Source: Macrococcus sp. 19Msa1099
GTDB lineage: Bacteria; Bacillota; Bacilli; Staphylococcales; Staphylococcaceae
DNA: 64,000 bases
Assembly: GCA_019357535.2 (NCBI GenBank)
Contig: CP079955.1
Location: 1,426,001 to 1,490,000, forward strand
Reading direction: 5' to 3'
Shown here: piece after piece, positions 1 through 64,000 of the stretch
Layout of the letters: each line of letters opens with the position of its first letter
Numbering within the stretch: position 1 is the stretch's first letter
Made by a program: the position numbers and the translations under genes
The notes under the pieces: generated by a model
Database searches by the model: none
What the model was told of the DNA's origin: nothing
What the model saw: only the letters and a program-made list of their open reading frames with translations

Positions 1-657
<657 letters not shown>

Positions 658-733
658 TCACTTTGTGTATTCTTTATCTTTAAATTAACACATTACTTTC
701 ACATTATCCATCAATATCACATGTTCGTAACAA

Positions 734-747
734 TGAAAACGTTTTAA
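734..747. promoter_or_regulatory. candidate cre (CcpA) site upstream of pfkA
   Basis: TGAAAACGTTTTAA matches the catabolite-response consensus TGWAANCGNTNWCA at all but one position and holds a perfect AAAACGTTTT palindrome. It is about 90 bases upstream of the pfkA start, in the gap between pfkA and accA. CcpA control of pfkA is plausible by analogy with lactococcal glycolytic operons. No binding is shown. Confidence 0.45.
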
Positions 748-757
748 AAAAACATTC

Positions 758-798
758 AAAAAAAAACGTCGCCAACTCATTATTTAGACAACGTTTTC
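758..798 (-). terminator. intrinsic terminator after accA
   Basis: On the minus strand AAAACGTTG pairs with CGACGTTTT (one G-U pair) around an AT-rich loop and is followed by a run of nine T. It lies 30 bases past the accA stop codon and separates the acc genes from pfkA. Confidence 0.75.
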
Positions 799-829
799 AA
801 CTATCTTTTCATATTATGTTAATATCTTT

Positions 830-1774
830 TTATTTGATTTCACCGATTGCTCTAAACTTATCATAACGTTGCTGCACAATGTCCTCTGCAGAGCGTTGTG
901 AAAGTTCACGAATATACGGAGTTAATGCTTTATTGATCAACTGACTTTGTTGTGCGATATCTCGATGTGCACCACCAGGTATTTCATGAATCACTTCATC
1001 TACGACGCCAAGTTCAAGTAAGTCAGGTGCAGTAATCTTCATCGTTTCTGCCGACAACTGGGCCAGTGTACTATCTTTCCACAGTAACGCTGCCGCACCT
1101 TCTGGAGAAATGACGGAATACGTTGCATTTTCTAACATTAACAATGTATTACATACACCTAAACCAAGTGCTCCACCACTCCCACCTTCCCCGATGACAA
1201 TCGAGATAACCGGTACTTTAAGTGCAGCCATCTCTACTAGATTGCGTGCAATCGATTCACTCTGCCCGCGTTCTTCAGCTGCTTTACCAGGATATGCTCC
1301 TTTCGTATCGATAAAGCATATAATCGGACGGTTGAACTTTTCAGCTTGCTTCATCAATCGCATCGCTTTACGATAACCTTCTGGATGCGCCATACCGAAA
1401 TTTCTGTATATATTATCTTTCGTCTCTTTTCCTCTTTGGTGACCAATGACAGTAACAGGACGGCCTTGGAAAGAAGCAATACCTCCGACGATTGCAGGAT
1501 CATCTCTAAAGTTTCTATCTCCATGAAATTCCATAAACTCATCAAATAGATGCGCAATATAATCTAAAGTTGTCGGTCTTTCACCTAGACGTGCAATCTG
1601 CACTCTTTGCCAAGGGGACAGATCGGCATAGATTGATTTAAATAGGTTTTCTTTCTTTGCCTTCAGTAATTCTACCTCATGTGTTAAATCAACATCAGAT
1701 GCTTTCATATACTGCTCTATATCTTGAATTTTCTTTTCGATATCTCTAATAGGTTGTTCAAAATCCAGCACCAT
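830..1774 (-). CDS. accA: acetyl-CoA carboxylase carboxyltransferase subunit alpha
   Basis: With AccD it transfers the carboxyl group from biotin to acetyl-CoA to make malonyl-CoA, the first step of fatty acid synthesis. The protein is 314 residues, the usual staphylococcal length. It carries the crotonase-type core with the signature [20 protein letters not shown] and the glycine-rich [12 protein letters not shown] oxyanion region. Its start touches the accD stop codon (TAA TG-type overlap at 1774), so the two subunits are translationally coupled. Confidence 0.97.
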
Positions 1775-2631
1775 TAATTTTCACCCCTTTGATGTAATTT
1801 CAAGATTGTAGTAAGGACCTCTTTCATCTCATTACGATGGACAACTTTATCAAGCTGTCCATGATCCAGTAGAAATTCAGCGGTCTGGAAATCATCAGGT
1901 AATTTCTCATTAATCGTCTGTTCGATGATACGTCGTCCTGCAAATCCAATCAAACTTTCTGGTTCCGCAAGATTAATATCTCCGACAGATGCAAAACTTG
2001 CAGATACACCACCTGTCGTAGGATGTGTCATGAATGCAATGTATAATAACCCTGCTTCACGATGTCGGTTCAAAGCCACACTCACTTTGGCCATTTGCAT
2101 CAGCGATAGTATTCCTTCCTGCATTCTCGCACCACCACTTGCTGTAAAGATAATAAAAGGCATCTGCTGTTTCGTCGCATATTCAATTACACGTGTAATC
2201 TTCTCTCCAACAACCGTTCCCATAGAGCCCATACGAAACCTTGAATCCATTACAGCGATACCCGTTTCATAGCCGTTGATAGTACCCCATCCGGTTACGA
2301 CTGCTTCATCAATCTCCGTCTTCATTCTATCTTTCTCTATTTTCTCTTCATAATTCGGAAAGTTAAGCGGATTGACTGGTTCAACATGTTTATCCAGTTC
2401 CTTAAATGTATCTTTATCCATCAAAGCATCAATGCGGTCATAGGCGTTCATCGCCATGTGATGATCACAGTTAAAACAGACATTTAGATTTTCTTGCAGC
2501 TCTTTTGTATACATGATTTTTTGACATTTTGGACATTTCGCCATTATACCTTCAGGTACTTCTGTATCTGTCATATTTTTAACGGTTACATATTTTTTCT
2601 TCTTATTCTTTTTAAAGATATCCTTAAACAT
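1774..2631 (-). CDS. accD: acetyl-CoA carboxylase carboxyltransferase subunit beta
   Basis: Beta subunit of the carboxyltransferase. I chose ATG 2631 (MFKDIFKK) rather than upstream in-frame starts because AGAAGG sits at the right distance and the product is then 285 residues, the family length. A zinc ribbon is visible (C33, C36, C52, C55), followed by the crotonase-like fold with [12 protein letters not shown] and the conserved [13 protein letters not shown] stretch. It starts 5 bases after the stop codon of the GntR regulator gene, so all three genes form one operon. Confidence 0.97.
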
Positions 2632-2635
2632 ATGC

Positions 2636-3070
2636 TCACGCCTTCTCATCATAAGTCGCTTCATAGCGCTTTAATAATTTCCAAACTCTAAACATGATTG
2701 TGTTGCTTGTATTGATACATTCTTCAATCGTCTTGTTCTCTTCAATTGTTATACTGCTTTCAATCATATGTATAAAATCCTTTATTTCACCTGTTTGTGC
2801 CCTTGACGTGATCAAATATCCACCTATCAGCTCGAAGAACTGGTTATTATCCATATCAGATAAATAAGTTCCTTCGCCCCGTCTTGTCTCGATAACGCCA
2901 AGAATCTCAAGTGCGCGTAATGCTTCTCTTATGCTTGAGCGACTAATATTGAGTAATTCGCTCAAATGTCTTTCAGATGGAAGTTTATCACCAGACTTCA
3001 GTCCATCATTCTTTATCATACGGTCGATTTCATCTAAAACATGATTAAAACCTTTATGCGGGGTATTCAC
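2636..3070 (-). CDS. FadR-subfamily GntR transcriptional regulator, short form
   Basis: A GTG start at 3070 follows GGAGG. Residues ~9-70 form a GntR winged helix ([30 protein letters not shown], then [11 protein letters not shown]). The C-terminal effector domain is only about 70 residues against ~150 in typical FadR/FCD members, so ligand sensing may be reduced or changed. A perfect 29-bp palindrome lies just upstream, which suggests autoregulation and control of accDA. Bacilli such as Geobacillus have a GntR gene at the same place before accD, there usually next to a malic enzyme gene that is missing here. The fatty-acid link is inferred from context. Confidence 0.85.
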
Positions 3071-3087
3071 AGTTGCACCTCCAAAAG

Positions 3088-3116
3088 AATCCTTAGTGGT
3101 CTGACCACTAAGGATT
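3088..3116. promoter_or_regulatory. perfect 14-1-14 palindrome, probable GntR operator
   Basis: Two 14-base arms (AATCCTTAGTGGTC and its exact complement) flank one base. The centre TGGTCTGACCA fits the FadR-type GntR consensus TNGTNNNACNA. It lies 18 bases upstream of the GTG start of the GntR gene and 32 bases after the dnaE stop. A terminator role is less likely because no T-run follows on the minus strand. Confidence 0.75.
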
Positions 3117-3147
3117 AATATATCACATGTTTAATTTTTAATAAAGT

Positions 3148-6100
3148 TTATATTATGCGAATGTCTTCAGGATTGAAATATTCAACCAGTTCTTTAATTT
3201 TATCTTTGGACACTGTGCCAATTACATGTTGTGCACGATCAAAATAGATGACCTGTATCTCCCCTTCATCTAGAATAAAAGTCTCTGGCAACGGTTCGCG
3301 TATATAAATAAATCGAGCTTGCTCGTATATTCTTTTTATAAATGATTCGACAGTTTCAATCGTTTCAGCGATATAGTTATCTTTCCCTCTGTTATTATCA
3401 AATTTCCCATTGATCACAACCATTTGATGAGATTGAATCGCTGTCTCAAACTTACGATAAGTATCTGGAAAACATACGATATCGATATTATCTGTACCAT
3501 CAAAGCCTTTGATAAATGCCATCGGTTGACCTTTCTTTGTTCTAATCCTTCTCACTTCATCAATGAATATCAGCATGTAATGCTGATTCAGTCGTTGCGC
3601 AATTTTATATAACGGCAAATATTGAAGTGCTTTAAAACGTGATTCGACCGGATGATTCGTTAAATAAAAGCCAAGATATGCTTTTTCATATTCTGCTTTT
3701 TTCATATCTGACATTTCTTCGTGAATGATATAATCTTTCTTCTTATTTAAACCAAGCGACTCTAGAAAGCTTCCTTCTCCTTCGTTTGTCCTTTCAACAT
3801 CGATTATCATATCAAGTGATGCAAGTAATGTTGCGCGCGTGTGTCCAAAGGAATCAAAACTGCCGGCATGGATTAGAGCTTCTAATAAAGGTTTACTAAC
3901 AATTCGTGAGGGGATACGTGCACAGAAATCATAGATATCTTTAAATGAACCTTGTTTTCTTGCATCAATAATATCCTGAACACTTTTGTAGCCGAGTCCT
4001 TTAATGACACCTAGAGCGTTTAATATACCGTCCTTATATGTGCGATAATACCAATGTGCCTTATTGATATCGGCAGCATATATCGGTATACCACGTTTCT
4101 TGACTTCATCGATAATCTCTTTAGTCTTGTGCTCACTGCCGATTTGATTACTCAGGATAGCTGTATAGAAGATATTTGGATAATGTACTTTCAGGTATAA
4201 CATACAGTAAGCGATTTTCGCATATGCAACTGCATGCGCTTTCGGAAATCCATAGTTCGCGAACTTCAGTATTAATTCATATATCGCTTCTGCGGTTTGT
4301 TTATCATAACCTTTATTGACGCTTCCTAAAATAAAATGTTCTTTTTCCGTCAGTAGCACCGACATGTCCTTCTTGCTCATGGCTCGCCTTAATATATCCG
4401 CTTCTCCGTAACTGAATCCTGCAAATTGATTTGCAATCTGCATAATTTGTTCTTGATAAATGATGACACCAAATGTATCTTTCAATATCGCTTTTAGATC
4501 GTCATGAATATAATCTACAGATTGAGCACCGTGCCTTCTTTCAATATAGACTGGAATCTGTTCCATAGGGCCTGGTCGATAAAGTGCCAGCACGGCAACA
4601 ATGTCGTTGAAATGACTGGGTTTCAGATTACGCAGTACATTTCGAATACCATCCGATTCGAGCTGGAATATACCAGTGGTGTCACCTTGCGCCAGTAATG
4701 CATAGACTTTAGGGTCATCAAGCGGCAATGTATTCAGGTCAAGCTGCTGATTAAACTGTATCTTAACCTGATCCATCACATTATGTATGATTGACAGATT
4801 CCTTAGTCCTAAAAAGTCGATTTTCAGTAAACCGATAGATTCAACTTCTGTCATCGTCCACTGCGTAAGTGACACTGAATCTCCTTCTATAATCGGCACG
4901 TAATCTGTCAGTAGCTGATCATGAATAATTACGCCAGCAGCATGTGTCGATGTGTTACGCGGGAGTCCTTCGAGCGCATAAGCAATGTCAAACCATTGCT
5001 TTCGACGATCACTCTTATTGATGAACCGCACAAAATCCTCATCCGTCTTCATATCATCAAGTGTGATACCGACACGTTTTGGAATCAAAGTACTGATTTC
5101 TTTTAATTCGGCATCTGAAAACTGTAATATACGCCCTGTATCACGCATTACAGCACGGGCATTTAAATGTCCGAATGTCACGATGCCACTGACATTGTAT
5201 TTACCGTATTTGTCAACCGCATACTGAATCACCTGATCACGCTTCGTATCTTCAAAATCAATATCAATATCTGGCATCGTCACACGTTCTGGATTTAAGA
5301 ACCGTTCGAAGAGCAGATTGTATTGAACAGGATCTACTTCAGTGATTCCAAGCACATAGCTGATTAGTGAGCCACCTGAAGAACCACGCCCCGGGCCAAC
5401 AAGAATATCATTTTCCTTTGCATACTGAATTAAATCACCGACAATCAGAAAGTAATCGGCATACCCCATCTGCGTTATGACATCATATTCATAACGCAGA
5501 CGTTGCTCATAGCGTTCATCAAAATGTGGAATCTCTTTCTTTTTATCTTGAAGCAGCTTCATTAGATATGCATCACTCGAATAACCATCGATAGGAAATT
5601 TCGGCATAGATGCATGATGCTTTGTAATATCTACATTACATTGTTCTGCAATTTCATGCGTGCGGTCTATATAGTCCTGCGGAATCTTCAAATCAACGAG
5701 TTGCGCTTCACCCTTCATATACGCTGTGCCCGCTTTGATTTGTACCATTTCTAATGGCAGCTTCTTATTCTCCTCTATCGCATTGAGTACTTCCAGATGC
5801 TGTACACCACTGGATTCTAGATAAAGTACATCTTCTATATATACTTTTTTTGCAGCAAGAGAACTGTTATGGCAAATATAATAAGATTCGATACCCTGTG
5901 TAAAATGTGATTCTGACTCCGTAATCGACTTGAAGATTACGATTAGTCCAGATTGATATTGTGTCAGCCATTTTAAAGGTGTGAGCGTTACACCTTTAAG
6001 CTGTATTCTCGATGAAAGTTTGATCAGGTTCACATATCCTGTATTGTTGCGTGCAAGACATACGGCATGAATTTGTTTCAGGCCATCCGTCACACGTATC

Positions 6101-6294
6101 TCCATTCCAATTATCGGTTTAATATCAGCAGCAATACATGCCTTATAAAATGATTGCACACCAAATAATACATTAAAGTCCGTCAGGGCAACTGCATGTT
6201 CTTTTAATTCTGTGACACGTGTCACTAACTTATCGATTTCAACTGTAGAATGTAAAAGATCATATGCCGAATGCACATTTAAATGAACAACCAT
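3148..6294 (-). CDS. dnaE: DNA polymerase III subunit alpha DnaE
   Basis: Error-prone/lagging-strand C-family polymerase of Firmicutes. The N-terminal PHP domain starts at VVHLNVHSAYDLL, the palm has GRGSSGGS and the catalytic aspartates in MPDIDIDFED, the fingers/thumb have the LYRPGPM stretch, and a C-terminal OB fold includes KKGQPMAFIKG. I prefer ATG 6294 over the GTG at 6303 because AGGTGA is correctly spaced to the ATG and family members begin MV-YLN. About 1048 residues, close to the usual 1065. It follows nrnA by a few bases, as in staphylococci. Confidence 0.96.
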   Translation of the reverse strand: MVVHLNVHSAYDLLHSTVEIDKLVTRVTELKEHAVALTDFNVLFGVQSFYKACIAADIKPIIGMEIRVTDGLKQIHAVCLARNNTGYVNLIKLSSRIQLKGVTLTPLKWLTQYQSGLIVIFKSITESESHFTQGIESYYICHNSSLAAKKVYIEDVLYLESSGVQHLEVLNAIEENKKLPLEMVQIKAGTAYMKGEAQLVDLKIPQDYIDRTHEIAEQCNVDITKHHASMPKFPIDGYSSDAYLMKLLQDKKKEIPHFDERYEQRLRYEYDVITQMGYADYFLIVGDLIQYAKENDILVGPGRGSSGGSLISYVLGITEVDPVQYNLLFERFLNPERVTMPDIDIDFEDTKRDQVIQYAVDKYGKYNVSGIVTFGHLNARAVMRDTGRILQFSDAELKEISTLIPKRVGITLDDMKTDEDFVRFINKSDRRKQWFDIAYALEGLPRNTSTHAAGVIIHDQLLTDYVPIIEGDSVSLTQWTMTEVESIGLLKIDFLGLRNLSIIHNVMDQVKIQFNQQLDLNTLPLDDPKVYALLAQGDTTGIFQLESDGIRNVLRNLKPSHFNDIVAVLALYRPGPMEQIPVYIERRHGAQSVDYIHDDLKAILKDTFGVIIYQEQIMQIANQFAGFSYGEADILRRAMSKKDMSVLLTEKEHFILGSVNKGYDKQTAEAIYELILKFANYGFPKAHAVAYAKIAYCMLYLKVHYPNIFYTAILSNQIGSEHKTKEIIDEVKKRGIPIYAADINKAHWYYRTYKDGILNALGVIKGLGYKSVQDIIDARKQGSFKDIYDFCARIPSRIVSKPLLEALIHAGSFDSFGHTRATLLASLDMIIDVERTNEGEGSFLESLGLNKKKDYIIHEEMSDMKKAEYEKAYLGFYLTNHPVESRFKALQYLPLYKIAQRLNQHYMLIFIDEVRRIRTKKGQPMAFIKGFDGTDNIDIVCFPDTYRKFETAIQSHQMVVINGKFDNNRGKDNYIAETIETVESFIKRIYEQARFIYIREPLPETFILDEGEIQVIYFDRAQHVIGTVSKDKIKELVEYFNPEDIRII

Positions 6295-6303
6295 TCGTTT
6301 CAC

Positions 6304-7248
6304 CTACCCATTTACAAGTTTCTTTAGTTCACTTAACAACTGCTCGTATTCCGATATGCTATATACAGAAGCACCACTTGCCAATGGATGACCTCCGCCA
6401 TTATATTTAGCAGCGAGCGTGTTAATCACAACTTCTTTACTTCTAAGTCTCACGCGAATAGCATCGCCTTCATCTACAGCATAAGCCCATGCTTTGATTC
6501 CTTTCATATCGGAAAAGGCATTGACAAATAACGAAGCCTCTGAAGCGGTAATATTAAATCTTTCTAGTATTTCCTTAGAAATGAAAATATTGCCGACTCC
6601 ATTATCAAAGTTAAAGTTTTGCAGCACAAAGCCTTGAAACTTCATACTTGAAGCCTCTCGTTGCTGCATTTGATTAATCATCTTCGTATGATCTATATCA
6701 AACTTAAGTAGTTCAGCAGCAACTTCCATCGTTCGCGATGTTGTATTATTGAAGAGAAATCTTCCAGTATCTCCAACAATCCCGATATAAAGACACTTTG
6801 CTGCTGCGGTATCGATATAATCACTTCCATATCCTAGAGAAGTCAATATTTCATAGATGATTTCACTTGTTGACGATGCAGTCGTATCCACAATGTTAAG
6901 TTCTCCATATTGATCTTCAGGGGGATGATGATCGATTTTTATTACCTTATCACAAAGCGTGTATCTGCTATCATCAATACGCGGTGCATTTGCAGTATCC
7001 AAAACGAGCGCTAACGCCCTTTCAAACTGTTTATCAGTTAAAGTATCCATGTCACCGATAAACTTTAAATTTTCAACTTCAGTACCCACCGCATATACAC
7101 GTTTATTGGGATATAAACGCTTAATTGCATGTTTTAATCCTATTTGTGAACCTAATGCATCTGGATCCGGTCGGACATGTCTAAAAATAATAATTGTCTC
7201 GTAAGCATTGATTTCATTAATCAGTGCATTTATTTCTTGTTTATTCAT
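6304..7248 (-). CDS. nrnA: bifunctional oligoribonuclease / pAp phosphatase NrnA (DHH family)
   Basis: Degrades 2-5 nt nanoRNAs and 3'-phosphoadenosine 5'-phosphate. The 314-residue protein has the DHH-family motifs FRHVRPDPDALGSQ near residue 22, DTANAP, the DHH itself in KIDHHPPED, and the C-terminal DHHA1 motif GGGHPLASGA. It sits directly before dnaE with no promoter gap, so the two are probably cotranscribed. It is transcribed divergently from the ytpI gene, with 66 bases between. Confidence 0.96.
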   Translation of the reverse strand: MNKQEINALINEINAYETIIIFRHVRPDPDALGSQIGLKHAIKRLYPNKRVYAVGTEVENLKFIGDMDTLTDKQFERALALVLDTANAPRIDDSRYTLCDKVIKIDHHPPEDQYGELNIVDTTASSTSEIIYEILTSLGYGSDYIDTAAAKCLYIGIVGDTGRFLFNNTTSRTMEVAAELLKFDIDHTKMINQMQQREASSMKFQGFVLQNFNFDNGVGNIFISKEILERFNITASEASLFVNAFSDMKGIKAWAYAVDEGDAIRVRLRSKEVVINTLAAKYNGGGHPLASGASVYSISEYEQLLSELKKLVNG

Positions 7249-7314
7249 ATATTCTCCTTTATTTACTAAAATTCATTTCGTTGATATAATCGATAAGACT
7301 GGAGGTTAATTCAA

Positions 7315-7665
7315 ATGGAAGTTATTTTTCCTTATATTATATCAGCACTTGTTGCTGTTATGTTGTTTTCATTTATATTTACTATATTTAATATCGCTAA
7401 GTACTTCAGAACAGTGAAAGACGTTCGTCGCGCCTGGTATCGCGCTCGAGCACGTCAATGTTTCGCTATCTTTATGTTTGCCTTCGCTTTGAACCAGATG
7501 CTGTTATTTCCACAGTGGTTTACTTTTGTAGTATGCGCGATACTGATCGTCTTTGCAGTAGTTAACTATCAATATGCGATTAGAGCAAAGCATCATTTTG
7601 AGTCTCACTTTGCAGATGAAGACGCTGCATGGGCTGAACTTGAAAAGAAACAGCGCCAACGATAG
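7315..7665 (+). CDS. ytpI: YtpI family membrane protein
   Basis: Small integral membrane protein of 116 residues with three hydrophobic segments (about residues 3-25, 52-70 and 75-92) and a charged C-terminus. Its place between nrnA and the YtoI regulator matches the bacillar ytqI-ytpI-ytoI order. Function is unknown in the family. The start follows a clean GGAGG. Confidence 0.85.
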   Translation: MEVIFPYIISALVAVMLFSFIFTIFNIAKYFRTVKDVRRAWYRARARQCFAIFMFAFALNQMLLFPQWFTFVVCAILIVFAVVNYQYAIRAKHHFESHFADEDAAWAELEKKQRQR

Positions 7666-7672
7666 CTTCATT

Positions 7673-7716
7673 AATAACAAAACCCGTACGCATATACACG
7701 TATGGGTTTTGTTATT
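7673..7716. terminator. bidirectional terminator between ytpI and ytoI
   Basis: AATAACAAAACCCGTACG pairs with CGTATGGGTTTTGTTATT (one mismatch). The A-rich and T-rich flanks let it work for both converging genes. The last base coincides with the ytoI stop codon. Confidence 0.85.
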
Positions 7717-9029
7717 TAATAGAAATGTTCAATCACCTGTACCGCACAAAGTGATTTGGCAACGGTTTGATTGCGGACAGATAACGCCACCTCTACTTTC
7801 GCTGCTTTTCTACCAAGATCGAGCAACGTAAATGTCACATTCACTTCACTGTCCATCTGTACGATCTTAATAAATATAATATCGATATTATCTATTAGTA
7901 TATCGCCTTTAATATGCTTTTTCATTTCATGATTTATTGTCTCTTCTATAATCGCTAAATAAACAGATTTACTCAGCATGCCAAACTGATTGGACATTTG
8001 AGGTGAGATTTTCACTGAAATTTCACCTTCTTTAAATGTCATCTTCTTAAGCACCTGATCATTAATCGTATCACCAATATGAGGCTGACGATCGACAACC
8101 TGCATCGCCTTCAACACATCTTCTCGCGATACGATACCAAGTAGATTATTGTATCTAGAAACAACTGGCAGCAGTTCAATGCTTTCCCAGATCATAATAT
8201 GCGCACAACTTGCGACAGTAGAATTTAAGTTCACTGATACGGGATTTTTCGTCATCACCTTTTTAATCTTCTCATTAGGATTCTTCCCTAGTACATCTTT
8301 ACTTGTTACGATTCCACTCAGTTTATTATTATCATCCAGCACTGGAAATCTCGTGTGCTTCGATGATTCTGAAAGATGATTCCATTCACTGACAGTATCG
8401 TTTTCTCTTAAACAGATTGTATTCTCTATCTTTATCAATATATCTTGTGCTGTGAGCACTTCTTTTTTTATCAGCTGATCATAGATAGCGCGATTGATCA
8501 TGTTTGCGACAGCAAAGGTATCAAAATTAGAAGAGATAATCGGCAATTCTAAGCTGTCTGCCATTTTTTTAACTTCCTCAGTAGTATCAAAACCACCTGT
8601 AACGAGTACGGCAGAGCCTTTTGACAAGGCAAGCTTCTGTACTTCTGAACGGTTACCGACAATAAGCAAGGTATTCTCACCGATATACTTCTCCACTTCG
8701 TTTAGTTCCATGGCACCAATTGCAAACTTGGTCAATGATTTATGCAGGCCCTCACGCCCACCAATAACATGACCGTCAATAATATTAACAATCTCTGCAA
8801 ACGTCAGATTATCTATTGCATTGCGCTTCTTCTTTTCGATACGAATCGTTCCAACACGTTCAATCGTTGAAACGATACCATTATTCTCAGCCTCTTTAAT
8901 TGCACGATATGCAGTACCTTCAGATACACGGAGTATCTTTGCGATTTGTCTTACAGATATCTTTGACCCCACGGGTAAATTGGTGATATGTTCTATGATT
9001 TGTTCATGTTTTGTCAATGTTCCACCCAT
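7716..9029 (-). CDS. ytoI: YtoI family regulator: wHTH, DRTGG, two CBS, hotdog domain
   Basis: A 437-residue multidomain regulator. An N-terminal GntR-like winged helix (ISVRQIAKILRVSEGTAYRAIKEAE) is followed by a DRTGG domain with VLVTGGFDTTEEV. Two CBS motifs (around residues 195-320) come next, then a C-terminal 4HBT/hotdog-like segment (YLAIIEETINHEMK). CBS pairs usually bind adenine nucleotides; the ligand and targets here are not known. The ATG at 9029 has a weak ribosome site, while a TTG at 9017 is preceded by GGTGG, so the true start may be 12 bases in. Confidence 0.92.
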   Translation of the reverse strand: MGGTLTKHEQIIEHITNLPVGSKISVRQIAKILRVSEGTAYRAIKEAENNGIVSTIERVGTIRIEKKKRNAIDNLTFAEIVNIIDGHVIGGREGLHKSLTKFAIGAMELNEVEKYIGENTLLIVGNRSEVQKLALSKGSAVLVTGGFDTTEEVKKMADSLELPIISSNFDTFAVANMINRAIYDQLIKKEVLTAQDILIKIENTICLRENDTVSEWNHLSESSKHTRFPVLDDNNKLSGIVTSKDVLGKNPNEKIKKVMTKNPVSVNLNSTVASCAHIMIWESIELLPVVSRYNNLLGIVSREDVLKAMQVVDRQPHIGDTINDQVLKKMTFKEGEISVKISPQMSNQFGMLSKSVYLAIIEETINHEMKKHIKGDILIDNIDIIFIKIVQMDSEVNVTFTLLDLGRKAAKVEVALSVRNQTVAKSLCAVQVIEHFY

Positions 9030-9043
9030 TCTCTTACTTATTA

Positions 9044-9739
<696 letters not shown>

Positions 9740-9856
9740 CTATTGTTAGGTTCTATTATACATGAATTAAAGTGTATTTAAAAAGCCGACACATGAAAAT
9801 TGAATAATCAATTAATCTAATTTACACTAGTAGTACTATGAAAAAGGAGCAATGAT

Positions 9857-10924
9857 ATGAAAAATCTAGAAAAATTGACAGCTTATATGACTGAACAGAA
9901 TATTACACATGCTTTTATTACAACACCAGAAAATATTAATTACTTCAGTGGCTTCCTTTCTGACCCACACGAACGACTTACGGCTTTATACGTAACGCAG
10001 CACGAAGCATCATTAATCGTGCCTGCAATGGAAGTGAACGATGCGATAAATGCGTCAAACTTAAATACAATTGGCTATTCAGATACAGAAGATGCCTTTC
10101 AAGTAGCGAAACATCAGCTTGAGATTCCAGATGGAGCTGTGATGTTTATCGAAGAGGAACATGTAACAGTAAAGCGTGAGAAAGCAATTCAGCTGCACTT
10201 CAAACCAAGTGCATTACAGTCAATCGATCAGATCATTAAAGACATGCGAAACATTAAATCAGAAGATGAGATCGCTTTATTAAAACAAGCTGCACGCTAC
10301 GCAGACCAAGCAGTTGAAACCGGAGTAGCAGCATTAAAAATCGGTATTACTGAAGCGGAAGTTGTGCAGATTATTGAAAATGAAATGAAACGTATTGAAG
10401 GTATTTCTGATATGAGTTTCAGTACGATGGTACTCTTTGGTGATCACGCAGCAAGTCCACACGGCACACCTGGAGGAAGAACGTTGAATGAGGACGAATA
10501 TGTACTCTTTGATCTTGGTGTTATATACAAAGGTTATTGTTCTGATATTACACGTACAGTAGCATTCGGTACGCCTCCTCAACTCCATCAAGATATTCAC
10601 AGTATCGTTACAGAAGCAAATAAACGTGCGATAGCACTTGTAAAGCCCGGTGTACCTATTAAAGACATCGACGCAGCTGCACGTGATTATATCACCTCTA
10701 AAGGTTATGGAGACTATTTCCCACACCGTCTAGGTCACGGTCTCGGCATCAGTGTACATGAATTCCCAGATATCTCTTCATCAAATGAAAACACATTACA
10801 AGCTGGTATGGTATTTACAATCGAACCCGGTATTTACTATCCTGAAACAGTCGGCGTTCGCGTTGAAGACGATATTCTAGTAACAGAAGATGGATACGAA
10901 GTACTCACGAGCTATGTAAAATGA
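9857..10924 (+). CDS. M24-family Xaa-Pro peptidase
   Basis: Cytoplasmic dipeptidase/aminopeptidase P-like enzyme that cleaves Xaa-Pro bonds. It has 355 residues: a creatinase-like N-terminal domain to about residue 125, then the pita-bread catalytic domain. All five metal ligands are visible: D in VLFDLG, D in CSDITRT, H in HRLGHGLG, E in TIEPGIY, and E in VRVEDDIL. A strong AAGGAG site precedes the ATG. It overlaps the next gene by 4 bases (ATGA), implying coupled translation. Confidence 0.95.
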   Translation: MKNLEKLTAYMTEQNITHAFITTPENINYFSGFLSDPHERLTALYVTQHEASLIVPAMEVNDAINASNLNTIGYSDTEDAFQVAKHQLEIPDGAVMFIEEEHVTVKREKAIQLHFKPSALQSIDQIIKDMRNIKSEDEIALLKQAARYADQAVETGVAALKIGITEAEVVQIIENEMKRIEGISDMSFSTMVLFGDHAASPHGTPGGRTLNEDEYVLFDLGVIYKGYCSDITRTVAFGTPPQLHQDIHSIVTEANKRAIALVKPGVPIKDIDAAARDYITSKGYGDYFPHRLGHGLGISVHEFPDISSSNENTLQAGMVFTIEPGIYYPETVGVRVEDDILVTEDGYEVLTSYVK

Positions 10925-11541
10925 CCACATATAATGTCGTCGAAACTTTCCATGATCTATACGAAGCAGTAAATCATGGAGGAACACATATTGTTATCAA
11001 TCAGACCGGGATGACAGCAAGTTACGGATTCGCAAAAATAGCGATAGAATACTGCCATCCCCTAAACGTCAGAGTATACGCACTCATCAATCCATCATTC
11101 CAAAGTTATCGTTACACTTTATTTGATGTCGAAATCATGCGGGAAGATATTAGACAGTTGAATCGGTTGAAGATAGATGGCTTTATATTCGGTGCACTGG
11201 ACTCTGATAATAACCTTGATATTCCAGTGATGCGGACATTAATTCAAGCTGCTGAATCAACACCAGTGATCATGCATTCTCAATTTGATAAGATTCCGCT
11301 CCGCACACAACTAAAAGCGATGGATGCATTAATTGAGATAAATGTATCAGCAATCATCACACATGGGGATGTTTCTTACTTGAAACCTATCGTTGATAAT
11401 ACGCAGCAGCTTGGTCGTCTGTTACGACATTCCAAAGGTAAAATTGAGATTATTCCGGAAGTAGCAGACAGCAATGAATTCACTGAGCTGAAAAAATGGA
11501 TTCCATTTCAGCATGCATATGGCAGAGAAATCTATCATTAA
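10921..11541 (+). CDS. CutC-like TIM-barrel protein
   Basis: The 206-residue protein matches the CutC layout: the NPSF segment where CutC has IRPRGG, then VEIMREDIRQLNRLKIDGFIFGALDSDNNLD and HSQFDKI, and a late AIITHGD corresponding to the CutC TSGG loop. CutC was named for copper homeostasis in E. coli, but its biochemical role is uncertain. This member is divergent in the early loop. It is coupled by ATGA overlap to the upstream peptidase. Confidence 0.7.
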   Translation: MTTYNVVETFHDLYEAVNHGGTHIVINQTGMTASYGFAKIAIEYCHPLNVRVYALINPSFQSYRYTLFDVEIMREDIRQLNRLKIDGFIFGALDSDNNLDIPVMRTLIQAAESTPVIMHSQFDKIPLRTQLKAMDALIEINVSAIITHGDVSYLKPIVDNTQQLGRLLRHSKGKIEIIPEVADSNEFTELKKWIPFQHAYGREIYH

Positions 11542-11546
11542 TATAC

Positions 11547-11590
11547 AAAAATCGAGGCCCCCATCAATATGCGGGCCTCGATTTTATTCT
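11547..11590. terminator. bidirectional terminator between cutC-like gene and ald
   Basis: AAAATCGAGGCCC pairs exactly with GGGCCTCGATTTT. T-rich on the plus side and A-rich on the other, so it serves both converging genes. Confidence 0.88.
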
Positions 11591-11594
11591 TTCA

Positions 11595-12710
11595 TTAATT
11601 ATTCAACAATGATTTTGCATCAAAGTATTCTAAGCCTTGGTCCTGTGCTACAGCCTCAAAAGTAACATGTCCATCAAGCGTATTGAAACCTTTTAGGATT
11701 GCTTCGTTATCTAAAGCTGCTTGCTTATACCCTTTATTTGCAATCTGGATTGCATAAGGAATCGTTGCATTTGATAATGCCATCGTTGATGTGCGTGGTA
11801 CAGCACCTGGCATATTCGCAACTGAATAATGCACAACATCATGTTTCACGAATGTTGGTTCATCATGCGTTGTGATACGGTCTGAAGTTTCGAAAATACC
11901 ACCTTGGTCAATTGCAATATCAATGACTACTGAACCTGGGCTCATTGACTTGATCATTTCTTCAGTTACAAGTTTTGGAGCTTTCGCACCTGGAATTAAT
12001 ACTGCGCCAATCACAAGATCACTTTCACGTACACTGTCAGCAATGTTTAATGGTGTAGACATTAAAGTCTGAACTTGATTTCCGAATAAATCATCTAACT
12101 GCTGTAAACGTACTGGGCTTAAGTCTAAGATTGTAACTTCAGCACCTAGACCGACTGCCATTTTCGCAGCGTTTGTTCCAGCTTGTCCTCCACCGATAAT
12201 TGTTACACGACCTTTTTGAACGCCGGGTACACCTGCTAATAAGATTCCTTTACCACCATGAATCTTCTGTAAGAACTGTGCACCGATTTGTGTTGCCATA
12301 CGACCTGCAACCTCACTCATCGGAGATAATAATGGTAGCCCACCTGTCGGTAACTGAACTGTTTCATACGCTATCCCTACCACTTTATTATCTAATAAAG
12401 CTTTCGTTAATGCTGGTTCTGGAGCTAAATGTAAATATGTGAATAAAATTAAGCCTTCTTTAAAATATTTAAATTCAGGCGCTAAAGGTTCTTTAACCTT
12501 CATTACCATATCTACATTCCATGCTTCTTCAACTGAACCAATGCGTCCGCCTACTTCGATGTAATCCTCATCTGTGAAGTAAGAACCAAGTCCTGCACCT
12601 TTTTCGACGATAACCTCATGTCCGTTATCAACTAATGCATGAACCCCACCAGGTGTCAATGCGACACGATTCTCGTTGTTTTTAATTTCTTTTGGAATAC
12701 CTATTAACAT
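11595..12710 (-). CDS. ald: alanine dehydrogenase
   Basis: Interconverts L-alanine and pyruvate with NAD, allowing alanine use as carbon source. I chose ATG 12710 ([20 protein letters not shown]) over an upstream frame extension because AGGGGAG precedes it and 371 residues is the family size. The dinucleotide-binding region [14 protein letters not shown] and the late [11 protein letters not shown] motif are intact. The upstream region carries a promoter overlapped by a near-consensus cre. Confidence 0.96.
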
Positions 12711-12745
12711 GTCATACACTCCCCTTAATTTATCCTTACAAGAAT

Positions 12746-12776
12746 ATAGTAACATTTACAAATGAAAACGCAATCA
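12746..12776 (-). promoter_or_regulatory. ald promoter overlapped by candidate cre site
   Basis: Minus-strand TTGCGT (12773-12768) and TACTAT (12751-12746) are 16 bases apart. The plus-strand sequence TGAAAACGCAATCA at 12763-12776 fits the CcpA cre consensus with a single mismatch and covers the -35, the position expected for catabolite repression. Confidence 0.55.
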
Positions 12777-12890
12777 TTTAATTTAGTAAGAGTATTCAGA
12801 ATATATAAAATGTTTACAATTCTATTATTACATTCTAAACATTAGTGATATAATAAAAGTGTAATAAAGATCGTAAATGGAGGGATTTTT

Positions 12891-13391
12891 ATGTTAGTGT
12901 ATAAAAATATCTTAATCGCAGTCGATGGATCAAGTGAAGCGGAATGGGCCTTCAATAAGGCAGTCGAAGTTGCTAAGCGTAATAATGCAACACTCTCAAT
13001 CATCAATGTTATCGATACAAGAAGCTATGCAAGCGTCGAAGCGTATGACCGCTCTATTTCAGAACGCGCAACACAGTTTGCAGAGTCATTGCTTGATGGC
13101 TACAAAAGAGTAGCACAAAGTCGTGGTGTATCAAACGTGGATACTTTAATTGAATACGGTTCACCTAAGACGATTATTCCTAAGAAAATCGCACAAAAAT
13201 TAGGTGCAGACTTAATCATGTGTGGTTCAACTGGGCTTAATGCGGTTGAACGTTTCATCATCGGATCAGTATCAGAGGCCATCGTACGTCATGCAGAATG
13301 TGACGTATTAGTTGTCAGAACTGAAACAATGCCACATAACTTCCAGCCAGAAGTTGCTACGAAAGAACTGCTAGAAGAACATAAACAGTAG
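12891..13391 (+). CDS. universal stress protein, UspA family
   Basis: A 166-residue single Usp domain beginning YKNILIAVDGSSEAEWAFNKAV, with the ATP-binding C-terminal pattern G-2x-G-9x-GS visible in MCGSTGLNAVERFIIGSVSEAIVRHA. So it is probably an ATP-binding type. It sits between ald and ackA as in S. aureus. GGAGG ribosome site. It is divergent from ald across a 180-base promoter region. Confidence 0.93.
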   Translation: MLVYKNILIAVDGSSEAEWAFNKAVEVAKRNNATLSIINVIDTRSYASVEAYDRSISERATQFAESLLDGYKRVAQSRGVSNVDTLIEYGSPKTIIPKKIAQKLGADLIMCGSTGLNAVERFIIGSVSEAIVRHAECDVLVVRTETMPHNFQPEVATKELLEEHKQ

Positions 13392-13444
13392 AGAAACCCG
13401 GGAGTTCATATCATACTCGATAAGGTAATTTATTATTGAAAAGG

Positions 13445-13478
13445 AAAAAGGTCAGAACAATAGTTCCGACCTTTTTTT
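13445..13478. terminator. bidirectional terminator between usp and ackA
   Basis: AAAAAGGTCAGAAC pairs with GTTCCGACCTTTTT (one mismatch) around a 4-base loop. It has T-runs in both directions and ends 5 bases from the ackA stop. Confidence 0.88.
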
Positions 13479-13482
13479 CATA

Positions 13483-14679
13483 TTATTTTAAGTTACCGAA
13501 AGTCATCGTATCACGTGCGATCATAACTTCTTCATCAGTTGGTATTACCATAACTTTAACTGGTGAATGTGGATAGTTGATAAATGCTTCTTTTCCACGA
13601 AGACCCGCATTTAATTTTGGATCCCAGTAAACGCCCATGAATTCTAATCCTTCTAATACACGTGCACGCACGACGTCAGAGTTTTCACCAACACCTGCAG
13701 TGAACACGATTGCATCCAGACCTTTCATACGTGTTGCATATGACCCGATGTATTTATGGATACGACTTGCAAATACATCTAGTGCTAAGATGGCACGTTC
13801 GTCACCTTCTTCAGCTTTTTGTTCAATGTCACGTAAGTCACTAGAAATCCCTGAAATTCCTAATAATCCAGATTCTTTATTTAATACATTAATAACTTCC
13901 TGAGCTGTCTTACCTGTCTTCTCCATCAGGAACGGAATGATTGCAGGATCAAGGTTACCTGAACGTGTTCCCATCGTAACACCAGCAAGTGGTGTGAACC
14001 CCATAGATGTATCTACAGATTTACCACCTTCTACTGCAGCGATTGAAGCCCCATTACCGATATGGCAAGTAATAATACGTAATTGTTCAATAGGACGATC
14101 TAATAATTCTGCAGCACGTTCTGCTACGAATTTATGGCTCGTACCGTGTGCACCATATTTACGAATACCATAATCTTGATAATATTTGTAAGGTAAGCTG
14201 TAAAGAAATGCTTCTTCAGGCATTGTTGTATGGAATGAAGTATCAAAGATTGCTACGTGCGGAATATTTGGTAGCATCTTACGGAATGCACGGATACCCA
14301 TTAAGTTTGCAGGGTTATGTAATGGTGCTAACTCACATAATTCTTCAATTTGCTTTTCTACTTCATCTGTTACAAGCGCGCTTGTTTCAAAGATGTCTCC
14401 ACCTTGTACGACACGGTGACCTGTACCATCTAAATCATTAATATCTTGGATGATACCGTGTTTTTTCATTTCATCAAGCATCATATCAACCGCTTGCTCA
14501 TGATTTTTAATATCTAAAGTTTGAGTAATCTTCTCACCATTGACTGAAATTGTAAAGATTGAATTCGGTAATCCAATTCTTTCTACTAATCCTTTAGTCA
14601 ATACTTTCTCTTCAGGCATTTCAAATAACTGAAATTTTAAAGATGAACTACCTGCATTAATTGCCATAATTTTTTTCAT
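13483..14679 (-). CDS. ackA: acetate kinase
   Basis: Converts acetyl phosphate and ADP to acetate and ATP in overflow metabolism. The 398 residues match the family. They start [14 protein letters not shown]-like after KKI, with HRVVQGG (catalytic arginine), [22 protein letters not shown] and the ATP-site FTAGVGENS. The start follows a textbook AGGAGG. It is separated from ytxK by only ~70 bases, so it is probably read from the ytxK side as well as from a local promoter. Confidence 0.97.
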
Positions 14680-14751
14680 GGTCTTCCTCCTAAGTAATTG
14701 AATACTTATATTTAATCATTATTACAGATTATTATCAAGAATAATACAGAA

Positions 14752-15675
14752 TTATTTGTTACGATTTTCTGAATGCCACACTTCTAATTCATCGATAAAT
14801 GTCTTCATATTTCTCTCATCTTTGAAATCGGGAATATTTGCAAGTAAAACTTCAACTGCTTTGGATTTTGAACCATTTTTTCGCTCTAATACGAGTAAGC
14901 TTTTTCGACGTGCTTCAGTCTTGAACAAACTTGAAGGGAAATTCAAAAAGGCTTGCATTATTGTTTCTGTAGCAACAAATTTTTGTAACTGTTCCACATT
15001 GTCACCTTCAAAGAGTTGGGTCGGAACAATTAAAAATGCGAGACCTCCTGGCTTTAGGCTATTTATCGCTTGTTCAATTAATAAATGATGACTAAAACTA
15101 TGTCCTTCTTTAAATCCGAGTTTCATTTCGTGACTTCTTACATCATTTGGATAGTAGCCTACCGGAAAATCACCAGTAACAACATCGAAATCGCCTTCTG
15201 GTAATGGCATAATTGCATCTTGAGGAAAGACATCAAAGGGTATCTCTAAAAAGTTTGCTAAATGGATGCTGAGTCTTGATAATACAGGATCGACTTCTAC
15301 AAGTACATGGTCAAAAGTCTTGCCTGGATTCTGTTCATGTATTGTAGCCGAGAGATGTCCTGTACCACTCGTAAGATCTAATATCTTAAGCTGTTCATCT
15401 TGAACAAACAAATTCATTACATACGCAGTCATATATCCAATACTATCTGGTGTCATCTGGTGATTCGGCTGTATCATCTCTTCTTTCAATAAGCTTAAAT
15501 AACTGAACTGGAATGCCTTTCTGCGATCAATACTCGTACTTCTTTCAAGTAGATCTCTTTGGTTGATATAAATATCTTCAAGACTTAATCCTAAATTCTC
15601 AATAAAACTATGTCCATTTTCTTTTTGGAGTGCTTTCGCCTTACTATCAATAACTTTAAATAATTCTTCTATCAT
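14752..15675 (-). CDS. ytxK: class I SAM-dependent methyltransferase, YtxK type
   Basis: A 307-residue N6-adenine-type methyltransferase fold. Motif I is ILDLTSGTGHLS. The catalytic NPPY-like motif is replaced by GDFPVGYY, the usual form in YtxK proteins. ATG 15675 (MIEELFK) is chosen because AAAGGA lies 6 bases upstream; the longer frame would need a TTG. Next to ackA and tpx, as in bacilli and staphylococci. The substrate is not known. Confidence 0.92.
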   Translation of the reverse strand: MIEELFKVIDSKAKALQKENGHSFIENLGLSLEDIYINQRDLLERSTSIDRRKAFQFSYLSLLKEEMIQPNHQMTPDSIGYMTAYVMNLFVQDEQLKILDLTSGTGHLSATIHEQNPGKTFDHVLVEVDPVLSRLSIHLANFLEIPFDVFPQDAIMPLPEGDFDVVTGDFPVGYYPNDVRSHEMKLGFKEGHSFSHHLLIEQAINSLKPGGLAFLIVPTQLFEGDNVEQLQKFVATETIMQAFLNFPSSLFKTEARRKSLLVLERKNGSKSKAVEVLLANIPDFKDERNMKTFIDELEVWHSENRNK

Positions 15676-15692
15676 ATATGATCCTTTCAAAT

Positions 15693-15720
15693 AAAAACTG
15701 CCCCAAATTAAGGGCAGTAG
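15693..15720 (-). terminator. terminator after tpx
   Basis: On the minus strand ACTGCCC pairs with GGGCAGT around a 9-base loop and is followed by TTTTTAT. It separates tpx from ytxK. Confidence 0.75.
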
Positions 15721-15733
15721 TTAATACGTGTAA

Positions 15734-16231
15734 TTAAATTGATTTTAATGCTTCAATCGCTTTATCATAATCGGGATGATCTGTACCTTCTGGAACAACT
15801 TCAGTATAGACTACTTCGTTTGTATCGCTGAGAACAAATACCGAACGTGCAAGTAAACGTAGGTCTTCCATTACGACACCATAGTTCGTACCAAATGATA
15901 GGTCTTTATGATCACTTAAAGTAATCACGTTCTCTAATCCTTCTGCTGCACACCATTTTGCCTGAGCAAATGGTAAATCAGCAGAGATAGTTAGAACAAC
16001 AGCATTATCAATACCTGCTGCTTCTTCATTAAATTTACGTGTTTGTGTACTACATACACCTGTATCAATAGATGGAACAACGCTGATTAATTTCTTCTTA
16101 CCTTCGTAATCGGCTAATGTTCTTACCGTTAAATCATTTGCTAATACGGAAAAATCCGGAGCTGCCGTCCCAACTGTGACAGGCTCGCCTGATAATTTCA
16201 TTGGATTGTTCTTAAATGTAACTTGTGCCAT
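15734..16231 (-). CDS. tpx: thiol peroxidase (atypical 2-Cys peroxiredoxin)
   Basis: Reduces peroxides using thioredoxin. 165 residues with the peroxidatic cysteine C60 in DTGVCSTQT and the resolving cysteine C94 in AKWCAAEG, the exact Tpx arrangement. Followed by its own terminator, so probably monocistronic. Confidence 0.97.
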
Positions 16232-16304
16232 TATGATACCTCCTAAATTGTTTTACACTATTAATTTAACATGTTTATAAGAGAAAACGAATTAATTTGA
16301 CTGA

Positions 16305-16868
16305 TTAAATTCTGATTTCTTGCTTCACAAGCTTTTCTCTTAATAACGCACTCTCTTCCTTAACAACGAGTGTATCACTTAACAGATCATGTATACCACG
16401 CTTATTTGGATTAAATAGTATAACGAGATAAAGTAAATAAGCGAAGAAGTTAGAAATATATCGTCCAAAGAATTCTCGGGTAATAACCGTTCCTATAGAA
16501 AGTTTGCGGCCATCTTCATGAACTACTTTTAATTTTAAGATCATCTTACCAAGTGTTGCATTAAAGAAATACGTAAGTAAAATAAAATAGCCAAAGTAGA
16601 TTAATGCACTAAGTACATTATAGACCGAAAAGAGCGGTGTCATAATATACATATCACTTAAACCGTATGATGCATCAAATGGATTTAATGCAATGTTTTT
16701 AATCGAACCAATAACGATTAAATCAATGATAAATGCTACAAACCGAATACCAAATCCAGCTTCTGTCGCATGAATTAACTGCTGTGTAAGTTTATCATTC
16801 ACATTGTGCGAATTCATTGGAACAGCTAAGTCACTTTCAATATGTTGATCATATTTTTCTTCATACAT
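16305..16868 (-). CDS. RDD family membrane protein (YteJ type)
   Basis: RDD-domain protein with the opening arginine and two aspartates of the family (FGIRFVAFIIDLIVIG) and the later RxxGRYISNFFAY-like segment. Three or four membrane spans. ATG 16868 is preferred to GTG 16877 because AGGTGG is correctly spaced only to the ATG. It starts 10 bases after the sppA stop codon, the conserved sppA-yteJ pair of bacilli. Role unknown; in B. subtilis YteJ is reported to act with SppA. Confidence 0.88.
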   Translation of the reverse strand: MYEEKYDQHIESDLAVPMNSHNVNDKLTQQLIHATEAGFGIRFVAFIIDLIVIGSIKNIALNPFDASYGLSDMYIMTPLFSVYNVLSALIYFGYFILLTYFFNATLGKMILKLKVVHEDGRKLSIGTVITREFFGRYISNFFAYLLYLVILFNPNKRGIHDLLSDTLVVKEESALLREKLVKQEIRI

Positions 16869-16877
16869 TACATCCAC

Positions 16878-17879
16878 CTACTCCCCATACAAGTACATTG
16901 GTTGAATGCCTTGACGTTTACTCAATAATTCTTTTATTGCAGCTACATCGTTCTTGCCCATTAAGTGACCTACAAAAGAATCTGCTGCAAAGAATTTAGA
17001 ATTAAAGAAGTCATCTGTCACTGAAAATTCAATGACTTCAGCGTTTTTTGCTTTAATTTCTTTCTTCAGTGCATTCATCGCATCTGCCTCAGTGCCTATC
17101 TCATCTACAAGATCCAATTTTTGCGCTTGTTGACCCGAATAGATTCTACCGTCAGCAATCTTTTTCACTTGAGCTTTATCCATATGTCTTCCATTACTAA
17201 TCACATTTACAAAACCTTCATAGCTTTCATCGACAAACTTTTGCAAGATTGCACGTTCTGTTTCATCCATCTCTTTTGTAGGGCTCATAATGTCTTTATG
17301 GGGTCCACTCTTAATTGTGTTGAATTTAACCCCGTACTTATCCGCAAGCTCTTTATAATTCATAGATTGCATGATTACGCCTAATGATCCCGTCAACGTT
17401 TCTTTAGAAGCATAAATTTTATCAGCTGGTGCTGAAATATAATAACCTCCAGAAGCCGCCGTATTTTTCATCGTTACAAAAACTTTTTTACCTGCTTTTT
17501 TGACCGCTTCAATCTTATCGTGAATTTCTGCACTCTCATAAACACCACCACCCGGCGAATTCACAACTAACATCAATGCTTTAATATTACCGTTGTCTTT
17601 CACCTCATCTAATGAATCCAGTATCAGCTGGTGATTGTAACTTTCACCCGAGAAGGGCGAAGGCGTCCCCGTGTCCATAATTGTTCCGTCTATTTCAATA
17701 CGTGCAATTTGATTTGTCGTGTCGCTGCCATCAACAGTAGATGAAGTAAGTCCTTCTTCGTCTAGTGCCTTCATGCTTGAAGCGAAATCTGTAGATAACA
17801 CGTTTGTGAAGAAGCTTAATGTAGACCCAACAATAAATAATCCTAAAGCCAATAATATTGCTATCACTCTTTTACTCAT
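16878..17879 (-). CDS. sppA: signal peptide peptidase SppA (S49 serine protease)
   Basis: Membrane-anchored protease that clears cleaved signal peptides. An N-terminal membrane anchor spans residues ~4-24. Catalytic S143 is in NTAASGGYYIS and K195 is in KSGPHKDIMSP, matching the Ser-Lys dyad spacing of B. subtilis SppA (S147/K199). Length 333 is typical. Operon with the RDD gene. Confidence 0.95.
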   Translation of the reverse strand: MSKRVIAILLALGLFIVGSTLSFFTNVLSTDFASSMKALDEEGLTSSTVDGSDTTNQIARIEIDGTIMDTGTPSPFSGESYNHQLILDSLDEVKDNGNIKALMLVVNSPGGGVYESAEIHDKIEAVKKAGKKVFVTMKNTAASGGYYISAPADKIYASKETLTGSLGVIMQSMNYKELADKYGVKFNTIKSGPHKDIMSPTKEMDETERAILQKFVDESYEGFVNVISNGRHMDKAQVKKIADGRIYSGQQAQKLDLVDEIGTEADAMNALKKEIKAKNAEVIEFSVTDDFFNSKFFAADSFVGHLMGKNDVAAIKELLSKRQGIQPMYLYGE

Positions 17880-17967
17880 CGTATCTTCCTTTCAAATATA
17901 ATAGTTAGACCTTATAATATATAGTATCAAAAATATCTATCAGTGAACAATAAGGAGGGGTAAGAAA

Positions 17968-18774
17968 ATGGAAAAAAGAAATAAAATTTACTTTTTCACA
18001 AACAGAGAACCTGCTGGATTAAACTCTAAGGCACAAATTGAAACGTTAATTCAACATTATGACTTTGAAGTAACTGATAATCACCAAACTGCAAATATCA
18101 TCGCTTCTATCGGTGGTGACGGGGAGTTTCTCCAAGCAGTACGTAAAACAAAATTTCGTCAAGATGCAATATATGTTGGCATTGCGACAGATAATAAGAA
18201 ACACTTCTATACTGATTTCCATATTGATAATCCAGAACTGCTAAATAAAGCTTTAAATAGCGAGGATGATTCCATCGAAGTACGCAAATATCCTTTGTTA
18301 GATGTAAATATTAATAACGAGATGCGCTACTTATGTTTAAATGATTTCTATATTAAATCTTCAATTATTAAATCGATGTCTCTGGACGTATTAATCGATG
18401 ATCAGAAATTCGAGACATTCCGCGGCGATGGTATGCTGATTTCTACACCAACCGGATCAACTGGATATAGCAAATCACTGGATGGCGCCATTATCGATCC
18501 GCTTACACGTTGCTTCCAGATGACTGAAATCGCATCTTTCAACAACAACAACTACAGAACTATTGGTAATGCGATTATTTTAAATGAAGGTCGTAAGCTT
18601 TCTTTAATACTAGATAAATTAGAAGACTATTATCCGATAATGGGACTAGATAACGAGGCATTATCCATACAGAATACAGATACAATCGATATTACATTAA
18701 GTAAACAGATCATTAAAACTGTCAAAGTGAAAGAAAACTCATTCTGGAATAAAGTTGAGCGCACATTTCTATAA
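17968..18774 (+). CDS. NAD kinase, NadF2/YtdI type
   Basis: Phosphorylates NAD to NADP. 268 residues with the GGDGEFLQAV nucleotide motif, a LNDFYI segment and TPTGSTGYSKS, the diagnostic glycine-rich signature. Its location divergent from sppA matches B. subtilis ytdI (nadF2), the second NAD kinase of bacilli. AAGGAGGGG ribosome site and its own terminator. Confidence 0.92.
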   Translation: MEKRNKIYFFTNREPAGLNSKAQIETLIQHYDFEVTDNHQTANIIASIGGDGEFLQAVRKTKFRQDAIYVGIATDNKKHFYTDFHIDNPELLNKALNSEDDSIEVRKYPLLDVNINNEMRYLCLNDFYIKSSIIKSMSLDVLIDDQKFETFRGDGMLISTPTGSTGYSKSLDGAIIDPLTRCFQMTEIASFNNNNYRTIGNAIILNEGRKLSLILDKLEDYYPIMGLDNEALSIQNTDTIDITLSKQIIKTVKVKENSFWNKVERTFL

Positions 18775-18780
18775 GATATA

Positions 18781-18816
18781 AAGAACTGCACCGTATAACT
18801 ACGGTGCAGTTCTTTT
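18781..18816 (+). terminator. terminator after NAD kinase gene
   Basis: AAGAACTGCACCGTA pairs exactly with TACGGTGCAGTTCTT, followed by TTTTT. Confidence 0.9.
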
Positions 18817-18857
18817 TCAGGTCATTTCACATATTTAAAATCATTTGATCGTTCAGA

Positions 18858-19628
18858 CTATTTCATAAAATAATTCTGAACGTAGTCCACAATATTTTTT
18901 CCAATCAACAGCACCGTCACTACGATAAAGAGTATACGCACATATGATACACCATGCTTAATCGCAAATTGGCTACCAGTGTAACTTCCCGCTATCATTG
19001 CCGCTCCCATACTCAGCCCATACATATAATTTACTTGTCCGAGTGCCATGAATAAGAGCAGAGCTCCTAAGTTGCTTGCAAAGTTAAGAAATTTTGCATT
19101 ACCTGCTGCTCTTAAGAAATCAAAACCGATGATAAGTAAGGTGAATAGCAGGAAACTTCCTGTCCCTCCCCCTAAGAACCCATCGTAAAAGCCGATAAAT
19201 GTAATCGCAAAAATAAATAATGCCGACTTTTTCTTATCTAACTTCTTATAGGTCGAAATGCTTCCCCAGTCTTTCTTAAATAGCGTATACACAAGTACCA
19301 GACTCAGACAGATGATCGCAATAGGCTTCAGATATTCAGGCGGCATCTTCGTGGCAATAAATGCACCGAGAATCGAACCGAAAAATGATAACGGAAATAA
19401 TTTACCAACAATATTTAAATCGACTTTCTTCGAACGTAAAAATGATAACGTTGATGTAAATGATCCGAAAGAAGAAGCAAGCTTATTCGTTCCAAGCGCG
19501 ATGGATGGCGGCATACCAGTTGCAAGTAGAGCGGGAATACTGATGAGTCCGCCACCACCAACAACTGAATCTATAAATGCCGCTAAGAATCCGAAAAATA
19601 TTAAAATGAGTAATATATTTAAATCCAT
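18858..19628 (-). CDS. TauE/SafE family sulfite/organosulfonate exporter-like permease
   Basis: 256 residues with about eight hydrophobic spans. The family hallmarks AAFIDSVVGGGGLISIPALL near the N-terminus and FYDGFLGGGTGSFLL in the second half are intact. Transport substrate cannot be assigned. The start follows AAGGAGG. Confidence 0.9.
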   Translation of the reverse strand: MDLNILLILIFFGFLAAFIDSVVGGGGLISIPALLATGMPPSIALGTNKLASSFGSFTSTLSFLRSKKVDLNIVGKLFPLSFFGSILGAFIATKMPPEYLKPIAIICLSLVLVYTLFKKDWGSISTYKKLDKKKSALFIFAITFIGFYDGFLGGGTGSFLLFTLLIIGFDFLRAAGNAKFLNFASNLGALLLFMALGQVNYMYGLSMGAAMIAGSYTGSQFAIKHGVSYVRILFIVVTVLLIGKNIVDYVQNYFMK

Positions 19629-19680
19629 GTTGCCCTCCTTATAAGTTGCTATGATACACTTTGTGGTGTCCTATAATTAG

Positions 19681-20484
19681 TTATTCAAATATTTCTCCGT
19701 TATCTATTCTAAACTGCTTACGAAGCAGATCAGGGAAATTTGTAAATGCTCCGTCAATACCTGCATTGATTAAGCGTTCCATATCCGCTTCTTTATTGAG
19801 CGTATATGGAAAGACTAAATATCCAAGGTCATGCATTCTGCTGATTAATGTTTCATCCAGATCGGCGATACTCGGTCCGACAGCATATACGAATGCATGA
19901 ATCTGCTTTAAATCTTCATCCGGCATTTCACGCAGCACACCTTTTTTAGCGAGCAGTAAGAGCGGCATATCGGGAACGAGCTGATTCACTTTGATTAAAC
20001 TTTCTAAACTAAATGACTGTATAACCGTCTGACGATTCTTTAGGCGCGTGTCACTGATCAGGCCGTATGCATCTAGCGTATCGATTAATATTGATTCCAT
20101 CCCCGGATAGATGTCCGGGGATTTCGTTTCTATATAATAATTTGCATCTTTATAACGTTCAAATATGTCTTTCAGTGTCGGTACAATCTGTTCAGCATAA
20201 TAGTCTGCCTTTAATTCAGGGAACTTTTCATTGAACCATTTCCCAATTGTCAGCTGTTTAATTTCTTGAAGGGTCATCTCTTTAATAATCCCTGGCGTCA
20301 GTGCAGTGCGTTCGATTGATTCATCATGCATGACAATGATTTCTCCATCTAATGTCATATGAACATCGAGCTCAATATAGTCTGCATGCATATCGTAATG
20401 ACTTTTATCGTACGATGCAAAAGTATGTTCAGGCGCATAACCACTCGCTCCACGATGCGCTATAACGACATTTTTATCAAGCAT
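19681..20484 (-). CDS. glycerophosphodiester phosphodiesterase
   Basis: Hydrolyses glycerophosphodiesters to glycerol-3-phosphate and alcohol. 267 residues with the GDPD motifs IAHRGASGYAPEHTFASY and YIELDVHMTLDGEIIVMHD. No signal peptide, so cytoplasmic. It begins 12 bases after thiI and is probably in the same transcript (nifZ-thiI-GDPD). Confidence 0.94.
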   Translation of the reverse strand: MLDKNVVIAHRGASGYAPEHTFASYDKSHYDMHADYIELDVHMTLDGEIIVMHDESIERTALTPGIIKEMTLQEIKQLTIGKWFNEKFPELKADYYAEQIVPTLKDIFERYKDANYYIETKSPDIYPGMESILIDTLDAYGLISDTRLKNRQTVIQSFSLESLIKVNQLVPDMPLLLLAKKGVLREMPDEDLKQIHAFVYAVGPSIADLDETLISRMHDLGYLVFPYTLNKEADMERLINAGIDGAFTNFPDLLRKQFRIDNGEIFE

Positions 20485-20495
20485 AAGAACGCCTC

Positions 20496-21704
20496 CTATA
20501 ACAGCTCGTCGAATTCTTGTTTCGTATCTGTATGCTTAGAAATTGTTAATGTCTCAATATTCGCGATTGCCTCTTCAATCATCGCATCAAAATCAGTGCC
20601 CGCTTCGAAGCTCTCAACCTTATCAAGTCTAGGATTGGTCTTTGGATTTTTCGGTGTGAAGATTGTGCAGCAGTCCTCAAACGGTTGAATCGACGTTTCA
20701 AATGTTCCGATTTCCTTTGCTTTAATAATAATCTCATCTTTGTCCAATGTTAGTAACGGACGTAATATTGGTAAATTTGTAACTGCATTTATCGCATACA
20801 TGCTTCCAAGTGTCTGACTCGCAACTTGTCCTAAATTTTCTCCGTTGACAAGTGCTTTAGCATCAATTTGACGAGCAAATTTATCTGCAATCTTAAGCAT
20901 CATTCGACGTGTCGACGTCATCGTTAAGTTTTCAGGCACTTTCTTATGAATCATCTTCTGGATGTCTGTAAACGGAACAAGATGCAGTTTAATCTCTCCA
21001 GTAGTTTCTGCCATAATCCTTGTGAGATCAATGACCTTCTGTTTCGCTTCTTCACTTGTAAAGGGTGGTGAATGGAAATGAATCGCTTCAATCGTAACCC
21101 CGCGCTTCATCACTTCAATTCCAGCGACAGGTGAATCAATACCACCTGATAGCATCAAGAGCGTCTTTCCTCCCGTTCCAACCGGTAGGCCTCCAGCGCC
21201 TTTAATCACGCGAGAATATAGATATGCTGCATCACTTCTAATTTCCACGAGCAATTTATAACCTGGTTTTTTAACGTCTACCGTTAAATGTTCGATATTC
21301 GATAAGATTTCTCCCCCGAGCTCTTGCTGTAAGGCGAATGTATCATAAGGGAATCCTTTATCCGAACGTTTCGCATCTACCTTAAATGTAACACCCGGTG
21401 CGTCAATATCACGCGCAAGCTTCACTGCACTCGATTTTATCTGGTCGATATCTTTCTCTACTTTCACTACCGGACTCACTGAATGTACACCGAATACTTT
21501 GCTAATTCGTTTCATAATCTCTTCTACATCAGCATCTTCAGTGACTTCTACGTACATTCTGTCTCTATTGGCATTTACTTTATAACCTGTTAGCGGAATT
21601 AGCGCGTATTTAATATTGGATTTAAGCTGATTTACAAATGTATTACGATTACCCGATTTTAATGTTAATTCTCCATATCTGACTAATATATGATCATACT
21701 GCAT
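20496..21704 (-). CDS. thiI: tRNA 4-thiouridine synthase / thiazole synthesis sulfurtransferase ThiI
   Basis: Adds sulfur to tRNA U8 and can feed thiazole synthesis. The N-terminal THUMP region precedes the PP-loop [14 protein letters not shown]. No C-terminal rhodanese domain is present, as is normal in Bacillus and Staphylococcus ThiI (402 aa). Its start overlaps the dedicated cysteine desulfurase gene by 11 bases. Confidence 0.96.
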
Positions 21705-22833
21705 CTTTGATTAACTCCTTCATTTCACGATAGATTTGTTGTAGTACTGTGATGAATCGATTGATATCACTTTGTGTTGTATATTTATCAAATGATACTC
21801 TGACACTACCCGCTATGACAGTTTCAGGTACATGGAGCGCATTCAGTGCTTCATTGAACTTTGCTCGCTTTGACGAACAGGCACTCGTCGTCGAAACGCA
21901 GATATCTTCTTTCGAAAAGGCATTCACGATGACCTCCCCTTTTACGCCAGGGAAACCGATATTTACTATATGCGGCACACCCTCTTCAAGTGAATTCACA
22001 TATAATCCCGGAAGTTGCTGCACTGCATGTTCTAGCTGTTCTTTAAAATGCTGCGTGCGTGAGTATAATTCTGTCCTCTCACTTTCGGCAATACGTACTG
22101 CGCGACTTAAAGCAACATCATTCGCAACATTCACCGTTCCGCTTCTAAATCCATACTCCTGACCCCCGCCAAATACAGTATGTGTGATGGTCTTCAGTTG
22201 ATTGAAGACCAGTAAACCCTGACCTTTCAGACCATTGAACTTATGACCACTAAGTACAAAGCTATCCATCGCATCAACTGGAAGTTCGAGCTTCCCAAAA
22301 GATTGTACACAATCAACATGAAAATGCACTTTCGGATAATTCTTTAATACTTCTTTGATAGATGTGATCGGTAATATTGCACCCATGACATTATTCACAT
22401 GCATTAAACAGACTAAAGTCACATCACTGTTTAATAGAGATTTAAAGTGTTCTAAATCTAATCGCCCGTCCTTAAACTCTACATACTTAACTGTGAATCC
22501 CTCACTTTCTAGCGCACGTACTGTTTCTAGTACTGAAGGATGCTCTAGATGCGAAGTAATAATCGTCTGTCCGAACGGTTTCTTACTTCTTGCCATACCT
22601 GTAATAAGTAGGTTGTTCGATTCAGTGGCACCACTCGTAAAAATAATAGATTGATTCTTAAGCTTCAATATATCTCTTATCTGACTTCTCGCCTGTTCTA
22701 ATAATTTATTTGTTTCAAGCCCTTTATGATGTGGACTTGATGGATTAAAATAATACTTTTCATTTACCGTATGAAATGTCTTTAACACTTCTGGATCCGG
22801 CTTTGTTGTTGCACAATTATCTAAATAGATCAT
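21694..22833 (-). CDS. cysteine desulfurase (NifZ/IscS-like) partner of ThiI
   Basis: PLP enzyme that takes sulfur from cysteine for ThiI. The PLP lysine is in [12 protein letters not shown] and the sulfur-carrying cysteine in STTSACSSK. 379 residues. Direct overlap with thiI matches the bacillar nifZ-thiI pair, which works without the Isc scaffold. Confidence 0.94.
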
Positions 22834-22851
22834 TCTTTCACCTCAATAAGC

Positions 22852-22890
22852 AAAACCCGGCAAACTTCACATTGAAGTTGGCTCGGGTTT
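22852..22890 (-). terminator. terminator after ezrA
   Basis: Minus-strand stem pairing AAACCCG and AACTTCA with TGAAGTT and CGGGTTT (small internal bulge), followed by TTTTG. Located between ezrA and the desulfurase gene. Confidence 0.75.
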
Positions 22891-22910
22891 ATCATTCGTT
22901 TCATTATACT

Positions 22911-24611
22911 CTATCTGCGCTTTGTATGAAGAATATTTTGCTCGATACGCTCAGTCACTCCTGGTTCTACACGTTCAATCGCCGCCTCAGCAACTTCTAC
23001 TGCGCGTTTATATCTATTGTTACTAAACAGGCGTTCTGCTTCAATTAACTCTTTATTAACCTCTGAAGAATCTTTGCGATAACGGTTTCCATATTGTATC
23101 AGTTTTTCTGCATAAAGCGCATGCTCCAGTACTTCCATCGCTTCTGACTCAAATGTATTCATGGTTGTCAGTACTTTATTCACTTTATCTCTTACTTGCG
23201 TTACATTCATTGGACGCTTATTAAAAAGTTGATGCACTTCACGCATCTCAACATCAATTTCATTTTTCATAATAATAAAGCGTTCAGGTACACTTGACAG
23301 ATTTGAAGCAAGCAGTTTTCTGTACACTTCTTCTTTCTTACATTGAATATGCAATACATTATGCTGCGCTTCCTGCTCATCTTCACGTAAATTCATCAAG
23401 TAGTTCTGTATCTTCTCTTGTTTTTCATTGATCACCTTAACATGGGATTCAATATATTTTAGATTGTCCTCAACCTCTGTATAACGAATGCTTGATTTCG
23501 CAGTTTCCATCAATATTTCATCATACACTGTTATCAAACTTTGAATCTCATTGTCGTAGCTACGCACATTCTGCACCGCTTCTTCATCAATATAATAGGT
23601 ATCTTTAACATATTCTATCTCTGTACGAATTATATAGTTCGTATCTTTTGCGTGAAACAGATGATCTGTTATCTCTTCTTTTGTTAATTCTACATTGTTC
23701 TTCGCTTTCACTTCAAGTTCAACGAGTTCAACCATTTCATCGATAGCATCATTAATTTCATCGATAATCTCTTCTGCTTTGTCAAGTTCCAGTCTTGCAA
23801 TCAAGGGCTCAACTAGGTTCAGCTTCCCTTTTAACGTCTGAAGCGTACTGTCTACTTTAACATGTTCAATGTTATAACCTTCAATCTTAAGGTCTCTGCA
23901 TCCGAACTTAATATCCTGAAATTGTGCAGGTAATTCTTTTTGTACATCACGAATAAGTTCTGGAATTTCTTCCATATCTTCTTTCAGTAGCGACATTTCT
24001 TCATGTAAACTATTAATATGCGTATGTGCATCGTCATAATTCCCCTCATCAATGAGCGTCTGATATACATTAATTTGAGGTTCGTACGTTTCGATCTGTG
24101 CTTCAAGCGGCTCAGCCGATTCACCATACTGATGACGGTTAGCAAGAACGTCGCGCTTTGACTCTCTATAGATAACCTTACATGCATCATACTTGCGCTT
24201 ATCATCTTCAGTCTTATTCATAAACGCTTTAATCTCTTCTACAGACTGTCCATACTTTTTCTCTATATGATCAAGCAAGTGGTCCGCTTCTTGAACCTTA
24301 GTTTCACTTTCTTTAAATTTAAATTTATCAAGCGCTTCATCCGCATCATTTATAATAAGCTCACAAGTCTTAATATCTTCATTTAATACAGTCTGCCACT
24401 CTTTCTTCCACTTCTCGAAGTGCAGCGCAGCCTGACCTTTTAAGTTTAATGATTTTACTTTTACAAGTTCATCTTGAAACGGTAAATGTTTCACTTCATT
24501 CTTTCTTGCTTCAATGCTTTCGATATGTGTGCGTCTTTGATTTCTCATATAAAACAGCACACCGACAGCAATCAATATCACTACAATGATTCCAACTATG
24601 ATATATATCAT
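22911..24611 (-). CDS. ezrA: septation ring formation regulator EzrA
   Basis: Membrane-anchored cell division protein that interacts with FtsZ. Residues ~2-22 (IYIIVGIIVVILIAVGVLFY) are the single N-terminal anchor, followed by ~540 residues of spectrin-like coiled coil. 566 residues is close to the family length (~564). The only ATG lies 14 bases from GGAGGG, a long spacing; no better in-frame start exists because a stop codon precedes it. Confidence 0.95.
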   Translation of the reverse strand: MIYIIVGIIVVILIAVGVLFYMRNQRRTHIESIEARKNEVKHLPFQDELVKVKSLNLKGQAALHFEKWKKEWQTVLNEDIKTCELIINDADEALDKFKFKESETKVQEADHLLDHIEKKYGQSVEEIKAFMNKTEDDKRKYDACKVIYRESKRDVLANRHQYGESAEPLEAQIETYEPQINVYQTLIDEGNYDDAHTHINSLHEEMSLLKEDMEEIPELIRDVQKELPAQFQDIKFGCRDLKIEGYNIEHVKVDSTLQTLKGKLNLVEPLIARLELDKAEEIIDEINDAIDEMVELVELEVKAKNNVELTKEEITDHLFHAKDTNYIIRTEIEYVKDTYYIDEEAVQNVRSYDNEIQSLITVYDEILMETAKSSIRYTEVEDNLKYIESHVKVINEKQEKIQNYLMNLREDEQEAQHNVLHIQCKKEEVYRKLLASNLSSVPERFIIMKNEIDVEMREVHQLFNKRPMNVTQVRDKVNKVLTTMNTFESEAMEVLEHALYAEKLIQYGNRYRKDSSEVNKELIEAERLFSNNRYKRAVEVAEAAIERVEPGVTERIEQNILHTKRR

Positions 24612-24752
24612 TATGTAAATTCATTCCCTCCAAAGTACTACTCATCATTATAACGTAAAATGTACTTTTCAAAAACAATTTCTTGTTAATTCTTTATCAA
24701 ATCAGTTAAACTATTTTTATTCATAAAAATTGATAACTACGGAGGGAATACT

Positions 24753-25220
24753 ATGTTCGATCAAACACCGATTAAAGATTATACGATGCTCGCACAAATG
24801 CTGGACGGATTACTCACTGATGAACAGGATAATATCAGCAATCTTGCCAATGCAAGTGCACTTCTTAATACATTTCTACAGGAAGTAAACTGGGTTGGGT
24901 TCTATTTGATGAAAGATGGCCAATTACAGTTAGGACCTTTCCAGGGATTACCGGCATGTGTTCAAATTCCGGTTGGAAAAGGTGTATGCGGGAGTGCAGT
25001 CAGCGAGCGCAAAACGATGGTTGTCTCTGACGTACATCAGTTCCCTGGTCATATTGCATGTGATGCAAATTCTCAATCAGAAATTGTCGTACCTATTATT
25101 AAAGATGGAGAAATATTCGGTGTGCTCGATATCGATGCGCCGATTAAATCTAGATTTACAGAAGAAGATCAAGCAGGTATCGAACAATTCGTAAAGATTC
25201 TCGAAAAACATTTATATTAA
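24753..25220 (+). CDS. msrC: free methionine-(R)-sulfoxide reductase (GAF domain)
   Basis: 155-residue single GAF domain (YtsP type). The three conserved cysteines are C69 (LPACVQI), C79 (GVCGSAV) and C103 (HIACDANSQSEI), which define the fRMsr enzymes that reduce free Met-R-sulfoxide. It lies just upstream of rpsD, as in bacilli, but rpsD has its own promoter. Confidence 0.92.
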   Translation: MFDQTPIKDYTMLAQMLDGLLTDEQDNISNLANASALLNTFLQEVNWVGFYLMKDGQLQLGPFQGLPACVQIPVGKGVCGSAVSERKTMVVSDVHQFPGHIACDANSQSEIVVPIIKDGEIFGVLDIDAPIKSRFTEEDQAGIEQFVKILEKHLY

Positions 25221-25222
25221 TA

Positions 25223-25251
25223 TTGACTTCTTACACTAAAGTCACTATAAT
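25223..25251 (+). promoter_or_regulatory. rpsD promoter
   Basis: TTGACT, a 17-base spacer and TATAAT. It begins 3 bases after the msrC stop codon. Predicted start of transcription is near 25258, giving a ~178-base leader. Confidence 0.85.
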
Positions 25252-25257
25252 GAAATC

Positions 25258-25435
25258 TATGTGAATAAACGAAGATAGCAGATAAATATTAATACGCGCT
25301 ATAGTATCCCCTATGTTGGCGTGTTGTGTAACTGAAGCTATAAGGCGAAGGCACGGAATGATACTATATCGTATTAGGCATTTATCATATTTTTGTTTTT
25401 TACATAAAAAACAAAAACAGAGGAGGAGTCACATT
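25258..25435 (+). promoter_or_regulatory. rpsD 5' leader, probable S4 autoregulatory RNA
   Basis: A 178-base untranslated leader follows a strong promoter. In B. subtilis, ribosomal protein S4 represses its own mRNA by binding a structured leader; this one is in the right place and has the right length. It also contains a perfect 12-bp inverted repeat at 25390-25417 (TTTTTGTTTTTT and complement, 4-base loop) ending 2 bases before the ribosome site GAGGAGG. That stem could control access to the site. The pseudoknot itself was not derived. Confidence 0.6.
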
Positions 25436-26038
25436 ATGGCTCGTTTTACAGGTTCAACTTGGAAAAAATCTCGTCGTTTAGGAATTTCTTTAAGCGGCAC
25501 TGGTAAAGAATTAGAAAGACGCCCTTACGCACCAGGACAACACGGTCCTAACCAACGTAAAAAATTATCTGAGTATGGTTTACAATTACAAGAGAAACAA
25601 AAATTACGTTATATGTACGGAATCAACGAACGTCAATTCCGCACAATCTTTGATCGTGCTGGTAAAATGAAAGGTATCCACGGTGCTAACTTCATGGCAC
25701 TTTTAGCATCTCGTTTAGATGCAGTAGTATACCAATTAGGTTTAGCACGTACACGTCGTCAAGCACGTCAATTAGTTAACCACGGTCACATCATGGTAGA
25801 TGGCGCTCGCGTAGACATCCCATCATACCAATTAAAACCTGGTCAAGTAATTTCAGTTCGTGAAAAATCACAAAAATTAAACATCATCGCTGAATCAGTT
25901 GAGTTATCAAACCACGTTCCTGAATACTTAACATTCGACGCTGAAAAATTAGAAGGTACATTTGTACGCGTTCCAGAACGTAGCGAATTATCTGCTGAAA
26001 TTAACGAACAATTAATCGTTGAGTACTACTCACGTTAA
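25436..26038 (+). CDS. rpsD: 30S ribosomal protein S4
   Basis: Primary 16S rRNA-binding protein, 200 residues, the usual length. It begins [16 protein letters not shown] after GAGGAGG; longer upstream frames are the leader. The S4 RNA-binding domain includes [31 protein letters not shown]. No zinc cysteines. It is the last core gene before the prophage. Confidence 0.98.
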
Positions 26039-26065
26039 TAAGTTGTTTAACAACTTATTAAAACT

Positions 26066-26112
26066 AAAACGCTGTAAATCCTTTATTATCAAAGGGTTTC
26101 AGCGTTTTTTGT
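26066..26112 (+). terminator. rpsD terminator
   Basis: AAAACGCTG and AAATCCTT pair with AAGGGTTT and CAGCGTTTT (minor mismatch), followed by T6. Marks the end of the core chromosome. Confidence 0.88.
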
Positions 26113-26135
26113 TTGATTTATTCTTAAACACAATT

Positions 26136-26190
26136 CGTATATTATCGTATATTATCATGCCAAACTGGTGGAACTTTGGTGGAACTTTTT
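26136..26190. other. candidate left prophage attachment region (attL)
   Basis: Just past the rpsD terminator are two back-to-back tandem repeats: CGTATATTAT twice (26136-26155) and TGGTGGAACTT twice (26166-26187), separated by CATGCCAAAC. Short direct repeats flanking a core are the layout of integrase arm sites in attP-derived arms. The matching attR must lie beyond the integrase, outside the window, so the core cannot be fixed. Confidence 0.5.
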
Positions 26191-26195
26191 AATAA

Positions 26196-26211
26196 TGCGG
26201 GCACAGTAGAA
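26196..26211 (-). repeat. 16-bp prophage element, copy 1
   Basis: TTCTACTGTGCCCGCA read on the minus strand. Identical copies lie at 59142-59157 and 63393-63408 on the plus strand. This copy touches a hairpin (GAAAGCACCT / AGGTGCTTTC, 26209-26241). Confidence 0.85.
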
Positions 26212-26286
26212 AGCACCTTATCTTAAATGATAGGTGCTTTCGTCTATATAACCGAATTATCAAATATTCGGGTATATGACCGGATT

Positions 26287-26322
26287 AAAAAAACCCCCAC
26301 ACTCGATATGAGTGTAGGGATA
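26287..26322 (-). terminator. terminator at the left end of the prophage
   Basis: Minus-strand TCCCTACACTC pairs with GAGTGTGGGGG (one wobble) around ATATC, followed by T7. It ends the small-peptide/HTH transcript before the chromosome. Confidence 0.85.
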
Positions 26323-26326
26323 TAAA

Positions 26327-26512
26327 CTACTTCTTTTGCTCAAGTGCAATTACATAATTATATAACTTTTCACAAGTGTCTAATGTGAGTCCACCAATAT
26401 CACGCTGCTCTTTTCTCAACTTACTAATCACTGCTCGACTTACTCCTGTATTTTTTTCAATGGTTGTTCCCTTTATGTCACTTTTTAATAACCATTCTAT
26501 TTTTTCTCGCAT
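26327..26512 (-). CDS. small HTH (XRE-like) protein
   Basis: 61 residues with a helix-turn-helix pattern (SDIKGTTIEKNTGVSRAVISKLRKEQRDIGGLTLDTCEKLYNYV in outline). Small HTH proteins of this size are common beside the lysis genes of staphylococcal phages. It is the last gene before the prophage end and lies downstream of the two small peptides, possibly on the same transcript. Target unknown. Confidence 0.75.
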   Translation of the reverse strand: MREKIEWLLKSDIKGTTIEKNTGVSRAVISKLRKEQRDIGGLTLDTCEKLYNYVIALEQKK

Positions 26513-26540
26513 ATTTAATCAAATGCAATCTCGTATTTTA

Positions 26541-26624
26541 TTATGATAGTAAGCTTAATAATTTAATAATAATAAACGTAATTAATAATAAACTTATAAC
26601 TGTTGATGTTTGTCTTCTTGTCAT
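26541..26624 (-). CDS. 27-aa hydrophobic peptide
   Basis: ATG 26624 follows GGAGGTG at 7 bases, a near-perfect ribosome site. The peptide has a positively charged start (MTRRQTSTV) and then one hydrophobic helix (ISLLLITFIIIKLLSLLS). Size and shape resemble type I toxin peptides, but I recognise no family. It lies between the 38-aa peptide and the HTH gene. Confidence 0.6.
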   Translation of the reverse strand: MTRRQTSTVISLLLITFIIIKLLSLLS

Positions 26625-26646
26625 TATCAACACCTCCATATATAAT
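26618..26646 (+). promoter_or_regulatory. opposing promoter over the small-peptide locus
   Basis: Plus-strand TTGTCA, 17-base spacer, TATAAT. An RNA from it would start near 26653 and run antisense to the 3' half of the 38-aa peptide gene. In such AT-rich sequence a chance match is possible. Confidence 0.45.
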
Positions 26647-26650
26647 GAGG

Positions 26651-26679
26651 TAAAGGTTCCCTTTCGGGAAGGCCTTTAA
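26651..26679. other. GAAA-tetraloop stem at the end of the 38-aa gene
   Basis: Minus-strand AAAGGCCTTCCC and GGGAACCTTT pair (with one mismatch) around a GAAA loop. It overlaps the stop codon of the 38-aa gene and the predicted start of the opposing RNA. No T-run follows, so it is not a standard terminator. A stem for RNA-RNA contact or mRNA stability is possible. Confidence 0.5.
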
Positions 26680-26792
26680 CCTTTGAGATAATCAAGCACT
26701 GCTACTAATAGCGCTGTCCAGGCGAGTAACGTGTTTGTTTTATCTCTTTTTTCTTGTTCTCGCTCTTTTCTGCGAGAATTACGAGATTGCAT
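26676..26792 (-). CDS. 38-aa small peptide
   Basis: ATG 26792 follows GGAGGTG at 7 bases. The N-terminal half is highly charged (RNSRRKEREQEKRDK); the C-terminal half is short and hydrophobic (TLLAWTALLVAVLDYLKG), long enough for one membrane span. First gene behind a consensus promoter. Family unknown. Confidence 0.65.
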   Translation of the reverse strand: MQSRNSRRKEREQEKRDKTNTLLAWTALLVAVLDYLKG

Positions 26793-26813
26793 TTGTATCA
26801 CCTCCATATATAT

Positions 26814-26842
26814 AATATATCATCTTTGTAGACGATTGTCAA
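26814..26842 (-). promoter_or_regulatory. consensus promoter of the small-peptide locus
   Basis: Minus-strand TTGACA (26842-26837), 17-base spacer, TATATT (26819-26814), about 20 bases before the 38-aa start codon. It is among the strongest-looking promoters in the prophage and independent of the late operon, so the locus is probably expressed in the lysogen. Confidence 0.75.
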
Positions 26843-26857
26843 CAATTATTGCAAATA

Positions 26858-26893
26858 AAAAGCCCTGTACTCGATAATTTGAGTGCAGGGTTG
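26858..26893 (-). terminator. terminator after endolysin gene
   Basis: Minus-strand AACCCTGCACTC pairs with GAGTACAGGGCT (one mismatch), followed by TTTTTATTT. Ends the late operon and isolates the small-peptide promoter. Confidence 0.85.
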
Positions 26894-26898
26894 ATTTC

Positions 26899-27648
26899 TT
26901 ACTTATAAATTTCTCTTACTCTTAATCGTTCGTGCCAGATCCATTCGTTATGGTTATTCCAATAGATACGACACCAACCATCGATTGATTCAAATACATA
27001 GACTTGTTCCCCTGCTCCATAACTATAATTGTTAAGGTGGAATTTATACTTTCCTGCGGGACCTGTTCGACGTGCTGACGTTGCTCCTAAATCATCGATA
27101 GTTGCCATGTAATAAGCGCCTGTTGACCATTTAAGATTTTTAGGTGGAATGCTACCAACTTTTAGTAATGGTGCTGAATTAACTGATGTTTGATTAACAG
27201 TAACTGCTGCTGTTTGTTTGATACATGTACCATCGAAATTAATTCTGATGAAGTAACCGATACCTGAGCAATCGTCCCAACGTAACGCTGCACCTGTATT
27301 CGCCATACCGTCCCAATTTTGCTCTAGGATAGTACATCCGTTAAGATTGCCTTTATCATACACGATACCAATGTGACCGTACCTATTATCGAAACGCCCT
27401 CTAGTAAACACCGCAACGTCTCCTACTTCTTGTTGAAAATCGGGTGTGTTTCTATATACTGTAGCTTTGCCATTAAATGCGTTATTAGGCGCATCTTTAG
27501 CATCTCCCCACATTCTGATACCTGTCGCCCAATAAACGAAGTCTACTGCCAAGTCCATGCACTGCATACCGTAATAGCCATCGAAGTCAATCTTACGTCC
27601 TACGTACCAATTTAAACGTTCTCTCATCTGATTATATGTTTTAGCCAT
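26899..27648 (-). CDS. phage endolysin: CHAP peptidase plus SH3b
   Basis: Degrades the host peptidoglycan at lysis. ATG 27648 (MAKTYNQMRERLNWYVG) is chosen by its AGGGAG site; 249 residues. The CHAP domain (~1-140) shows the catalytic C in YGMQCMDLAVDF, H in RYGHIGIV and N in LEQNWDG. A linker leads to a C-terminal SH3b cell-wall-binding domain (~165-249, ending EWIWHERLRV). Unlike many staphylococcal lysins it has no central amidase domain. Confidence 0.94.
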   Translation of the reverse strand: MAKTYNQMRERLNWYVGRKIDFDGYYGMQCMDLAVDFVYWATGIRMWGDAKDAPNNAFNGKATVYRNTPDFQQEVGDVAVFTRGRFDNRYGHIGIVYDKGNLNGCTILEQNWDGMANTGAALRWDDCSGIGYFIRINFDGTCIKQTAAVTVNQTSVNSAPLLKVGSIPPKNLKWSTGAYYMATIDDLGATSARRTGPAGKYKFHLNNYSYGAGEQVYVFESIDGWCRIYWNNHNEWIWHERLRVREIYK

Positions 27649-27703
27649 AATTATCTCTCCCTCTAATTTCGTATTAAAAAAGACAACCCATAGTGAGCTG
27701 TCC

Positions 27704-28216
27704 TTAATGTATTTCTTCGTTCTTCTCAGCTTGAACCTTAACACTTACGTCAACCTGTCCACCTGGCAAGTCTTTAGAATGTTTAGCTGTAAATTCTTCT
27801 TTCACTTCAGTTGTGATTGACTGTTTATCGTTATTGCTTAATATAACGGCTAACTTCTCCGAAATATTGGTCGGGATCAATACGCCCATCTGTGCACAGT
27901 TTTCAACAATAGATAGTCCCTCATTTGCGATATAGAACATAATCGTGACGATGACCAATCCACCATTCAATTGAAGTATCTGATCAATCACGTTAGCTAA
28001 TACGATGATACAGAATACCATCAATTTTCTAGCAAAGCCGAATAATGACTTTCTCGACCATAAGTTCTTGTTATACACCGCTTTAGCGATACCTGTCACG
28101 ATGTCTACTAGCATCAATATACATAAGAAGTGTAGTAATCTGATATCCCCTCCATATAAATAAATTTTAAGCATCTCTATATTTTCCAAATCCATTCCTC
28201 CGATTGTTATCCACAT
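27704..28216 (-). CDS. phage holin
   Basis: Forms the membrane lesion that releases the endolysin. 170 residues from ATG 28216, chosen because AGGTGG is 5 bases upstream; the ATG at 28195 has its Shine-Dalgarno too close. Three hydrophobic segments (~25-45, 60-80, 88-105) and a charged C-terminus rich in K and E fit the Cph1/TcdE-like holin family. Directly upstream of the endolysin gene. Confidence 0.88.
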   Translation of the reverse strand: MWITIGGMDLENIEMLKIYLYGGDIRLLHFLCILMLVDIVTGIAKAVYNKNLWSRKSLFGFARKLMVFCIIVLANVIDQILQLNGGLVIVTIMFYIANEGLSIVENCAQMGVLIPTNISEKLAVILSNNDKQSITTEVKEEFTAKHSKDLPGGQVDVSVKVQAEKNEEIH

Positions 28217-28282
28217 TTTTACCACCTCTTATAATGTTTCTTCTGTCATTTCCTCTACCACTTGACCTCCTGTTTTTATTTA

Positions 28283-28317
28283 TAAAAAAGAAGCTACAGA
28301 TTATTCTGCAACTTCTT
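28283..28317 (-). terminator. terminator between tail and lysis genes
   Basis: AAGAAGTTGCAGA pairs over 13 bases (two wobbles) with TCTGTAGCTTCTT and is followed by TTTTTAT. It overlaps the 3' end of the 56-aa gene. Read-through probably supplies holin and endolysin. Confidence 0.75.
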
Positions 28318-28471
28318 GATTACCGTTTTTAATTTGATCTAATTCTTCTAAAGCATCGTCCAACATTGCTTGAATCATTACTTTATCAGATAACGCTATC
28401 ATAAGCTGTTGTTGTAGTAATGACACTTCTTTTTCTAAATTACGTTGTGGTTTTTTATTTTGTTGATTCAT
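28301..28471 (-). CDS. 56-aa coiled-coil phage protein
   Basis: ATG 28471 behind GGAGG; begins MNQQNKKPQRNLEKEV and is heptad-rich (LLQQQLMIALSDKVMIQ). It overlaps the upstream gene by 17 bases. Small proteins at this site, between the tail protein and holin, are common in staphylococcal phages. Function unknown. Confidence 0.7.
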   Translation of the reverse strand: MNQQNKKPQRNLEKEVSLLQQQLMIALSDKVMIQAMLDDALEELDQIKNGNQEVAE

Positions 28472-28853
28472 TATTTTGTCCTCCCGAATTTAATTTATTA
28501 GCGTTTATATGGTATTCACTTTTTAAACTAAAATATTTTTCTTCCTCTCCAAAAGGATACTCCCTGCTTTCATAGTAAAAATAGAACTCGATATTAAGTT
28601 CATCAACAGAAAAGATGATAATACTCTCATTTTTATAGCTATCTTTTTTAGGCATACTATATATCGTTTTTATCGTTGCATCGAATTCCCCATAACCATT
28701 AAAATCAGTCTTCAAGTCAGTTAGAGATAATGAATCATCCAGGTTATTAGATATGAATATTAGGTCTGCTGATTTATATAAATATTTATTCTCCTTATGA
28801 TTATCATATTGTATATTAATCTTAGCTATTAGTTTTACTTCATTGATTTCCAT
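28455..28853 (-). CDS. hypothetical phage protein, 132 aa
   Basis: No recognised family. Mostly beta-strand-like alternating hydrophobic sequence (KLIAKINIQYDN, IIIFSVDELNIEFYFYY) and a low-complexity C-terminus. It sits immediately after the large tail protein (1-base gap), so it is probably a baseplate or tail accessory protein. Confidence 0.65.
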   Translation of the reverse strand: MEINEVKLIAKINIQYDNHKENKYLYKSADLIFISNNLDDSLSLTDLKTDFNGYGEFDATIKTIYSMPKKDSYKNESIIIFSVDELNIEFYFYYESREYPFGEEEKYFSLKSEYHINANKLNSGGQNNESTK

Positions 28854-28854
28854 C

Positions 28855-31800
28855 TTATATCATCTCCATAATAATATTTATTTTATTCTCTAGTTTATTA
28901 TTCTTTTCAATCTGTTCCTGTAACGCTTTTGCTAATGTCCAGATCACAGAAGTGTTGTCTATTCCGTTCTTACTTTTTGAGAGCCAGAAATCAGGAACTT
29001 TATAACCATCACCAATAACCGAACCTCTAGTAAGGTAGTCTAGGTCATTCTTATAATAGAATTCATAAATATCTACTTCATTAGTAAGAACTTCAGAAGC
29101 ATTCACTTCCCACTTACGAATGCCTGTTTTCCATTCTTCTCTAGATTTTTGCACCCATTTATTATAGGAAATCTGGTTGAAGTCACCATCATTTGCCTTA
29201 ATATTAATAAATTGGTCAGTCGTTCCGGTCCTGGTGAATCTCACTTCCCCACCCGAACCTGGTCTAATATACAAATGTGATCCTGGAATTTGACCATTGA
29301 AGTCTATCCATGGTACGTAAATACCATTCGAGCGTAGACTAGCGAATTGATCAGTCGTTCCTGTATAAGTTAATTTAACTTCATGACCACCTTTTGGTCT
29401 TAAATATAAATGTCCACCTGTAGCATGTCCATTGAAATCTACAAATGTAGTATAAGTACCACCTGCTCTTGTATTAGTATAAACATCAGTCGTTCCTATA
29501 TTTGTAAATTTAACCTCACCATCTCTGGTTGGTCTCAAATACAAATGCGTACCATTTGCATAGGTATTTACATCTAAAGTATTCCCAAAGAAACCAGCAG
29601 CCCTTACGTCTTTATATCCACCGTCTAATAAACCGTCAGACATTACCCTTAATTCATCACCATCAAGCCCTATATATCCATTCGCTTTCAAAGGGAATTT
29701 AATCGCTAAAGTTCGTATTGGTCTGTAAGCATAACTTCCGATAGCACCATCGCCCGGTATGCCATTCATATCAACAACACGAGCTTCTCCTGTAGGTGCT
29801 GTACCTAAATAGACATTGCTTACAGATGTCCCTACAGCGGAAGTTGTTACTAATGTTTGCGTTAAACTAAAACGCAACGACCCGCCACTGTTAAAGCTTT
29901 GGATGCCATCTAAACCAACATCCATTCTGGCACCATTATCACGATTCATTGTGATTGATCCGTTCTCGATATTGACACTAGCCTGTTTATCCCTAGCTTG
30001 TAGCGTTCTCGCTGTAATTCCGATTGCATCAAGATATTCAATAGTTGCTTTCTTACTAAATAGCTTAGGAATATAGGCATCAGTGATTGTAGTTACACCG
30101 TTTTTGATAATGACATCTCCATCGTTCATGTCGATTACTCTACCGTTCAACTTAATCCCACTTGAACCTACTGTGAAGTCTGATATATTTCCGTTTTCAT
30201 CATACGTAAATTGATGCCCTGTCGAGATACTGTTGATGTATTGTGATAATGTTTGATTCAACGTCTTACTTTCATTATCATAGACTTTCTTTGATACAGA
30301 TTGAGCTATCTGATTACTCTCTTTCAGCACTTCAGACTTGGTTTCATCTATCTTATTAACGATGCCTTCTTTGTCAGATGTGTATTCTGTACGTTGAACA
30401 GTGTCTTTGAGATAGTCTTCTTTTACGTCTTGTAATACTTTGTTGATTTGTTCTGTCGTATCAATCTTGCCTATGACACGACCATTTTCATCACGCTCTA
30501 ATCCAGCAGCAATTGATACTAACTGATCTAAAGCATCGTTCCATTTTTCTTCAGTGTATTGTGTCTGTAATAACTTGAATCTAGCATCGATTGATAGTTT
30601 AGCCTGTTCAATCACTTTGTACAGTGCCTGCAACTGTTCACGATATTTTAAGAATAATGCTTGTGTATCTATCAATTTACCGATTGTTGCAGTGTCTTCA
30701 TTCATACTTTCAAGATTAGTCTTGATGTTATTGAACACTGTTACCGTCTTATCAAGATTACTGTTTAATAATGTCTTTATATCCTCATCAACTAAATACT
30801 CACTGTTCATTACTTCGTGCATTTCATTAAGTAACTTACTATGTTGAATTGTTAAGTTGATGAATGTATTACTTAACTCACTAAATAAGGCTTTCTCTCT
30901 TGTGATACCACCAATATCCTCAACATTATCTACAGATGCTTTTATCCATTGTCCTTCCCAGTATCTTTTCAAAATAGGCACGTTAGGATTAGAGGTATCT
31001 AACCAAAATACATCATTAACTGCATTAGTTGGTGGTATGTCGCCTTTAATTATCTTTTTCTCATAATACTGTAACTCAGTGTCTAATGTGTCTTGTACAA
31101 TCGTATTTACATTTGAAATACTGTCATTTAACTTCTGATTAAAGTTATCGAGTTTTCTTTGTAACAACTTTGTTCTTTGTTCTGCTATAGATTTCTGCAC
31201 ATCGTCAATAGATAATGGTTTTTCACCTATAACGACTGACTTATTATGTGGATTGGTGATATCTTCATTTGTTGATATAATTCGCACCCACTCTTTAACA
31301 TCAAAAGGTTCAAAGAAAACTTCATATTGATGACCTCGTTCATACTCATCTGGATCTATACCGATATATGATAAATCAAGTAAGTTAATCTGCATTTGCT
31401 GCTTTACTAAATTCTTCTTTATATCATCAACCTTCCTTTTTGCAGCATTATATAATGTGTCTGGCGTATACTCGTCTTCAAATATCTCTATACCATTTTG
31501 AATACCATATATCTTCTGTAATTCAGGTATATCAATGTAATTCTTACCGCCGCTTCGCGAGTCTTCAACTATGGTTAATCTTTGCGACTGCCCAGCAGCA
31601 CTTTCTTCTGCGGGTCCCAATGGGATTAAACGTGTCACAACATTTGTTGGATCAATAGATTTAGAGAATGATTTAATATTCTTTCCAATTCTTAAAGCAG
31701 CATCTTTCTTTGTGCCTAATGGATCTAACCAATCAATATAAGTTCCATCCGCTTCATATCTTACTAATATTTCACCACCCCAGCGCCCAATACAATCATC

Positions 31801-32328
31801 AACAATATGCTGCCATATCGTCTTCTCTAGATAAGTGAATGCATATTTTGTTGTATCATACTCTACAGCTTCTGATACCTGCTCTTTCATAGTAAAATTT
31901 ACAGCACCAAGTTTTATCTGTTTATATGATTCAACTTGCTTATTATGTTCATTAACTAAAAACGTGATATATGATTTTGGAGTCGCACTCTCAAAAAACT
32001 TATAAGAGGGATAACTGTCATGCATATAAGCAGCAGCACCTTCAACCGTATAATCAGAATTAAAAATACCATCCTCAGCCATATGCTGAGACGGTATTAA
32101 AATTCTCCCTCGGAATACGATGTTATTCTTTAATTCATTCTTTATTTCAACGAGTGTTAAAAATGACTCGAATTGACGACTATCATTAATAAGCTCAAAT
32201 TTAAACTCATCTATCTGATCCACACTTTTATCAAGCGTTCCAGACTTCATAATATTATCATCTCTTCTATAGTCCCAAATTGTCACTTTATCCGTATTAT
32301 CAAATCGTTTTAAATTCACAGTATACAT
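28855..32328 (-). CDS. tail-associated protein with repeat C-terminus, probable receptor-binding protein
   Basis: 1157 residues in the position of the baseplate/Tal protein. The N-terminal ~370 residues resemble the Gp37-like minor structural proteins of siphoviruses (begins MYTVNLKRFDNTDKVTIWDYR). The middle is coiled coil (~395-650). The C-terminal third is beta-rich and holds three to four copies of a ~48-residue unit with HLYLRP...GEVKFT..GTTD (about residues 915-1060, DNA near 29160-29600). This repeat is the likely surface-binding part. The last ~90 residues form another small domain. Host receptor not predictable. Confidence 0.85.
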   Translation of the reverse strand: MYTVNLKRFDNTDKVTIWDYRRDDNIMKSGTLDKSVDQIDEFKFELINDSRQFESFLTLVEIKNELKNNIVFRGRILIPSQHMAEDGIFNSDYTVEGAAAYMHDSYPSYKFFESATPKSYITFLVNEHNKQVESYKQIKLGAVNFTMKEQVSEAVEYDTTKYAFTYLEKTIWQHIVDDCIGRWGGEILVRYEADGTYIDWLDPLGTKKDAALRIGKNIKSFSKSIDPTNVVTRLIPLGPAEESAAGQSQRLTIVEDSRSGGKNYIDIPELQKIYGIQNGIEIFEDEYTPDTLYNAAKRKVDDIKKNLVKQQMQINLLDLSYIGIDPDEYERGHQYEVFFEPFDVKEWVRIISTNEDITNPHNKSVVIGEKPLSIDDVQKSIAEQRTKLLQRKLDNFNQKLNDSISNVNTIVQDTLDTELQYYEKKIIKGDIPPTNAVNDVFWLDTSNPNVPILKRYWEGQWIKASVDNVEDIGGITREKALFSELSNTFINLTIQHSKLLNEMHEVMNSEYLVDEDIKTLLNSNLDKTVTVFNNIKTNLESMNEDTATIGKLIDTQALFLKYREQLQALYKVIEQAKLSIDARFKLLQTQYTEEKWNDALDQLVSIAAGLERDENGRVIGKIDTTEQINKVLQDVKEDYLKDTVQRTEYTSDKEGIVNKIDETKSEVLKESNQIAQSVSKKVYDNESKTLNQTLSQYINSISTGHQFTYDENGNISDFTVGSSGIKLNGRVIDMNDGDVIIKNGVTTITDAYIPKLFSKKATIEYLDAIGITARTLQARDKQASVNIENGSITMNRDNGARMDVGLDGIQSFNSGGSLRFSLTQTLVTTSAVGTSVSNVYLGTAPTGEARVVDMNGIPGDGAIGSYAYRPIRTLAIKFPLKANGYIGLDGDELRVMSDGLLDGGYKDVRAAGFFGNTLDVNTYANGTHLYLRPTRDGEVKFTNIGTTDVYTNTRAGGTYTTFVDFNGHATGGHLYLRPKGGHEVKLTYTGTTDQFASLRSNGIYVPWIDFNGQIPGSHLYIRPGSGGEVRFTRTGTTDQFINIKANDGDFNQISYNKWVQKSREEWKTGIRKWEVNASEVLTNEVDIYEFYYKNDLDYLTRGSVIGDGYKVPDFWLSKSKNGIDNTSVIWTLAKALQEQIEKNNKLENKINIIMEMI

Positions 32329-32765
32329 TAAAGCACCGCCTTACCATCTAACTTACTTATCGCTTTTGGTTTAGCTTCAAAGTCGATGTTTATATCTAAA
32401 CGTTTTTCTTTAACATTCAGTTTACATGTACAAGAATTACATTTTGCAATATAGTAATGCTCTTCATCATAATCAACGGTTAGTTCTAGCCATCCAACAT
32501 TATAAAGCCAGGTTTCAATTTCACGTTTCAATTGCATCATACGTTGATTGATTTCAGGTATTACAAAACCATCAATTGTGATTTTACGATTATTAAACTT
32601 TGTAGGACCATATGCATTAGTGAAATCATAATCTCCATCCATATGAGGAACTGTCTCTCTTATTTCTTTAGATTCAGGCAAAGGAAGATTGATATCCGTA
32701 ATACGGATATCAAATGCTGATGAATGTTTATTATTATAAGTGAATCCTGTTGATTTTATTCTCAT
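32328..32765 (-). CDS. distal tail protein (Dit)
   Basis: 145-residue siphovirus Dit-type N-terminal domain (FTYNNKHSSAFDIRITDINLPLPESKEIRETVPHMDGDYDF in outline). It forms the hub joining tail tube and baseplate. It overlaps the tape measure stop codon by 4 bases and the next gene by one. Shorter than Dits that carry a second galectin-like domain. Confidence 0.88.
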   Translation of the reverse strand: MRIKSTGFTYNNKHSSAFDIRITDINLPLPESKEIRETVPHMDGDYDFTNAYGPTKFNNRKITIDGFVIPEINQRMMQLKREIETWLYNVGWLELTVDYDEEHYYIAKCNSCTCKLNVKEKRLDINIDFEAKPKAISKLDGKAVL

Positions 32766-35700
32766 CGTGCTTTCCTCCTTGCATTAATCTTTGAATTAGT
32801 TGCTAACAATTTATCCATTTCTTTCGTAAGCTTGACACCATTTAAAAGGATATCAGGGTTTTTATTGACAAGTTGTTGAAGTAATTTAACTACATCGTCT
32901 TGCTTGTCATATTTTTTAGTTAAGTCTCGCAGCGTTTTTTCTAACTTCGTAATCACTACATCATTTTTCTTATCTTTATCTGACTTAATCTTGTTGAGTT
33001 GTTTCTGCAGATTATTCAGCTTGCTAGAGTTATTAACTAACTGATAACGCTTTGCAGTGTCCATGATATATTTAGTAGATTTATCTAATGCCGTTTGCGT
33101 TTTCGGTAACTGAACTACTTTTTTCGTTGGTACTTTAAGCGTTCTGCCTGCATAAATCATATCTGACTTAAGGTTATTAGCTTTCTTAAGTTCATTTACT
33201 GTAGTGCCATACCTTTGAGCAATATGCCCCAAAGTATCTCCCCACTTGATATTATGTGTTCGCATTGTAGTTACAGTACGTGAAGTATTACCTATAGGTT
33301 TCTTCGGATTAGCTTTTACATTAGACTTAGTAATACGTTTACGCTCATTCAGATAAACGACTTTCTTTTTGTCGATTTTCTTTTGTTGATTCTTCAATGT
33401 TTGAATTTGTTTATTATTAGCATTAACATCACTGTTATATCCAAAGTTAGCTTGCTCACTAGATATTTTATTTACTTCAGTATTAATAGATTTTTGTAAT
33501 GTATTAATCTGACCAATATATCCTTTGCCACCTTTTACTAATGCTGATACACGAGGCATAGAGTTCTCGATACCACCAGCTAATAACTCTCTTAAAAGAA
33601 TTGGATCTAATCCCATACTTTTAAGTTTGCGAACATTAGAAGCGTATTCTTTCATCTTACTTAATCTGTACTTCATGAAAGAAACAAAGTCCCTTGATGT
33701 ATGCCCTTTTGCAACACCGAACCCTGCATAGTTTTGTAAGTTACTCGCTATAGAAGAACGATAATTTGTTTTTTCTTCTTGTAATGCCTTTCCTTCTTCT
33801 GTTCGTTGATTAAGTTTAGCAGTTAAACTTGATTTTTCTTTAATTAAATTTTTAAGATAATTCGTTTTTAATACTTCATTCTGCTTTAATTTTTTAAGAC
33901 TAGCAATCTGCGCTTTATATGACTGTATATCATTTCTAGCATTAGCGATCGTCTTCTTGTTTGTAGATTTACTAATCTTATTATTTAAACTAGAAATCTT
34001 ACCGGTGCTTGAAGTAATCATAGAATTTATCTTTTTAACAATGGTATCTATATTCTTTTGTGCAGCTTCAAGCGATAATGAACCTAAATTCTTAGTGTTA
34101 TTCATTATCAAAGTACCAAGATTAACATCATCTTTACCAGTAACTTTATTACTTGATTTACCTCTATTAAGAATAAATCTACCGGTATTATAAAGTGCTT
34201 GTGCTCTACTGATATAAGAAGTTGAAACTTTCGACTTCGTTTGTGCTTTAGTCTGTTTAGATACATTGTTACTTAAATTAGTAATAGAACCCGTTAGTTT
34301 GATGATTTGGCCAGGATAAATCAAATGATTTTTAATTCCATTTAAAAGCTGTAACGCTTTAACAGTCGTACCATTCTTACGCGATATATCCCAAAGTGTG
34401 TCTCCCCACTTAACTCTATGCGTTTTATTGGAAGTACCTTTTGAAAGCTTAATAGGTCCATTCACTTTATAATTAGCTTCTGCTAATAGTTGATTAGCTC
34501 TATTTCTTCTCTTTGGGTCCATTGGTATGATAGCTTCTTCATACTCTTCACCTGCAATATAACTTTCATCTTTTACAAATCCACCATTTGCAAAACGCTT
34601 TACACCACTTGGGCTCCATCCACTTCTTCCTCCAGGATTATCACTTTTCCAATTTGAATTATTGAAGAATGCTAATAATTGATCATAACCACTTCTAATG
34701 TTGGTGTGACCTGGTACAGCGTATGCTCTAAATGTTTGAGGGATATACTGTAATAAACCTTGAGCAGGATTACCACTTGCAGTATTTTTATCCCACACTG
34801 ATGATGATTGAACAATATTCTGATTACCACTTGACTCTCTATTAATTTGAGCTGAAATATTTCGAACATCACCATCTGTTATTTTAACTTTCATCTGACT
34901 TGCTGCTCTTCTTATCTCGCTTGCCCAACTTTTACTCGCAGTATCTTTTCCACTAGAAACTTTTGATTTTAGGAATGCTACTGGATCCATAGTATTTCTA
35001 TTCGTCAGTTCTGAAGAAGCTGGATTTTCTACTTGATAGTGCAAGTGATCACCAGTTGTCCATGCTCCTGAGTTACCAGACTTAGCGATTGCATCACCTT
35101 GTTTAACTGGCCCTTTTTTCAATACTTTACTTAAATGCAGAAAGTATTGAGCGATTTTACCAGATATCAGGCGTGCTACAATACCACCACCGTAGTTATA
35201 TTGTTGTGAAACAGTACCACTTGTCGGCGCATGAATTGTTGTTCCTGATGGTATACCTAAGTCGATACCGTAATGTCGTCCTCCGTTAAAAGATGCAGGA
35301 TATCCTGGCACTGGACTATTCGGACTATACGGTGTTGTTTTCGGCCAATTAAGAATCTCACTACCATCTACATCCCCGCCACTAAATTCTTCAAGCCATT
35401 CTTTAACTTTACTAACTAATGAATTTTTAATTGATGTAAATGCAGACTTTCCGAGATCTCCAGTTATACCCCCCACGTTATCAAAAACGCTTCCTAACTT
35501 ACCTAATACTATATCTACGAGTTTACTTGGATTCTCGATATATTCGAAAACGTCTCCAGCAATCTTTCCTACCATTTTTGATGCATCTACTACAGATTCT
35601 TTTACTGTGGAACCGAACTCCATAGTATTTTCCCATCCACTTTTAATAGCAGTACCGATACTAAATCTTGGAATCAAACCTTTTTGCATTAAGCTATGCG

Positions 35701-38700
35701 TCTGTGTTCCGTTATAAACTTTATCACCTTTATTAAGATGTACTAATGTATCAGTTGCAGGTGTGAGTTCCATATCACCGTTAGCACGATGTATGATTTC
35801 TCTCTTAAATCCACCAGGACCATTTCCAGGCCCTCTATCTCCCACAACTGCGAGTGTTGGTTTGGCAATAGCACCATCTTTAACTGTTCCTGTTGATAGT
35901 TTTGGAATTTTACTTAATAAGTTTTTGTCCATAATCTTTGATGAAATTGAGTTAATTCCATCAATCATGCCATTAAGTCCACCGATCGCTCCATTCGCAA
36001 CACTTTTACCCATGCTAGACGCTTTATCAGTGATCCCCTTTTTTGAATCTGTAATAAATTTACCGATGTTACTTACCCATTTTGTTGCTCCATCATACAT
36101 AGATTCAAATTTATCTACTGCAGCTTTTTTTGTATCTTCTGCAAAGTTTGACACATTCGTCTTAATCTCTGACCACTTTTTACCAATTGAATTCTTAGTT
36201 TCAGACATCCATTTCGAAGTGTTCTCATAAGACTTCTTGAATTGCTTATTCACATATGATGTCAAAAACGAAGCTGATAAACTTACATTTTTCTTTGTTT
36301 TTTCCCACTGAGTTAATACACGTCCAGTTTGAGAATCAATTTCTGTTCTAACACCTTTATTTTGCTTTTTAGCTTCATCTACGACACTTTTATGTTGCTT
36401 TTCTGCATTCTTCTTTGAACCTGAATACTGTCTTTCAGCATCCTTAATAATTTTATCTGCCTGCTCTTTAGATATATTTTTTGTAATATCTCGTTGATAT
36501 ATTGCTTCATCTATCGTTTTATCACGTTTTTTACGTGCATTCTTAATAGATTCATCACGTTCTTTAGCTGACGCTTTAATCACTTCAGATGCAGCTTGAA
36601 TAGAAAGAGTTTTCTTATTGCTCTTTAATCTTCCTAATATAATTCTTTGCTCTTTCTCACTATTACTTAATGAAGCAACAACTTTCTGATCCATTTGTTT
36701 CTGTAAGTTAGCTATCTTATTTTCTTCAGTACGAGTTAATGCACGCTTTTCAGTTTTAGCTTTTTTGTAGATATCCATTATCTGTTTATTTATCGTTTTA
36801 GCAGCTTTAACTTCTGCAGCATTCCCAGATTGCGCTTCAATAACAATTCTTTGCTTTTCTTGATTAGAGATACCTTTAGTATCAACCAAAAGTTTTCTAA
36901 GTCCATCAGTTTCTCTTTTATGACGTTCACCAAGTTTTTTTGTAACATCATCATTAATCTTTGAATAAATAGAAACAACTTCTTTATATTGTTGATCACC
37001 GATTGTCTTGTGATTAATCTTAAGGTCTTCAAGTTTTTTAGAAGCTTTCATTGAGAGATCTGTATATTCTTGTAGCACTTTCTTTGTTGACTTGCTTACA
37101 CCTTTACCATAAATATCTACTGTATCCGTCGCTTTCTTTACAGATTCATCTACTACTTTAAAAGTATTTTTCGAAATCATGCCTATAGGACTGATTTCAA
37201 ACCCAAAACGAGCTAATTTACCTGTAGAATCAGCTAACCATTTACCTGCGTCTTTTATACCATTACCTAAGTCACCAACCCAACCAAAGTCTGTTGTTGA
37301 TGCGACTTCATCAAGCAATTTCTTTGTATTTTCAACACCATCATGGAACCATCCAATATGATCATAAGCAAATTTAAAGGTTGTTCCTAAAGTTGCAACA
37401 ACTCCAATTGCAATACCCACTGGACCAGAAGCAAATAACCCTATACCTTTAGATGCAATACTTCCTGCTCTACCTAATAAACCAACAGAACCTGCTGCAC
37501 CAGTTGCACCTTTACTAAGATTAGTGAATAATCCTGTAACCTTCCCAAGTTTTCCACCCTGTTTTTCAATAGATGCTCCAGCTGCTAAATTTGCCGCTGC
37601 ATTAACTTCTGCTGCTACAGTATTCTTTGCAAATGTTCCTGTTAACCTTGATAAACCAGATGCTGCAGTACTTGCAGATTTTGCAACAATTCCTAGTCCT
37701 AATATAACTGGACCTGTTGCACCTGCAACTAGGCCAATTCCAACTGCAGTTTTACGAGCCCAACTAGGCATTTCAGAGAAGTTAGTTGCTGCCCGTTGTA
37801 AACCGTCTGCAAGGCCTTTAATCATGGGAGTTAAATCTTGGCCAACTTGAATACCTAACGTTTCAAAGGCACCCTTCATCTCTTCGACTGCGCCTTTTAA
37901 GTTGTCCATCATTGCATCTGCAGCTTTCTTAGATGCTCCATCTGACTGTTCTAAAGCATTTGTCATTTTGTCGATTTGTTCAGGACTCTTTTGCATCATG
38001 ACCAACATACCTGAAACTGCTTCTTTTCCAACGAGCTGAGATAAAGTCGCTGCTTTTTGAGTATCTGTCATACCTTCCATTGATTCTTGTAAATTACCAA
38101 TAAGCTTAGACATTCCAACGAAGTTACCTTCATTATCAGTGATTGCAATTCCCATTTTATCCATCGTCTTTGAGTTTTGCTCAGACGGATCTAATAGACC
38201 TAATAACGCACCACGCAATGTAGTACCTGCTTGCTCACCCTTAAGACCTGCATCGACCATCATTCCAATAGATGCACTTGTTTCTTCTAAACTCATGCCT
38301 AAAGAATGTGCAGGTGCTGCAGCATATTTAAGTGCATATTGCATGTCTGTGATATCGGCTGCTGATTGATTTGCAGTTTGAGCGAGAACGTCAGCAACAT
38401 GTCCTGATTTCCCTGCTTCAATACCAAAAGCATTCATAGCACTAGCCATTACTTCTGCAGTTTGCGCCATATCACTTCCAGAAGCTTCAGCAGCAGAAAT
38501 AATACCAGGCATAGCTTGCATAATTTGGTTAGCATTATAGCCTTTTGCAGCCATTTCTTCCATACCTTTTGCTACTTCAGATGCTGACTTCGTAGTACTT
38601 GCACCAAGTTCCATAGCAAGTTTTGTCATATTATTAAATTTACTACCTGTAGTATCTGAAATAGCACCAACTCTATCCATCTGTGCTTCAAAGTCCATAG

Positions 38701-39253
38701 ATGTTTTAACAGCTGCACCAAATCCAGCAGCAATCGGAGCAGTTACAGTCATAGACATATTTTGTCCGATACTCGTCATCTTATCTCCAACAGCAGAAAG
38801 TCTATCACTATAAAGTTGTAGTTCTTGACTTCTTTTTCCCCATGGAGAACTATTGATTTGTTCTGCTTTCTTTAGTTGCTCAATCTCACTAGTAACTTCA
38901 CTGATAGAACGTTTTAAATTACCAAATGTCGCCTCTTGTTTTTTTAATTCAGCATTCGCTTTAATTACTTTAGTATGTGTTTCGCCATACTCACTCGTTA
39001 ATTTAGCAACTTTCTGCTTATGTGCTTCAACAATCTGAGATTGTGCCTTTAACTTATCACTCATACCTTTAACACTTACAGATAATTTTTCAATTGATCT
39101 ATCTGATTGTTTAAATGTTGAAAGTGATTGTTTCCAGGTATTATCTGCTAAACGCATTTGAGCATTTAAATTTGATAATCCTTTGACTAACTTACTATCA
39201 TCAAGACCAACTTCAACAACCGATTTACCAATTGGTTCACCAATTACGCTCAT
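32762..39253 (-). CDS. tail tape measure protein with M23, transglycosylase-like and LysM domains
   Basis: 2163 residues. An N-terminal coiled coil leads into the TP901-type tape measure core (~140-480; SMDFEAQMDRVGAISDTTG region), then hydrophobic segments (~500-640) and long helical repeats. Around 1310-1410 is an M23/LytM endopeptidase with GRHYGIDLG and HLHYQV. Around 1450-1540 is a lysozyme-like transglycosylase (NRESSGNQN, GLLQYIPQTF). Two LysM modules lie near 1611-1654 (KWGDTLWDISRK) and 1996-2044 (KWGDTLGHIAQR), with coiled coil between. The hydrolases probably open the cell wall during DNA injection; tail length is set by the helical part. Confidence 0.94.
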   Translation of the reverse strand: MSVIGEPIGKSVVEVGLDDSKLVKGLSNLNAQMRLADNTWKQSLSTFKQSDRSIEKLSVSVKGMSDKLKAQSQIVEAHKQKVAKLTSEYGETHTKVIKANAELKKQEATFGNLKRSISEVTSEIEQLKKAEQINSSPWGKRSQELQLYSDRLSAVGDKMTSIGQNMSMTVTAPIAAGFGAAVKTSMDFEAQMDRVGAISDTTGSKFNNMTKLAMELGASTTKSASEVAKGMEEMAAKGYNANQIMQAMPGIISAAEASGSDMAQTAEVMASAMNAFGIEAGKSGHVADVLAQTANQSAADITDMQYALKYAAAPAHSLGMSLEETSASIGMMVDAGLKGEQAGTTLRGALLGLLDPSEQNSKTMDKMGIAITDNEGNFVGMSKLIGNLQESMEGMTDTQKAATLSQLVGKEAVSGMLVMMQKSPEQIDKMTNALEQSDGASKKAADAMMDNLKGAVEEMKGAFETLGIQVGQDLTPMIKGLADGLQRAATNFSEMPSWARKTAVGIGLVAGATGPVILGLGIVAKSASTAASGLSRLTGTFAKNTVAAEVNAAANLAAGASIEKQGGKLGKVTGLFTNLSKGATGAAGSVGLLGRAGSIASKGIGLFASGPVGIAIGVVATLGTTFKFAYDHIGWFHDGVENTKKLLDEVASTTDFGWVGDLGNGIKDAGKWLADSTGKLARFGFEISPIGMISKNTFKVVDESVKKATDTVDIYGKGVSKSTKKVLQEYTDLSMKASKKLEDLKINHKTIGDQQYKEVVSIYSKINDDVTKKLGERHKRETDGLRKLLVDTKGISNQEKQRIVIEAQSGNAAEVKAAKTINKQIMDIYKKAKTEKRALTRTEENKIANLQKQMDQKVVASLSNSEKEQRIILGRLKSNKKTLSIQAASEVIKASAKERDESIKNARKKRDKTIDEAIYQRDITKNISKEQADKIIKDAERQYSGSKKNAEKQHKSVVDEAKKQNKGVRTEIDSQTGRVLTQWEKTKKNVSLSASFLTSYVNKQFKKSYENTSKWMSETKNSIGKKWSEIKTNVSNFAEDTKKAAVDKFESMYDGATKWVSNIGKFITDSKKGITDKASSMGKSVANGAIGGLNGMIDGINSISSKIMDKNLLSKIPKLSTGTVKDGAIAKPTLAVVGDRGPGNGPGGFKREIIHRANGDMELTPATDTLVHLNKGDKVYNGTQTHSLMQKGLIPRFSIGTAIKSGWENTMEFGSTVKESVVDASKMVGKIAGDVFEYIENPSKLVDIVLGKLGSVFDNVGGITGDLGKSAFTSIKNSLVSKVKEWLEEFSGGDVDGSEILNWPKTTPYSPNSPVPGYPASFNGGRHYGIDLGIPSGTTIHAPTSGTVSQQYNYGGGIVARLISGKIAQYFLHLSKVLKKGPVKQGDAIAKSGNSGAWTTGDHLHYQVENPASSELTNRNTMDPVAFLKSKVSSGKDTASKSWASEIRRAASQMKVKITDGDVRNISAQINRESSGNQNIVQSSSVWDKNTASGNPAQGLLQYIPQTFRAYAVPGHTNIRSGYDQLLAFFNNSNWKSDNPGGRSGWSPSGVKRFANGGFVKDESYIAGEEYEEAIIPMDPKRRNRANQLLAEANYKVNGPIKLSKGTSNKTHRVKWGDTLWDISRKNGTTVKALQLLNGIKNHLIYPGQIIKLTGSITNLSNNVSKQTKAQTKSKVSTSYISRAQALYNTGRFILNRGKSSNKVTGKDDVNLGTLIMNNTKNLGSLSLEAAQKNIDTIVKKINSMITSSTGKISSLNNKISKSTNKKTIANARNDIQSYKAQIASLKKLKQNEVLKTNYLKNLIKEKSSLTAKLNQRTEEGKALQEEKTNYRSSIASNLQNYAGFGVAKGHTSRDFVSFMKYRLSKMKEYASNVRKLKSMGLDPILLRELLAGGIENSMPRVSALVKGGKGYIGQINTLQKSINTEVNKISSEQANFGYNSDVNANNKQIQTLKNQQKKIDKKKVVYLNERKRITKSNVKANPKKPIGNTSRTVTTMRTHNIKWGDTLGHIAQRYGTTVNELKKANNLKSDMIYAGRTLKVPTKKVVQLPKTQTALDKSTKYIMDTAKRYQLVNNSSKLNNLQKQLNKIKSDKDKKNDVVITKLEKTLRDLTKKYDKQDDVVKLLQQLVNKNPDILLNGVKLTKEMDKLLATNSKINARRKAR

Positions 39254-39270
39254 ATTTATCCTCCTTTCTC

Positions 39271-39317
39271 AAAAAAATAAACCTATTCAATGCACTCACT
39301 AGAATGCATCGAATAGG
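39271..39317 (-). terminator. terminator-like hairpin between tail chaperone and tape measure genes
   Basis: CCTATTC and GATGCA pair with TGCATT and GAATAGG (one wobble), followed on the minus strand by TTTATTTTTTT. The gpGT stop codon lies in its loop. It probably lowers tape measure expression relative to upstream genes. Confidence 0.7.
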
Positions 39318-39930
39318 CTTTCGACTTTTTTATTATTTGAAGTTGAAGCATTAACTTCATCTTCTATCGCTAGATTATATTGATACATGTAGTAATGATA
39401 ATCACCATTCATAATCTCTAATGGAGAAGTGTTAAAATATTTAGCAATGACTGCAATATTTTTATCAAACATCCTCACAACATCATCAAGATTTACATCT
39501 TCAATATCTTCATCGCTTATTTCTTCACTGGTACCGTACGGTTTCCCAACGCACTATGATATGCATGTAACAATGTTTCTTGATAAACACGTGCATCTAA
39601 TCCATCTTGTAAATCTTCTACAGTGAATTGATTGTTAAAGTATTCAACAATAAATTCTTCGTAAATATTTAGTAATTCAAGTTCTTTTTCTTCAGTGAAT
39701 CGTTCTGGAATAAAGTTACCTTCTTCGTCTAATTCGTATTTCCCTTTTCCATCATTCTTATAAGTTAATTTACGTTCTTTATATCCTAGTGAAATTGCTT
39801 TACGATACACGCGCCCTGGGATAACTTTAGGTGCTGTAATTGTACGCTCTGCACCTGCTGAATTAACTAATGTAATCTCCTTTAAAAAGTCCTTTTCTAC
39901 TTCTTGTTCTAAATTTAATTCTTCTGTCAT
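39299..39930 (-). CDS. tail assembly chaperone gpGT, -1 frameshift product
   Basis: The frame of gpG leaves at the heptamer GGGAAAC (39547-39541) by a -1 shift and continues for 80 codons (PYGTSEEISDEDIED... to ...KKVESLFDAF) to TAG at 39299. Fusion length is 210 residues. This is the G/GT arrangement of siphovirus tail chaperones, which recruit the tape measure protein. The T frame has no start codon of its own close to the shift site. Confidence 0.88.
39517..39930 (-). CDS. tail assembly chaperone gpG
   Basis: 137 residues from ATG 39930 (MTEELNLEQEVEKDF; GAGG upstream; a longer in-frame start is unlikely). It is the unshifted product and lies directly upstream of the tape measure gene, as gpG proteins do. 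Slippery sequence GGGAAAC is 8 codons before its stop. Confidence 0.88.
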   Translation of the reverse strand: MTEELNLEQEVEKDFLKEITLVNSAGAERTITAPKVIPGRVYRKAISLGYKERKLTYKNDGKGKYELDEEGNFIPERFTEEKELELLNIYEEFIVEYFNNQFTVEDLQDGLDARVYQETLLHAYHSALGNRTVPVKK

Positions 39931-39956
39931 TATAAATTCCTCTTTTCCTTTTATTT

Positions 39957-39987
39957 TGGCCAAAATAAAAGGGGAACAAGTCCCCTG
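39957..39987 (-). terminator. terminator after the major tail protein pair
   Basis: GGGGA pairs with TCCCC around CTTGT, followed by TTTTATTTT on the minus strand. Next to it is a perfect 26-base palindrome (39947-39972) centred on GGCC. Probably partial termination to keep major tail protein in excess over chaperones. Confidence 0.6.
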
Positions 39988-39992
39988 ATGTT

Positions 39993-40211
39993 TTACTTCT
40001 TACGAATATATGATTTACCATTTTCATGCTTTAATAATTGATCAATGCGTTTTTGAGTTGCTTTTTTACTTGCTGGTTTAGGATATGGATCATTAATTAA
40101 ATATTCCTTACGTTTGTCTTCAGCATCGTAAAATGGAATAACAACAACATATTCATCTTTCTTTTCAGTTTTAGTTGTTGTCGATTCTGTTTCAGTTTTC
40201 TTAGTCGTCAT
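39993..40211 (-). CDS. small charged phage tail-region protein, 72 aa
   Basis: Highly charged N-terminus (TTKKTETESTTTKTEKKDEY), then a short beta segment. Located between the major tail protein and the chaperones. GGAGG ribosome site. Function unknown. Confidence 0.7.
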   Translation of the reverse strand: MTTKKTETESTTTKTEKKDEYVVVIPFYDAEDKRKEYLINDPYPKPASKKATQKRIDQLLKHENGKSYIRKK

Positions 40212-40230
40212 AAAATTTTCCTCCTAACTA

Positions 40231-40866
40231 TTAAATAGTACGTGCTTTCCAACCCTTAGGCGTTGCTGTAACTGGTGCAGCTTTTCCAAATATTTTAGTA
40301 AAGAATGCGTCTAATTTTTCGTAATCATCTTTCTTGATATATTTACGATGTTCAACTAAACCATCTGAAATACGTCCAGAGAACTCACCTGTGATTGATT
40401 GATTACCAAATTCAATCTTATCGTCAGCAGTTTTTCCTTGGTCTCCTTCTACTTGGAATACTCCACGCAATAGCGCAACACATTCGATGTCTTTGTTTTT
40501 ACGTTCTTTATAGAATACTGCTCCAACTGTAGGTGGATTCAAAACACCACCATGTTTTGTAACCAATCCATCTTCATCTACTTCTAAACCTGCAAGAAAT
40601 GCACGTGTTTCCAACGGAATCGCAAATGCTTGTAAATCTACTTTAGTCTTACCTTGAGATACTGCAGACTCTTGAACTTCTCCATCTCCCCAGTTCTCAA
40701 TCATATCTTCACTAGGGTTTACTTTGATATCTTGTGCTCCGCGAATATGGTTAATTTCACCATATACTGGTGCTTTACCTGCTTCATCTGTCGTTAATTC
40801 TGCAAAGTGAAAACCGCTAATGTTTACTGTTGAACCTAATGTTTCTGTAATTTTTACTAATGGCAT
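40231..40866 (-). CDS. major tail protein
   Basis: 211 residues, forms the tail tube. Sequence style (KITETLGSTVNISGFHFAE, PTVGAVFYKERKNKDIE, KIEFGNQSITGEFSGRISDG) and position between the tail terminator and chaperone genes match the phi13/TP901-type major tail proteins. No added Ig-like domain. Confidence 0.9.
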   Translation of the reverse strand: MPLVKITETLGSTVNISGFHFAELTTDEAGKAPVYGEINHIRGAQDIKVNPSEDMIENWGDGEVQESAVSQGKTKVDLQAFAIPLETRAFLAGLEVDEDGLVTKHGGVLNPPTVGAVFYKERKNKDIECVALLRGVFQVEGDQGKTADDKIEFGNQSITGEFSGRISDGLVEHRKYIKKDDYEKLDAFFTKIFGKAAPVTATPKGWKARTI

Positions 40867-40885
40867 ATATAAATCCTCCTATTTT

Positions 40886-41281
40886 TTAATAAATTTCTTC
40901 TTCTTTTAATTCGTATGCATAAAAATAACGTCTCGCATCTCTATATAGCGTGACGTTATCTGATACCTTTTCTGTGTGTGCTTCTAAAAAATCAACACAA
41001 CTAAAGTCATTTTGCTTAAGCAATTTCTTAATCTTATTACCTAAAGTTAATAAACCTGTTTTTTGCCATATATCAACTTGAAAATAATATCCTGCTGCTC
41101 TAATTTCACCATCTCCGAAAGATAAATCAGGAGCATCTAATAATGTTATTCTGATGTATGGCGGAGAACTTTTCAAAGTTTCAGGAATATCTACATTTCT
41201 GATATTACTTGACGGAATCATTTTAATGATTTCACTATTGGAAACGATAATATCCCTAATAAATTTATATGGATCATCCAT
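40886..41281 (-). CDS. tail terminator / DUF3168-like protein
   Basis: 131 residues, at the position of the tail-completion protein (lambda gpU-like, DUF3168-type) directly before the major tail protein. Features fit: PYIRITLLDAP, YYFQVDIWQKTG. It overlaps the preceding gene by 8 bases. Confidence 0.78.
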   Translation of the reverse strand: MDDPYKFIRDIIVSNSEIIKMIPSSNIRNVDIPETLKSSPPYIRITLLDAPDLSFGDGEIRAAGYYFQVDIWQKTGLLTLGNKIKKLLKQNDFSCVDFLEAHTEKVSDNVTLYRDARRYFYAYELKEEEIY

Positions 41282-41651
41282 TCAAACCATACTCCCTTCT
41301 CATAACAGTATTCATTGCTCTTTTTTTATCTTCCATTGAGATTTTTACTGCATTCGTTATTTTCATTTGTGGTTTCTGATGAACTGTACCCCATTCGACA
41401 AAATGAGCCCTATATTCAACCTTACTACCTTCTGGCCAACCAATTTTAATTATCGTTTCACCATTTCTTTGATGTGGTTTACCTATTACAAGTCTATCTC
41501 TCGCTTTACCTGTATCGACAAAGATATCTTTCTTAATAGCTTTAAACTGTACTTCTGCGCCTGCTTGAACCACTTTGTTACGTGCGCCATTGATATTCAT
41601 TAGCAACTTATTCAAGTTAGCATTATCAAAGCCAGATGTCTTTAAACTCAT
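41274..41651 (-). CDS. HK97 gp10-like head-tail joining protein
   Basis: 125 residues. The pattern of an N-terminal helical part, then DTGKARDRLVIG and a C-terminal VEYRAHFVEWGTVHQKPQ, fits the HK97 gp10 family. Its start overlaps the adaptor gene stop. Confidence 0.85.
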   Translation of the reverse strand: MSLKTSGFDNANLNKLLMNINGARNKVVQAGAEVQFKAIKKDIFVDTGKARDRLVIGKPHQRNGETIIKIGWPEGSKVEYRAHFVEWGTVHQKPQMKITNAVKISMEDKKRAMNTVMRREYGLNG

Positions 41652-41989
41652 AACGTTGTACGCTTTGCAACGATATACATGTATGATAATCGTTCATCCT
41701 TATCTAACATATCAACGATTGAGTAATGTTCATCTTTGTAACGAATACTCATATCAGTTGTGATACCTTCTTTAAACCTAATCCTAAAATAGATTTGATT
41801 TTCAGTACCAACTTGAACTGCAGAATTATAATCTCTCGTTCGAATATCGACTAATTGCGCCCAGCACTTGTGAAATACAGTTTCTTCGTTATTATTCCAA
41901 CCATCTTCTGATACATCGTTAGTAGTGATGATAGTAATTCTTTTATCTAATCTACCTACTTTTTCATTTACTTTTCTATATGGTTTCAT
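41648..41989 (-). CDS. head-tail adaptor (SPP1 gp16-like head closure)
   Basis: 113 residues from ATG 41989 (MKPYRKVNEKVGRLDKRI), preferred because GGTGGG is well spaced; upstream ATGs lack a site. Typical head-tail adaptor features: KRITIITTNDVSEDGWN near the start and QIYFRIRFKEGITTDMSIRYKD in the middle. Confidence 0.87.
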   Translation of the reverse strand: MKPYRKVNEKVGRLDKRITIITTNDVSEDGWNNNEETVFHKCWAQLVDIRTRDYNSAVQVGTENQIYFRIRFKEGITTDMSIRYKDEHYSIVDMLDKDERLSYMYIVAKRTTL

Positions 41990-42296
41990 ATTTAAACCCA
42001 CCATATTCAATGGATAAATGAATGATTAAAGCATTGAGCGAATAAGTAATTAATTCTGCTTGTCCTGTAGGCTCCCTATTCTCATACCAGTGCATCACTA
42101 ACATTTTTAAAGCAAGTATAGCTTGTTGATTTTCCATAGGTTGTTCCATAACATCTTTGAAAAATCCGAAACGATAATTTGTTTTTGACAAGATGAAGAG
42201 TTTAGCCGCTTCAATCAATGAATTGAGAGTGACATCCTCTTCATCTCCGTCAATTTTGCAAAATTCTTTAACTTCTTCAAGCAATGTCACTTCCAT
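41976..42296 (-). CDS. head-tail connector (gp6-like / DNA packaging protein)
   Basis: 106 residues, begins VTLLEEVKEFCKIDGDEEDVTLNSLIEAAKLFILSKTN in outline, the helical gp6-like connector fold. Directly downstream of capsid. Confidence 0.88.
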   Translation of the reverse strand: MEVTLLEEVKEFCKIDGDEEDVTLNSLIEAAKLFILSKTNYRFGFFKDVMEQPMENQQAILALKMLVMHWYENREPTGQAELITYSLNALIIHLSIEYGGFKYETI

Positions 42297-42308
42297 AATT
42301 ATTCACTC

Positions 42309-43427
42309 CTAAACTGTTTCAATTACAGCAGTATCAAGCTTACCGTATACAACAGCTGCTTTATCTACTAATTTAACGTCTTCACGTTCGATGAATCGCA
42401 TATCCGTAGAGTTACGAGTGAATGCTTTACCACCGACATTTGTTGTTAAAATAGACTGTTGCTGACGGTCAAATAACGTTACCGCTTCTTTAAGGTCACC
42501 GATAATTAAAGGTGCTACAGTACCTTCTGAAGGTAAGAATTTATTACCGATTACTTTCACTTCTTTACCAAAGATTTGTTGTTTACTTGGATCAGTAACA
42601 AGTGGTTGCATTAAGTATTTTCCATCTTTATCTTTCAAAGTGTCTAAATAATTAAAACCGTCTTGGTTTGTAACGATAACAGAAGTTGTTAAGAATAAAG
42701 GATCTAACGTTACATTCATTGCTTTCTTAATATCATCTGTTGTTTTAAGTGTTACTGCACTTAAAGTCTTAATAACATTTAAGATAAGTGAGTTACGAGT
42801 CACTACAGATTTACGTGCACCCCAACGAGCAGCATAATCAATAACATTTTCATCGCTATCTTGGATTAAGTCGTTCGACATCGGTAAGATACCAGCGTAG
42901 TTTTTGATGTCATACACGATACGTTCAAATTTAGGACCATCAATTTCAGGGATCTCACCCATTTCTTCAACCGCAACAAATGGAGTCATGTCTCCTAACT
43001 TTTCATATAAACGTGAACCTTTAGGACGTCTTACCGGTTCTACATTAACCAAGTTTTCTAAAGACTCGAAGTTACGTTTATATTCATTAATCTTCATGCT
43101 GATGTCTTCAGGTACGATATATCCACCATCTTCATCAGTCTTTTCTACCATTGCGGCAGAAACTTCTCCAGATCTCATATAGTTAGCAAATGCTTTAAGT
43201 TCATTTTGTACTTCTTTTTTTGATTCAGAACCCGGCATCACATTGAAATCTACTACTGTATTAATATTTTTAGCTTGTTCTAAATCGTTTAAAGCATTAA
43301 TTTGCGCTAAATAACTCTCTGCTTCTTCATACTTCGCTTTATAAGTTTCCATATCTCCACTGTCTACTGCTTCAGTTGCTTCATCTAAAGCTTTAGCACG
43401 TAATGCTTGTAAATCTTTTAATTTCAT
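42309..43427 (-). CDS. major capsid protein, HK97 fold
   Basis: 372 residues. An N-terminal helical scaffold (delta) domain to about residue 95 (LQALRAKALDEATEAVDSGD) would be removed by the protease. The mature domain starts near MRSGEVSAAMVEKTDEDGGYIVPE. Clear TGGAGG site. Confidence 0.93.
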   Translation of the reverse strand: MKLKDLQALRAKALDEATEAVDSGDMETYKAKYEEAESYLAQINALNDLEQAKNINTVVDFNVMPGSESKKEVQNELKAFANYMRSGEVSAAMVEKTDEDGGYIVPEDISMKINEYKRNFESLENLVNVEPVRRPKGSRLYEKLGDMTPFVAVEEMGEIPEIDGPKFERIVYDIKNYAGILPMSNDLIQDSDENVIDYAARWGARKSVVTRNSLILNVIKTLSAVTLKTTDDIKKAMNVTLDPLFLTTSVIVTNQDGFNYLDTLKDKDGKYLMQPLVTDPSKQQIFGKEVKVIGNKFLPSEGTVAPLIIGDLKEAVTLFDRQQQSILTTNVGGKAFTRNSTDMRFIEREDVKLVDKAAVVYGKLDTAVIETV

Positions 43428-43465
43428 CTCTTTTCCTCCAATTTATATTGTTTTTTGATGTAAAT

Positions 43466-43500
43466 TGCATAAAAAATAAGCATCGTCAAAAATGACATGC
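43466..43500 (-). terminator. terminator-like hairpin before the capsid gene
   Basis: GCATGTCA and TGACGATGC pair (one bulge) around TTTT, followed by TTATTTTTTATG on the minus strand, in a 130-base gap between protease and capsid genes. Attenuation or mRNA processing here may set capsid expression. Confidence 0.55.
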
Positions 43501-43557
43501 CATTGAGTAATTATTTAACGACGTAACTTGTGTCGAGATATTTAGATCACCTCGTAG

Positions 43558-44244
43558 CTATCGTTTGGCTAACTCAATAATTTGAGCGTATGCCTTAGCT
43601 TTTTCAGATTCTAATTCATCGTTTCTCATTAGGTTTTTAGGGACATTCTTATAACGCTCTGCAAATGATTTATCAATAGATGCAGCAACTTTAACTTCTT
43701 CTGTAATTTCATCGATAAATCCATATTTAAGTGCATCATCCGCACTTAACCACGTTTCTTCTTGCATCATCGTTCTGATATTACTTTCAGTTGTTTTACC
43801 ATCTGTCTTGTTTAGATAAGTATTCACGATAGATTCATTAATCTTATCTAAGTCATCTGCAACTTTTCGCATTTCACGACTGTTCCCAATCGCAAACGTC
43901 CAAGGATCATGAATCATTAACATTGCGTTGTTCGGCATCGAAACAGTATCACCAGCCATTGCGATTACGCTTGCTATGGAGGCAGCGCATCCATCAATAC
44001 GAGCAACAATATGAGCTTTATGTCTTTTAAGCATTGAATAAATCGCTTGTCCCTCAAATACGTCACCACCTGGACTGTTAATGTTTAAGTAAATCTTACT
44101 TACATCTCCAAGTTCCTTTAATTCGTTGTTGAATCTTTTTGCTGAACTTTCACTAAACCATCCTTCAGACTCAATCGCACCATAAATATCAATTTCTGCT
44201 GTACTTTCGTTTAATACTTTCATCGAATAGAATTTAGTCGGCAT
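43558..44244 (-). CDS. prohead protease, ClpP-like
   Basis: 228 residues from ATG 44244, behind a full-length Shine-Dalgarno AAAGGAGGTGAT; an in-frame GTG at 44256 lies inside that site. S14 fold: oxyanion NINSPGGDVFEG, catalytic S89 in GCAASIAS and H112 in LMIHDPW. Cuts the capsid delta domain. Overlaps the portal gene by 11 bases. Confidence 0.93.
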   Translation of the reverse strand: MPTKFYSMKVLNESTAEIDIYGAIESEGWFSESSAKRFNNELKELGDVSKIYLNINSPGGDVFEGQAIYSMLKRHKAHIVARIDGCAASIASVIAMAGDTVSMPNNAMLMIHDPWTFAIGNSREMRKVADDLDKINESIVNTYLNKTDGKTTESNIRTMMQEETWLSADDALKYGFIDEITEEVKVAASIDKSFAERYKNVPKNLMRNDELESEKAKAYAQIIELAKR

Positions 44245-45487
44245 TTTGATTATCACCTCCTTTACTATCAGATTTGCTGCCTTTAGCTTTAGATAACTGG
44301 TACTCTCGCATAATATCTAGTGGAACTAAGTTCAAGTTACCAAAATGCATGTCACCTAATTCATCTTCAAGTAAAGGCATATCTTCAAGATCTAATATGT
44401 TATTTATATTATAGGCTCCAATGCGTTGCATTGTTTCATACATCTTCGCTCTTGACTCACTGTCTCCACGTAGTTCCGCTTCAAGATTGAACTTACAGTA
44501 ACGATTTTCTGTTTCATCAACGATATTCAGCAATTTAACGTTACATTCCTGTTCAAAGTTGGTTACTATAGGAAGAATCGTATTAATAACGTATTGTAAT
44601 GACTGTTGTTCAATATTAGAGAATGTCGCACGATCTAACTCACCAATTTTATGCGGTGGCACTTTATAGATACCAGCAATCTGTAGCTTGTTAAATTTCA
44701 TTGACTCAATGAATTGTGCATCTTTTTGTGGAATTGTGATTGTACTGAAATCTAATCCACCATCAACAATCGCAACATCTTCTTCATTGTTTACTTCGTA
44801 CCAGGCTTCACGTAATTTCTTTTTGTTTTCAGGGCTAACAATTTCAGTACTTTTTAAGATACCTCTTGGAATAGCACTCTTTTGATAAAATTTTGCTTGG
44901 TGCTTATTTCCGCCAATATTCGTTGCTAAATTCTCTCTAATGACCTCTATAGGTGAGAGACCAACATGACCATCAAAACTAAGTTCTAAAAAGTGCAGCA
45001 CATCATCCGTATCTATTTTGTAATGCTTACCATTTAACGTTGTGAAATATACGTATTTCGCATTATCTCTATCGTATTGTTTAGAAGTCGTTAATGGGCT
45101 TAGAGGTAATATCTCAGTCACTTCACCTTTATTATTTCTCATGATCACGTTATATGCGTTACCATATAACATCATGTGAAAAATCATAAGACGTTTCCAT
45201 ACAAATGGTGTCATATTCTTATTCGGTTGCTTATTCAAGCAAATATGAACTGGATGCGTATATTCTGTTGTTAACTTATTATTCGCTTTTTGCTTAACTG
45301 ATATGGGATATTTTGCAATATCATCAGCAAGAACTTTAATACATGTATAAACTTCACTTGTTTTAATTGCTGTATCTTCAGTAATCTTTGAAGATATATC
45401 AGAATTAAACATTGTATTGAACCAATTTTGACTGCCAGTATATATTTCATTATTTACATTTAATGATTTTCTACTGCTAAATAACAT
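44234..45487 (-). CDS. portal protein, HK97 type
   Basis: 417 residues. Typical features: IKVLADDIAKYPISV, LMIFHMMLYGNAYNVI, LSFDGHVGLSPIEVIRENL and PPHKIGELDRATFSNIEQQ. Forms the DNA entry ring of the head. Ends in a hydrophilic tail rich in K, S and D. Confidence 0.93.
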   Translation of the reverse strand: MLFSSRKSLNVNNEIYTGSQNWFNTMFNSDISSKITEDTAIKTSEVYTCIKVLADDIAKYPISVKQKANNKLTTEYTHPVHICLNKQPNKNMTPFVWKRLMIFHMMLYGNAYNVIMRNNKGEVTEILPLSPLTTSKQYDRDNAKYVYFTTLNGKHYKIDTDDVLHFLELSFDGHVGLSPIEVIRENLATNIGGNKHQAKFYQKSAIPRGILKSTEIVSPENKKKLREAWYEVNNEEDVAIVDGGLDFSTITIPQKDAQFIESMKFNKLQIAGIYKVPPHKIGELDRATFSNIEQQSLQYVINTILPIVTNFEQECNVKLLNIVDETENRYCKFNLEAELRGDSESRAKMYETMQRIGAYNINNILDLEDMPLLEDELGDMHFGNLNLVPLDIMREYQLSKAKGSKSDSKGGDNQNAD

Positions 45488-45491
45488 TTAC

Positions 45492-45662
45492 TCACCTCTT
45501 TCTACCTATCAAATAAGCTAGAGTAATCAGCATTACTCCAGCAATAACTAATCCATATACGATTCCAATAATAAATGCAGCAGAAACAATTAATGACATG
45601 CCTGCAATAAGCAACATGTCATCTAAAAATAGCAATATAATTCTTAATAATTTTTCTAACAT
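45492..45662 (-). CDS. DUF1056-like small membrane protein
   Basis: 56 residues (MLEKLLRIILLFLDDMLL...) with two hydrophobic spans (~15-32, 35-52) and a basic end. Small DUF1056 proteins sit between the terminase and portal genes of many staphylococcal phages. AGGTGG ribosome site. Function unknown. Confidence 0.75.
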   Translation of the reverse strand: MLEKLLRIILLFLDDMLLIAGMSLIVSAAFIIGIVYGLVIAGVMLITLAYLIGRKR

Positions 45663-45673
45663 CTGGCCACCAC

Positions 45674-47368
45674 CTAAAAGGTAAATTCCTGACTAGCGAT
45701 ATGATCATTAATTGAAGGTCCCTCATCAACCATTGCTCTGACAAATGCGAATATTGTTGAAGCAATCGGATCAATTCTGTCTTTTGACTTCTGTTTATCC
45801 AACATAATATTTCCTTGTGCATCTGATTTTTCAATCGCATTTGAAACAGCCCAAGTTAAAACTGGGTTATTATCATGTCTTACTTTTCTTTCAAAAACAC
45901 ACTCCCTAAAGAACGAAGTCGGCTCGCTTAACACTTTCATAGTCTGAGATATTTCAACCGTCTTATAGCCTTTATATTGCATATTAGAGGAGAAATGCGT
46001 TGCATTGTATGGGTCAAAATCTATCTCTAATACTTTCCAACCATTTTCTTTAGCAATTATATCTACATAGTGTTCTATATAGTTATAATCGACTACGTCC
46101 CCTGGTGTCGCTGTCAAATAACCATCTTCTACCCACATTGAATAAGGTACTTTATCAGTATTTTCTCTTTCTTTTAACGCTTCTTCAGGTAAGAATGAAT
46201 GTGATCTAACGTCATATGTCCCGTCTGGATTAGGAAATACAAAGCTAACAGAGGTTAAGTCAATTTTCTTCGATAAATCGACACCGACATAACATTCTCT
46301 TCCTTCTAAATTATTCGGCACTTCTTGGCCACAAGCGTTCCACTTATCCATCTTCATATATCCGTTATCTTTTGCATCTACCCATATATTCATATTCTTA
46401 GTAAGATATGTCTTCATGTATGAAGGTACATCTAATGCCCGCTTCAACATTTTTCTTAAGTAGTTCATACCTTCTTCGTGAGATGCTGCAATCGGATTCG
46501 CTTTTGGCCAATTCTTTTCATCACGTATATCGTCACCTTTATCTAACTCGTTTATCATCACAAAGTAGTTATCATTTTCTATAGGGATATTAGGATTTAA
46601 TATTTTTGAGACATAATCATATTCAACTGTATAACATGGTTTATTCAAATCATTACCAGCAGTTGTAATGATAAACATTAAAGGTTGAGAACGAGCTCCC
46701 ATACCAGTTAGGATTACGTCATATACTTCTGTCGTATCGTGAAGATGATACTCATCTATCAATCCACATTGCGGGTTAAATCCATCACCTTTTTTATTAT
46801 CCTCTTTTGATAATGATTTTATTGTTGAGTCTGATTTTAAATGAACAATACGGCCATATTTAGCTTCAAACTTATCTCTGAATTCAGATTGCTTTATTTG
46901 TTTAGATAGCTCATTATAAATAATGTTTGCTTGCTCTTTTTTCGTAGCACCGATATATACTTCCGACATACCTTCACCAAGCGCACTAGCTTCATATGAT
47001 CCTACACAAGATAATGATTGTGATTTTGCATTTTTACGGGCGACTTGCCAGTATGCTAACGAAAATCGTCTATATCCAGTCTGATAATGAACCCAGCCAT
47101 ATATATTTGAAAATATGAATATTTGAATTGGATTAGGTACGATTGGTGTCCCACGTAATGGGCCTTTAGTATGCTTGAACTTTGTCATCCACTTTAAAAA
47201 TCTCAATGCCTTTTCTTCGTTAAATACATATGGAAATTGCTTAAGTTTTTCTCTTTCTAGGTCACTTAAAAAGCGAAGACATGCCCACTTGTGTTTTTCA
47301 CAAGCGATTATATCTCCGCTTAATACATCATTTGAGTATTTAATAAGATAGTTTTTTAATTCCATCAT
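45674..47368 (-). CDS. terminase large subunit
   Basis: 564 residues. ATPase Walker A-like ARKNAKSQ at ~110-117 and Walker B CGLIDEYHLHD near 206; nuclease domain with VGVDLSKKIDLTS near 350. Pumps DNA into the head and cuts at cos. Start TAATGATGG overlaps the terS stop codon. Confidence 0.95.
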   Translation of the reverse strand: MMELKNYLIKYSNDVLSGDIIACEKHKWACLRFLSDLEREKLKQFPYVFNEEKALRFLKWMTKFKHTKGPLRGTPIVPNPIQIFIFSNIYGWVHYQTGYRRFSLAYWQVARKNAKSQSLSCVGSYEASALGEGMSEVYIGATKKEQANIIYNELSKQIKQSEFRDKFEAKYGRIVHLKSDSTIKSLSKEDNKKGDGFNPQCGLIDEYHLHDTTEVYDVILTGMGARSQPLMFIITTAGNDLNKPCYTVEYDYVSKILNPNIPIENDNYFVMINELDKGDDIRDEKNWPKANPIAASHEEGMNYLRKMLKRALDVPSYMKTYLTKNMNIWVDAKDNGYMKMDKWNACGQEVPNNLEGRECYVGVDLSKKIDLTSVSFVFPNPDGTYDVRSHSFLPEEALKERENTDKVPYSMWVEDGYLTATPGDVVDYNYIEHYVDIIAKENGWKVLEIDFDPYNATHFSSNMQYKGYKTVEISQTMKVLSEPTSFFRECVFERKVRHDNNPVLTWAVSNAIEKSDAQGNIMLDKQKSKDRIDPIASTIFAFVRAMVDEGPSINDHIASQEFTF

Positions 47369-47880
47369 TACACATCCTCAAAGTCATCATCTTCTTTTTC
47401 AATTTCTGCCTTTGCTTGTGCAAGTGCCATTTTTGCTCTTGCAGAAGGTGTAAAACCAAACTGAATACCTAACTGTCTTACCTGATCATAGAATTGCTTT
47501 TTCCTTAGTATCGCTTCTTTATCCATCACCAATTCATAGATAGGCTCATTGTCCTCTGTGTAATCAACAACGACACGTCTAGCTAAACCTGTTTCATTAA
47601 TAAGCTTAGTTATCTCAACATAGTTAGAGTATGCATCACAGTACATTGACAATGCATGAGCATCAAGATTATTTAATACGTCTAGCTCTGACATCTGATC
47701 CACAATATATTTGAATTCTTTCTTGGCCAACTTATCTAACCAGGTAGGAGGTTTCAGTTTATCTTTTGCAGCTTTCAATGCTTCTTCAGCTTTTTTACGC
47801 TTTTCTATTTCTGCTTTAGTTCTTCGATTCTTATTGCCATGTATTAATTGTAAATCGATTGGTTGTGCTTGATTTCCCAT
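47368..47880 (-). CDS. terminase small subunit, P27 family
   Basis: 170 residues from ATG 47880 (MGNQAQPIDLQLIHGNKNRRTKAEIEKRK in outline), GGGAGG at 8 bases. P27-family start and WLDKLAKKEFKYIVDQMSEL. Recognises cos. Coupled with terL. Confidence 0.92.
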   Translation of the reverse strand: MGNQAQPIDLQLIHGNKNRRTKAEIEKRKKAEEALKAAKDKLKPPTWLDKLAKKEFKYIVDQMSELDVLNNLDAHALSMYCDAYSNYVEITKLINETGLARRVVVDYTEDNEPIYELVMDKEAILRKKQFYDQVRQLGIQFGFTPSARAKMALAQAKAEIEKEDDDFEDV

Positions 47881-47894
47881 GTAATGCACCTCCC

Positions 47895-47998
47895 TTTTTT
47901 GCTATACTGAGATTTTTTTGAGCGAATTTTGTGTGCGTTTGACTGGGGCGCCGTTGTTTTGACGGTTTTTCTCAGAGATTTAAGGTGGGGGGTGTGAA
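47895..47998. other. candidate cos region
   Basis: The only non-coding stretch between HNH and terS (108 bases) is unusually G/C-rich for this prophage: GGGCGCC, an inverted CCGT/ACGG around TGTTTTG, then GGTGGGGGGTGTG. In HNH-type cos phages the cohesive end site lies exactly here. The nick positions cannot be read from one sequence. Confidence 0.55.
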
Positions 47999-48847
47999 TT
48001 AAAATTTTATTTTTTCATAAGCTTCATACTCTTCCACTTTTAAAATCTGTTTCATTTTGTTTATGTTGTCTTCAATCTGAGTAAATACATTGCTTTGAAT
48101 CGTTCTGCCTGCAACTTCTACTGTATGTTCACACAAACTTCTTTGTCTGATAATGTGTACAAATTTACAGTTGATACGTTTAAGCTTATTCGATTCTGAT
48201 GTGCTTAGTGTTGATCTAATCAACCAAATCCTTTTGAACTTGTATTTTTCTAATGTTAGATTATCTATAACAGCTTTAATCATATCGTTTACCATTTCGA
48301 TTGAATCATATGCATTTAGAGTTCTATCATGAATTGGTTTAAATGTCATTGTTGAGATTATTTCGTCCATATCTATAACTATGTCTTTCTCTTTATCACA
48401 GTTATTATAAACAAAGGTACTCTTACCACTTCCAGGCAATCCAACAACGACTATTACATGATTCTTAGTACTTGTATGAAGGCCCTTCTTTGTCTTGGTA
48501 TGCTCTTGGTTGTGACATGCACTGCACACAGTCTCTAGGTTGTTCATGTCTAGTCTCAGTGACCAGTCATCCTTAAGCTCTACTATGTGATGCACTATGT
48601 TGCCAAAGGTTGTAATGCCCTGACGTTTACATTGCTGACATAAATAGAAGTCACGTTGAAGTACAGCAGCTCTAACATCTTTCCATTGCTTCGAGTTATA
48701 GAAGCTTACCTCTTGCTGGTCTGTACGTTCACGATCATAATCCTTATGTTTCTGTTTAGCAGTATCACTATGTACCTCACAGTATCTCCCACTCGTAGTT
48801 CTACTGCATCCAGGATAAGCACATACACTCTCAGACTTGCTCGCCAT
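47999..48847 (-). CDS. HNH endonuclease fused to a P-loop kinase-like domain
   Basis: 282 residues from ATG 48847 (MASKSESVCAYPGCS; GGTGG upstream). Part 1 (~8-115) is an HNH nuclease with C9/C14, C70-x2-C73, HH86-87 and C108-x2-C111. Part 2 (~128-282) is a P-loop domain: Walker A GLPGSGKST (136-144), VIDMDE (~157-162) and an arginine-rich late region, like AAA_33/polynucleotide kinase folds. HNH proteins next to terS help terminase cut cos. The kinase half is an unusual addition. Confidence 0.88.
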   Translation of the reverse strand: MASKSESVCAYPGCSRTTSGRYCEVHSDTAKQKHKDYDRERTDQQEVSFYNSKQWKDVRAAVLQRDFYLCQQCKRQGITTFGNIVHHIVELKDDWSLRLDMNNLETVCSACHNQEHTKTKKGLHTSTKNHVIVVVGLPGSGKSTFVYNNCDKEKDIVIDMDEIISTMTFKPIHDRTLNAYDSIEMVNDMIKAVIDNLTLEKYKFKRIWLIRSTLSTSESNKLKRINCKFVHIIRQRSLCEHTVEVAGRTIQSNVFTQIEDNINKMKQILKVEEYEAYEKIKF

Positions 48848-48953
48848 TGCTTCACCACCAAATAAAAAGGACACAAGCATATAGCCCGCGCCCTTGATAT
48901 ATTTCTCTACAATATAATATTACCACGTTCTAATCATAAAAGTGTTCATTTTT

Positions 48954-48986
48954 TGTTCGTGAAAAGTTCGCGAAAAGTTCGTTAAA
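48954..48986. repeat. three tandem 11-bp repeats upstream of the late genes
   Basis: TGTTCGTGAAA, AGTTCGCGAAA, AGTTCGTTAAA, head to tail. They lie upstream of the HNH-terS-terL operon, with AT-rich -10-like sequence (TATTAT/TATATT) following on the minus strand. Probable binding sites for the late activator (ArpU/RinA type). Confidence 0.6.
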
Positions 48987-48992
48987 ATATAT

Positions 48993-49787
48993 TTAGTTTA
49001 ACTTAATTAAAGAAATATAATACTTTGTTTGATGATTAACATGTTTATCTATTTTACTTTTTACTGTATTTGTAGTACCAACTATTAAATGAATATTATC
49101 TACCTCTATCTGATCAGAAGTTCTATGATTTTTTTCGTAATCATATAATTTGTAAAGTAGCATAATCAAAATATCTAATCCTTCAATTATTTCATTTGAG
49201 TTATCAACTTTATTTATATTATCAGATATATGTATTGCTTCCTTAATATTTTTTGTATTACTTATTATATTGTCTATTACATCCAATAATTTAGCAGCCA
49301 CTATTTTATTATCGTTAAACTGTAAATCTATTTTTCTTATTGTTTGATATAAGTCCTCTATTTCTTTTCTAAGATAAATATTATTTTCCTTCAAAGTATT
49401 TGTAACTAATTCTACCTTCATTCTATCATCATCTAATTTATTCTGATTTTTAAAAAATTCCTTTTGTTGTTTCATATCTTTCATAAATTGTATATGTTGT
49501 TTTTCCATTTGGTTTTGCAATTGCTTCTCTTGGTATTTATATTGAAACCAGGTAACCGATATTAAACCTAGCAATCCTATAATATTTCCACCATAAGAAG
49601 CCCAGAATGATAACCATTCTATATTTCCTGTTCCTGATAAAGGACTAGGAATGACTTTCATTAAAACGACTACGAATAAAGGAAACAGTATTGCCACAAT
49701 CAAGACTATCAATATTAGAATATGATTATTTGAAATTTTCTCGTCAGACTTCTCTTCTTTAATATTTTTTTCGCTATCATTTTCCAT
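48993..49787 (-). CDS. two-TM coiled-coil membrane protein, prophage cargo
   Basis: 264 residues, no recognised family. Acidic/basic cytoplasmic start, hydrophobic spans at ~23-45 and ~63-82 (NIIGLLGLISVTWFQYKY), then coiled coil (~85-140) and a helical C-terminal domain. The layout of paired membrane helices and cytoplasmic helical domain resembles several phage-exclusion proteins, but that is inference only. AT-rich. It shares a 171-base operator region with the divergent gene at 49959. Confidence 0.7.
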   Translation of the reverse strand: MENDSEKNIKEEKSDEKISNNHILILIVLIVAILFPLFVVVLMKVIPSPLSGTGNIEWLSFWASYGGNIIGLLGLISVTWFQYKYQEKQLQNQMEKQHIQFMKDMKQQKEFFKNQNKLDDDRMKVELVTNTLKENNIYLRKEIEDLYQTIRKIDLQFNDNKIVAAKLLDVIDNIISNTKNIKEAIHISDNINKVDNSNEIIEGLDILIMLLYKLYDYEKNHRTSDQIEVDNIHLIVGTTNTVKSKIDKHVNHQTKYYISLIKLN

Positions 49788-49823
49788 ATAAATTATTCAC
49801 CTTTCAGTTATTCATATCTAATA

Positions 49824-49932
49824 TTGTGTATAACTCACAAACATATTATAACCCTTTATATATCAATACTTCCACAAGTTTTCTGAAAATTAGTTATACA
49901 TGGTTTATTTATGTATAACTCTGTACTATAAT
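49824..49932. promoter_or_regulatory. divergent operator/promoter region of the cargo locus
   Basis: Contains a perfect 10-bp inverted repeat AGTTATACAT/ATGTATAACT (49892-49920, 9-base gap), a third half-site TGTATAACT (49827-49835), and an overlapping inverted TTGTG/CACAA (49824-49840). TATAAT at 49927-49932 serves the plus-strand genes, with the inverted repeat covering the -35 zone. A dedicated regulator is implied; none is encoded beside it unless one of the cargo proteins does it. Confidence 0.6.
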
Positions 49933-49958
49933 AAAGTAAAAATCTGTGAGGTAATGTT

Positions 49959-50405
49959 ATGCCACATAACTTAGATTTAAATGATTTAGATGACTTAACA
50001 ATCCATAACTTAATTAAAGAATTGAAAGATAGAAATAATATAATTGATCCTAATATACTTCAATCTCACTTTGGTCGTGTTGATGAAAGGTGTTCTATTT
50101 TAAGTGATAATAACAAAATAGAATATACTTTAAAAATTTACAGAGGCAATAGAGAGCCAGAAAGATTTACCGTCTACATTTTTTTTAAAGAAACTAAACA
50201 TTGCTTAGTAAGAATCGATACACAAGCAGGCAGACATGTGAATCCAGATGGTAGTCTAGCACCCAAATCTCATATGCATATATACGATAATAGATATGAA
50301 AAAAAAGATTCTGTTGGTATACCTATCGATATAAAAAATTTTCCGGTGGTCGATAATCTTTTTGATGTGTATAAGAGTTTTTTAAAGTATACTAATATTA
50401 AATAA
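49959..50405 (+). CDS. DUF6978-like protein, first gene of cargo pair
   Basis: 148 residues; begins with an acidic stretch (LDLNDLDDLTIHNLIKEL). The core TLKIYRGNREPERFTVYIFFKE followed by LVRIDTQAGRHVNPDGSLAPKSHMHIYDNRYEKK resembles the small DUF6978-type proteins, with conserved H/N/D/R in its centre. The family name is from memory and unchecked. No membrane span. 24 bases before the next gene, so a two-gene operon. Confidence 0.65.
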   Translation: MPHNLDLNDLDDLTIHNLIKELKDRNNIIDPNILQSHFGRVDERCSILSDNNKIEYTLKIYRGNREPERFTVYIFFKETKHCLVRIDTQAGRHVNPDGSLAPKSHMHIYDNRYEKKDSVGIPIDIKNFPVVDNLFDVYKSFLKYTNIK

Positions 50406-50428
50406 TTCATTTGAAAGGAGGTACGTCA

Positions 50429-51220
50429 ATGCTAAAAGCAGATGTATTAAAGAAAGATTATATTGAATGGTTTTCAAAGAAAATTGAATTTAAAAATCTT
50501 GAAGAGAACTTAGTTAGAATTGACGTACCTTTCCAAGACAACATGAATGATGATATAGTTTTTTATGCTGAACTAGATAGCAATACAGACACTATTATAT
50601 TAACTGATGATGGCTATACATTATTCAACTTAGAATCTTCAGGCTTAAATATAAAAGGCAGCAAAAGAAGAAAGAAAATCTTCTTTGATAATCTAAGTTC
50701 TTATGGTGTAAACTTTAATCAAAAAACCGAAGAAATATATACTACTTGTAAAATAAAAGAATTTAGCGAAGTTAAACATAGATTCCTGCAATGTTTAATT
50801 TTTGTGAATGATATGTATTTATTAAGTGAGGGTAATGTTAAGCATATTTTCGCTGAAGATGTTGAAAGAGTACTAGATAATAACGAAATAATTTATACTA
50901 AAGATTTAAGTATCATTGGTAGATCAGGTATGACTCATAAATTTGATTTCTTGATATCTTCAACAAAGAACAAACCTGAAAAGTTTATAAAAACTATATC
51001 AAGTCCGAATAACTCTATGGTTATCAAAGCTCTTGTAACTGATGTCAATCAAGCTAAATTAGTTAAAAGAGAAAAGCCGAATAAAATTATCGCTATATTA
51101 AATGATAAAGAAAAAGAAATATCAAGCTCATCTGAAAATCTTTTAGAGGATTCAGGAGTTTCATTTATTAAGTTTAAAGATCTTAATAAAAACATAGATT
51201 TATTGCGTAATAATGCATAA
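50429..51220 (+). CDS. DUF1828/DUF1829-like protein, second gene of cargo pair
   Basis: 263 residues from ATG 50429 behind AAAGGAGG. The N-terminal half has the DUF1828-type VRIDVPFQDNMNDDIVFYAE and IILTDDGYTLFNLESSG. The C-terminal half (HKFDFLISSTKNKPEKFIKTISSP, MVIKALVTDV, SGVSFIKFKDL) fits the DUF1829 label. D/K-containing strands in the second half recall restriction-nuclease folds, but no motif is complete. Ends inside a perfect palindromic terminator. Function unknown; defence or toxin-antitoxin role is a hypothesis. Confidence 0.68.
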   Translation: MLKADVLKKDYIEWFSKKIEFKNLEENLVRIDVPFQDNMNDDIVFYAELDSNTDTIILTDDGYTLFNLESSGLNIKGSKRRKKIFFDNLSSYGVNFNQKTEEIYTTCKIKEFSEVKHRFLQCLIFVNDMYLLSEGNVKHIFAEDVERVLDNNEIIYTKDLSIIGRSGMTHKFDFLISSTKNKPEKFIKTISSPNNSMVIKALVTDVNQAKLVKREKPNKIIAILNDKEKEISSSSENLLEDSGVSFIKFKDLNKNIDLLRNNA

Positions 51221-51246
51221 ACCCACAGTTTAAACTGTGGGTTTAT
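51217..51246. terminator. bidirectional terminator, perfect 30-bp palindrome
   Basis: ATAAACCCACAGTTT and its exact complement, between the converging cargo pair and recombinase gene. Confidence 0.85.
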
Positions 51247-51795
51247 TTAATATACAAATTCAAAGTTAGTCATAGCTTCATCAATGCTATCTTGTGTTAT
51301 TCCTATGTACTTCAATGTGATTGCTTCACTGCTATGATTAAATATCTTCTGCAGCGTAGCTACATCTTTCGTTCCTTTGTAATAATGATATCCAAATGTT
51401 TTTCGCATCGAGTGAGTACCGATTGATTCCAGGTCAAAATAATCTGTTAGATCTCTTAATATCTTATATGCCATATCTCTTGATATTGGTTTATTAAATC
51501 CCTGACGTGACTTTATAATAAATTCTTCAGGTGGTTTCCCTTTTATAAAATCATTGAGCGGTCCTTTTAAATTTTTATGGATTACTATCTTTCTTTGCTT
51601 ACCTGTCTTTTGTTCTCTTAACCTTATTGTGTTGCCTTGCACTGATGAAACCCTTAATTGTAGAATGTCTGATATTCTTAGCCCGCAATATATCCCGATA
51701 AGGAATAGTATATAGTTACGTTCATTCTTCTCTTTTAAATGTCTCTCAATCGCTTTTATCATATCTGGATTACGAATAGGTTCTACAAAGTTCAT
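51247..51795 (-). CDS. minimal tyrosine recombinase (second integrase-like gene)
   Basis: 182 residues, catalytic domain only. The full active-site set is present: R40 (CGLRISD), K64 region, H128-x2-R131 (THSMRKT), H154 (FNHSS) and Y163 (LKYIG). It lacks the arm- and core-binding N-terminal domains. Coupled (overlap at 51795) to the ArpU gene. Such proteins occur beside late regulators in Gram-positive phages; the reaction is unknown. Confidence 0.88.
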   Translation of the reverse strand: MNFVEPIRNPDMIKAIERHLKEKNERNYILFLIGIYCGLRISDILQLRVSSVQGNTIRLREQKTGKQRKIVIHKNLKGPLNDFIKGKPPEEFIIKSRQGFNKPISRDMAYKILRDLTDYFDLESIGTHSMRKTFGYHYYKGTKDVATLQKIFNHSSEAITLKYIGITQDSIDEAMTNFEFVY

Positions 51796-52244
51796 TACTC
51801 TGTCACCTCCGAATACTCTTCCATCCCTAAATAAAAAGCAAGTCGTATAATAGCATCATTCTTAATCTCATAGTACTTCGTCTTCCCTATACCTAATTCT
51901 GTATAAATATCAATATCTATACCTCGCTCTTCCTGTAGATACTTATTAACGATAATATACTTTTCATCAGGCTTTAGATTATCGATAGCATTGTGAAGAT
52001 TATCCATTAATTGCTGTCTTTCTAACATCATCTGCTCACGCTCAATATTTTTCGATACACTCAACTCAATCTTATTTAGATCCTTAACTGTCGTTGGTGG
52101 TTCTAAACTAAATGACTGAGTAACAGATGGATAACTTCTTACTGGCATTAGACAAAGTAATCTGTTGTATTTGTTAAATAGCTTGTATACATTCTTTCTT
52201 GTTTTGATAAAGTCCAGGTTCTTAATCTCTAATAATAAAGTCAT
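51795..52244 (-). CDS. ArpU/RinA-type late transcription regulator
   Basis: 149 residues with the C-terminal sigma-region-4-like HTH (KYLQEERGIDIDIYTELGIGKTKYYEIKNDAIIRLAFYLGM in outline) of the ArpU family. It is the last gene of the early/middle operon apart from the recombinase and the natural candidate to activate the late promoter at ~48.9 kb. Confidence 0.82.
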   Translation of the reverse strand: MTLLLEIKNLDFIKTRKNVYKLFNKYNRLLCLMPVRSYPSVTQSFSLEPPTTVKDLNKIELSVSKNIEREQMMLERQQLMDNLHNAIDNLKPDEKYIIVNKYLQEERGIDIDIYTELGIGKTKYYEIKNDAIIRLAFYLGMEEYSEVTE

Positions 52245-52362
52245 TTAGTAACCTCCATGATTCTGATATAATATAGGTGTCGAGTATATTATCTCAGAGC
52301 CATGAAGGCTCTTTTTTCATGACTGCTTCAAGTGTCTGTTTTTGCTCTATGTCTTCTTGACT
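52245..52362 (+). promoter_or_regulatory. short plus-strand transcription unit or attenuator (uncertain)
   Basis: Extended -10 TGATATAAT at 52264-52272 points rightward. About 25 bases on, AGAGCC/GGCTCT with a short loop is followed by TTTTTT (52295-52318), a plus-strand terminator. The resulting RNA would be ~45 bases. No plus-strand gene precedes it. May be a small RNA or simply structure. Confidence 0.3.
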
Positions 52363-52746
52363 TCATTCGCCATTCTCCTTTAGTAATCCAGAATGCTCGT
52401 GAATGTTGCCAACCACTTCTAATAAATCGATACGTTCAAATAAATCTTCGACGTAGCCATCTTGCCATCTGATTACAAACTTTGCTTCATCAATTTCAAC
52501 AACTCCATAATCTTCGTTTTGGTCATGCCATACAATGTCATCTTGGAATACTTCTGCTTTATTTTCGTCAATCATTCCCGTTGATTGCATAAGGATGATG
52601 TTCTCAAATAGTTCTTCTTCGATTACTTCCTTCTGATTTACCAAATCATGAAATATCCATTCTGCAGTTTCTTGGTAAAAATTAATTGCGTGTACTCGTT
52701 GCATTAATTCAGCACATTTAAGCCACATTCTATACTTCGGTGTCAT
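52363..52746 (-). CDS. YopX family protein
   Basis: 127 residues. Starts TPKYRMWLKCAELM, matching the YopX opening, with FQDDIVWHDQNEDYGVVEIDEAKFVIRW-type beta core. Common in Gram-positive phages; function unknown. GGAGGAGAG ribosome site. Confidence 0.82.
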   Translation of the reverse strand: MTPKYRMWLKCAELMQRVHAINFYQETAEWIFHDLVNQKEVIEEELFENIILMQSTGMIDENKAEVFQDDIVWHDQNEDYGVVEIDEAKFVIRWQDGYVEDLFERIDLLEVVGNIHEHSGLLKENGE

Positions 52747-52757
52747 ACTCTCTCCTC

Positions 52758-52910
52758 CTAAATCAATGTAAAATCATCACTAAATGCAGTTTTAGGTATT
52801 CCACCTGAAATACCCCAACCTTTAAAATAAACGTGAGATTTACTGCATCCTGTGATTACATATAAATTACCTGTAGATTTGCATTTTATATACTTACCTT
52901 CCTTAAACAT
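52758..52910 (-). CDS. hypothetical phage protein, 50 aa
   Basis: Start at ATG 52910 (MFKEGKYIKCKSTGNLYVITG) behind AGGAG. Small beta-rich protein, SH3-like in appearance. Function unknown. Confidence 0.7.
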   Translation of the reverse strand: MFKEGKYIKCKSTGNLYVITGCSKSHVYFKGWGISGGIPKTAFSDDFTLI

Positions 52911-52920
52911 ATGATCACTC

Positions 52921-53433
52921 CTATATGTTTGTGCCTTTCGCATTCAAGTAATCAAAATAATAACCATTCTGTGCCTTCACTTTTACTTTATTTTCTTTAA
53001 ACCACTGATAAGGAATACTCTTACGCCCTAACGATTCTTTTAAAGTCATATATTCATCAATATGGACTAGGTACATCTCATTAAAGTTACGAAAGAGTAT
53101 GAGAATGAATGCTATGCCATTCAACCGCTTCACATCGTTCAAATAGTCTTCCTGGTGCTTCTTAACGTTCTTGAAAGGAAAGCTCGTCTGCTGACATTCT
53201 TTAGTATCGAATGCTATAAACTGTCCCGTATGATATATGCCTACAAAATCGACTATGGACTTCTCTGTATATTTAGCGCCTACAAGTTGGCCACCTTTTC
53301 TCGTTACTGCTGTTGGTGTAGGAACTTTAGTCACTAATGCTATATTTCTATGTCGATATATATTATTAGTCTGAACGATTCTATCTTCTAACCATCGCCC
53401 TCTGAAACCTTGCTTGTTATAATGTGCTACCAT
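52921..53433 (-). CDS. recU: Holliday junction resolvase, RecU family
   Basis: 170 residues. RecU-type nuclease pattern: SIVDFVGIYHTGQFIAFDTKE with D62, D76 and K78 at metal-site positions, and preceding R-rich start (GFRGRWLEDRIV). Resolves recombination or replication junctions before packaging. The second acidic residue is D where most RecU proteins have E. Confidence 0.88.
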   Translation of the reverse strand: MVAHYNKQGFRGRWLEDRIVQTNNIYRHRNIALVTKVPTPTAVTRKGGQLVGAKYTEKSIVDFVGIYHTGQFIAFDTKECQQTSFPFKNVKKHQEDYLNDVKRLNGIAFILILFRNFNEMYLVHIDEYMTLKESLGRKSIPYQWFKENKVKVKAQNGYYFDYLNAKGTNI

Positions 53434-53461
53434 TTAACACCTCTTGTATGTAAATAAAGAT

Positions 53462-53483
53462 AAGAAGCGGCCAACCGCTTCAA
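53462..53483 (-). terminator. terminator-like hairpin upstream of recU
   Basis: GAAGCGG pairs with CCGCTTC around TTGG, followed by TTATCTTT on the minus strand. May partly end early transcription. Confidence 0.5.
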
Positions 53484-53533
53484 ATCATTTATTTAGTAGT
53501 TCTCTTACTCGTTCTAAAATGTCCTTCTTTTCT

Positions 53534-53671
53534 TTATCGTTGTTCTTGTTCATCCTTATTTCTACTTTCAATTAATTTTACTGATTGCTTAACTGTCCTC
53601 TGAAACTGTTTCAAATACTTCTTAGACTTAATGGTGGTTTTCGAGATCTGATGCTTTAACAAATGTTCCAT
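53534..53671 (-). CDS. hypothetical basic phage protein, 45 aa
   Basis: ATG 53671 behind AAAGGGCGAG, overlapping the end of the MazG-like gene. Very basic helical sequence (ISKTTIKSKKYLKQFQRTVKQSVKLIESRN). Unrecognised; size and place recall the small regulators found after dUTPase/MazG in staphylococcal phages. Confidence 0.5.
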   Translation of the reverse strand: MEHLLKHQISKTTIKSKKYLKQFQRTVKQSVKLIESRNKDEQEQR

Positions 53672-54161
53672 CTTTCATCTCGCCCTTTCTGTCTTTGATT
53701 TCGTTATATGCCATTTCTATGCACTCGATAAAATCTAAGTTTTTAACCTGGCATACTGTAAGCAGGTCTTCCAGCACCCATGTCACTTGTAGGCGAATAT
53801 TACTGTTGTTATCGCTGTATATAGTGTCTGCTGCTAACATTCCAATTTTCTGCATCAGCTTTATACTGTATAGCGTTGAATCGTTGTCATTTTCTTCATA
53901 ACTTCTTTGAGTAACATTAAATGCTTCTAGTACTTCATCAATTTTTATTCCTTTTTGCTGACAGTAGATGATGATTACAACAAACACATCACCAACTGCA
54001 TCCTTCACTAAATCAATCTTCTTTTTAGCAATACCAGCAAATAATTCTCCCGCTTCTTCACCAAGCTTCAATATCTGCTTACGTGGATCTTTATCATGTA
54101 GTCCTCGTTCTGTAGACCACTCTCTAATCAGTTCTGCATATTTAATTAATTCATTTGTCAT
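53628..54161 (-). CDS. MazG-like nucleotide pyrophosphohydrolase
   Basis: 177 residues. All-alpha NTPase motif LGEEAGEL (E35, E36, E39) and DAVGDVF (D54, D58) coordinate Mg2+. The C-terminal half is a second helical segment. Probably hydrolyses dNTPs or alarmone-like nucleotides during replication. It stands where many relatives have dUTPase. Confidence 0.85.
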   Translation of the reverse strand: MTNELIKYAELIREWSTERGLHDKDPRKQILKLGEEAGELFAGIAKKKIDLVKDAVGDVFVVIIIYCQQKGIKIDEVLEAFNVTQRSYEENDNDSTLYSIKLMQKIGMLAADTIYSDNNSNIRLQVTWVLEDLLTVCQVKNLDFIECIEMAYNEIKDRKGEMKDGTFVKASDLENHH

Positions 54162-54415
54162 TATTCATTCTCCTTTATTTCTTTTTCAGGTTGCCATGGC
54201 ATTACTTCATTTATTCTTATATAGCTTGGATATTCTTCTTTACTCACTTCTTGAACGTCCACTATTTCTTTTTTAATTTTTACGTTGTTAGGATGGCTAT
54301 TTATCACTTGCATAGCTCTATCTTTAGCATGTTCTATATCCTGCGCCTCAACAACACAGAACGGATGAAAGAAGACTGCTCCTTGCATTATTTCGAAAGT
54401 AATTTTGTAAATCAT
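54161..54415 (-). CDS. hypothetical phage protein, 84 aa
   Basis: Begins with beta segments (IYKITFEIMQGAVFFHPFCVVEAQDIEHAKDRAMQVI); looks like a small alpha/beta domain. Overlaps the MazG-like start by one base. Not recognised. Confidence 0.7.
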   Translation of the reverse strand: MIYKITFEIMQGAVFFHPFCVVEAQDIEHAKDRAMQVINSHPNNVKIKKEIVDVQEVSKEEYPSYIRINEVMPWQPEKEIKENE

Positions 54416-54427
54416 GTTTTCCCCACC

Positions 54428-54670
54428 TTAGTTATATATTGGTTGAAGTGGCCATACATAGACCTCTTTAAATTCCTTCGTATTCATAAATCCATTTACT
54501 TCATATGCTACTGCGTTCCAGGTATGTCCCCTAAAATACTTTCTGCTTTCTCTACCGCTTTTGTCTCTAATCACGCAACGTAACTCTTTTGTCATTTCAT
54601 CCTCTGTCACTACTTTGCTATCAATCAATCCAGTGAATTGACTGATTATAGCTTTCGCATATCTGTCCAT
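54428..54670 (-). CDS. hypothetical phage protein, 80 aa
   Basis: Unrecognised; basic middle (KELRCVIRDKSGRESRKYFRGHTWNAVAYEV in outline). GAAGGAGA ribosome site. Part of the early operon. Confidence 0.7.
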   Translation of the reverse strand: MDRYAKAIISQFTGLIDSKVVTEDEMTKELRCVIRDKSGRESRKYFRGHTWNAVAYEVNGFMNTKEFKEVYVWPLQPIYN

Positions 54671-54682
54671 AACTTATCTCCT

Positions 54683-54931
54683 TCACATATAATCGAATAA
54701 TGTAGGTTGTCTTTCAGGCCTTACGTTCTTGTATTCAATGTGCAATCCGTCTTTTAGGAAAAAGCCTTCAACTGCTAGTAATTTTCCTTTGCTATCGTAA
54801 GCGTTATATATATCGAAAGGTCCCGTAGTTCCGCCCTTTTCACTTTGTCTAAACTCAATGACTGCAACGTTGTTTACTCCAATTTCTAAACTTTTGTTGT
54901 TTGTTGATACTCTGCTGATTATTTTATTCAT
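54683..54931 (-). CDS. hypothetical phage protein, 82 aa
   Basis: Unrecognised. Beta-rich with KLLAVEGFFLKDGLHIEYKN; ends RQPTLFDYM, whose QPTLFDY-like end resembles a clamp-binding QxxLF motif. Confidence 0.7.
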   Translation of the reverse strand: MNKIISRVSTNNKSLEIGVNNVAVIEFRQSEKGGTTGPFDIYNAYDSKGKLLAVEGFFLKDGLHIEYKNVRPERQPTLFDYM

Positions 54932-54941
54932 TGTTCACACC

Positions 54942-55283
54942 TCAATATCCTGCTGAAATATATGTTTTATTTAAGATGCCTTTAATCTGGTCTGTATATC
55001 CGAATATTTCGACCATGTCTTGATAGAATTCTTGATTTTGATTTAAATATTCGAGATACTCTCTTTTCATCGGCATATTATATCTAAAGTAATTTCTGAT
55101 ATCAGTTTCTTTGCTATCTCTCTTTTGCGGTACTGTACCATCCCATTGACTTGCTGCATTTTCATGTGTATGGCCACTTCTTAATCTTTGCCTATACTTT
55201 ATTTCACTAATTCCGTTTGCCTTTGCTACTTCTAAATATTTAAAATATTGTCTGTCGTAAACGATTTGATATACTCTAGACAT
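54942..55283 (-). CDS. hypothetical phage DNA-binding-like protein, 113 aa
   Basis: The section EVAKANGISEIKYRQRLRSGHTHENAAS matches the short HTH seen in phage nucleases and regulators (YxxRLRxGxxxExA). No catalytic motif. Follows ssb. Confidence 0.65.
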   Translation of the reverse strand: MSRVYQIVYDRQYFKYLEVAKANGISEIKYRQRLRSGHTHENAASQWDGTVPQKRDSKETDIRNYFRYNMPMKREYLEYLNQNQEFYQDMVEIFGYTDQIKGILNKTYISAGY

Positions 55284-55296
55284 TTAAATCACCTCT

Positions 55297-55779
55297 TTAA
55301 AACGGTAAATCGTCATCGCTAATATCTATTGGCCCATCGGCATTAGCAAAGGGGTTATTACCTGGCATTGTTTCCTGCGCCTTTTTCTCTCGTTCTGCAT
55401 AATCATTTGTTTTTTGTGCTTGCGGATAATCATCATAGTGGTCTGTACCATTTCTTGAATTCTTCGGTTCTAGGAATTGAACTGATTCACATACAACTTC
55501 AGTTACATATACTCGTCTACCTTCTTGATTGTCATAGCTACGTGATTGTAATCTTCCATCGACTCCAGCTAAACTTCCTTTGTGTAGATAAGTATTTACG
55601 TTTTCTGCTTGCTTGCGAAAGACGATACAGTTTATAAAGTCTGCTTGTCTTTCACCATTGGCATTTGTAAATGTTCTGTTTACAGCTAGAGTAAAACTTG
55701 CAATAGCAACTCCTGACTGTGTAACCCTATATTCTGGATCCTTTGTTAAACGGCCTACTAGGACTACTCTATTCAACAT
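55297..55779 (-). CDS. ssb: single-stranded DNA-binding protein
   Basis: 160 residues from ATG 55779 ([18 protein letters not shown]), preferred to GTG 55788 by the GGGGTGA spacing. OB fold to ~105, linker, and the conserved acidic tip DDDLPF that recruits partner proteins. Confidence 0.96.
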
Positions 55780-56098
55780 CTGATTCACCCCAGTTAATAT
55801 AAATGCCAGTAATGAGATTATCGTTAGGTGACTTAGGTGAGTGCACTCTCTTGATTAACTCTTTATCAATTTCTAAATGTTCAGCGAGATCGTCGATAAA
55901 ACTATTTGAGTTGTGCGTAATAATATATTTAAGACTTACATCCACGCTTAAAAGATCATCAAACGCAATCAATGTAGATGACGCGCCTTCTTTTGAGGAT
56001 GTTATAATCTTTTGTTCAACTACAGCAAAGGCTTTCTCTACATTATTGCTGTATGCTTCTTTTTGGTTTTTTAATGCCGCTTCAATAGTTTTATTCAT
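55769..56098 (-). CDS. hypothetical phage protein, 109 aa
   Basis: Unrecognised; helical first half, acidic end. Overlaps ssb by 11 bases, so probably coexpressed and linked to replication/recombination. Confidence 0.7.
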
Positions 56099-56189
56099 TG
56101 GTTCTCCTCTTTTCGTTTTATAATTTATTATGTTTTGTAACTTTTTACTGTATAATTTTCTTAATCCAATTAAGAAAGGTGGTGAAATT

Positions 56190-56399
56190 ATGTCCCAACA
56201 ATATTATTTCAATAAGTTTTCCGATAAGAATAACAAGCATGAAGTCCATACAGCATCATGTTCATATCTTCCTTTAAATAAAATTTATTTAGGTCATTTT
56301 AGTAACTGTAAAGATGCTATAAAAGAAGCGAAGGCTCTTTATCCTTTCTTAGAATATGATGGTTGTTATCATTGCTCTAACGAATGTCATACTGTTTAG
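56190..56399 (+). CDS. small Cys/His-rich protein, HEVHT-type
   Basis: 69 residues from ATG 56190 behind AAAGGTGG, on the opposite strand to the operon around it. YYFNKFSDKNNKHEVHTASCSYLP...DGCYHCSNECHTV has cysteines and histidines placed like a zinc site. I recall a widespread family of unknown role with this pattern (HEVH, C-Y-LP, DGC-xxC-xxxCH). TATAAT lies at 56152-56157. Independent control suggests lysogenic expression. Confidence 0.75.
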   Translation: MSQQYYFNKFSDKNNKHEVHTASCSYLPLNKIYLGHFSNCKDAIKEAKALYPFLEYDGCYHCSNECHTV

Positions 56400-56544
56400 A
56401 TAATTCTTTAGTCACTAAATCAACATAATTTTGCTTAAATCCATCTCTTTCTACTAACACTTTTTTGGACTCTTTTGCTCTCTTAATCTCCTCCGCCAAG
56501 ATGACGATTAAGAGGGCTATTTTTAATGCTTGTAACTTTCTCAT
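56377..56544 (-). CDS. small phage protein with hydrophobic N-terminus, 55 aa
   Basis: ATG 56544 behind GAAAGGAG. Hydrophobic segment LKIALLIVILAEE then charged helix. Its 3' end overlaps the converging plus-strand gene by 23 bases. Unrecognised. Confidence 0.6.
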   Translation of the reverse strand: MRKLQALKIALLIVILAEEIKRAKESKKVLVERDGFKQNYVDLVTKELSKQYDIR

Positions 56545-56545
56545 A

Positions 56546-56848
56546 TCACATTCTCCTTTCGCTAATTTTATTAACTGCTATACTCAATGTCTGACCTTCA
56601 TACTTCTTCTTTACTTCTTCGACTGCTTTTTCAACTGATTCAGCTTTAACAATCTGACTTAAGTTTGTAATTACTGTATTTTTCCTTTTGCTCAGCAAGT
56701 CGTAATACACTTTGAAGTACTTTGTGGACCTGGAGGACTTATCAATCATGAAGCGGTGCACTACACCGTCTATATCTCTTTCTTCGATTACATGACCGTC
56801 TATGATATCTAGTAACTGTTTTTTAGTGAATATCACTTCTTTATGCAT
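56546..56848 (-). CDS. hypothetical phage protein, 100 aa
   Basis: ATG 56848 chosen (MHKEVIFTKKQLLDIIDGH); the longer frame uses GTG without a site. It overlaps the initiator gene stop by 8 bases. Unrecognised. Confidence 0.68.
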   Translation of the reverse strand: MHKEVIFTKKQLLDIIDGHVIEERDIDGVVHRFMIDKSSRSTKYFKVYYDLLSKRKNTVITNLSQIVKAESVEKAVEEVKKKYEGQTLSIAVNKISERRM

Positions 56849-57848
56849 GACGTTCGATACCACCTTCACCTTCGAACTCTCTTGCACTTTCTTCGAGTTC
56901 TTTTCTTAACTTCTCACGTTCCTTTTCAAGCTCATCATCGCTCAGTTCATTTGAGTTGTTGTGTGCTGGTACTTCATCAGATGGTTTGTTAATCCATTCA
57001 GGTGTCATTTCTTTGGATTGGTTATTATTCTTGTAATTTCCACGTTGTCGAGCCTTTTCTAATGCTTTGAATTCTGCTTGCTCTCTTGTCTTAATATTTT
57101 CTGCTTTACAGCGTTTTAATATGCTTTGGATGTAGGCATATCTTGTGATGTTATTTAATGCTGCTTGTTCCATGGCATACATTACTAAATCCATTCCAAA
57201 CTCTTTTAGATCATCTGACATGAAAGTTACAGTTGTATTGTTAACAATCGGATTAATATTTTCTGTGTAGAATTTATAAACCGATGCAAATTCTTTATCA
57301 TCTTGCTCCACCACCACTTGCTCTTCTTTATCGATATTCACATCTTTATCATTGGTGGTACTGTTATTTGTTATATTGTTATTCTTAAGACTGTTATTCT
57401 TAAGACTGTTATTCTTAGTCCCTACATTTTGTTCCGATACGTTTTGTGTCGATACGTTTTGTACCGGTACATTTTGTAAGGTTACGTTTTGACCCGATAC
57501 GATATTGTTATCGTGTTGTTTTGTACCGATACTATTTTGACCTGATACTAATGCATGATTAATGTGATAGATATTGTTGCTGAATCCATTTGATGTTCTC
57601 TTTCTAGTTACAGTAAGATATCCTGCATCTTCTAATTGCTTTCTGTATTTCTTGAATCTTCTTTCACTTATATTTAACTCACCACATATTAATTCAACAC
57701 CAGGAAAAGCTGTACTAGATGATCCTGCATATGATGACAAGTATGCATAGAGTGCTTTCGCCTCTATGTCGATACTTGTATCTTTCATTACACTTTTAAA
57801 TACAAGGCCATATCCTTGTATATTTGATTCAATTATTTGTTCTGACAT
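56841..57848 (-). CDS. replication initiator with N-terminal HTH and DnaD-like domain
   Basis: 335 residues from ATG 57848 (MSEQIIESNIQGYGLVFKS; GAGGG). A winged helix (~15-95; ALYAYLSSYAGSSSTAFPGVELICGELNISERRFKKY in outline) precedes a low-complexity linker (QNVxxQNV repeats, ~115-150). A DnaD/DnaB_2-like domain follows (~185-265; FYTENINPIVNN..., YIQSILKRCKAENIKT). It probably melts the origin, which its own linker region encodes. Confidence 0.88.
   Translation of the reverse strand: MSEQIIESNIQGYGLVFKSVMKDTSIDIEAKALYAYLSSYAGSSSTAFPGVELICGELNISERRFKKYRKQLEDAGYLTVTRKRTSNGFSNNIYHINHALVSGQNSIGTKQHDNNIVSGQNVTLQNVPVQNVSTQNVSEQNVGTKNNSLKNNSLKNNNITNNSTTNDKDVNIDKEEQVVVEQDDKEFASVYKFYTENINPIVNNTTVTFMSDDLKEFGMDLVMYAMEQAALNNITRYAYIQSILKRCKAENIKTREQAEFKALEKARQRGNYKNNNQSKEMTPEWINKPSDEVPAHNNSNELSDDELEKEREKLRKELEESAREFEGEGGIERHA
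57423..57497. repeat. five tandem 15-bp iterons, candidate phage origin
   Basis: Unit TACRTTTTGTNCCGA at 57423, 57438, 57453, 57468 and 57483, all in phase inside the initiator gene. Encodes the QNV repeats. Lambdoid and staphylococcal phages place origin iterons inside their initiator gene. Confidence 0.75.
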
Positions 57849-58098
57849 TAAATTCACCCTCAATCTTTCTAAAGTAATTAAGTAATCCTTCTAGATCTGC
57901 AAACTGCTTATGTACTGTCATTTTTGTTTTACCTACTCCATCTACACCGTACTTAGCAACTTGCAGATACCAGCATGAGTCTTTTAAATATATAAATGCT
58001 TTGTAATTATCGAATGATTTAATCCATTCAAGATTATGTGAAGTTGATTCCTGGAACCCTTCTAGTTTTAATAAGTCTACATCTCCGAATCTAGTAGC
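57829..58098 (-). CDS. hypothetical phage protein, 89 aa
   Basis: ATG 58098 behind GAGAGGTG. Small alpha/beta protein with SFDNYKAFIYLKDSCWYLQVAKYG. Overlaps the antirepressor and initiator genes on each side. Unrecognised. Confidence 0.7.
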   Translation of the reverse strand, partial: ATRFGDVDLLKLEGFQESTSHNLEWIKSFDNYKAFIYLKDSCWYLQVAKYGVDGVGKTKMTVHKQFADLEGLLNYFRKIEGEFNVRTNN

Positions 58099-58843
58099 CA
58101 TTCGATACACCTCTCACTTCTACAGAACCGTCTTGAATGTCTTTGATTCTATTCAGAGTAGATTGATTAGGATGCCAATTAAATGCCGTCTGTAACGCTC
58201 TATCTGAGTATTTCTGACGTATTTGTGTTCTTGTAGTTACATAGCATGAACTATTTACTTCGTTGTTGATGTCTTTATATAGCAAATCTTTAATCTGCTT
58301 ATTTTCTTCTTTCGTCTGTCCATATAACTTTTGAATATCAATCACTGACATCACACGTTTATTAATCGTTCTACGTAGATGATCATATTCATCAGATGCA
58401 AGCTTCTGATTTTCTTTTAAATCAATGACTTCACTTTTAATATTTGCTACTTCTTCATTTGTGTTTTTTTGTTCCTGAAACATCAATTCAAGTGCTTCCA
58501 TCGGATTAGATGGTACTTTGTATTCGCCTTTTTTTCTTAATTCCTTAAGAATATGCTTCACTTGTTTTTTAAATTGCTTTGCGATAGGTTTTCTTGATTG
58601 CATTAAAATTTCATAAAGTCCGTCTTCAGTTAAAAACCACATTTGACGTTTCTGACCTGAAGTAAACAATGTTTCCATCAGCTTTTCATCTTCATCTATA
58701 GATTGAAGCATCATATTAACTTTTGAATGCTCAATCCAATTAGCCACATCTTTCGCTAAAAATAATGGTTCTTCATTCGTTCCGTATATTTGAAAATCAT
58801 TGCCTAAAATATTTTCATTACTAATCACTTTAATTTCGTTCAT
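58091..58843 (-). CDS. phage antirepressor, Bro-N plus C-terminal KilAC/ORF6C-like region
   Basis: 250 residues from ATG 58843 (GGAGG 8 bases upstream). Bro-N domain (~1-105: FLAKDVANWIEHSKVNMMLQSID, LTEDGLYEILMQSRKPIAKQFKKQV), coiled coil, then an ORF6C-like C-terminus (SVIDIQKLYGQTKEENKQI). Thought to counter the repressor. The upstream DNA has a duplicated 16-bp start region. Confidence 0.88.
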   Translation of the reverse strand: MNEIKVISNENILGNDFQIYGTNEEPLFLAKDVANWIEHSKVNMMLQSIDEDEKLMETLFTSGQKRQMWFLTEDGLYEILMQSRKPIAKQFKKQVKHILKELRKKGEYKVPSNPMEALELMFQEQKNTNEEVANIKSEVIDLKENQKLASDEYDHLRRTINKRVMSVIDIQKLYGQTKEENKQIKDLLYKDINNEVNSSCYVTTRTQIRQKYSDRALQTAFNWHPNQSTLNRIKDIQDGSVEVRGVSNGY

Positions 58844-58899
58844 TTTCATAACCTCCATGTGTTATAATTAAGTTGTTCATTTTCATAACCGTTTTTCTT

Positions 58900-58940
58900 A
58901 AACCGCTTCTAAACTGAGAATTTAGATGCGGTTTTTTATT
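58900..58940 (+). terminator. hairpin between antirepressor and the small membrane gene
   Basis: AAACCGC-TCTAAA pairs with TTTAG-GCGGTTT; a T-run follows only on the plus strand (TTTTTTATTT). On the minus strand it lies between two genes of one operon without a T-run. Confidence 0.45.
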
Positions 58941-59124
58941 TGTCTTGTAATAGCTTGCCTGCATCAGTACCTCCATAGATGATTAGCATTAATAAAAATA
59001 TGATTGTAATCGTTAAAGTCAATGGATCTATCGATGAGTTAACAGCCATGCAATAGATTAAGCTAATTACTAGGGCTGCTAAAGTAATTAATCCCTGTAA
59101 TGCTAATACTGTTAAAAGTCTCAT
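58936..59124 (-). CDS. small two-span membrane protein, 62 aa
   Basis: ATG 59124 (MRLLTVLALQGLITL) behind GAGGAGTGAGG; an upstream in-frame ATG is poor and would run through the 16-bp repeat element. Two hydrophobic spans. Unrecognised. Confidence 0.65.
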   Translation of the reverse strand: MRLLTVLALQGLITLAALVISLIYCMAVNSSIDPLTLTITIIFLLMLIIYGGTDAGKLLQDK

Positions 59125-59141
59125 ATCCTCACTCCTCATTT

Positions 59142-59157
59142 TTCTACTGTGCCCGCA
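59142..59157 (+). repeat. 16-bp prophage element, copy 2
   Basis: TTCTACTGTGCCCGCA, identical to copies at 26196 and 63393. Just upstream of the 62-aa gene on the minus strand, in the start of the early operon. Confidence 0.85.
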
Positions 59158-59161
59158 TATT

Positions 59162-59359
59162 TTATTCACTTAATTCATACATTATTTCTGTTAATACACT
59201 TTTTGCTTTTTCTGTTTCCCACCAAGATTTTCTTTTTCTTTTAACTTCTATAACTCTTAAACGTGGATCCTTTTTGAAATGCAAATCGAAGAATTCAGGA
59301 GATATGCATAGCTTGTTACATATCTCTTTTTTATCTAGAAAGAAATCGCCTCTAGCCAT
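59162..59359 (-). CDS. hypothetical phage protein, 65 aa
   Basis: ATG 59359 behind AGGAAGTG. Basic (KRKRKSWWETEKAK) with ICNKLCISPEFFDLHFKKDPRL. Shares its ribosome site and MAR start with the gene at 59751. Possible excisionase-like size, not recognised. Confidence 0.65.
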   Translation of the reverse strand: MARGDFFLDKKEICNKLCISPEFFDLHFKKDPRLRVIEVKRKRKSWWETEKAKSVLTEIMYELSE

Positions 59360-59422
59360 GCAATACACTTCCTTTGTTTTTAGGTTATAATTTACTCATC
59401 TCATATAGAGAGGAGGAATAAA

Positions 59423-59635
59423 ATGTTCGAAGGTCTTCGTTATAACCCTAGTGAATTTGCAGCTGCATATATCCAAACGCTTCCACATGCTATGAAAGCT
59501 GAAGAATTTGAAAACGATGAAGCGTTTGAAAAATATTTAGATGATAGACGCAGCATGTATTTTCACGAATACTTAAAAACTTTAAAGTATGCTTATAGCT
59601 TCAAAAAATCTAATGATGGCATAGTCGAAGAATAG
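59423..59635 (+). CDS. hypothetical protein, 70 aa, plus strand
   Basis: ATG 59423 behind GAGAGGAGG. Acidic helical protein (AAYIQTLPHAMKAEEFENDEAFEKYLDD). Opposite to the early operon. TATAAT at 59386-59391. Its end overlaps the converging 52-aa gene by 43 bases. Unrecognised. Confidence 0.65.
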   Translation: MFEGLRYNPSEFAAAYIQTLPHAMKAEEFENDEAFEKYLDDRRSMYFHEYLKTLKYAYSFKKSNDGIVEE

Positions 59636-59751
59636 TCTGATTGCATTTTTTCTAAAACTCTAGCTATCTTGCTAACCTTCCATGTCACAACTGCAATTGT
59701 GATGAGGAAGGTTACTTTATAAAACTTTTCCGTTAATTCACTTCTAGCCAT
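59593..59751 (-). CDS. 52-aa membrane peptide
   Basis: ATG 59751 behind GGAGGTG. MARSELTEKF then a hydrophobic span (YKVTFLITIAVVTWKV). The ribosome site and MAR start are duplicated at 59359, suggesting local duplication. Unrecognised. Confidence 0.55.
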   Translation of the reverse strand: MARSELTEKFYKVTFLITIAVVTWKVSKIARVLEKMQSDYSSTMPSLDFLKL

Positions 59752-59813
59752 GCAATACACCTCCATTATTTTTCAAACTCATTTGATAACTATTAACAAG
59801 CAACTGTATGTAA

Positions 59814-60044
59814 TTAAACTTTCTTATTACGTAAGTCTGATCCAAAAAAAATATCTTTTCCATCTTCAGGAGATAAATTCAATGCATAATATAATGCATT
59901 AATAGCTGGATATGAGGGCGCTGTTTTGTTGTTAATAATATTAGAAACTGTGTCACGATGCAATCCTGTCTCATTTGATAAGTCATTTATTGTCATACCA
60001 TGTAAAGCCATTTTAGATTTAAGTAAATTCGTATTTATAGTCAT
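59814..60044 (-). CDS. Cro-like XRE regulator
   Basis: 76 residues from ATG 60044 (MTINTNLLKSKMALHG). HTH MTINDLSNETGLHRDTVSNIINNK. First gene of the lytic direction, facing the repressor gene. TTACGTAAG operator-like copy near its 3' end. Confidence 0.88.
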   Translation of the reverse strand: MTINTNLLKSKMALHGMTINDLSNETGLHRDTVSNIINNKTAPSYPAINALYYALNLSPEDGKDIFFGSDLRNKKV

Positions 60045-60063
60045 TTTCACCACACCTTTCTCA

Positions 60064-60175
60064 ATACGTAAGTTAAGTATATATAAACACTAAAAAATTA
60101 GCAAGCATTTTACGTAAGTTTTTCCGTATAAAACTTAATTAATTAGTTGCGTATGCTGAAAGTATTCATTATAAT
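60064..60175. promoter_or_regulatory. immunity region: divergent promoters and operators
   Basis: Cro promoter (minus): TTGCTA 60104-60099, 17 bases, TATACT 60081-60076. cI promoter (plus): TTGCGT 60147-60152, 17 bases, TATAAT 60170-60175. TACGTAAG occurs near 60066 and 60111, with a relative TCCGTATAA at 60123 and another TTACGTAAG near 59830, probable repressor sites. Confidence 0.75.
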
Positions 60176-60197
60176 ACAATTAATAGGAGATGAGATT

Positions 60198-60575
60198 ATG
60201 ACTTTTTCAAAGCGATTAAAAATGGCTAGAGAAAATAAAGGTATCACACTAGCAGAATTAGGAAAGCTTATTAATAAAACTGAAGCAACAGTTCAACGTT
60301 ATGAAAGTGGTAATATTAAAAACTTAAAAAATGATACTATCGAATCAATCGCAAAAGCATTAAATATTAGCCCTTCTTTTTTAATGGGTTGGGACGATAA
60401 AGAGACTTCACAGTCAATCGATATAGTTAAAAATTTAGAAGAACAAGGAATAATCATAAACTTTGCAGATTACGAGGGATTTGAAAAACTTTCTGACGAA
60501 GAAAAATTAGAGTTCCAAAAGAAAATTGAAGAAGCAGTCCAATTCGAGTTATTTAAACGTAACCAAGGTAAGTAA
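60198..60575 (+). CDS. cI-like XRE repressor without S24 domain
   Basis: 125 residues from ATG 60198 (MTFSKRLKMARENKG; AGGAG). HTH (LAELGKLINKTEATVQRYESGN), then a short helical tail (to residue 125) with no S24 protease domain. It is paired with ImmA, so induction would be by ImmA cleavage rather than self-cleavage (ImmR-like). Confidence 0.9.
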   Translation: MTFSKRLKMARENKGITLAELGKLINKTEATVQRYESGNIKNLKNDTIESIAKALNISPSFLMGWDDKETSQSIDIVKNLEEQGIIINFADYEGFEKLSDEEKLEFQKKIEEAVQFELFKRNQGK

Positions 60576-60588
60576 GGAGTTTTGTTTA

Positions 60589-61014
60589 ATGGAGATCAAA
60601 GAAATGTATTACGAACGTGGAATAAAAACTCCTGAAGATCTCAATATTGATAATGTTGCTGAAGCATTTAACGTTGCTTTATTTAAAAATTGGGATGCTG
60701 ATGTTCGTATAAAGTCAAATGATATAGATATCATCATGCTAAGAGAACATGATCCTTATACATTAAATGAGAAGTTTTTTCATGAATTAGCACATGTTTT
60801 AAGACATGGACACACTCATATAAATAATCACTATAGACGTTATTGTGAGGGACAAGCAAATAAGCTAATGTATGAGTTGGCTATTCCAGAATTTATGGTT
60901 GATGAATTGGATGTTGACTATAAACACTTGAGTAGAAAATTTAAAGTTTCAGAGGAATTCGCCTTAAAAAGAGTTGAACAATTAATGCAAAGTAATCTAT
61001 GGGATAGTGCATAG
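60589..61014 (+). CDS. immA: ImmA/IrrE metallopeptidase
   Basis: 141 residues. Zinc motif FFHELAHVLRHG with H65, E66 and H69; further E in RRYCEGQANKLMYEL. AAGGAG ribosome site 13 bases after the cI stop. Expected to inactivate the repressor, as ImmA does ImmR in ICEBs1. Confidence 0.9.
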   Translation: MEIKEMYYERGIKTPEDLNIDNVAEAFNVALFKNWDADVRIKSNDIDIIMLREHDPYTLNEKFFHELAHVLRHGHTHINNHYRRYCEGQANKLMYELAIPEFMVDELDVDYKHLSRKFKVSEEFALKRVEQLMQSNLWDSA

Positions 61015-61046
61015 ATAATATATACAGCCTTTTTTATTATATAAAC

Positions 61047-61169
61047 GAATTAGGAGATGTTTTTTTAAATGGTGAAACACTTCTTAAAAGAGTATTTAAA
61101 CAAGATAAGCAGATAATATTACAATCTGAAAATAATGAATTTCCACCAAAAATAGTAAATAAAAAATAG
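61047..61169 (+). pseudogene. remnant of an S24-type repressor C-terminus
   Basis: A 41-codon open stretch without start codon reads ELGDVFLNGETLLKRVFKQ...IILQSENNEFPPKIV and stop. That looks like the end of an S24 peptidase-type CI. A truncated leftover after cI-immA, probably from replacement of an older repressor. Confidence 0.55.
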
Positions 61170-61240
61170 GATAAAAACATATGCTGAACTTTATGGAAAC
61201 ATAAAGAAGCTACGGATAAAAAACCGTAGCGTTAACAAAA

Positions 61241-61446
61241 TTGGATCTTGGAACAATCGCCGACTCAGCTACTATGGGAATAGATAAGTTATCTAACCCA
61301 CTTGGCAATGATAAGGGTAAATCAACATTAATTAATTTTGAAGGGATGGAAGACTCTATTAAGAATATGAAACTAGGTTCATCTATCTCGTTCGACAGAC
61401 CTTTAACAACGCTAAAAGCTACTGAGCCGTTTAAATTATCAGGTAA
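61241..61446 (+). pseudogene. 5' exon or gene fragment upstream of group-I-like RNA
   Basis: An open frame without a good start (TTG 61241, no ribosome site; stop codon just upstream) reads LDLGTIADSATMGIDKLSNP...FDRPLTTLKATEPFKLSG and runs into the intron-like RNA. No known family. Probably a displaced gene fragment cut off at both ends. Confidence 0.4.
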
Positions 61447-61650
61447 TAAATTGCCCCTCTATACAGTAATGTATGGAGTGAATCGGGTGAATTCAAAGGA
61501 AACCTAAGTCATATGATATGGTAACTTTGAGCTAAGCTGACGAACTCATTTAAGTAGTCAGAAAGTGCAACGCATAGTCAGTGAGTATGAGAGCAATAAC
61601 CTGACCACGAGCGCCCGATATCCTATACAAAAAATATAACACATCCTCAT
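61447..61650 (+). ncRNA. group I intron-like RNA
   Basis: Core-like features in order: P2-like CTCTATACA/TGTATGGAG (61457-61478); GGGTGAATTCAAAGGAAACC with TCAAAG pairing CTTTGA (61493-61530, P4), CATAT/ATATG (P5), GAGCTAAGC, CTGAC/GTCAG (61537-61561, P6), GTGCAACGCATAGTC (P7 region), and ATCGGG pairing CCCGAT (61482-61619). This order is typical for group I introns of Gram-positive phages. Exact splice sites are not fixed. No homing endonuclease is inside. Confidence 0.6.
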
Positions 61651-61703
61651 AAATTTAATAAGGAATACTTTGTATTGTAATAACGTAAAGGACGGTTAAT
61701 ACT

Positions 61704-61970
61704 ATGAAGCATATAAAAGAATGGGACCTTAAAAATTTCAACTCACCTAACATTGCATTGTACTCAGACGATAAAACAATAATTATATGCAGACATTCTA
61801 GTGACAATACATTTATTACTCTTGGATTAATTGAATATAAATATACTTCTGATGGTAATTTAATCACAAAATCTAGTGATGATTATGCCTGGAAACTTGA
61901 TGCAGATCATAAAAAAGAGGAACTTACGTTAGATTTTAAGAATCCTGAGTTGAATAAGCTATGGAAATAA
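61704..61970 (+). CDS. hypothetical protein, 88 aa, lysogeny module
   Basis: MKHIKEWDLKNFNSPNIAL; beta-rich (TIIICRHSSDNTFITLGLIEYKYTSDG). No signal or membrane segment. Ribosome site AAAGGA is 11 bases away, weaker than usual. Between cI-immA and the lipoprotein gene. Unrecognised. Confidence 0.6.
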   Translation: MKHIKEWDLKNFNSPNIALYSDDKTIIICRHSSDNTFITLGLIEYKYTSDGNLITKSSDDYAWKLDADHKKEELTLDFKNPELNKLWK

Positions 61971-61993
61971 AAATTCTTTAAGGAGAGATAATT

Positions 61994-62530
61994 ATGAATT
62001 ATAAATTATTAACAGGTACACTATTAGCTTCTAGCGTATTACTTGCTGCATGTGGAAATGGCGAAGAAAAGAAAGAAAATAAAACTGAAGAAACAAACAA
62101 AGTAAAAGAAAAACCAACAACTGAGGCTCCTACTACAGAAACACCTACTACAGAAGCCCCTACTACAGAAGCTCCTACTACAGAAAAACCTATAACAGAA
62201 GCTCCTACTACAGAAATAGTGACAACTGAAGCTCCAGTAGCAGCAAATTATAATAACATAACTTCCCAAACACAACTTGAAACTATTATATACAGCCCTT
62301 CAATTTCAGAAGTTGATAAAGTAGCAGCATACAATAGCGCTGTACGTAATGGCGTAATACCACAAGGTACAGTAATGGAAGGCCCAGCAATTGCAGCATA
62401 TGAAAGCTCAGTAGCTATTCAAAACGGAGTCGGTAAAAAAGAACAAATGGCACAACGTTATCAATCATGGGTTGATTCAGGTTTAATGACTGAAGAAGAG
62501 ATGGAAGCAGAATTAGCAAAGTTTGATTAA
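61994..62530 (+). CDS. prophage lipoprotein with TTEAP repeats
   Basis: 178 residues. Lipoprotein signal with lipobox LAAC (C20), acidic/lysine stretch, then about nine TTE(A/T/K)P repeats (residues ~40-82), a wall-spanning linker. The C-terminal helical domain (~90-178) ends TEEEMEAELAKFD. A surface lipoprotein in the lysogeny module is where superinfection-exclusion proteins (Ltp type) occur. Expressed in the lysogen by position; role inferred. Confidence 0.85.
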   Translation: MNYKLLTGTLLASSVLLAACGNGEEKKENKTEETNKVKEKPTTEAPTTETPTTEAPTTEAPTTEKPITEAPTTEIVTTEAPVAANYNNITSQTQLETIIYSPSISEVDKVAAYNSAVRNGVIPQGTVMEGPAIAAYESSVAIQNGVGKKEQMAQRYQSWVDSGLMTEEEMEAELAKFD

Positions 62531-62586
62531 TAGTATAAAAAAATAAAAAGAACACATAGCAAGCGCTATGTGCAAAGGAGGAAGTT

Positions 62587-62691
62587 ATGGCAGAAAATAA
62601 ACCCAAAAAAGAATTTAGAAGTGGTGAAACAGGTAGGTTTAATCCACAAATTGAACCTACCCCACCTAGTCCTAAACCTGATAAAAAATAA
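62587..62691 (+). CDS. 34-aa proline/lysine-rich peptide
   Basis: ATG 62587 behind AAGGAGGAAG; MAENKPKKEFRSGETGRF then PTPPSPKPDKK. Hydrophilic. Next to the lipoprotein gene; its end overlaps the converging membrane protein gene by 20 bases. Unrecognised. Confidence 0.55.
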   Translation: MAENKPKKEFRSGETGRFNPQIEPTPPSPKPDKK

Positions 62692-63286
62692 ACATATTAA
62701 AGTTTTTTTCTAAATTTATATAATTGTGTCTATATTTGTATTCGTACTCTGTATATAAACTTAAAACTTCTTGTAATTCTTTTCTATCTGGTTGACCTAT
62801 TAAACTAAATTCTAAATCAAATTTACTGTAAATACCTATTGCACCAGATGAAATATATTTATCGTTTAAATCATAGATATATACATAAATATTTTTTGTA
62901 TCCTCTGGTGCATTTTCTAATAATCTAGGGAATGTTTTTAAGTTTGATTGCATATTAATTCTATTTTCTAATTTTTTGGTAAAAAAACGTAAAAGCCAAA
63001 ATATCAATGGATATACAATAATACTTAAAATAATAGTTATAAAAAATGAGATAACTAATATCTTTAGTAAATTCTCTGGAGATATTAAAGATAAATTTAT
63101 TTTCAAATATAATAACGTGATAAAACTCATTACTACATTGAATCCTGATAAAGATGTTACTAATAATGTTTTTTCATAATTATTTTTGTCTGTATAATTT
63201 ACTAGACTAAATTTATCTAATATAGAATATGAAAATAAACCAGGTATTCCTGCTGCTATAACAGATAATAATATTTTAATATCCAT
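62672..63286 (-). CDS. membrane protein, 204 aa, lysogeny module (DUF6338-like)
   Basis: Three hydrophobic segments (~5-22, ~42-62, ~75-100) with a cytoplasmic C-terminal domain (IYVYIYDLNDKYISSGAIGIYSKFDLEFSL). Layout like DUF6338-type membrane proteins from memory. Converges on the lipoprotein unit. AT-rich cargo with possible exclusion or signalling role. Confidence 0.65.
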   Translation of the reverse strand: MDIKILLSVIAAGIPGLFSYSILDKFSLVNYTDKNNYEKTLLVTSLSGFNVVMSFITLLYLKINLSLISPENLLKILVISFFITIILSIIVYPLIFWLLRFFTKKLENRINMQSNLKTFPRLLENAPEDTKNIYVYIYDLNDKYISSGAIGIYSKFDLEFSLIGQPDRKELQEVLSLYTEYEYKYRHNYINLEKNFNMFIFYQV

Positions 63287-63329
63287 TTTACCTCCTCGGC
63301 TTTATGCCATTTTATTTTTAATTATATCA

Positions 63330-63341
63330 GAACATATGTTC
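63330..63341. promoter_or_regulatory. LexA (SOS) box upstream of integrase
   Basis: GAACATATGTTC, perfect match to the Gram-positive GAAC-N4-GTTC core. It lies ~85 bases before the integrase start and ~44 bases from the divergent membrane gene start. Confidence 0.7.
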
Positions 63342-63392
63342 CTTTGAAAGGTGGTGATATAAGTAAGGTATTGCAATGATATTACTGCTATA

Positions 63393-63408
63393 TTCTACTG
63401 TGCCCGCA
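63393..63408 (+). repeat. 16-bp prophage element, copy 3
   Basis: TTCTACTGTGCCCGCA, 18 bases before the integrase ATG and directly before its ribosome site. Confidence 0.85.
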
Positions 63409-63426
63409 AACACAGGAGGAATAACA

Positions 63427-64000
63427 ATGAGTAAATATCAATATATCAAATCTAAACGTTATGAAAATGTCTATTCATATAAGACGAAAAAAGGTTTGTT
63501 TTATATGTATAAGATTAGATACTATGATGAATCAGGCAAGAGAAAAGAAAAAAGTGAATCTGGATTTAAAGATGAAAAAACAGCTTATAGAAAATCATTG
63601 GAGATGTTAATAAATATTGATGATAATGAACTATCAAAGATTAATCCCACAAATTTAACGGTCGGACAATGGTATGATAAGTGGATTGAAATTAATACTC
63701 AATGGAGCGACAATACAAAAACTAGTAGGATTTCAGCTGGAAGAGATTATATTAAACCATTAATTGGACACATCAAGCTTAAGGATTTAGACTTAATGAA
63801 GTATGAAATACTTTTTATTAAGCAACTTGAGAAGACATATATATCTAAAGACCGCTTCATGCAGCCGTCAACAATTGGTTTATATCATACTTATATGAAT
63901 GTTTGTATAAATGCAGCCGTTAAACGTGCATTAATACCATCTAATAAGATTGTAGATGCTAATCTACCAATCATCGAGGATAAACGAGTCAAATATGTTA
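63427..64000 (+). CDS. int: phage integrase (tyrosine recombinase), N-terminal part
   Basis: ATG 63427 behind AGGAGG; an in-frame ATG at 63376 is less well placed. 191 codons are visible: an arm-binding AP2-like segment (YSYKTKKGLFYMYKIRYYDESGKRKEKSESGFKDEKTAYRK in outline), then the SAM-like core-binding domain (TVGQWYDKWIEI, TIGLYHTYMNVCINAAVKRALIPSN). The catalytic part is outside. Integrates the prophage at the rpsD-adjacent site. Confidence 0.93.
   Translation, partial: MSKYQYIKSKRYENVYSYKTKKGLFYMYKIRYYDESGKRKEKSESGFKDEKTAYRKSLEMLINIDDNELSKINPTNLTVGQWYDKWIEINTQWSDNTKTSRISAGRDYIKPLIGHIKLKDLDLMKYEILFIKQLEKTYISKDRFMQPSTIGLYHTYMNVCINAAVKRALIPSNKIVDANLPIIEDKRVKYV

Follow-up and report, generated by a model that had tools for sequence, protein, structure and literature searches.

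The closest described systems are a catalogued candidate and a validated defence system. PADLOC lists PDC-M24, a two-gene phage-defence candidate. In the validated system (HipAD / DS-6, to which PDC-M66 is similar), DS-6B, labelled DUF3037 plus DUF1829 by its authors, partners a HipA-like kinase, and a toxin-antitoxin mode is proposed (PMC13092281). For a similar HipA-DUF3037 pair, deletion of the DUF3037 gene is toxic and deletion of the kinase ends defence (PMC12548924). Two toxin families are also relevant: TumE of TumE-TumA (DUF6516), for which a seven-stranded sheet bearing two helices is reported, lacking any confident match in the PDB (PMC10584680), and Ntox24, an all-beta domain that also occurs in toxin-antitoxin systems and for which a table gives Y, H and H but the running text a single conserved histidine (PMC3482391). 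With regard to genomic setting, P2/P4 prophage hotspots are places of variable defence cargo in related phages (PMC9122126), and in S. aureus phages induction silences the prophage defence gene Tha through an antisense gene that overlaps it (PMC11087260).

The window analysed here is a 64,000-nt stretch of Macrococcus sp. 19Msa1099 (CP079955.1, positions 1,426,001-1,490,000) with a prophage within it. The features that concern us are as follows.

47999-48880, minus strand: HNH + P-loop protein, the first shared gene beyond the cargo slots (PF01844, 4.7e-10; PF13671, 7.1e-8)
48993-49787, minus strand: 264-aa membrane-type gene, separate slot-2 cargo outside the pair
49800-49936, no strand: conserved platform element (dyad 1, TTATAAT, dyad 2) separating the two cargo slots, from a junction alignment
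49806-49835, no strand: dyad 2, AGTTATTCA-N12-TGTATAACT, directly upstream of the slot-2 gene
49892-49920, no strand: dyad 1, AGTTATACAT-N9-ATGTATAACT, with perfect 10-bp arms, covering the -35 position of the pair
49927-49932, plus strand: candidate -10 box for the pair, a perfect TATAAT, by consensus match only, with no good -35 hexamer
49959-50405, plus strand: gene A, DUF6978 protein of 148 aa (PDC-M24A), proposed toxin (Pfam, PADLOC, model)
50429-51220, plus strand: gene B, DUF1828-DUF1829 protein of 263 aa (PDC-M24B), proposed antitoxin or sensor (Pfam, PADLOC, model)
51217-51246, no strand: perfect palindrome of 30 bp, lying where the pair and the recombinase genes converge; a candidate bidirectional terminator, moving along with the pair
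51247-51795, minus strand: tyrosine recombinase, 182 aa (PF00589, 1.2e-22; relatives in viral contigs, best 80 of 229)
51795-52244, minus strand: ArpU-type late regulator, 149 aa (TIGR01637, 2.2e-28)

The cargo slot lies between the ArpU-recombinase and the HNH-terminase genes. A first-pass annotation had described genes A and B and the 264-aa gene as an AT-rich locus oriented against the late operon, and the ORF list holds all three at the positions that it gave. Their composition is indeed unusual: GC is 0.26 in the locus stretch versus 0.352 in the window, and none of 618 equally long stretches in the window, taken in 100-base steps, is equally low. The pair does face the late operon, but the 264-aa gene is co-directional with it. 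The adjacency of A and B also holds, with a recount giving 23 bases between them instead of 24. We take gene B to begin at an ATG with GGAGG upstream (263 aa); the ORF list extends it to an earlier TTG (269 aa). Positions 36001-60000 of the window gave no megablast match to a phage collection.

Profile searches bore out the family names that the first-pass annotation had assigned: gene A carries DUF6978 (PF22398, 7.7e-29), and gene B carries DUF1828 (PF08861, 2.6e-21) followed by DUF1829 (PF08862, 1.4e-21). Both proteins match the PADLOC models of PDC-M24, gene A at E 2.1e-19 (PDLC04538, PDC-M24A) and gene B at E 1.9e-68 (PDLC04539, PDC-M24B), and the layout of that candidate is also present, because gene B adjoins gene A downstream on the same strand. 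The pair is thus a further member of a catalogued candidate type, and since PADLOC lists PDC-M24, it is not "undescribed" as the first-pass annotation had supposed. Our literature search found no paper naming PDC-M24 and no experiment on whether any member is toxic or protects against phage; in the one paper found that includes DUF6978, the mention is confined to a mutation table. The pair resembles DS-6 in being a two-gene unit in which DUF1829 resides in the partner of the toxin, a proposed one in the case of DUF6978. It differs in having DUF6978 in place of the HipA kinase and DUF1828 in place of DUF3037, and profile searches detected neither DUF3037 nor HipA in the window pair.

Gene neighbourhoods were compared across genomes, and the two genes stay paired. 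At 31 of 34 places with DUF6978, a co-oriented DUF1829 gene follows downstream within 1.5 kb; at a 32nd, L064, the gene that follows is DUF1828-like but diverged, and overlaps by one base. Of the remaining two, one is interrupted by four stops and the other is a 126-nt fragment, so that in this small sample the proposed toxin is never intact without its partner. Conversely, three intact DUF1828-DUF1829 genes (L035, L042 and L077) occur without a DUF6978 match. Although the numbers are small, this asymmetry is what a toxic DUF6978 would lead one to expect. When loci were instead found through the gene B protein, the first protein was also there in 119 of 130, in Bacteria and Archaea. The two proteins co-diverge, with r 0.91 over 82 pairs versus at most 0.18 in 1000 permutations. 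As is typical of type II toxin-antitoxin systems, we therefore see two small adjacent genes that are jointly kept and that diverge together. The pair is mobile, with copies on prophages and on a satellite phage; it sits between repressor and integrase in Staphylococcus phages 37 and phiSP119-3, and for 13 of 50 viral loci, phage 37 included, the 3 kb downstream contain a tyrosine integrase gene.

We propose, with a probability of roughly 0.6, that the pair is a putative moron-borne abortive-infection module of the toxin-antitoxin type (PDC-M24), in which the DUF6978 protein is the toxin and the DUF1828-DUF1829 protein is the antitoxin or sensor. The earlier suggestion of moron cargo with a toxin-antitoxin-like defence role is, for the pair, supported by the PADLOC matches, the conserved pairing, the positions in phages and the validated DUF1829 system (PMC13092281). 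If the toxin-antitoxin reading is true, a large group of function-unknown proteins gains one testable role.

The gene A protein is modelled as a small alpha/beta protein (pLDDT 96.2) with a motif, R-x-D...H-x-N...H-x-H, that is conserved across aligned DUF6978 members. H93 and N95 are present in 68 of 68 sequences, R85, H105 and H107 in 67, and D87 in 62. This alignment (A3) comprises the window protein and 67 of 70 relatives chosen from 107 rows; the three left out are L163, which is identical to the window, L117 and L121. Foldseek found no match to the model below E 0.001 in the PDB or BFVD, and no solved structure was found for DUF6978 by sequence. An OspA variant, the best VIA row (Z 5.5), was dismissed as a common sheet arrangement. 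Comparisons with known toxins gave faint signals. Ntox24 matches 6 of the 68 members weakly (best 7.5e-4), whereas the window protein itself has no match in a Pfam search; across 249 genomes an Ntox24 search yielded two weak sub-cut-off matches, and across 35 it yielded none, which was not enough to compare profiles. The TumE profile matches one of the 68 members at E 0.027, and with E values of up to 1 accepted it still does not match the window protein. When the DUF6978 and TumE profiles are compared, the R-x-D, H and H-x-H residues line up, at a probability of about 3% and P 0.013 (3 of 150 column-shuffled profiles score as high), which is not significant alone. The published description of the TumE fold also resembles the DUF6978 model. 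However, TumE is reported to be mostly downstream of its partner (PMC10584680), whereas DUF6978 here is upstream.

The model of the gene B protein (pLDDT 91.0, pTM 0.62) combines a secretion-chaperone-like domain with a nuclease-fold domain. By structure comparison, the N-terminal domain matches ExsC, Spa15, CesT and YbjN at Z 6.9-8.5, a range that the tool calls common. The top rows for the C-terminal domain are AF1548 (Z 11.1), Cdn1 (10.7), Can2 (10.3) and BstEII (10.2), with rmsd 3.0-3.8 over 110-126 aligned residues, all four of which we take to have the PD-(D/E)XK fold. As modelled, the DUF1829 domain belongs to this superfamily fold. Rab-type GTPases also match the domain (Z 6.4-6.9), Foldseek TM-scores for gene B are low (0.31 in the best row), and searching solved structures by sequence gave one chance-level match (E 0.13). 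In alignment A4, with 59 of 60 chosen rows (the 60 chosen of 130), D173 is kept in 55 of 60 members and E184 in 58. Two residues after E184, however, where the lysine is expected, at least 58 of the 60 members have I, L, F or V. Judging from the sequences, the domain probably does not carry the usual D + (D/E)xK catalytic set, although a shifted lysine is conceivable.

These features of gene B bear on whether the roles could be reversed, with DUF1828-DUF1829 as the effector, an atypical PD-(D/E)XK-fold nuclease, and DUF6978 as its inhibitor or sensor. The retention of D173 and E184 would fit such an arrangement, as would the resemblance of the C-terminal domain to CRISPR-related defence nucleases (Can2, Card1 and Cdn1) and to restriction enzymes, the matches to Cdn1, Can2, BstEII, Card1, EndoMS and EcoRII lying at Z 7.7-10.7. 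We nevertheless consider reversal unlikely, given the hydrophobic residue at the lysine position and the fact that DUF1828-DUF1829, not DUF6978, is the gene that occurs intact without the other. Swapping the roles would still leave a toxin-antitoxin reading in place. A little less probable again is an addiction or stabilisation pair that keeps a prophage or island in place and has no role in defence. It would have the same anatomy, and the pair's presence on prophages and a satellite phage, the second gene (counted by itself) on nine plasmid records and the copies near smpB all suit it. Counting against it, though not decisively, PADLOC lists the pair as a defence candidate, and the slot is filled by other cargo in other prophages. 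Some Staphylococcus copies have smpB-type neighbours (4 of 138 neighbours) or leukocidin-family ones and do not lie in evident defence islands, which weighs against the main reading. The smpB-type neighbours also touch on core-operon homologues, which the first-pass annotation had counted against a defence role. Such copies exist, yet the family is patchy, with DUF6978 in 18 of 108 genomes of the bacterial family and 11 of 398 of the phylum. At 1e-10, the 138 neighbours (20 paired loci) matched 137 PADLOC models versus 14 for 140 control proteins; these counts are of models, not proteins, and among the models listed 20 of 25 are methyltransferases, with one member each.

The first-pass annotation favoured a three-gene exclusion system in which the 264-aa protein, with two transmembrane stretches and a coiled coil (read from the letters by eye), is a membrane effector. 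The divergent layout around shared inverted repeats in the window is what recommends this idea. We compared the same junction in 15 related prophages, chosen to hold the HNH + P-loop flank gene, and found differing AT-rich genes. The pair is in two of the 15 junctions, both without a match to the 264-aa gene, and a 34% relative of that gene is in two others (L233 and L234), from which the pair is absent. Because the pair and the membrane gene occur apart, we regard the latter as separate cargo. This independence, together with the persistence of the repeats beside other cargo, led us to reject the three-gene system, which is now very improbable. The 264-aa protein has no Pfam or NCBIfam match above cut-off and no PADLOC match, and its best PHROG match has E 0.011. 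The searches used found no relatives in phages, plasmids or viral contigs, but they miss distant relatives, as the 34% relative shows. With PADLOC, ten other slot genes gave a best E of 0.012; with Pfam, nine of these ten gave none above cut-off (best 4.2e-4, a coiled-coil match), and a DUF6978 control matched its own family. The slot in these prophages is a collecting place of further uncharacterised genes. It is like the P2/P4 and Tha hotspots in being a variable cargo place, but it differs in position, and its cargo consists of candidate genes. The pair itself, a widespread defence candidate, is now set apart from a chance neighbour.

Under the proposed toxin-antitoxin module, both proteins would be made in the lysogen and held as a complex, with the chaperone-like DUF1828 domain holding the DUF6978 protein. 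The DUF1829 domain, with its nuclease-like fold without the usual lysine, may bind nucleic acid, either to autoregulate the module or to sense infection. A competing phage that disturbs the complex would free the DUF6978 protein, growth would stop and the infection would abort. The target of DUF6978 is most likely RNA or translation, presumably through the conserved R-x-D...H-x-N...H-x-H site. Since the pair is directed against its own phage's late operon, late transcription would oppose it and may silence it on induction. What is gained is a concrete division of roles between A and B and a set of conserved residues for mutation. More tentatively, and at somewhat under even odds, DUF6978 and DUF1828-DUF1829 might constitute a separate toxin-antitoxin superfamily of Bacteria and Archaea, in which a toxin of RNA or translation, with a fold not yet in the PDB, is paired with an antitoxin whose chaperone-like domain is joined to a catalytically dead domain of nuclease fold, for which nucleic acid is the signal of infection, the whole serving as exchangeable prophage armament.

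The inverted-repeat promoter region that had been ascribed to the locus does contain repeats, namely the two dyads, but it is not private to the locus, because it is kept in 14 of the 15 related junctions whatever the cargo. The platform element is 84-94% identical in 12 pair-less junctions and falls inside a stretch of over 99% identity common to all three pair-bearing junctions, the window included; the fifteenth junction (L232) retains 56 bp around dyad 1. With other cargo, dyad 1 is retained with small changes. In the 16-junction alignment, these three have the TATAAT at 49927-49932 and the other 13 lack it. The sequence TGTATAACT has three exact copies in the 64 kb, all within the inverted-repeat region. 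Dyad 1 was considered as an operator of the prophage repressor and rejected: the window has no other copy at up to three mismatches, the scan having covered 59814-60575, where repressor-like genes were read by eye, and the dyad is also kept with other cargo. That two dyads bound the element prompted the idea of an invertible promoter run by the neighbouring recombinase, which was likewise discarded, because in the 15 junctions that retain it, window included, the inter-dyad segment always points the same way.

At the other end of the pair, the predicted perfect palindromic terminator proved to be a perfect palindrome and is a candidate terminator; it has no strong T-run, and a terminator scan did not pick it up. 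The single Rfam match, over the palindrome, is sub-threshold (26.1 bits versus 55 needed). The palindrome covers the stop codon of gene B and folds at -21.2 kcal/mol (z -6.05).

All three open reading frames that the first-pass annotation had placed between the recombinase and ArpU genes and the late operon of the prophage are present. Its family names also agree with the domain-profile matches: the first protein of the plus-strand pair belongs to DUF6978, and the second carries DUF1828 followed by DUF1829. The features of this junction and its flanks are as follows.

47999-48880, minus strand: HNH protein (flank; profile match)
48993-49787, minus strand: 264-aa membrane-type gene
49959-50405, plus strand: DUF6978 gene, 148 aa
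50429-51220, plus strand: DUF1828-DUF1829 gene, 263 aa
51247-51795, minus strand: tyrosine recombinase, 182 aa (flank; profile match)
Flank, minus strand: ArpU-type regulator (profile match)
Flank, minus strand: terminase genes (profile match)

As had been noted, the three-gene stretch is AT-rich: its GC content, 0.26, is the lowest for any stretch of that length in the window (none of 618, taken in steps of 100, is as low). The description of the genes as oriented against the operon holds for the pair, but not for the 264-aa gene, which shares the strand of the flanking minus-strand genes. A perfect TATAAT (49927-49932) and a GAGG ribosome-binding sequence lie 5' of the pair, GGAGG precedes the second gene, and a 30-bp perfect palindrome separates the pair from the recombinase gene. 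The second gene is present as a single copy in this genome.

Both proteins match PADLOC two-gene models, the first PDC-M24A (2.1e-19) and the second PDC-M24B (1.9e-68), where PDC, in the available text of PMC12548924, denotes a phage defence candidate. Prophage-borne two-gene defence candidates are a known kind, and the family of this pair is already in PADLOC; no functional study of the pair or of PDC-M24 was found in the open-licence literature.

DUF6978 occurs in 18 of 108 genomes of the family and DUF1829 in 22; among 398 genomes spread across the phylum, the counts are 11 and 15. For DUF6978, 34 places were counted, with one broken gene entering twice; in 31 of them, DUF1829 is encoded in the same orientation no more than 1.5 kb downstream. 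DUF6978 lies upstream at 30 of the 42 DUF1829 places. Of the three DUF6978 places left over, L064 precedes a diverged DUF1828-like gene, one is interrupted by four stops, and one is a 126-nt fragment. Among the 12 partnerless DUF1829 places are broken genes, unrelated proteins and a place at the edge of its contig, but the DUF1829-bearing genes at L035, L042 and L077 are intact, and no DUF6978 match accompanies them. When the second protein was used for a wider search, it yielded 80 bacterial and archaeal loci (the best 80 of 143) and 50 viral-contig loci; both genes are present at 119 of these 130, a count favored by a search profile built mostly from paired copies; four of the 11 others start at a contig edge. 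Distances within the two families correlate with r 0.91 across 82 pairs (reduced from 104 by removal of near-identical ones), the maximum in 1000 permutations being 0.18. By these measures, the two genes are kept together and belong together.

The intact DUF1828-DUF1829 genes of L035 and L042, in two genomes of the family, adjoin other chromosomal genes and are possibly orphan antitoxins. Two copies of the pair lie a few kilobases apart in genomes L332, L334 and L335 and in viral contigs L167-L169.

The 264-aa gene had been counted as part of the same locus, and that locus credited with an inverted-repeat promoter region of its own; neither view is supported by comparison with related prophages, that is, those in the viral collection having a recombinase or ArpU gene and terminase genes in common with the window. 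In 15 of these, the junction, measured from recombinase (ArpU in four) to HNH, spans 653-2473 bp at GC 0.26-0.28, and its genes vary from phage to phage, with some in common; L242, L243 and L247, with a near-identical recombinase (94-98%) and a different terminase, were left out. Slot 1, which adjoins the recombinase, holds a 72- or 82-aa ORF in 10 of the 15, and in two prophages holds the same pair as the window, ~99.8% identical over 1.45 kb. Slot 2, which adjoins HNH, takes one gene out of a wide variety. In the window this is the 264-aa gene; both other pair-bearing prophages have a 145-aa or 300-aa gene instead, and a 34% relative of the 264-aa gene occupies slot 2 of two prophages that lack the pair. 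The slots are separated by an element of ~137 bp that contains two dyads and a TTATAAT. Twelve pair-less junctions keep it at 84-94% identity; in the two pair-bearing ones, it falls within the nearly identical stretch, and locus L232 keeps 56 bp of it. Because it is kept with and without the pair, we assign this element to the slot, where it probably serves the slot-2 gene and the late operon as their promoter region. The TATAAT of the pair lies at the edge of the element.

A late-gene anchor is present in 42 of the 70 loci L242-L311, including the near relatives L242, L243, L247 and L248. Junction lengths in these 42 range from 29 to 5470 bp, and seven are at most 150 bp; therefore, empty forms of the junction exist. 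No report of the cargo slot was found among the open-licence literature matches listed (titles and abstract starts).

The pair lies between repressor and integrase, a usual place for lysogen-expressed genes, in Staphylococcus phages 37 and phiSP119-3. Within 3 kb downstream of the pair, a tyrosine integrase similar to those of the two phages is located in at least 13 of 50 viral loci (phage 37 is one of the 13), a lower bound obtained with two integrase queries. For the window, we infer expression in the lysogen, rather than taking it as given, because the late-junction position differs from the repressor-integrase place.

The predicted model of the second protein (pLDDT 91.0) has two domains, whose placing is uncertain because pTM is 0.62. 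For the first, the likeness is to secretion chaperones and to YbjN (ExsC, Spa15, CesT and YbjN), at Z 6.9-8.5; the structure-search tool flags such values as a possible common arrangement. For the second, matches are to Can2, Cdn1, Card1 and a number of restriction and repair nucleases (Z up to 11.1), which we take to share the PD-(D/E)XK fold; the best Foldseek row for the protein is VC1899 (E 4.8e-5). Residues D173 and E184 are conserved. The motif lysine is expected two residues past the glutamate, and 58 of 60 members have I, L, F or V at this position, so a standard nuclease site is absent.

Foldseek searches of PDB and of viral proteins with the DUF6978 model (pLDDT 96.2) gave nothing below E 0.001. 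Conserved residues are R85, D87, H93, N95, P96, D97, H105, H107 and Y109. The translation-blocking toxin TumE has, according to the available text of PMC10584680, an antiparallel sheet of seven strands carrying two helices, and no confident PDB matches; by comparison, the DUF6978 model has helices towards its two ends and seven strands that are each at least three residues long. TumE H74, H84 and H86, which do not vary among nine sequences, align with DUF6978 H93, H105 and H107, in a profile comparison that is weak by score (P 0.013-0.017, probability ~3%, equaled by 3 of 150 shuffled profiles). The toxin domain Ntox24 gives weak matches in 6 of 68 DUF6978 members.

The pair is probably an abortive-infection module of the toxin-antitoxin type in which DUF6978 is the toxin. 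We take this view because the pairing is asymmetric, the partner has a chaperone-like domain, DUF6978 has toxin-like residues, and there is a published parallel. In the parallel, DS-6 (HipAD), a DUF3037-DUF1829 protein partners a HipA-like kinase that is required for protection, and the authors propose a toxin-antitoxin mode (PMC13092281, available text). DUF1829 is in the partner of the toxin there and of the proposed toxin here. In a pair that resembles DS-6 in HipA and DUF3037, deletion of the DUF3037 gene is toxic, and deletion of the kinase abolishes defence (PMC12548924, available text). In the window, the second protein would bind nucleic acid, infection would free the first, and the target of the latter may be RNA or translation.

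Weak relatives of the 264-aa gene, with a similar W-L-x-F-W stretch, occur in two genomes of the same genus (L055, 1405-2145; L056, 1429-2385); the gene preceding it in L055 appears, by eye, to be WYL-type regulator-like. The 182-aa recombinase, next to ArpU and bordering the cargo slot, has 229 relatives among viral contigs. The HNH protein, encoded where the packaging genes start, also has a P-loop domain (AAA_33, 7.1e-8; zeta-toxin, 0.0033, below the cut-off). Three tandem 11-bp repeats, GTTCG(T/C)(G/T)AAAA, at 48955-48987, 5' of the HNH gene, fall mostly within a ~100-bp stretch that is 73-89% kept in related junctions, and might be a regulator site of the late operon.
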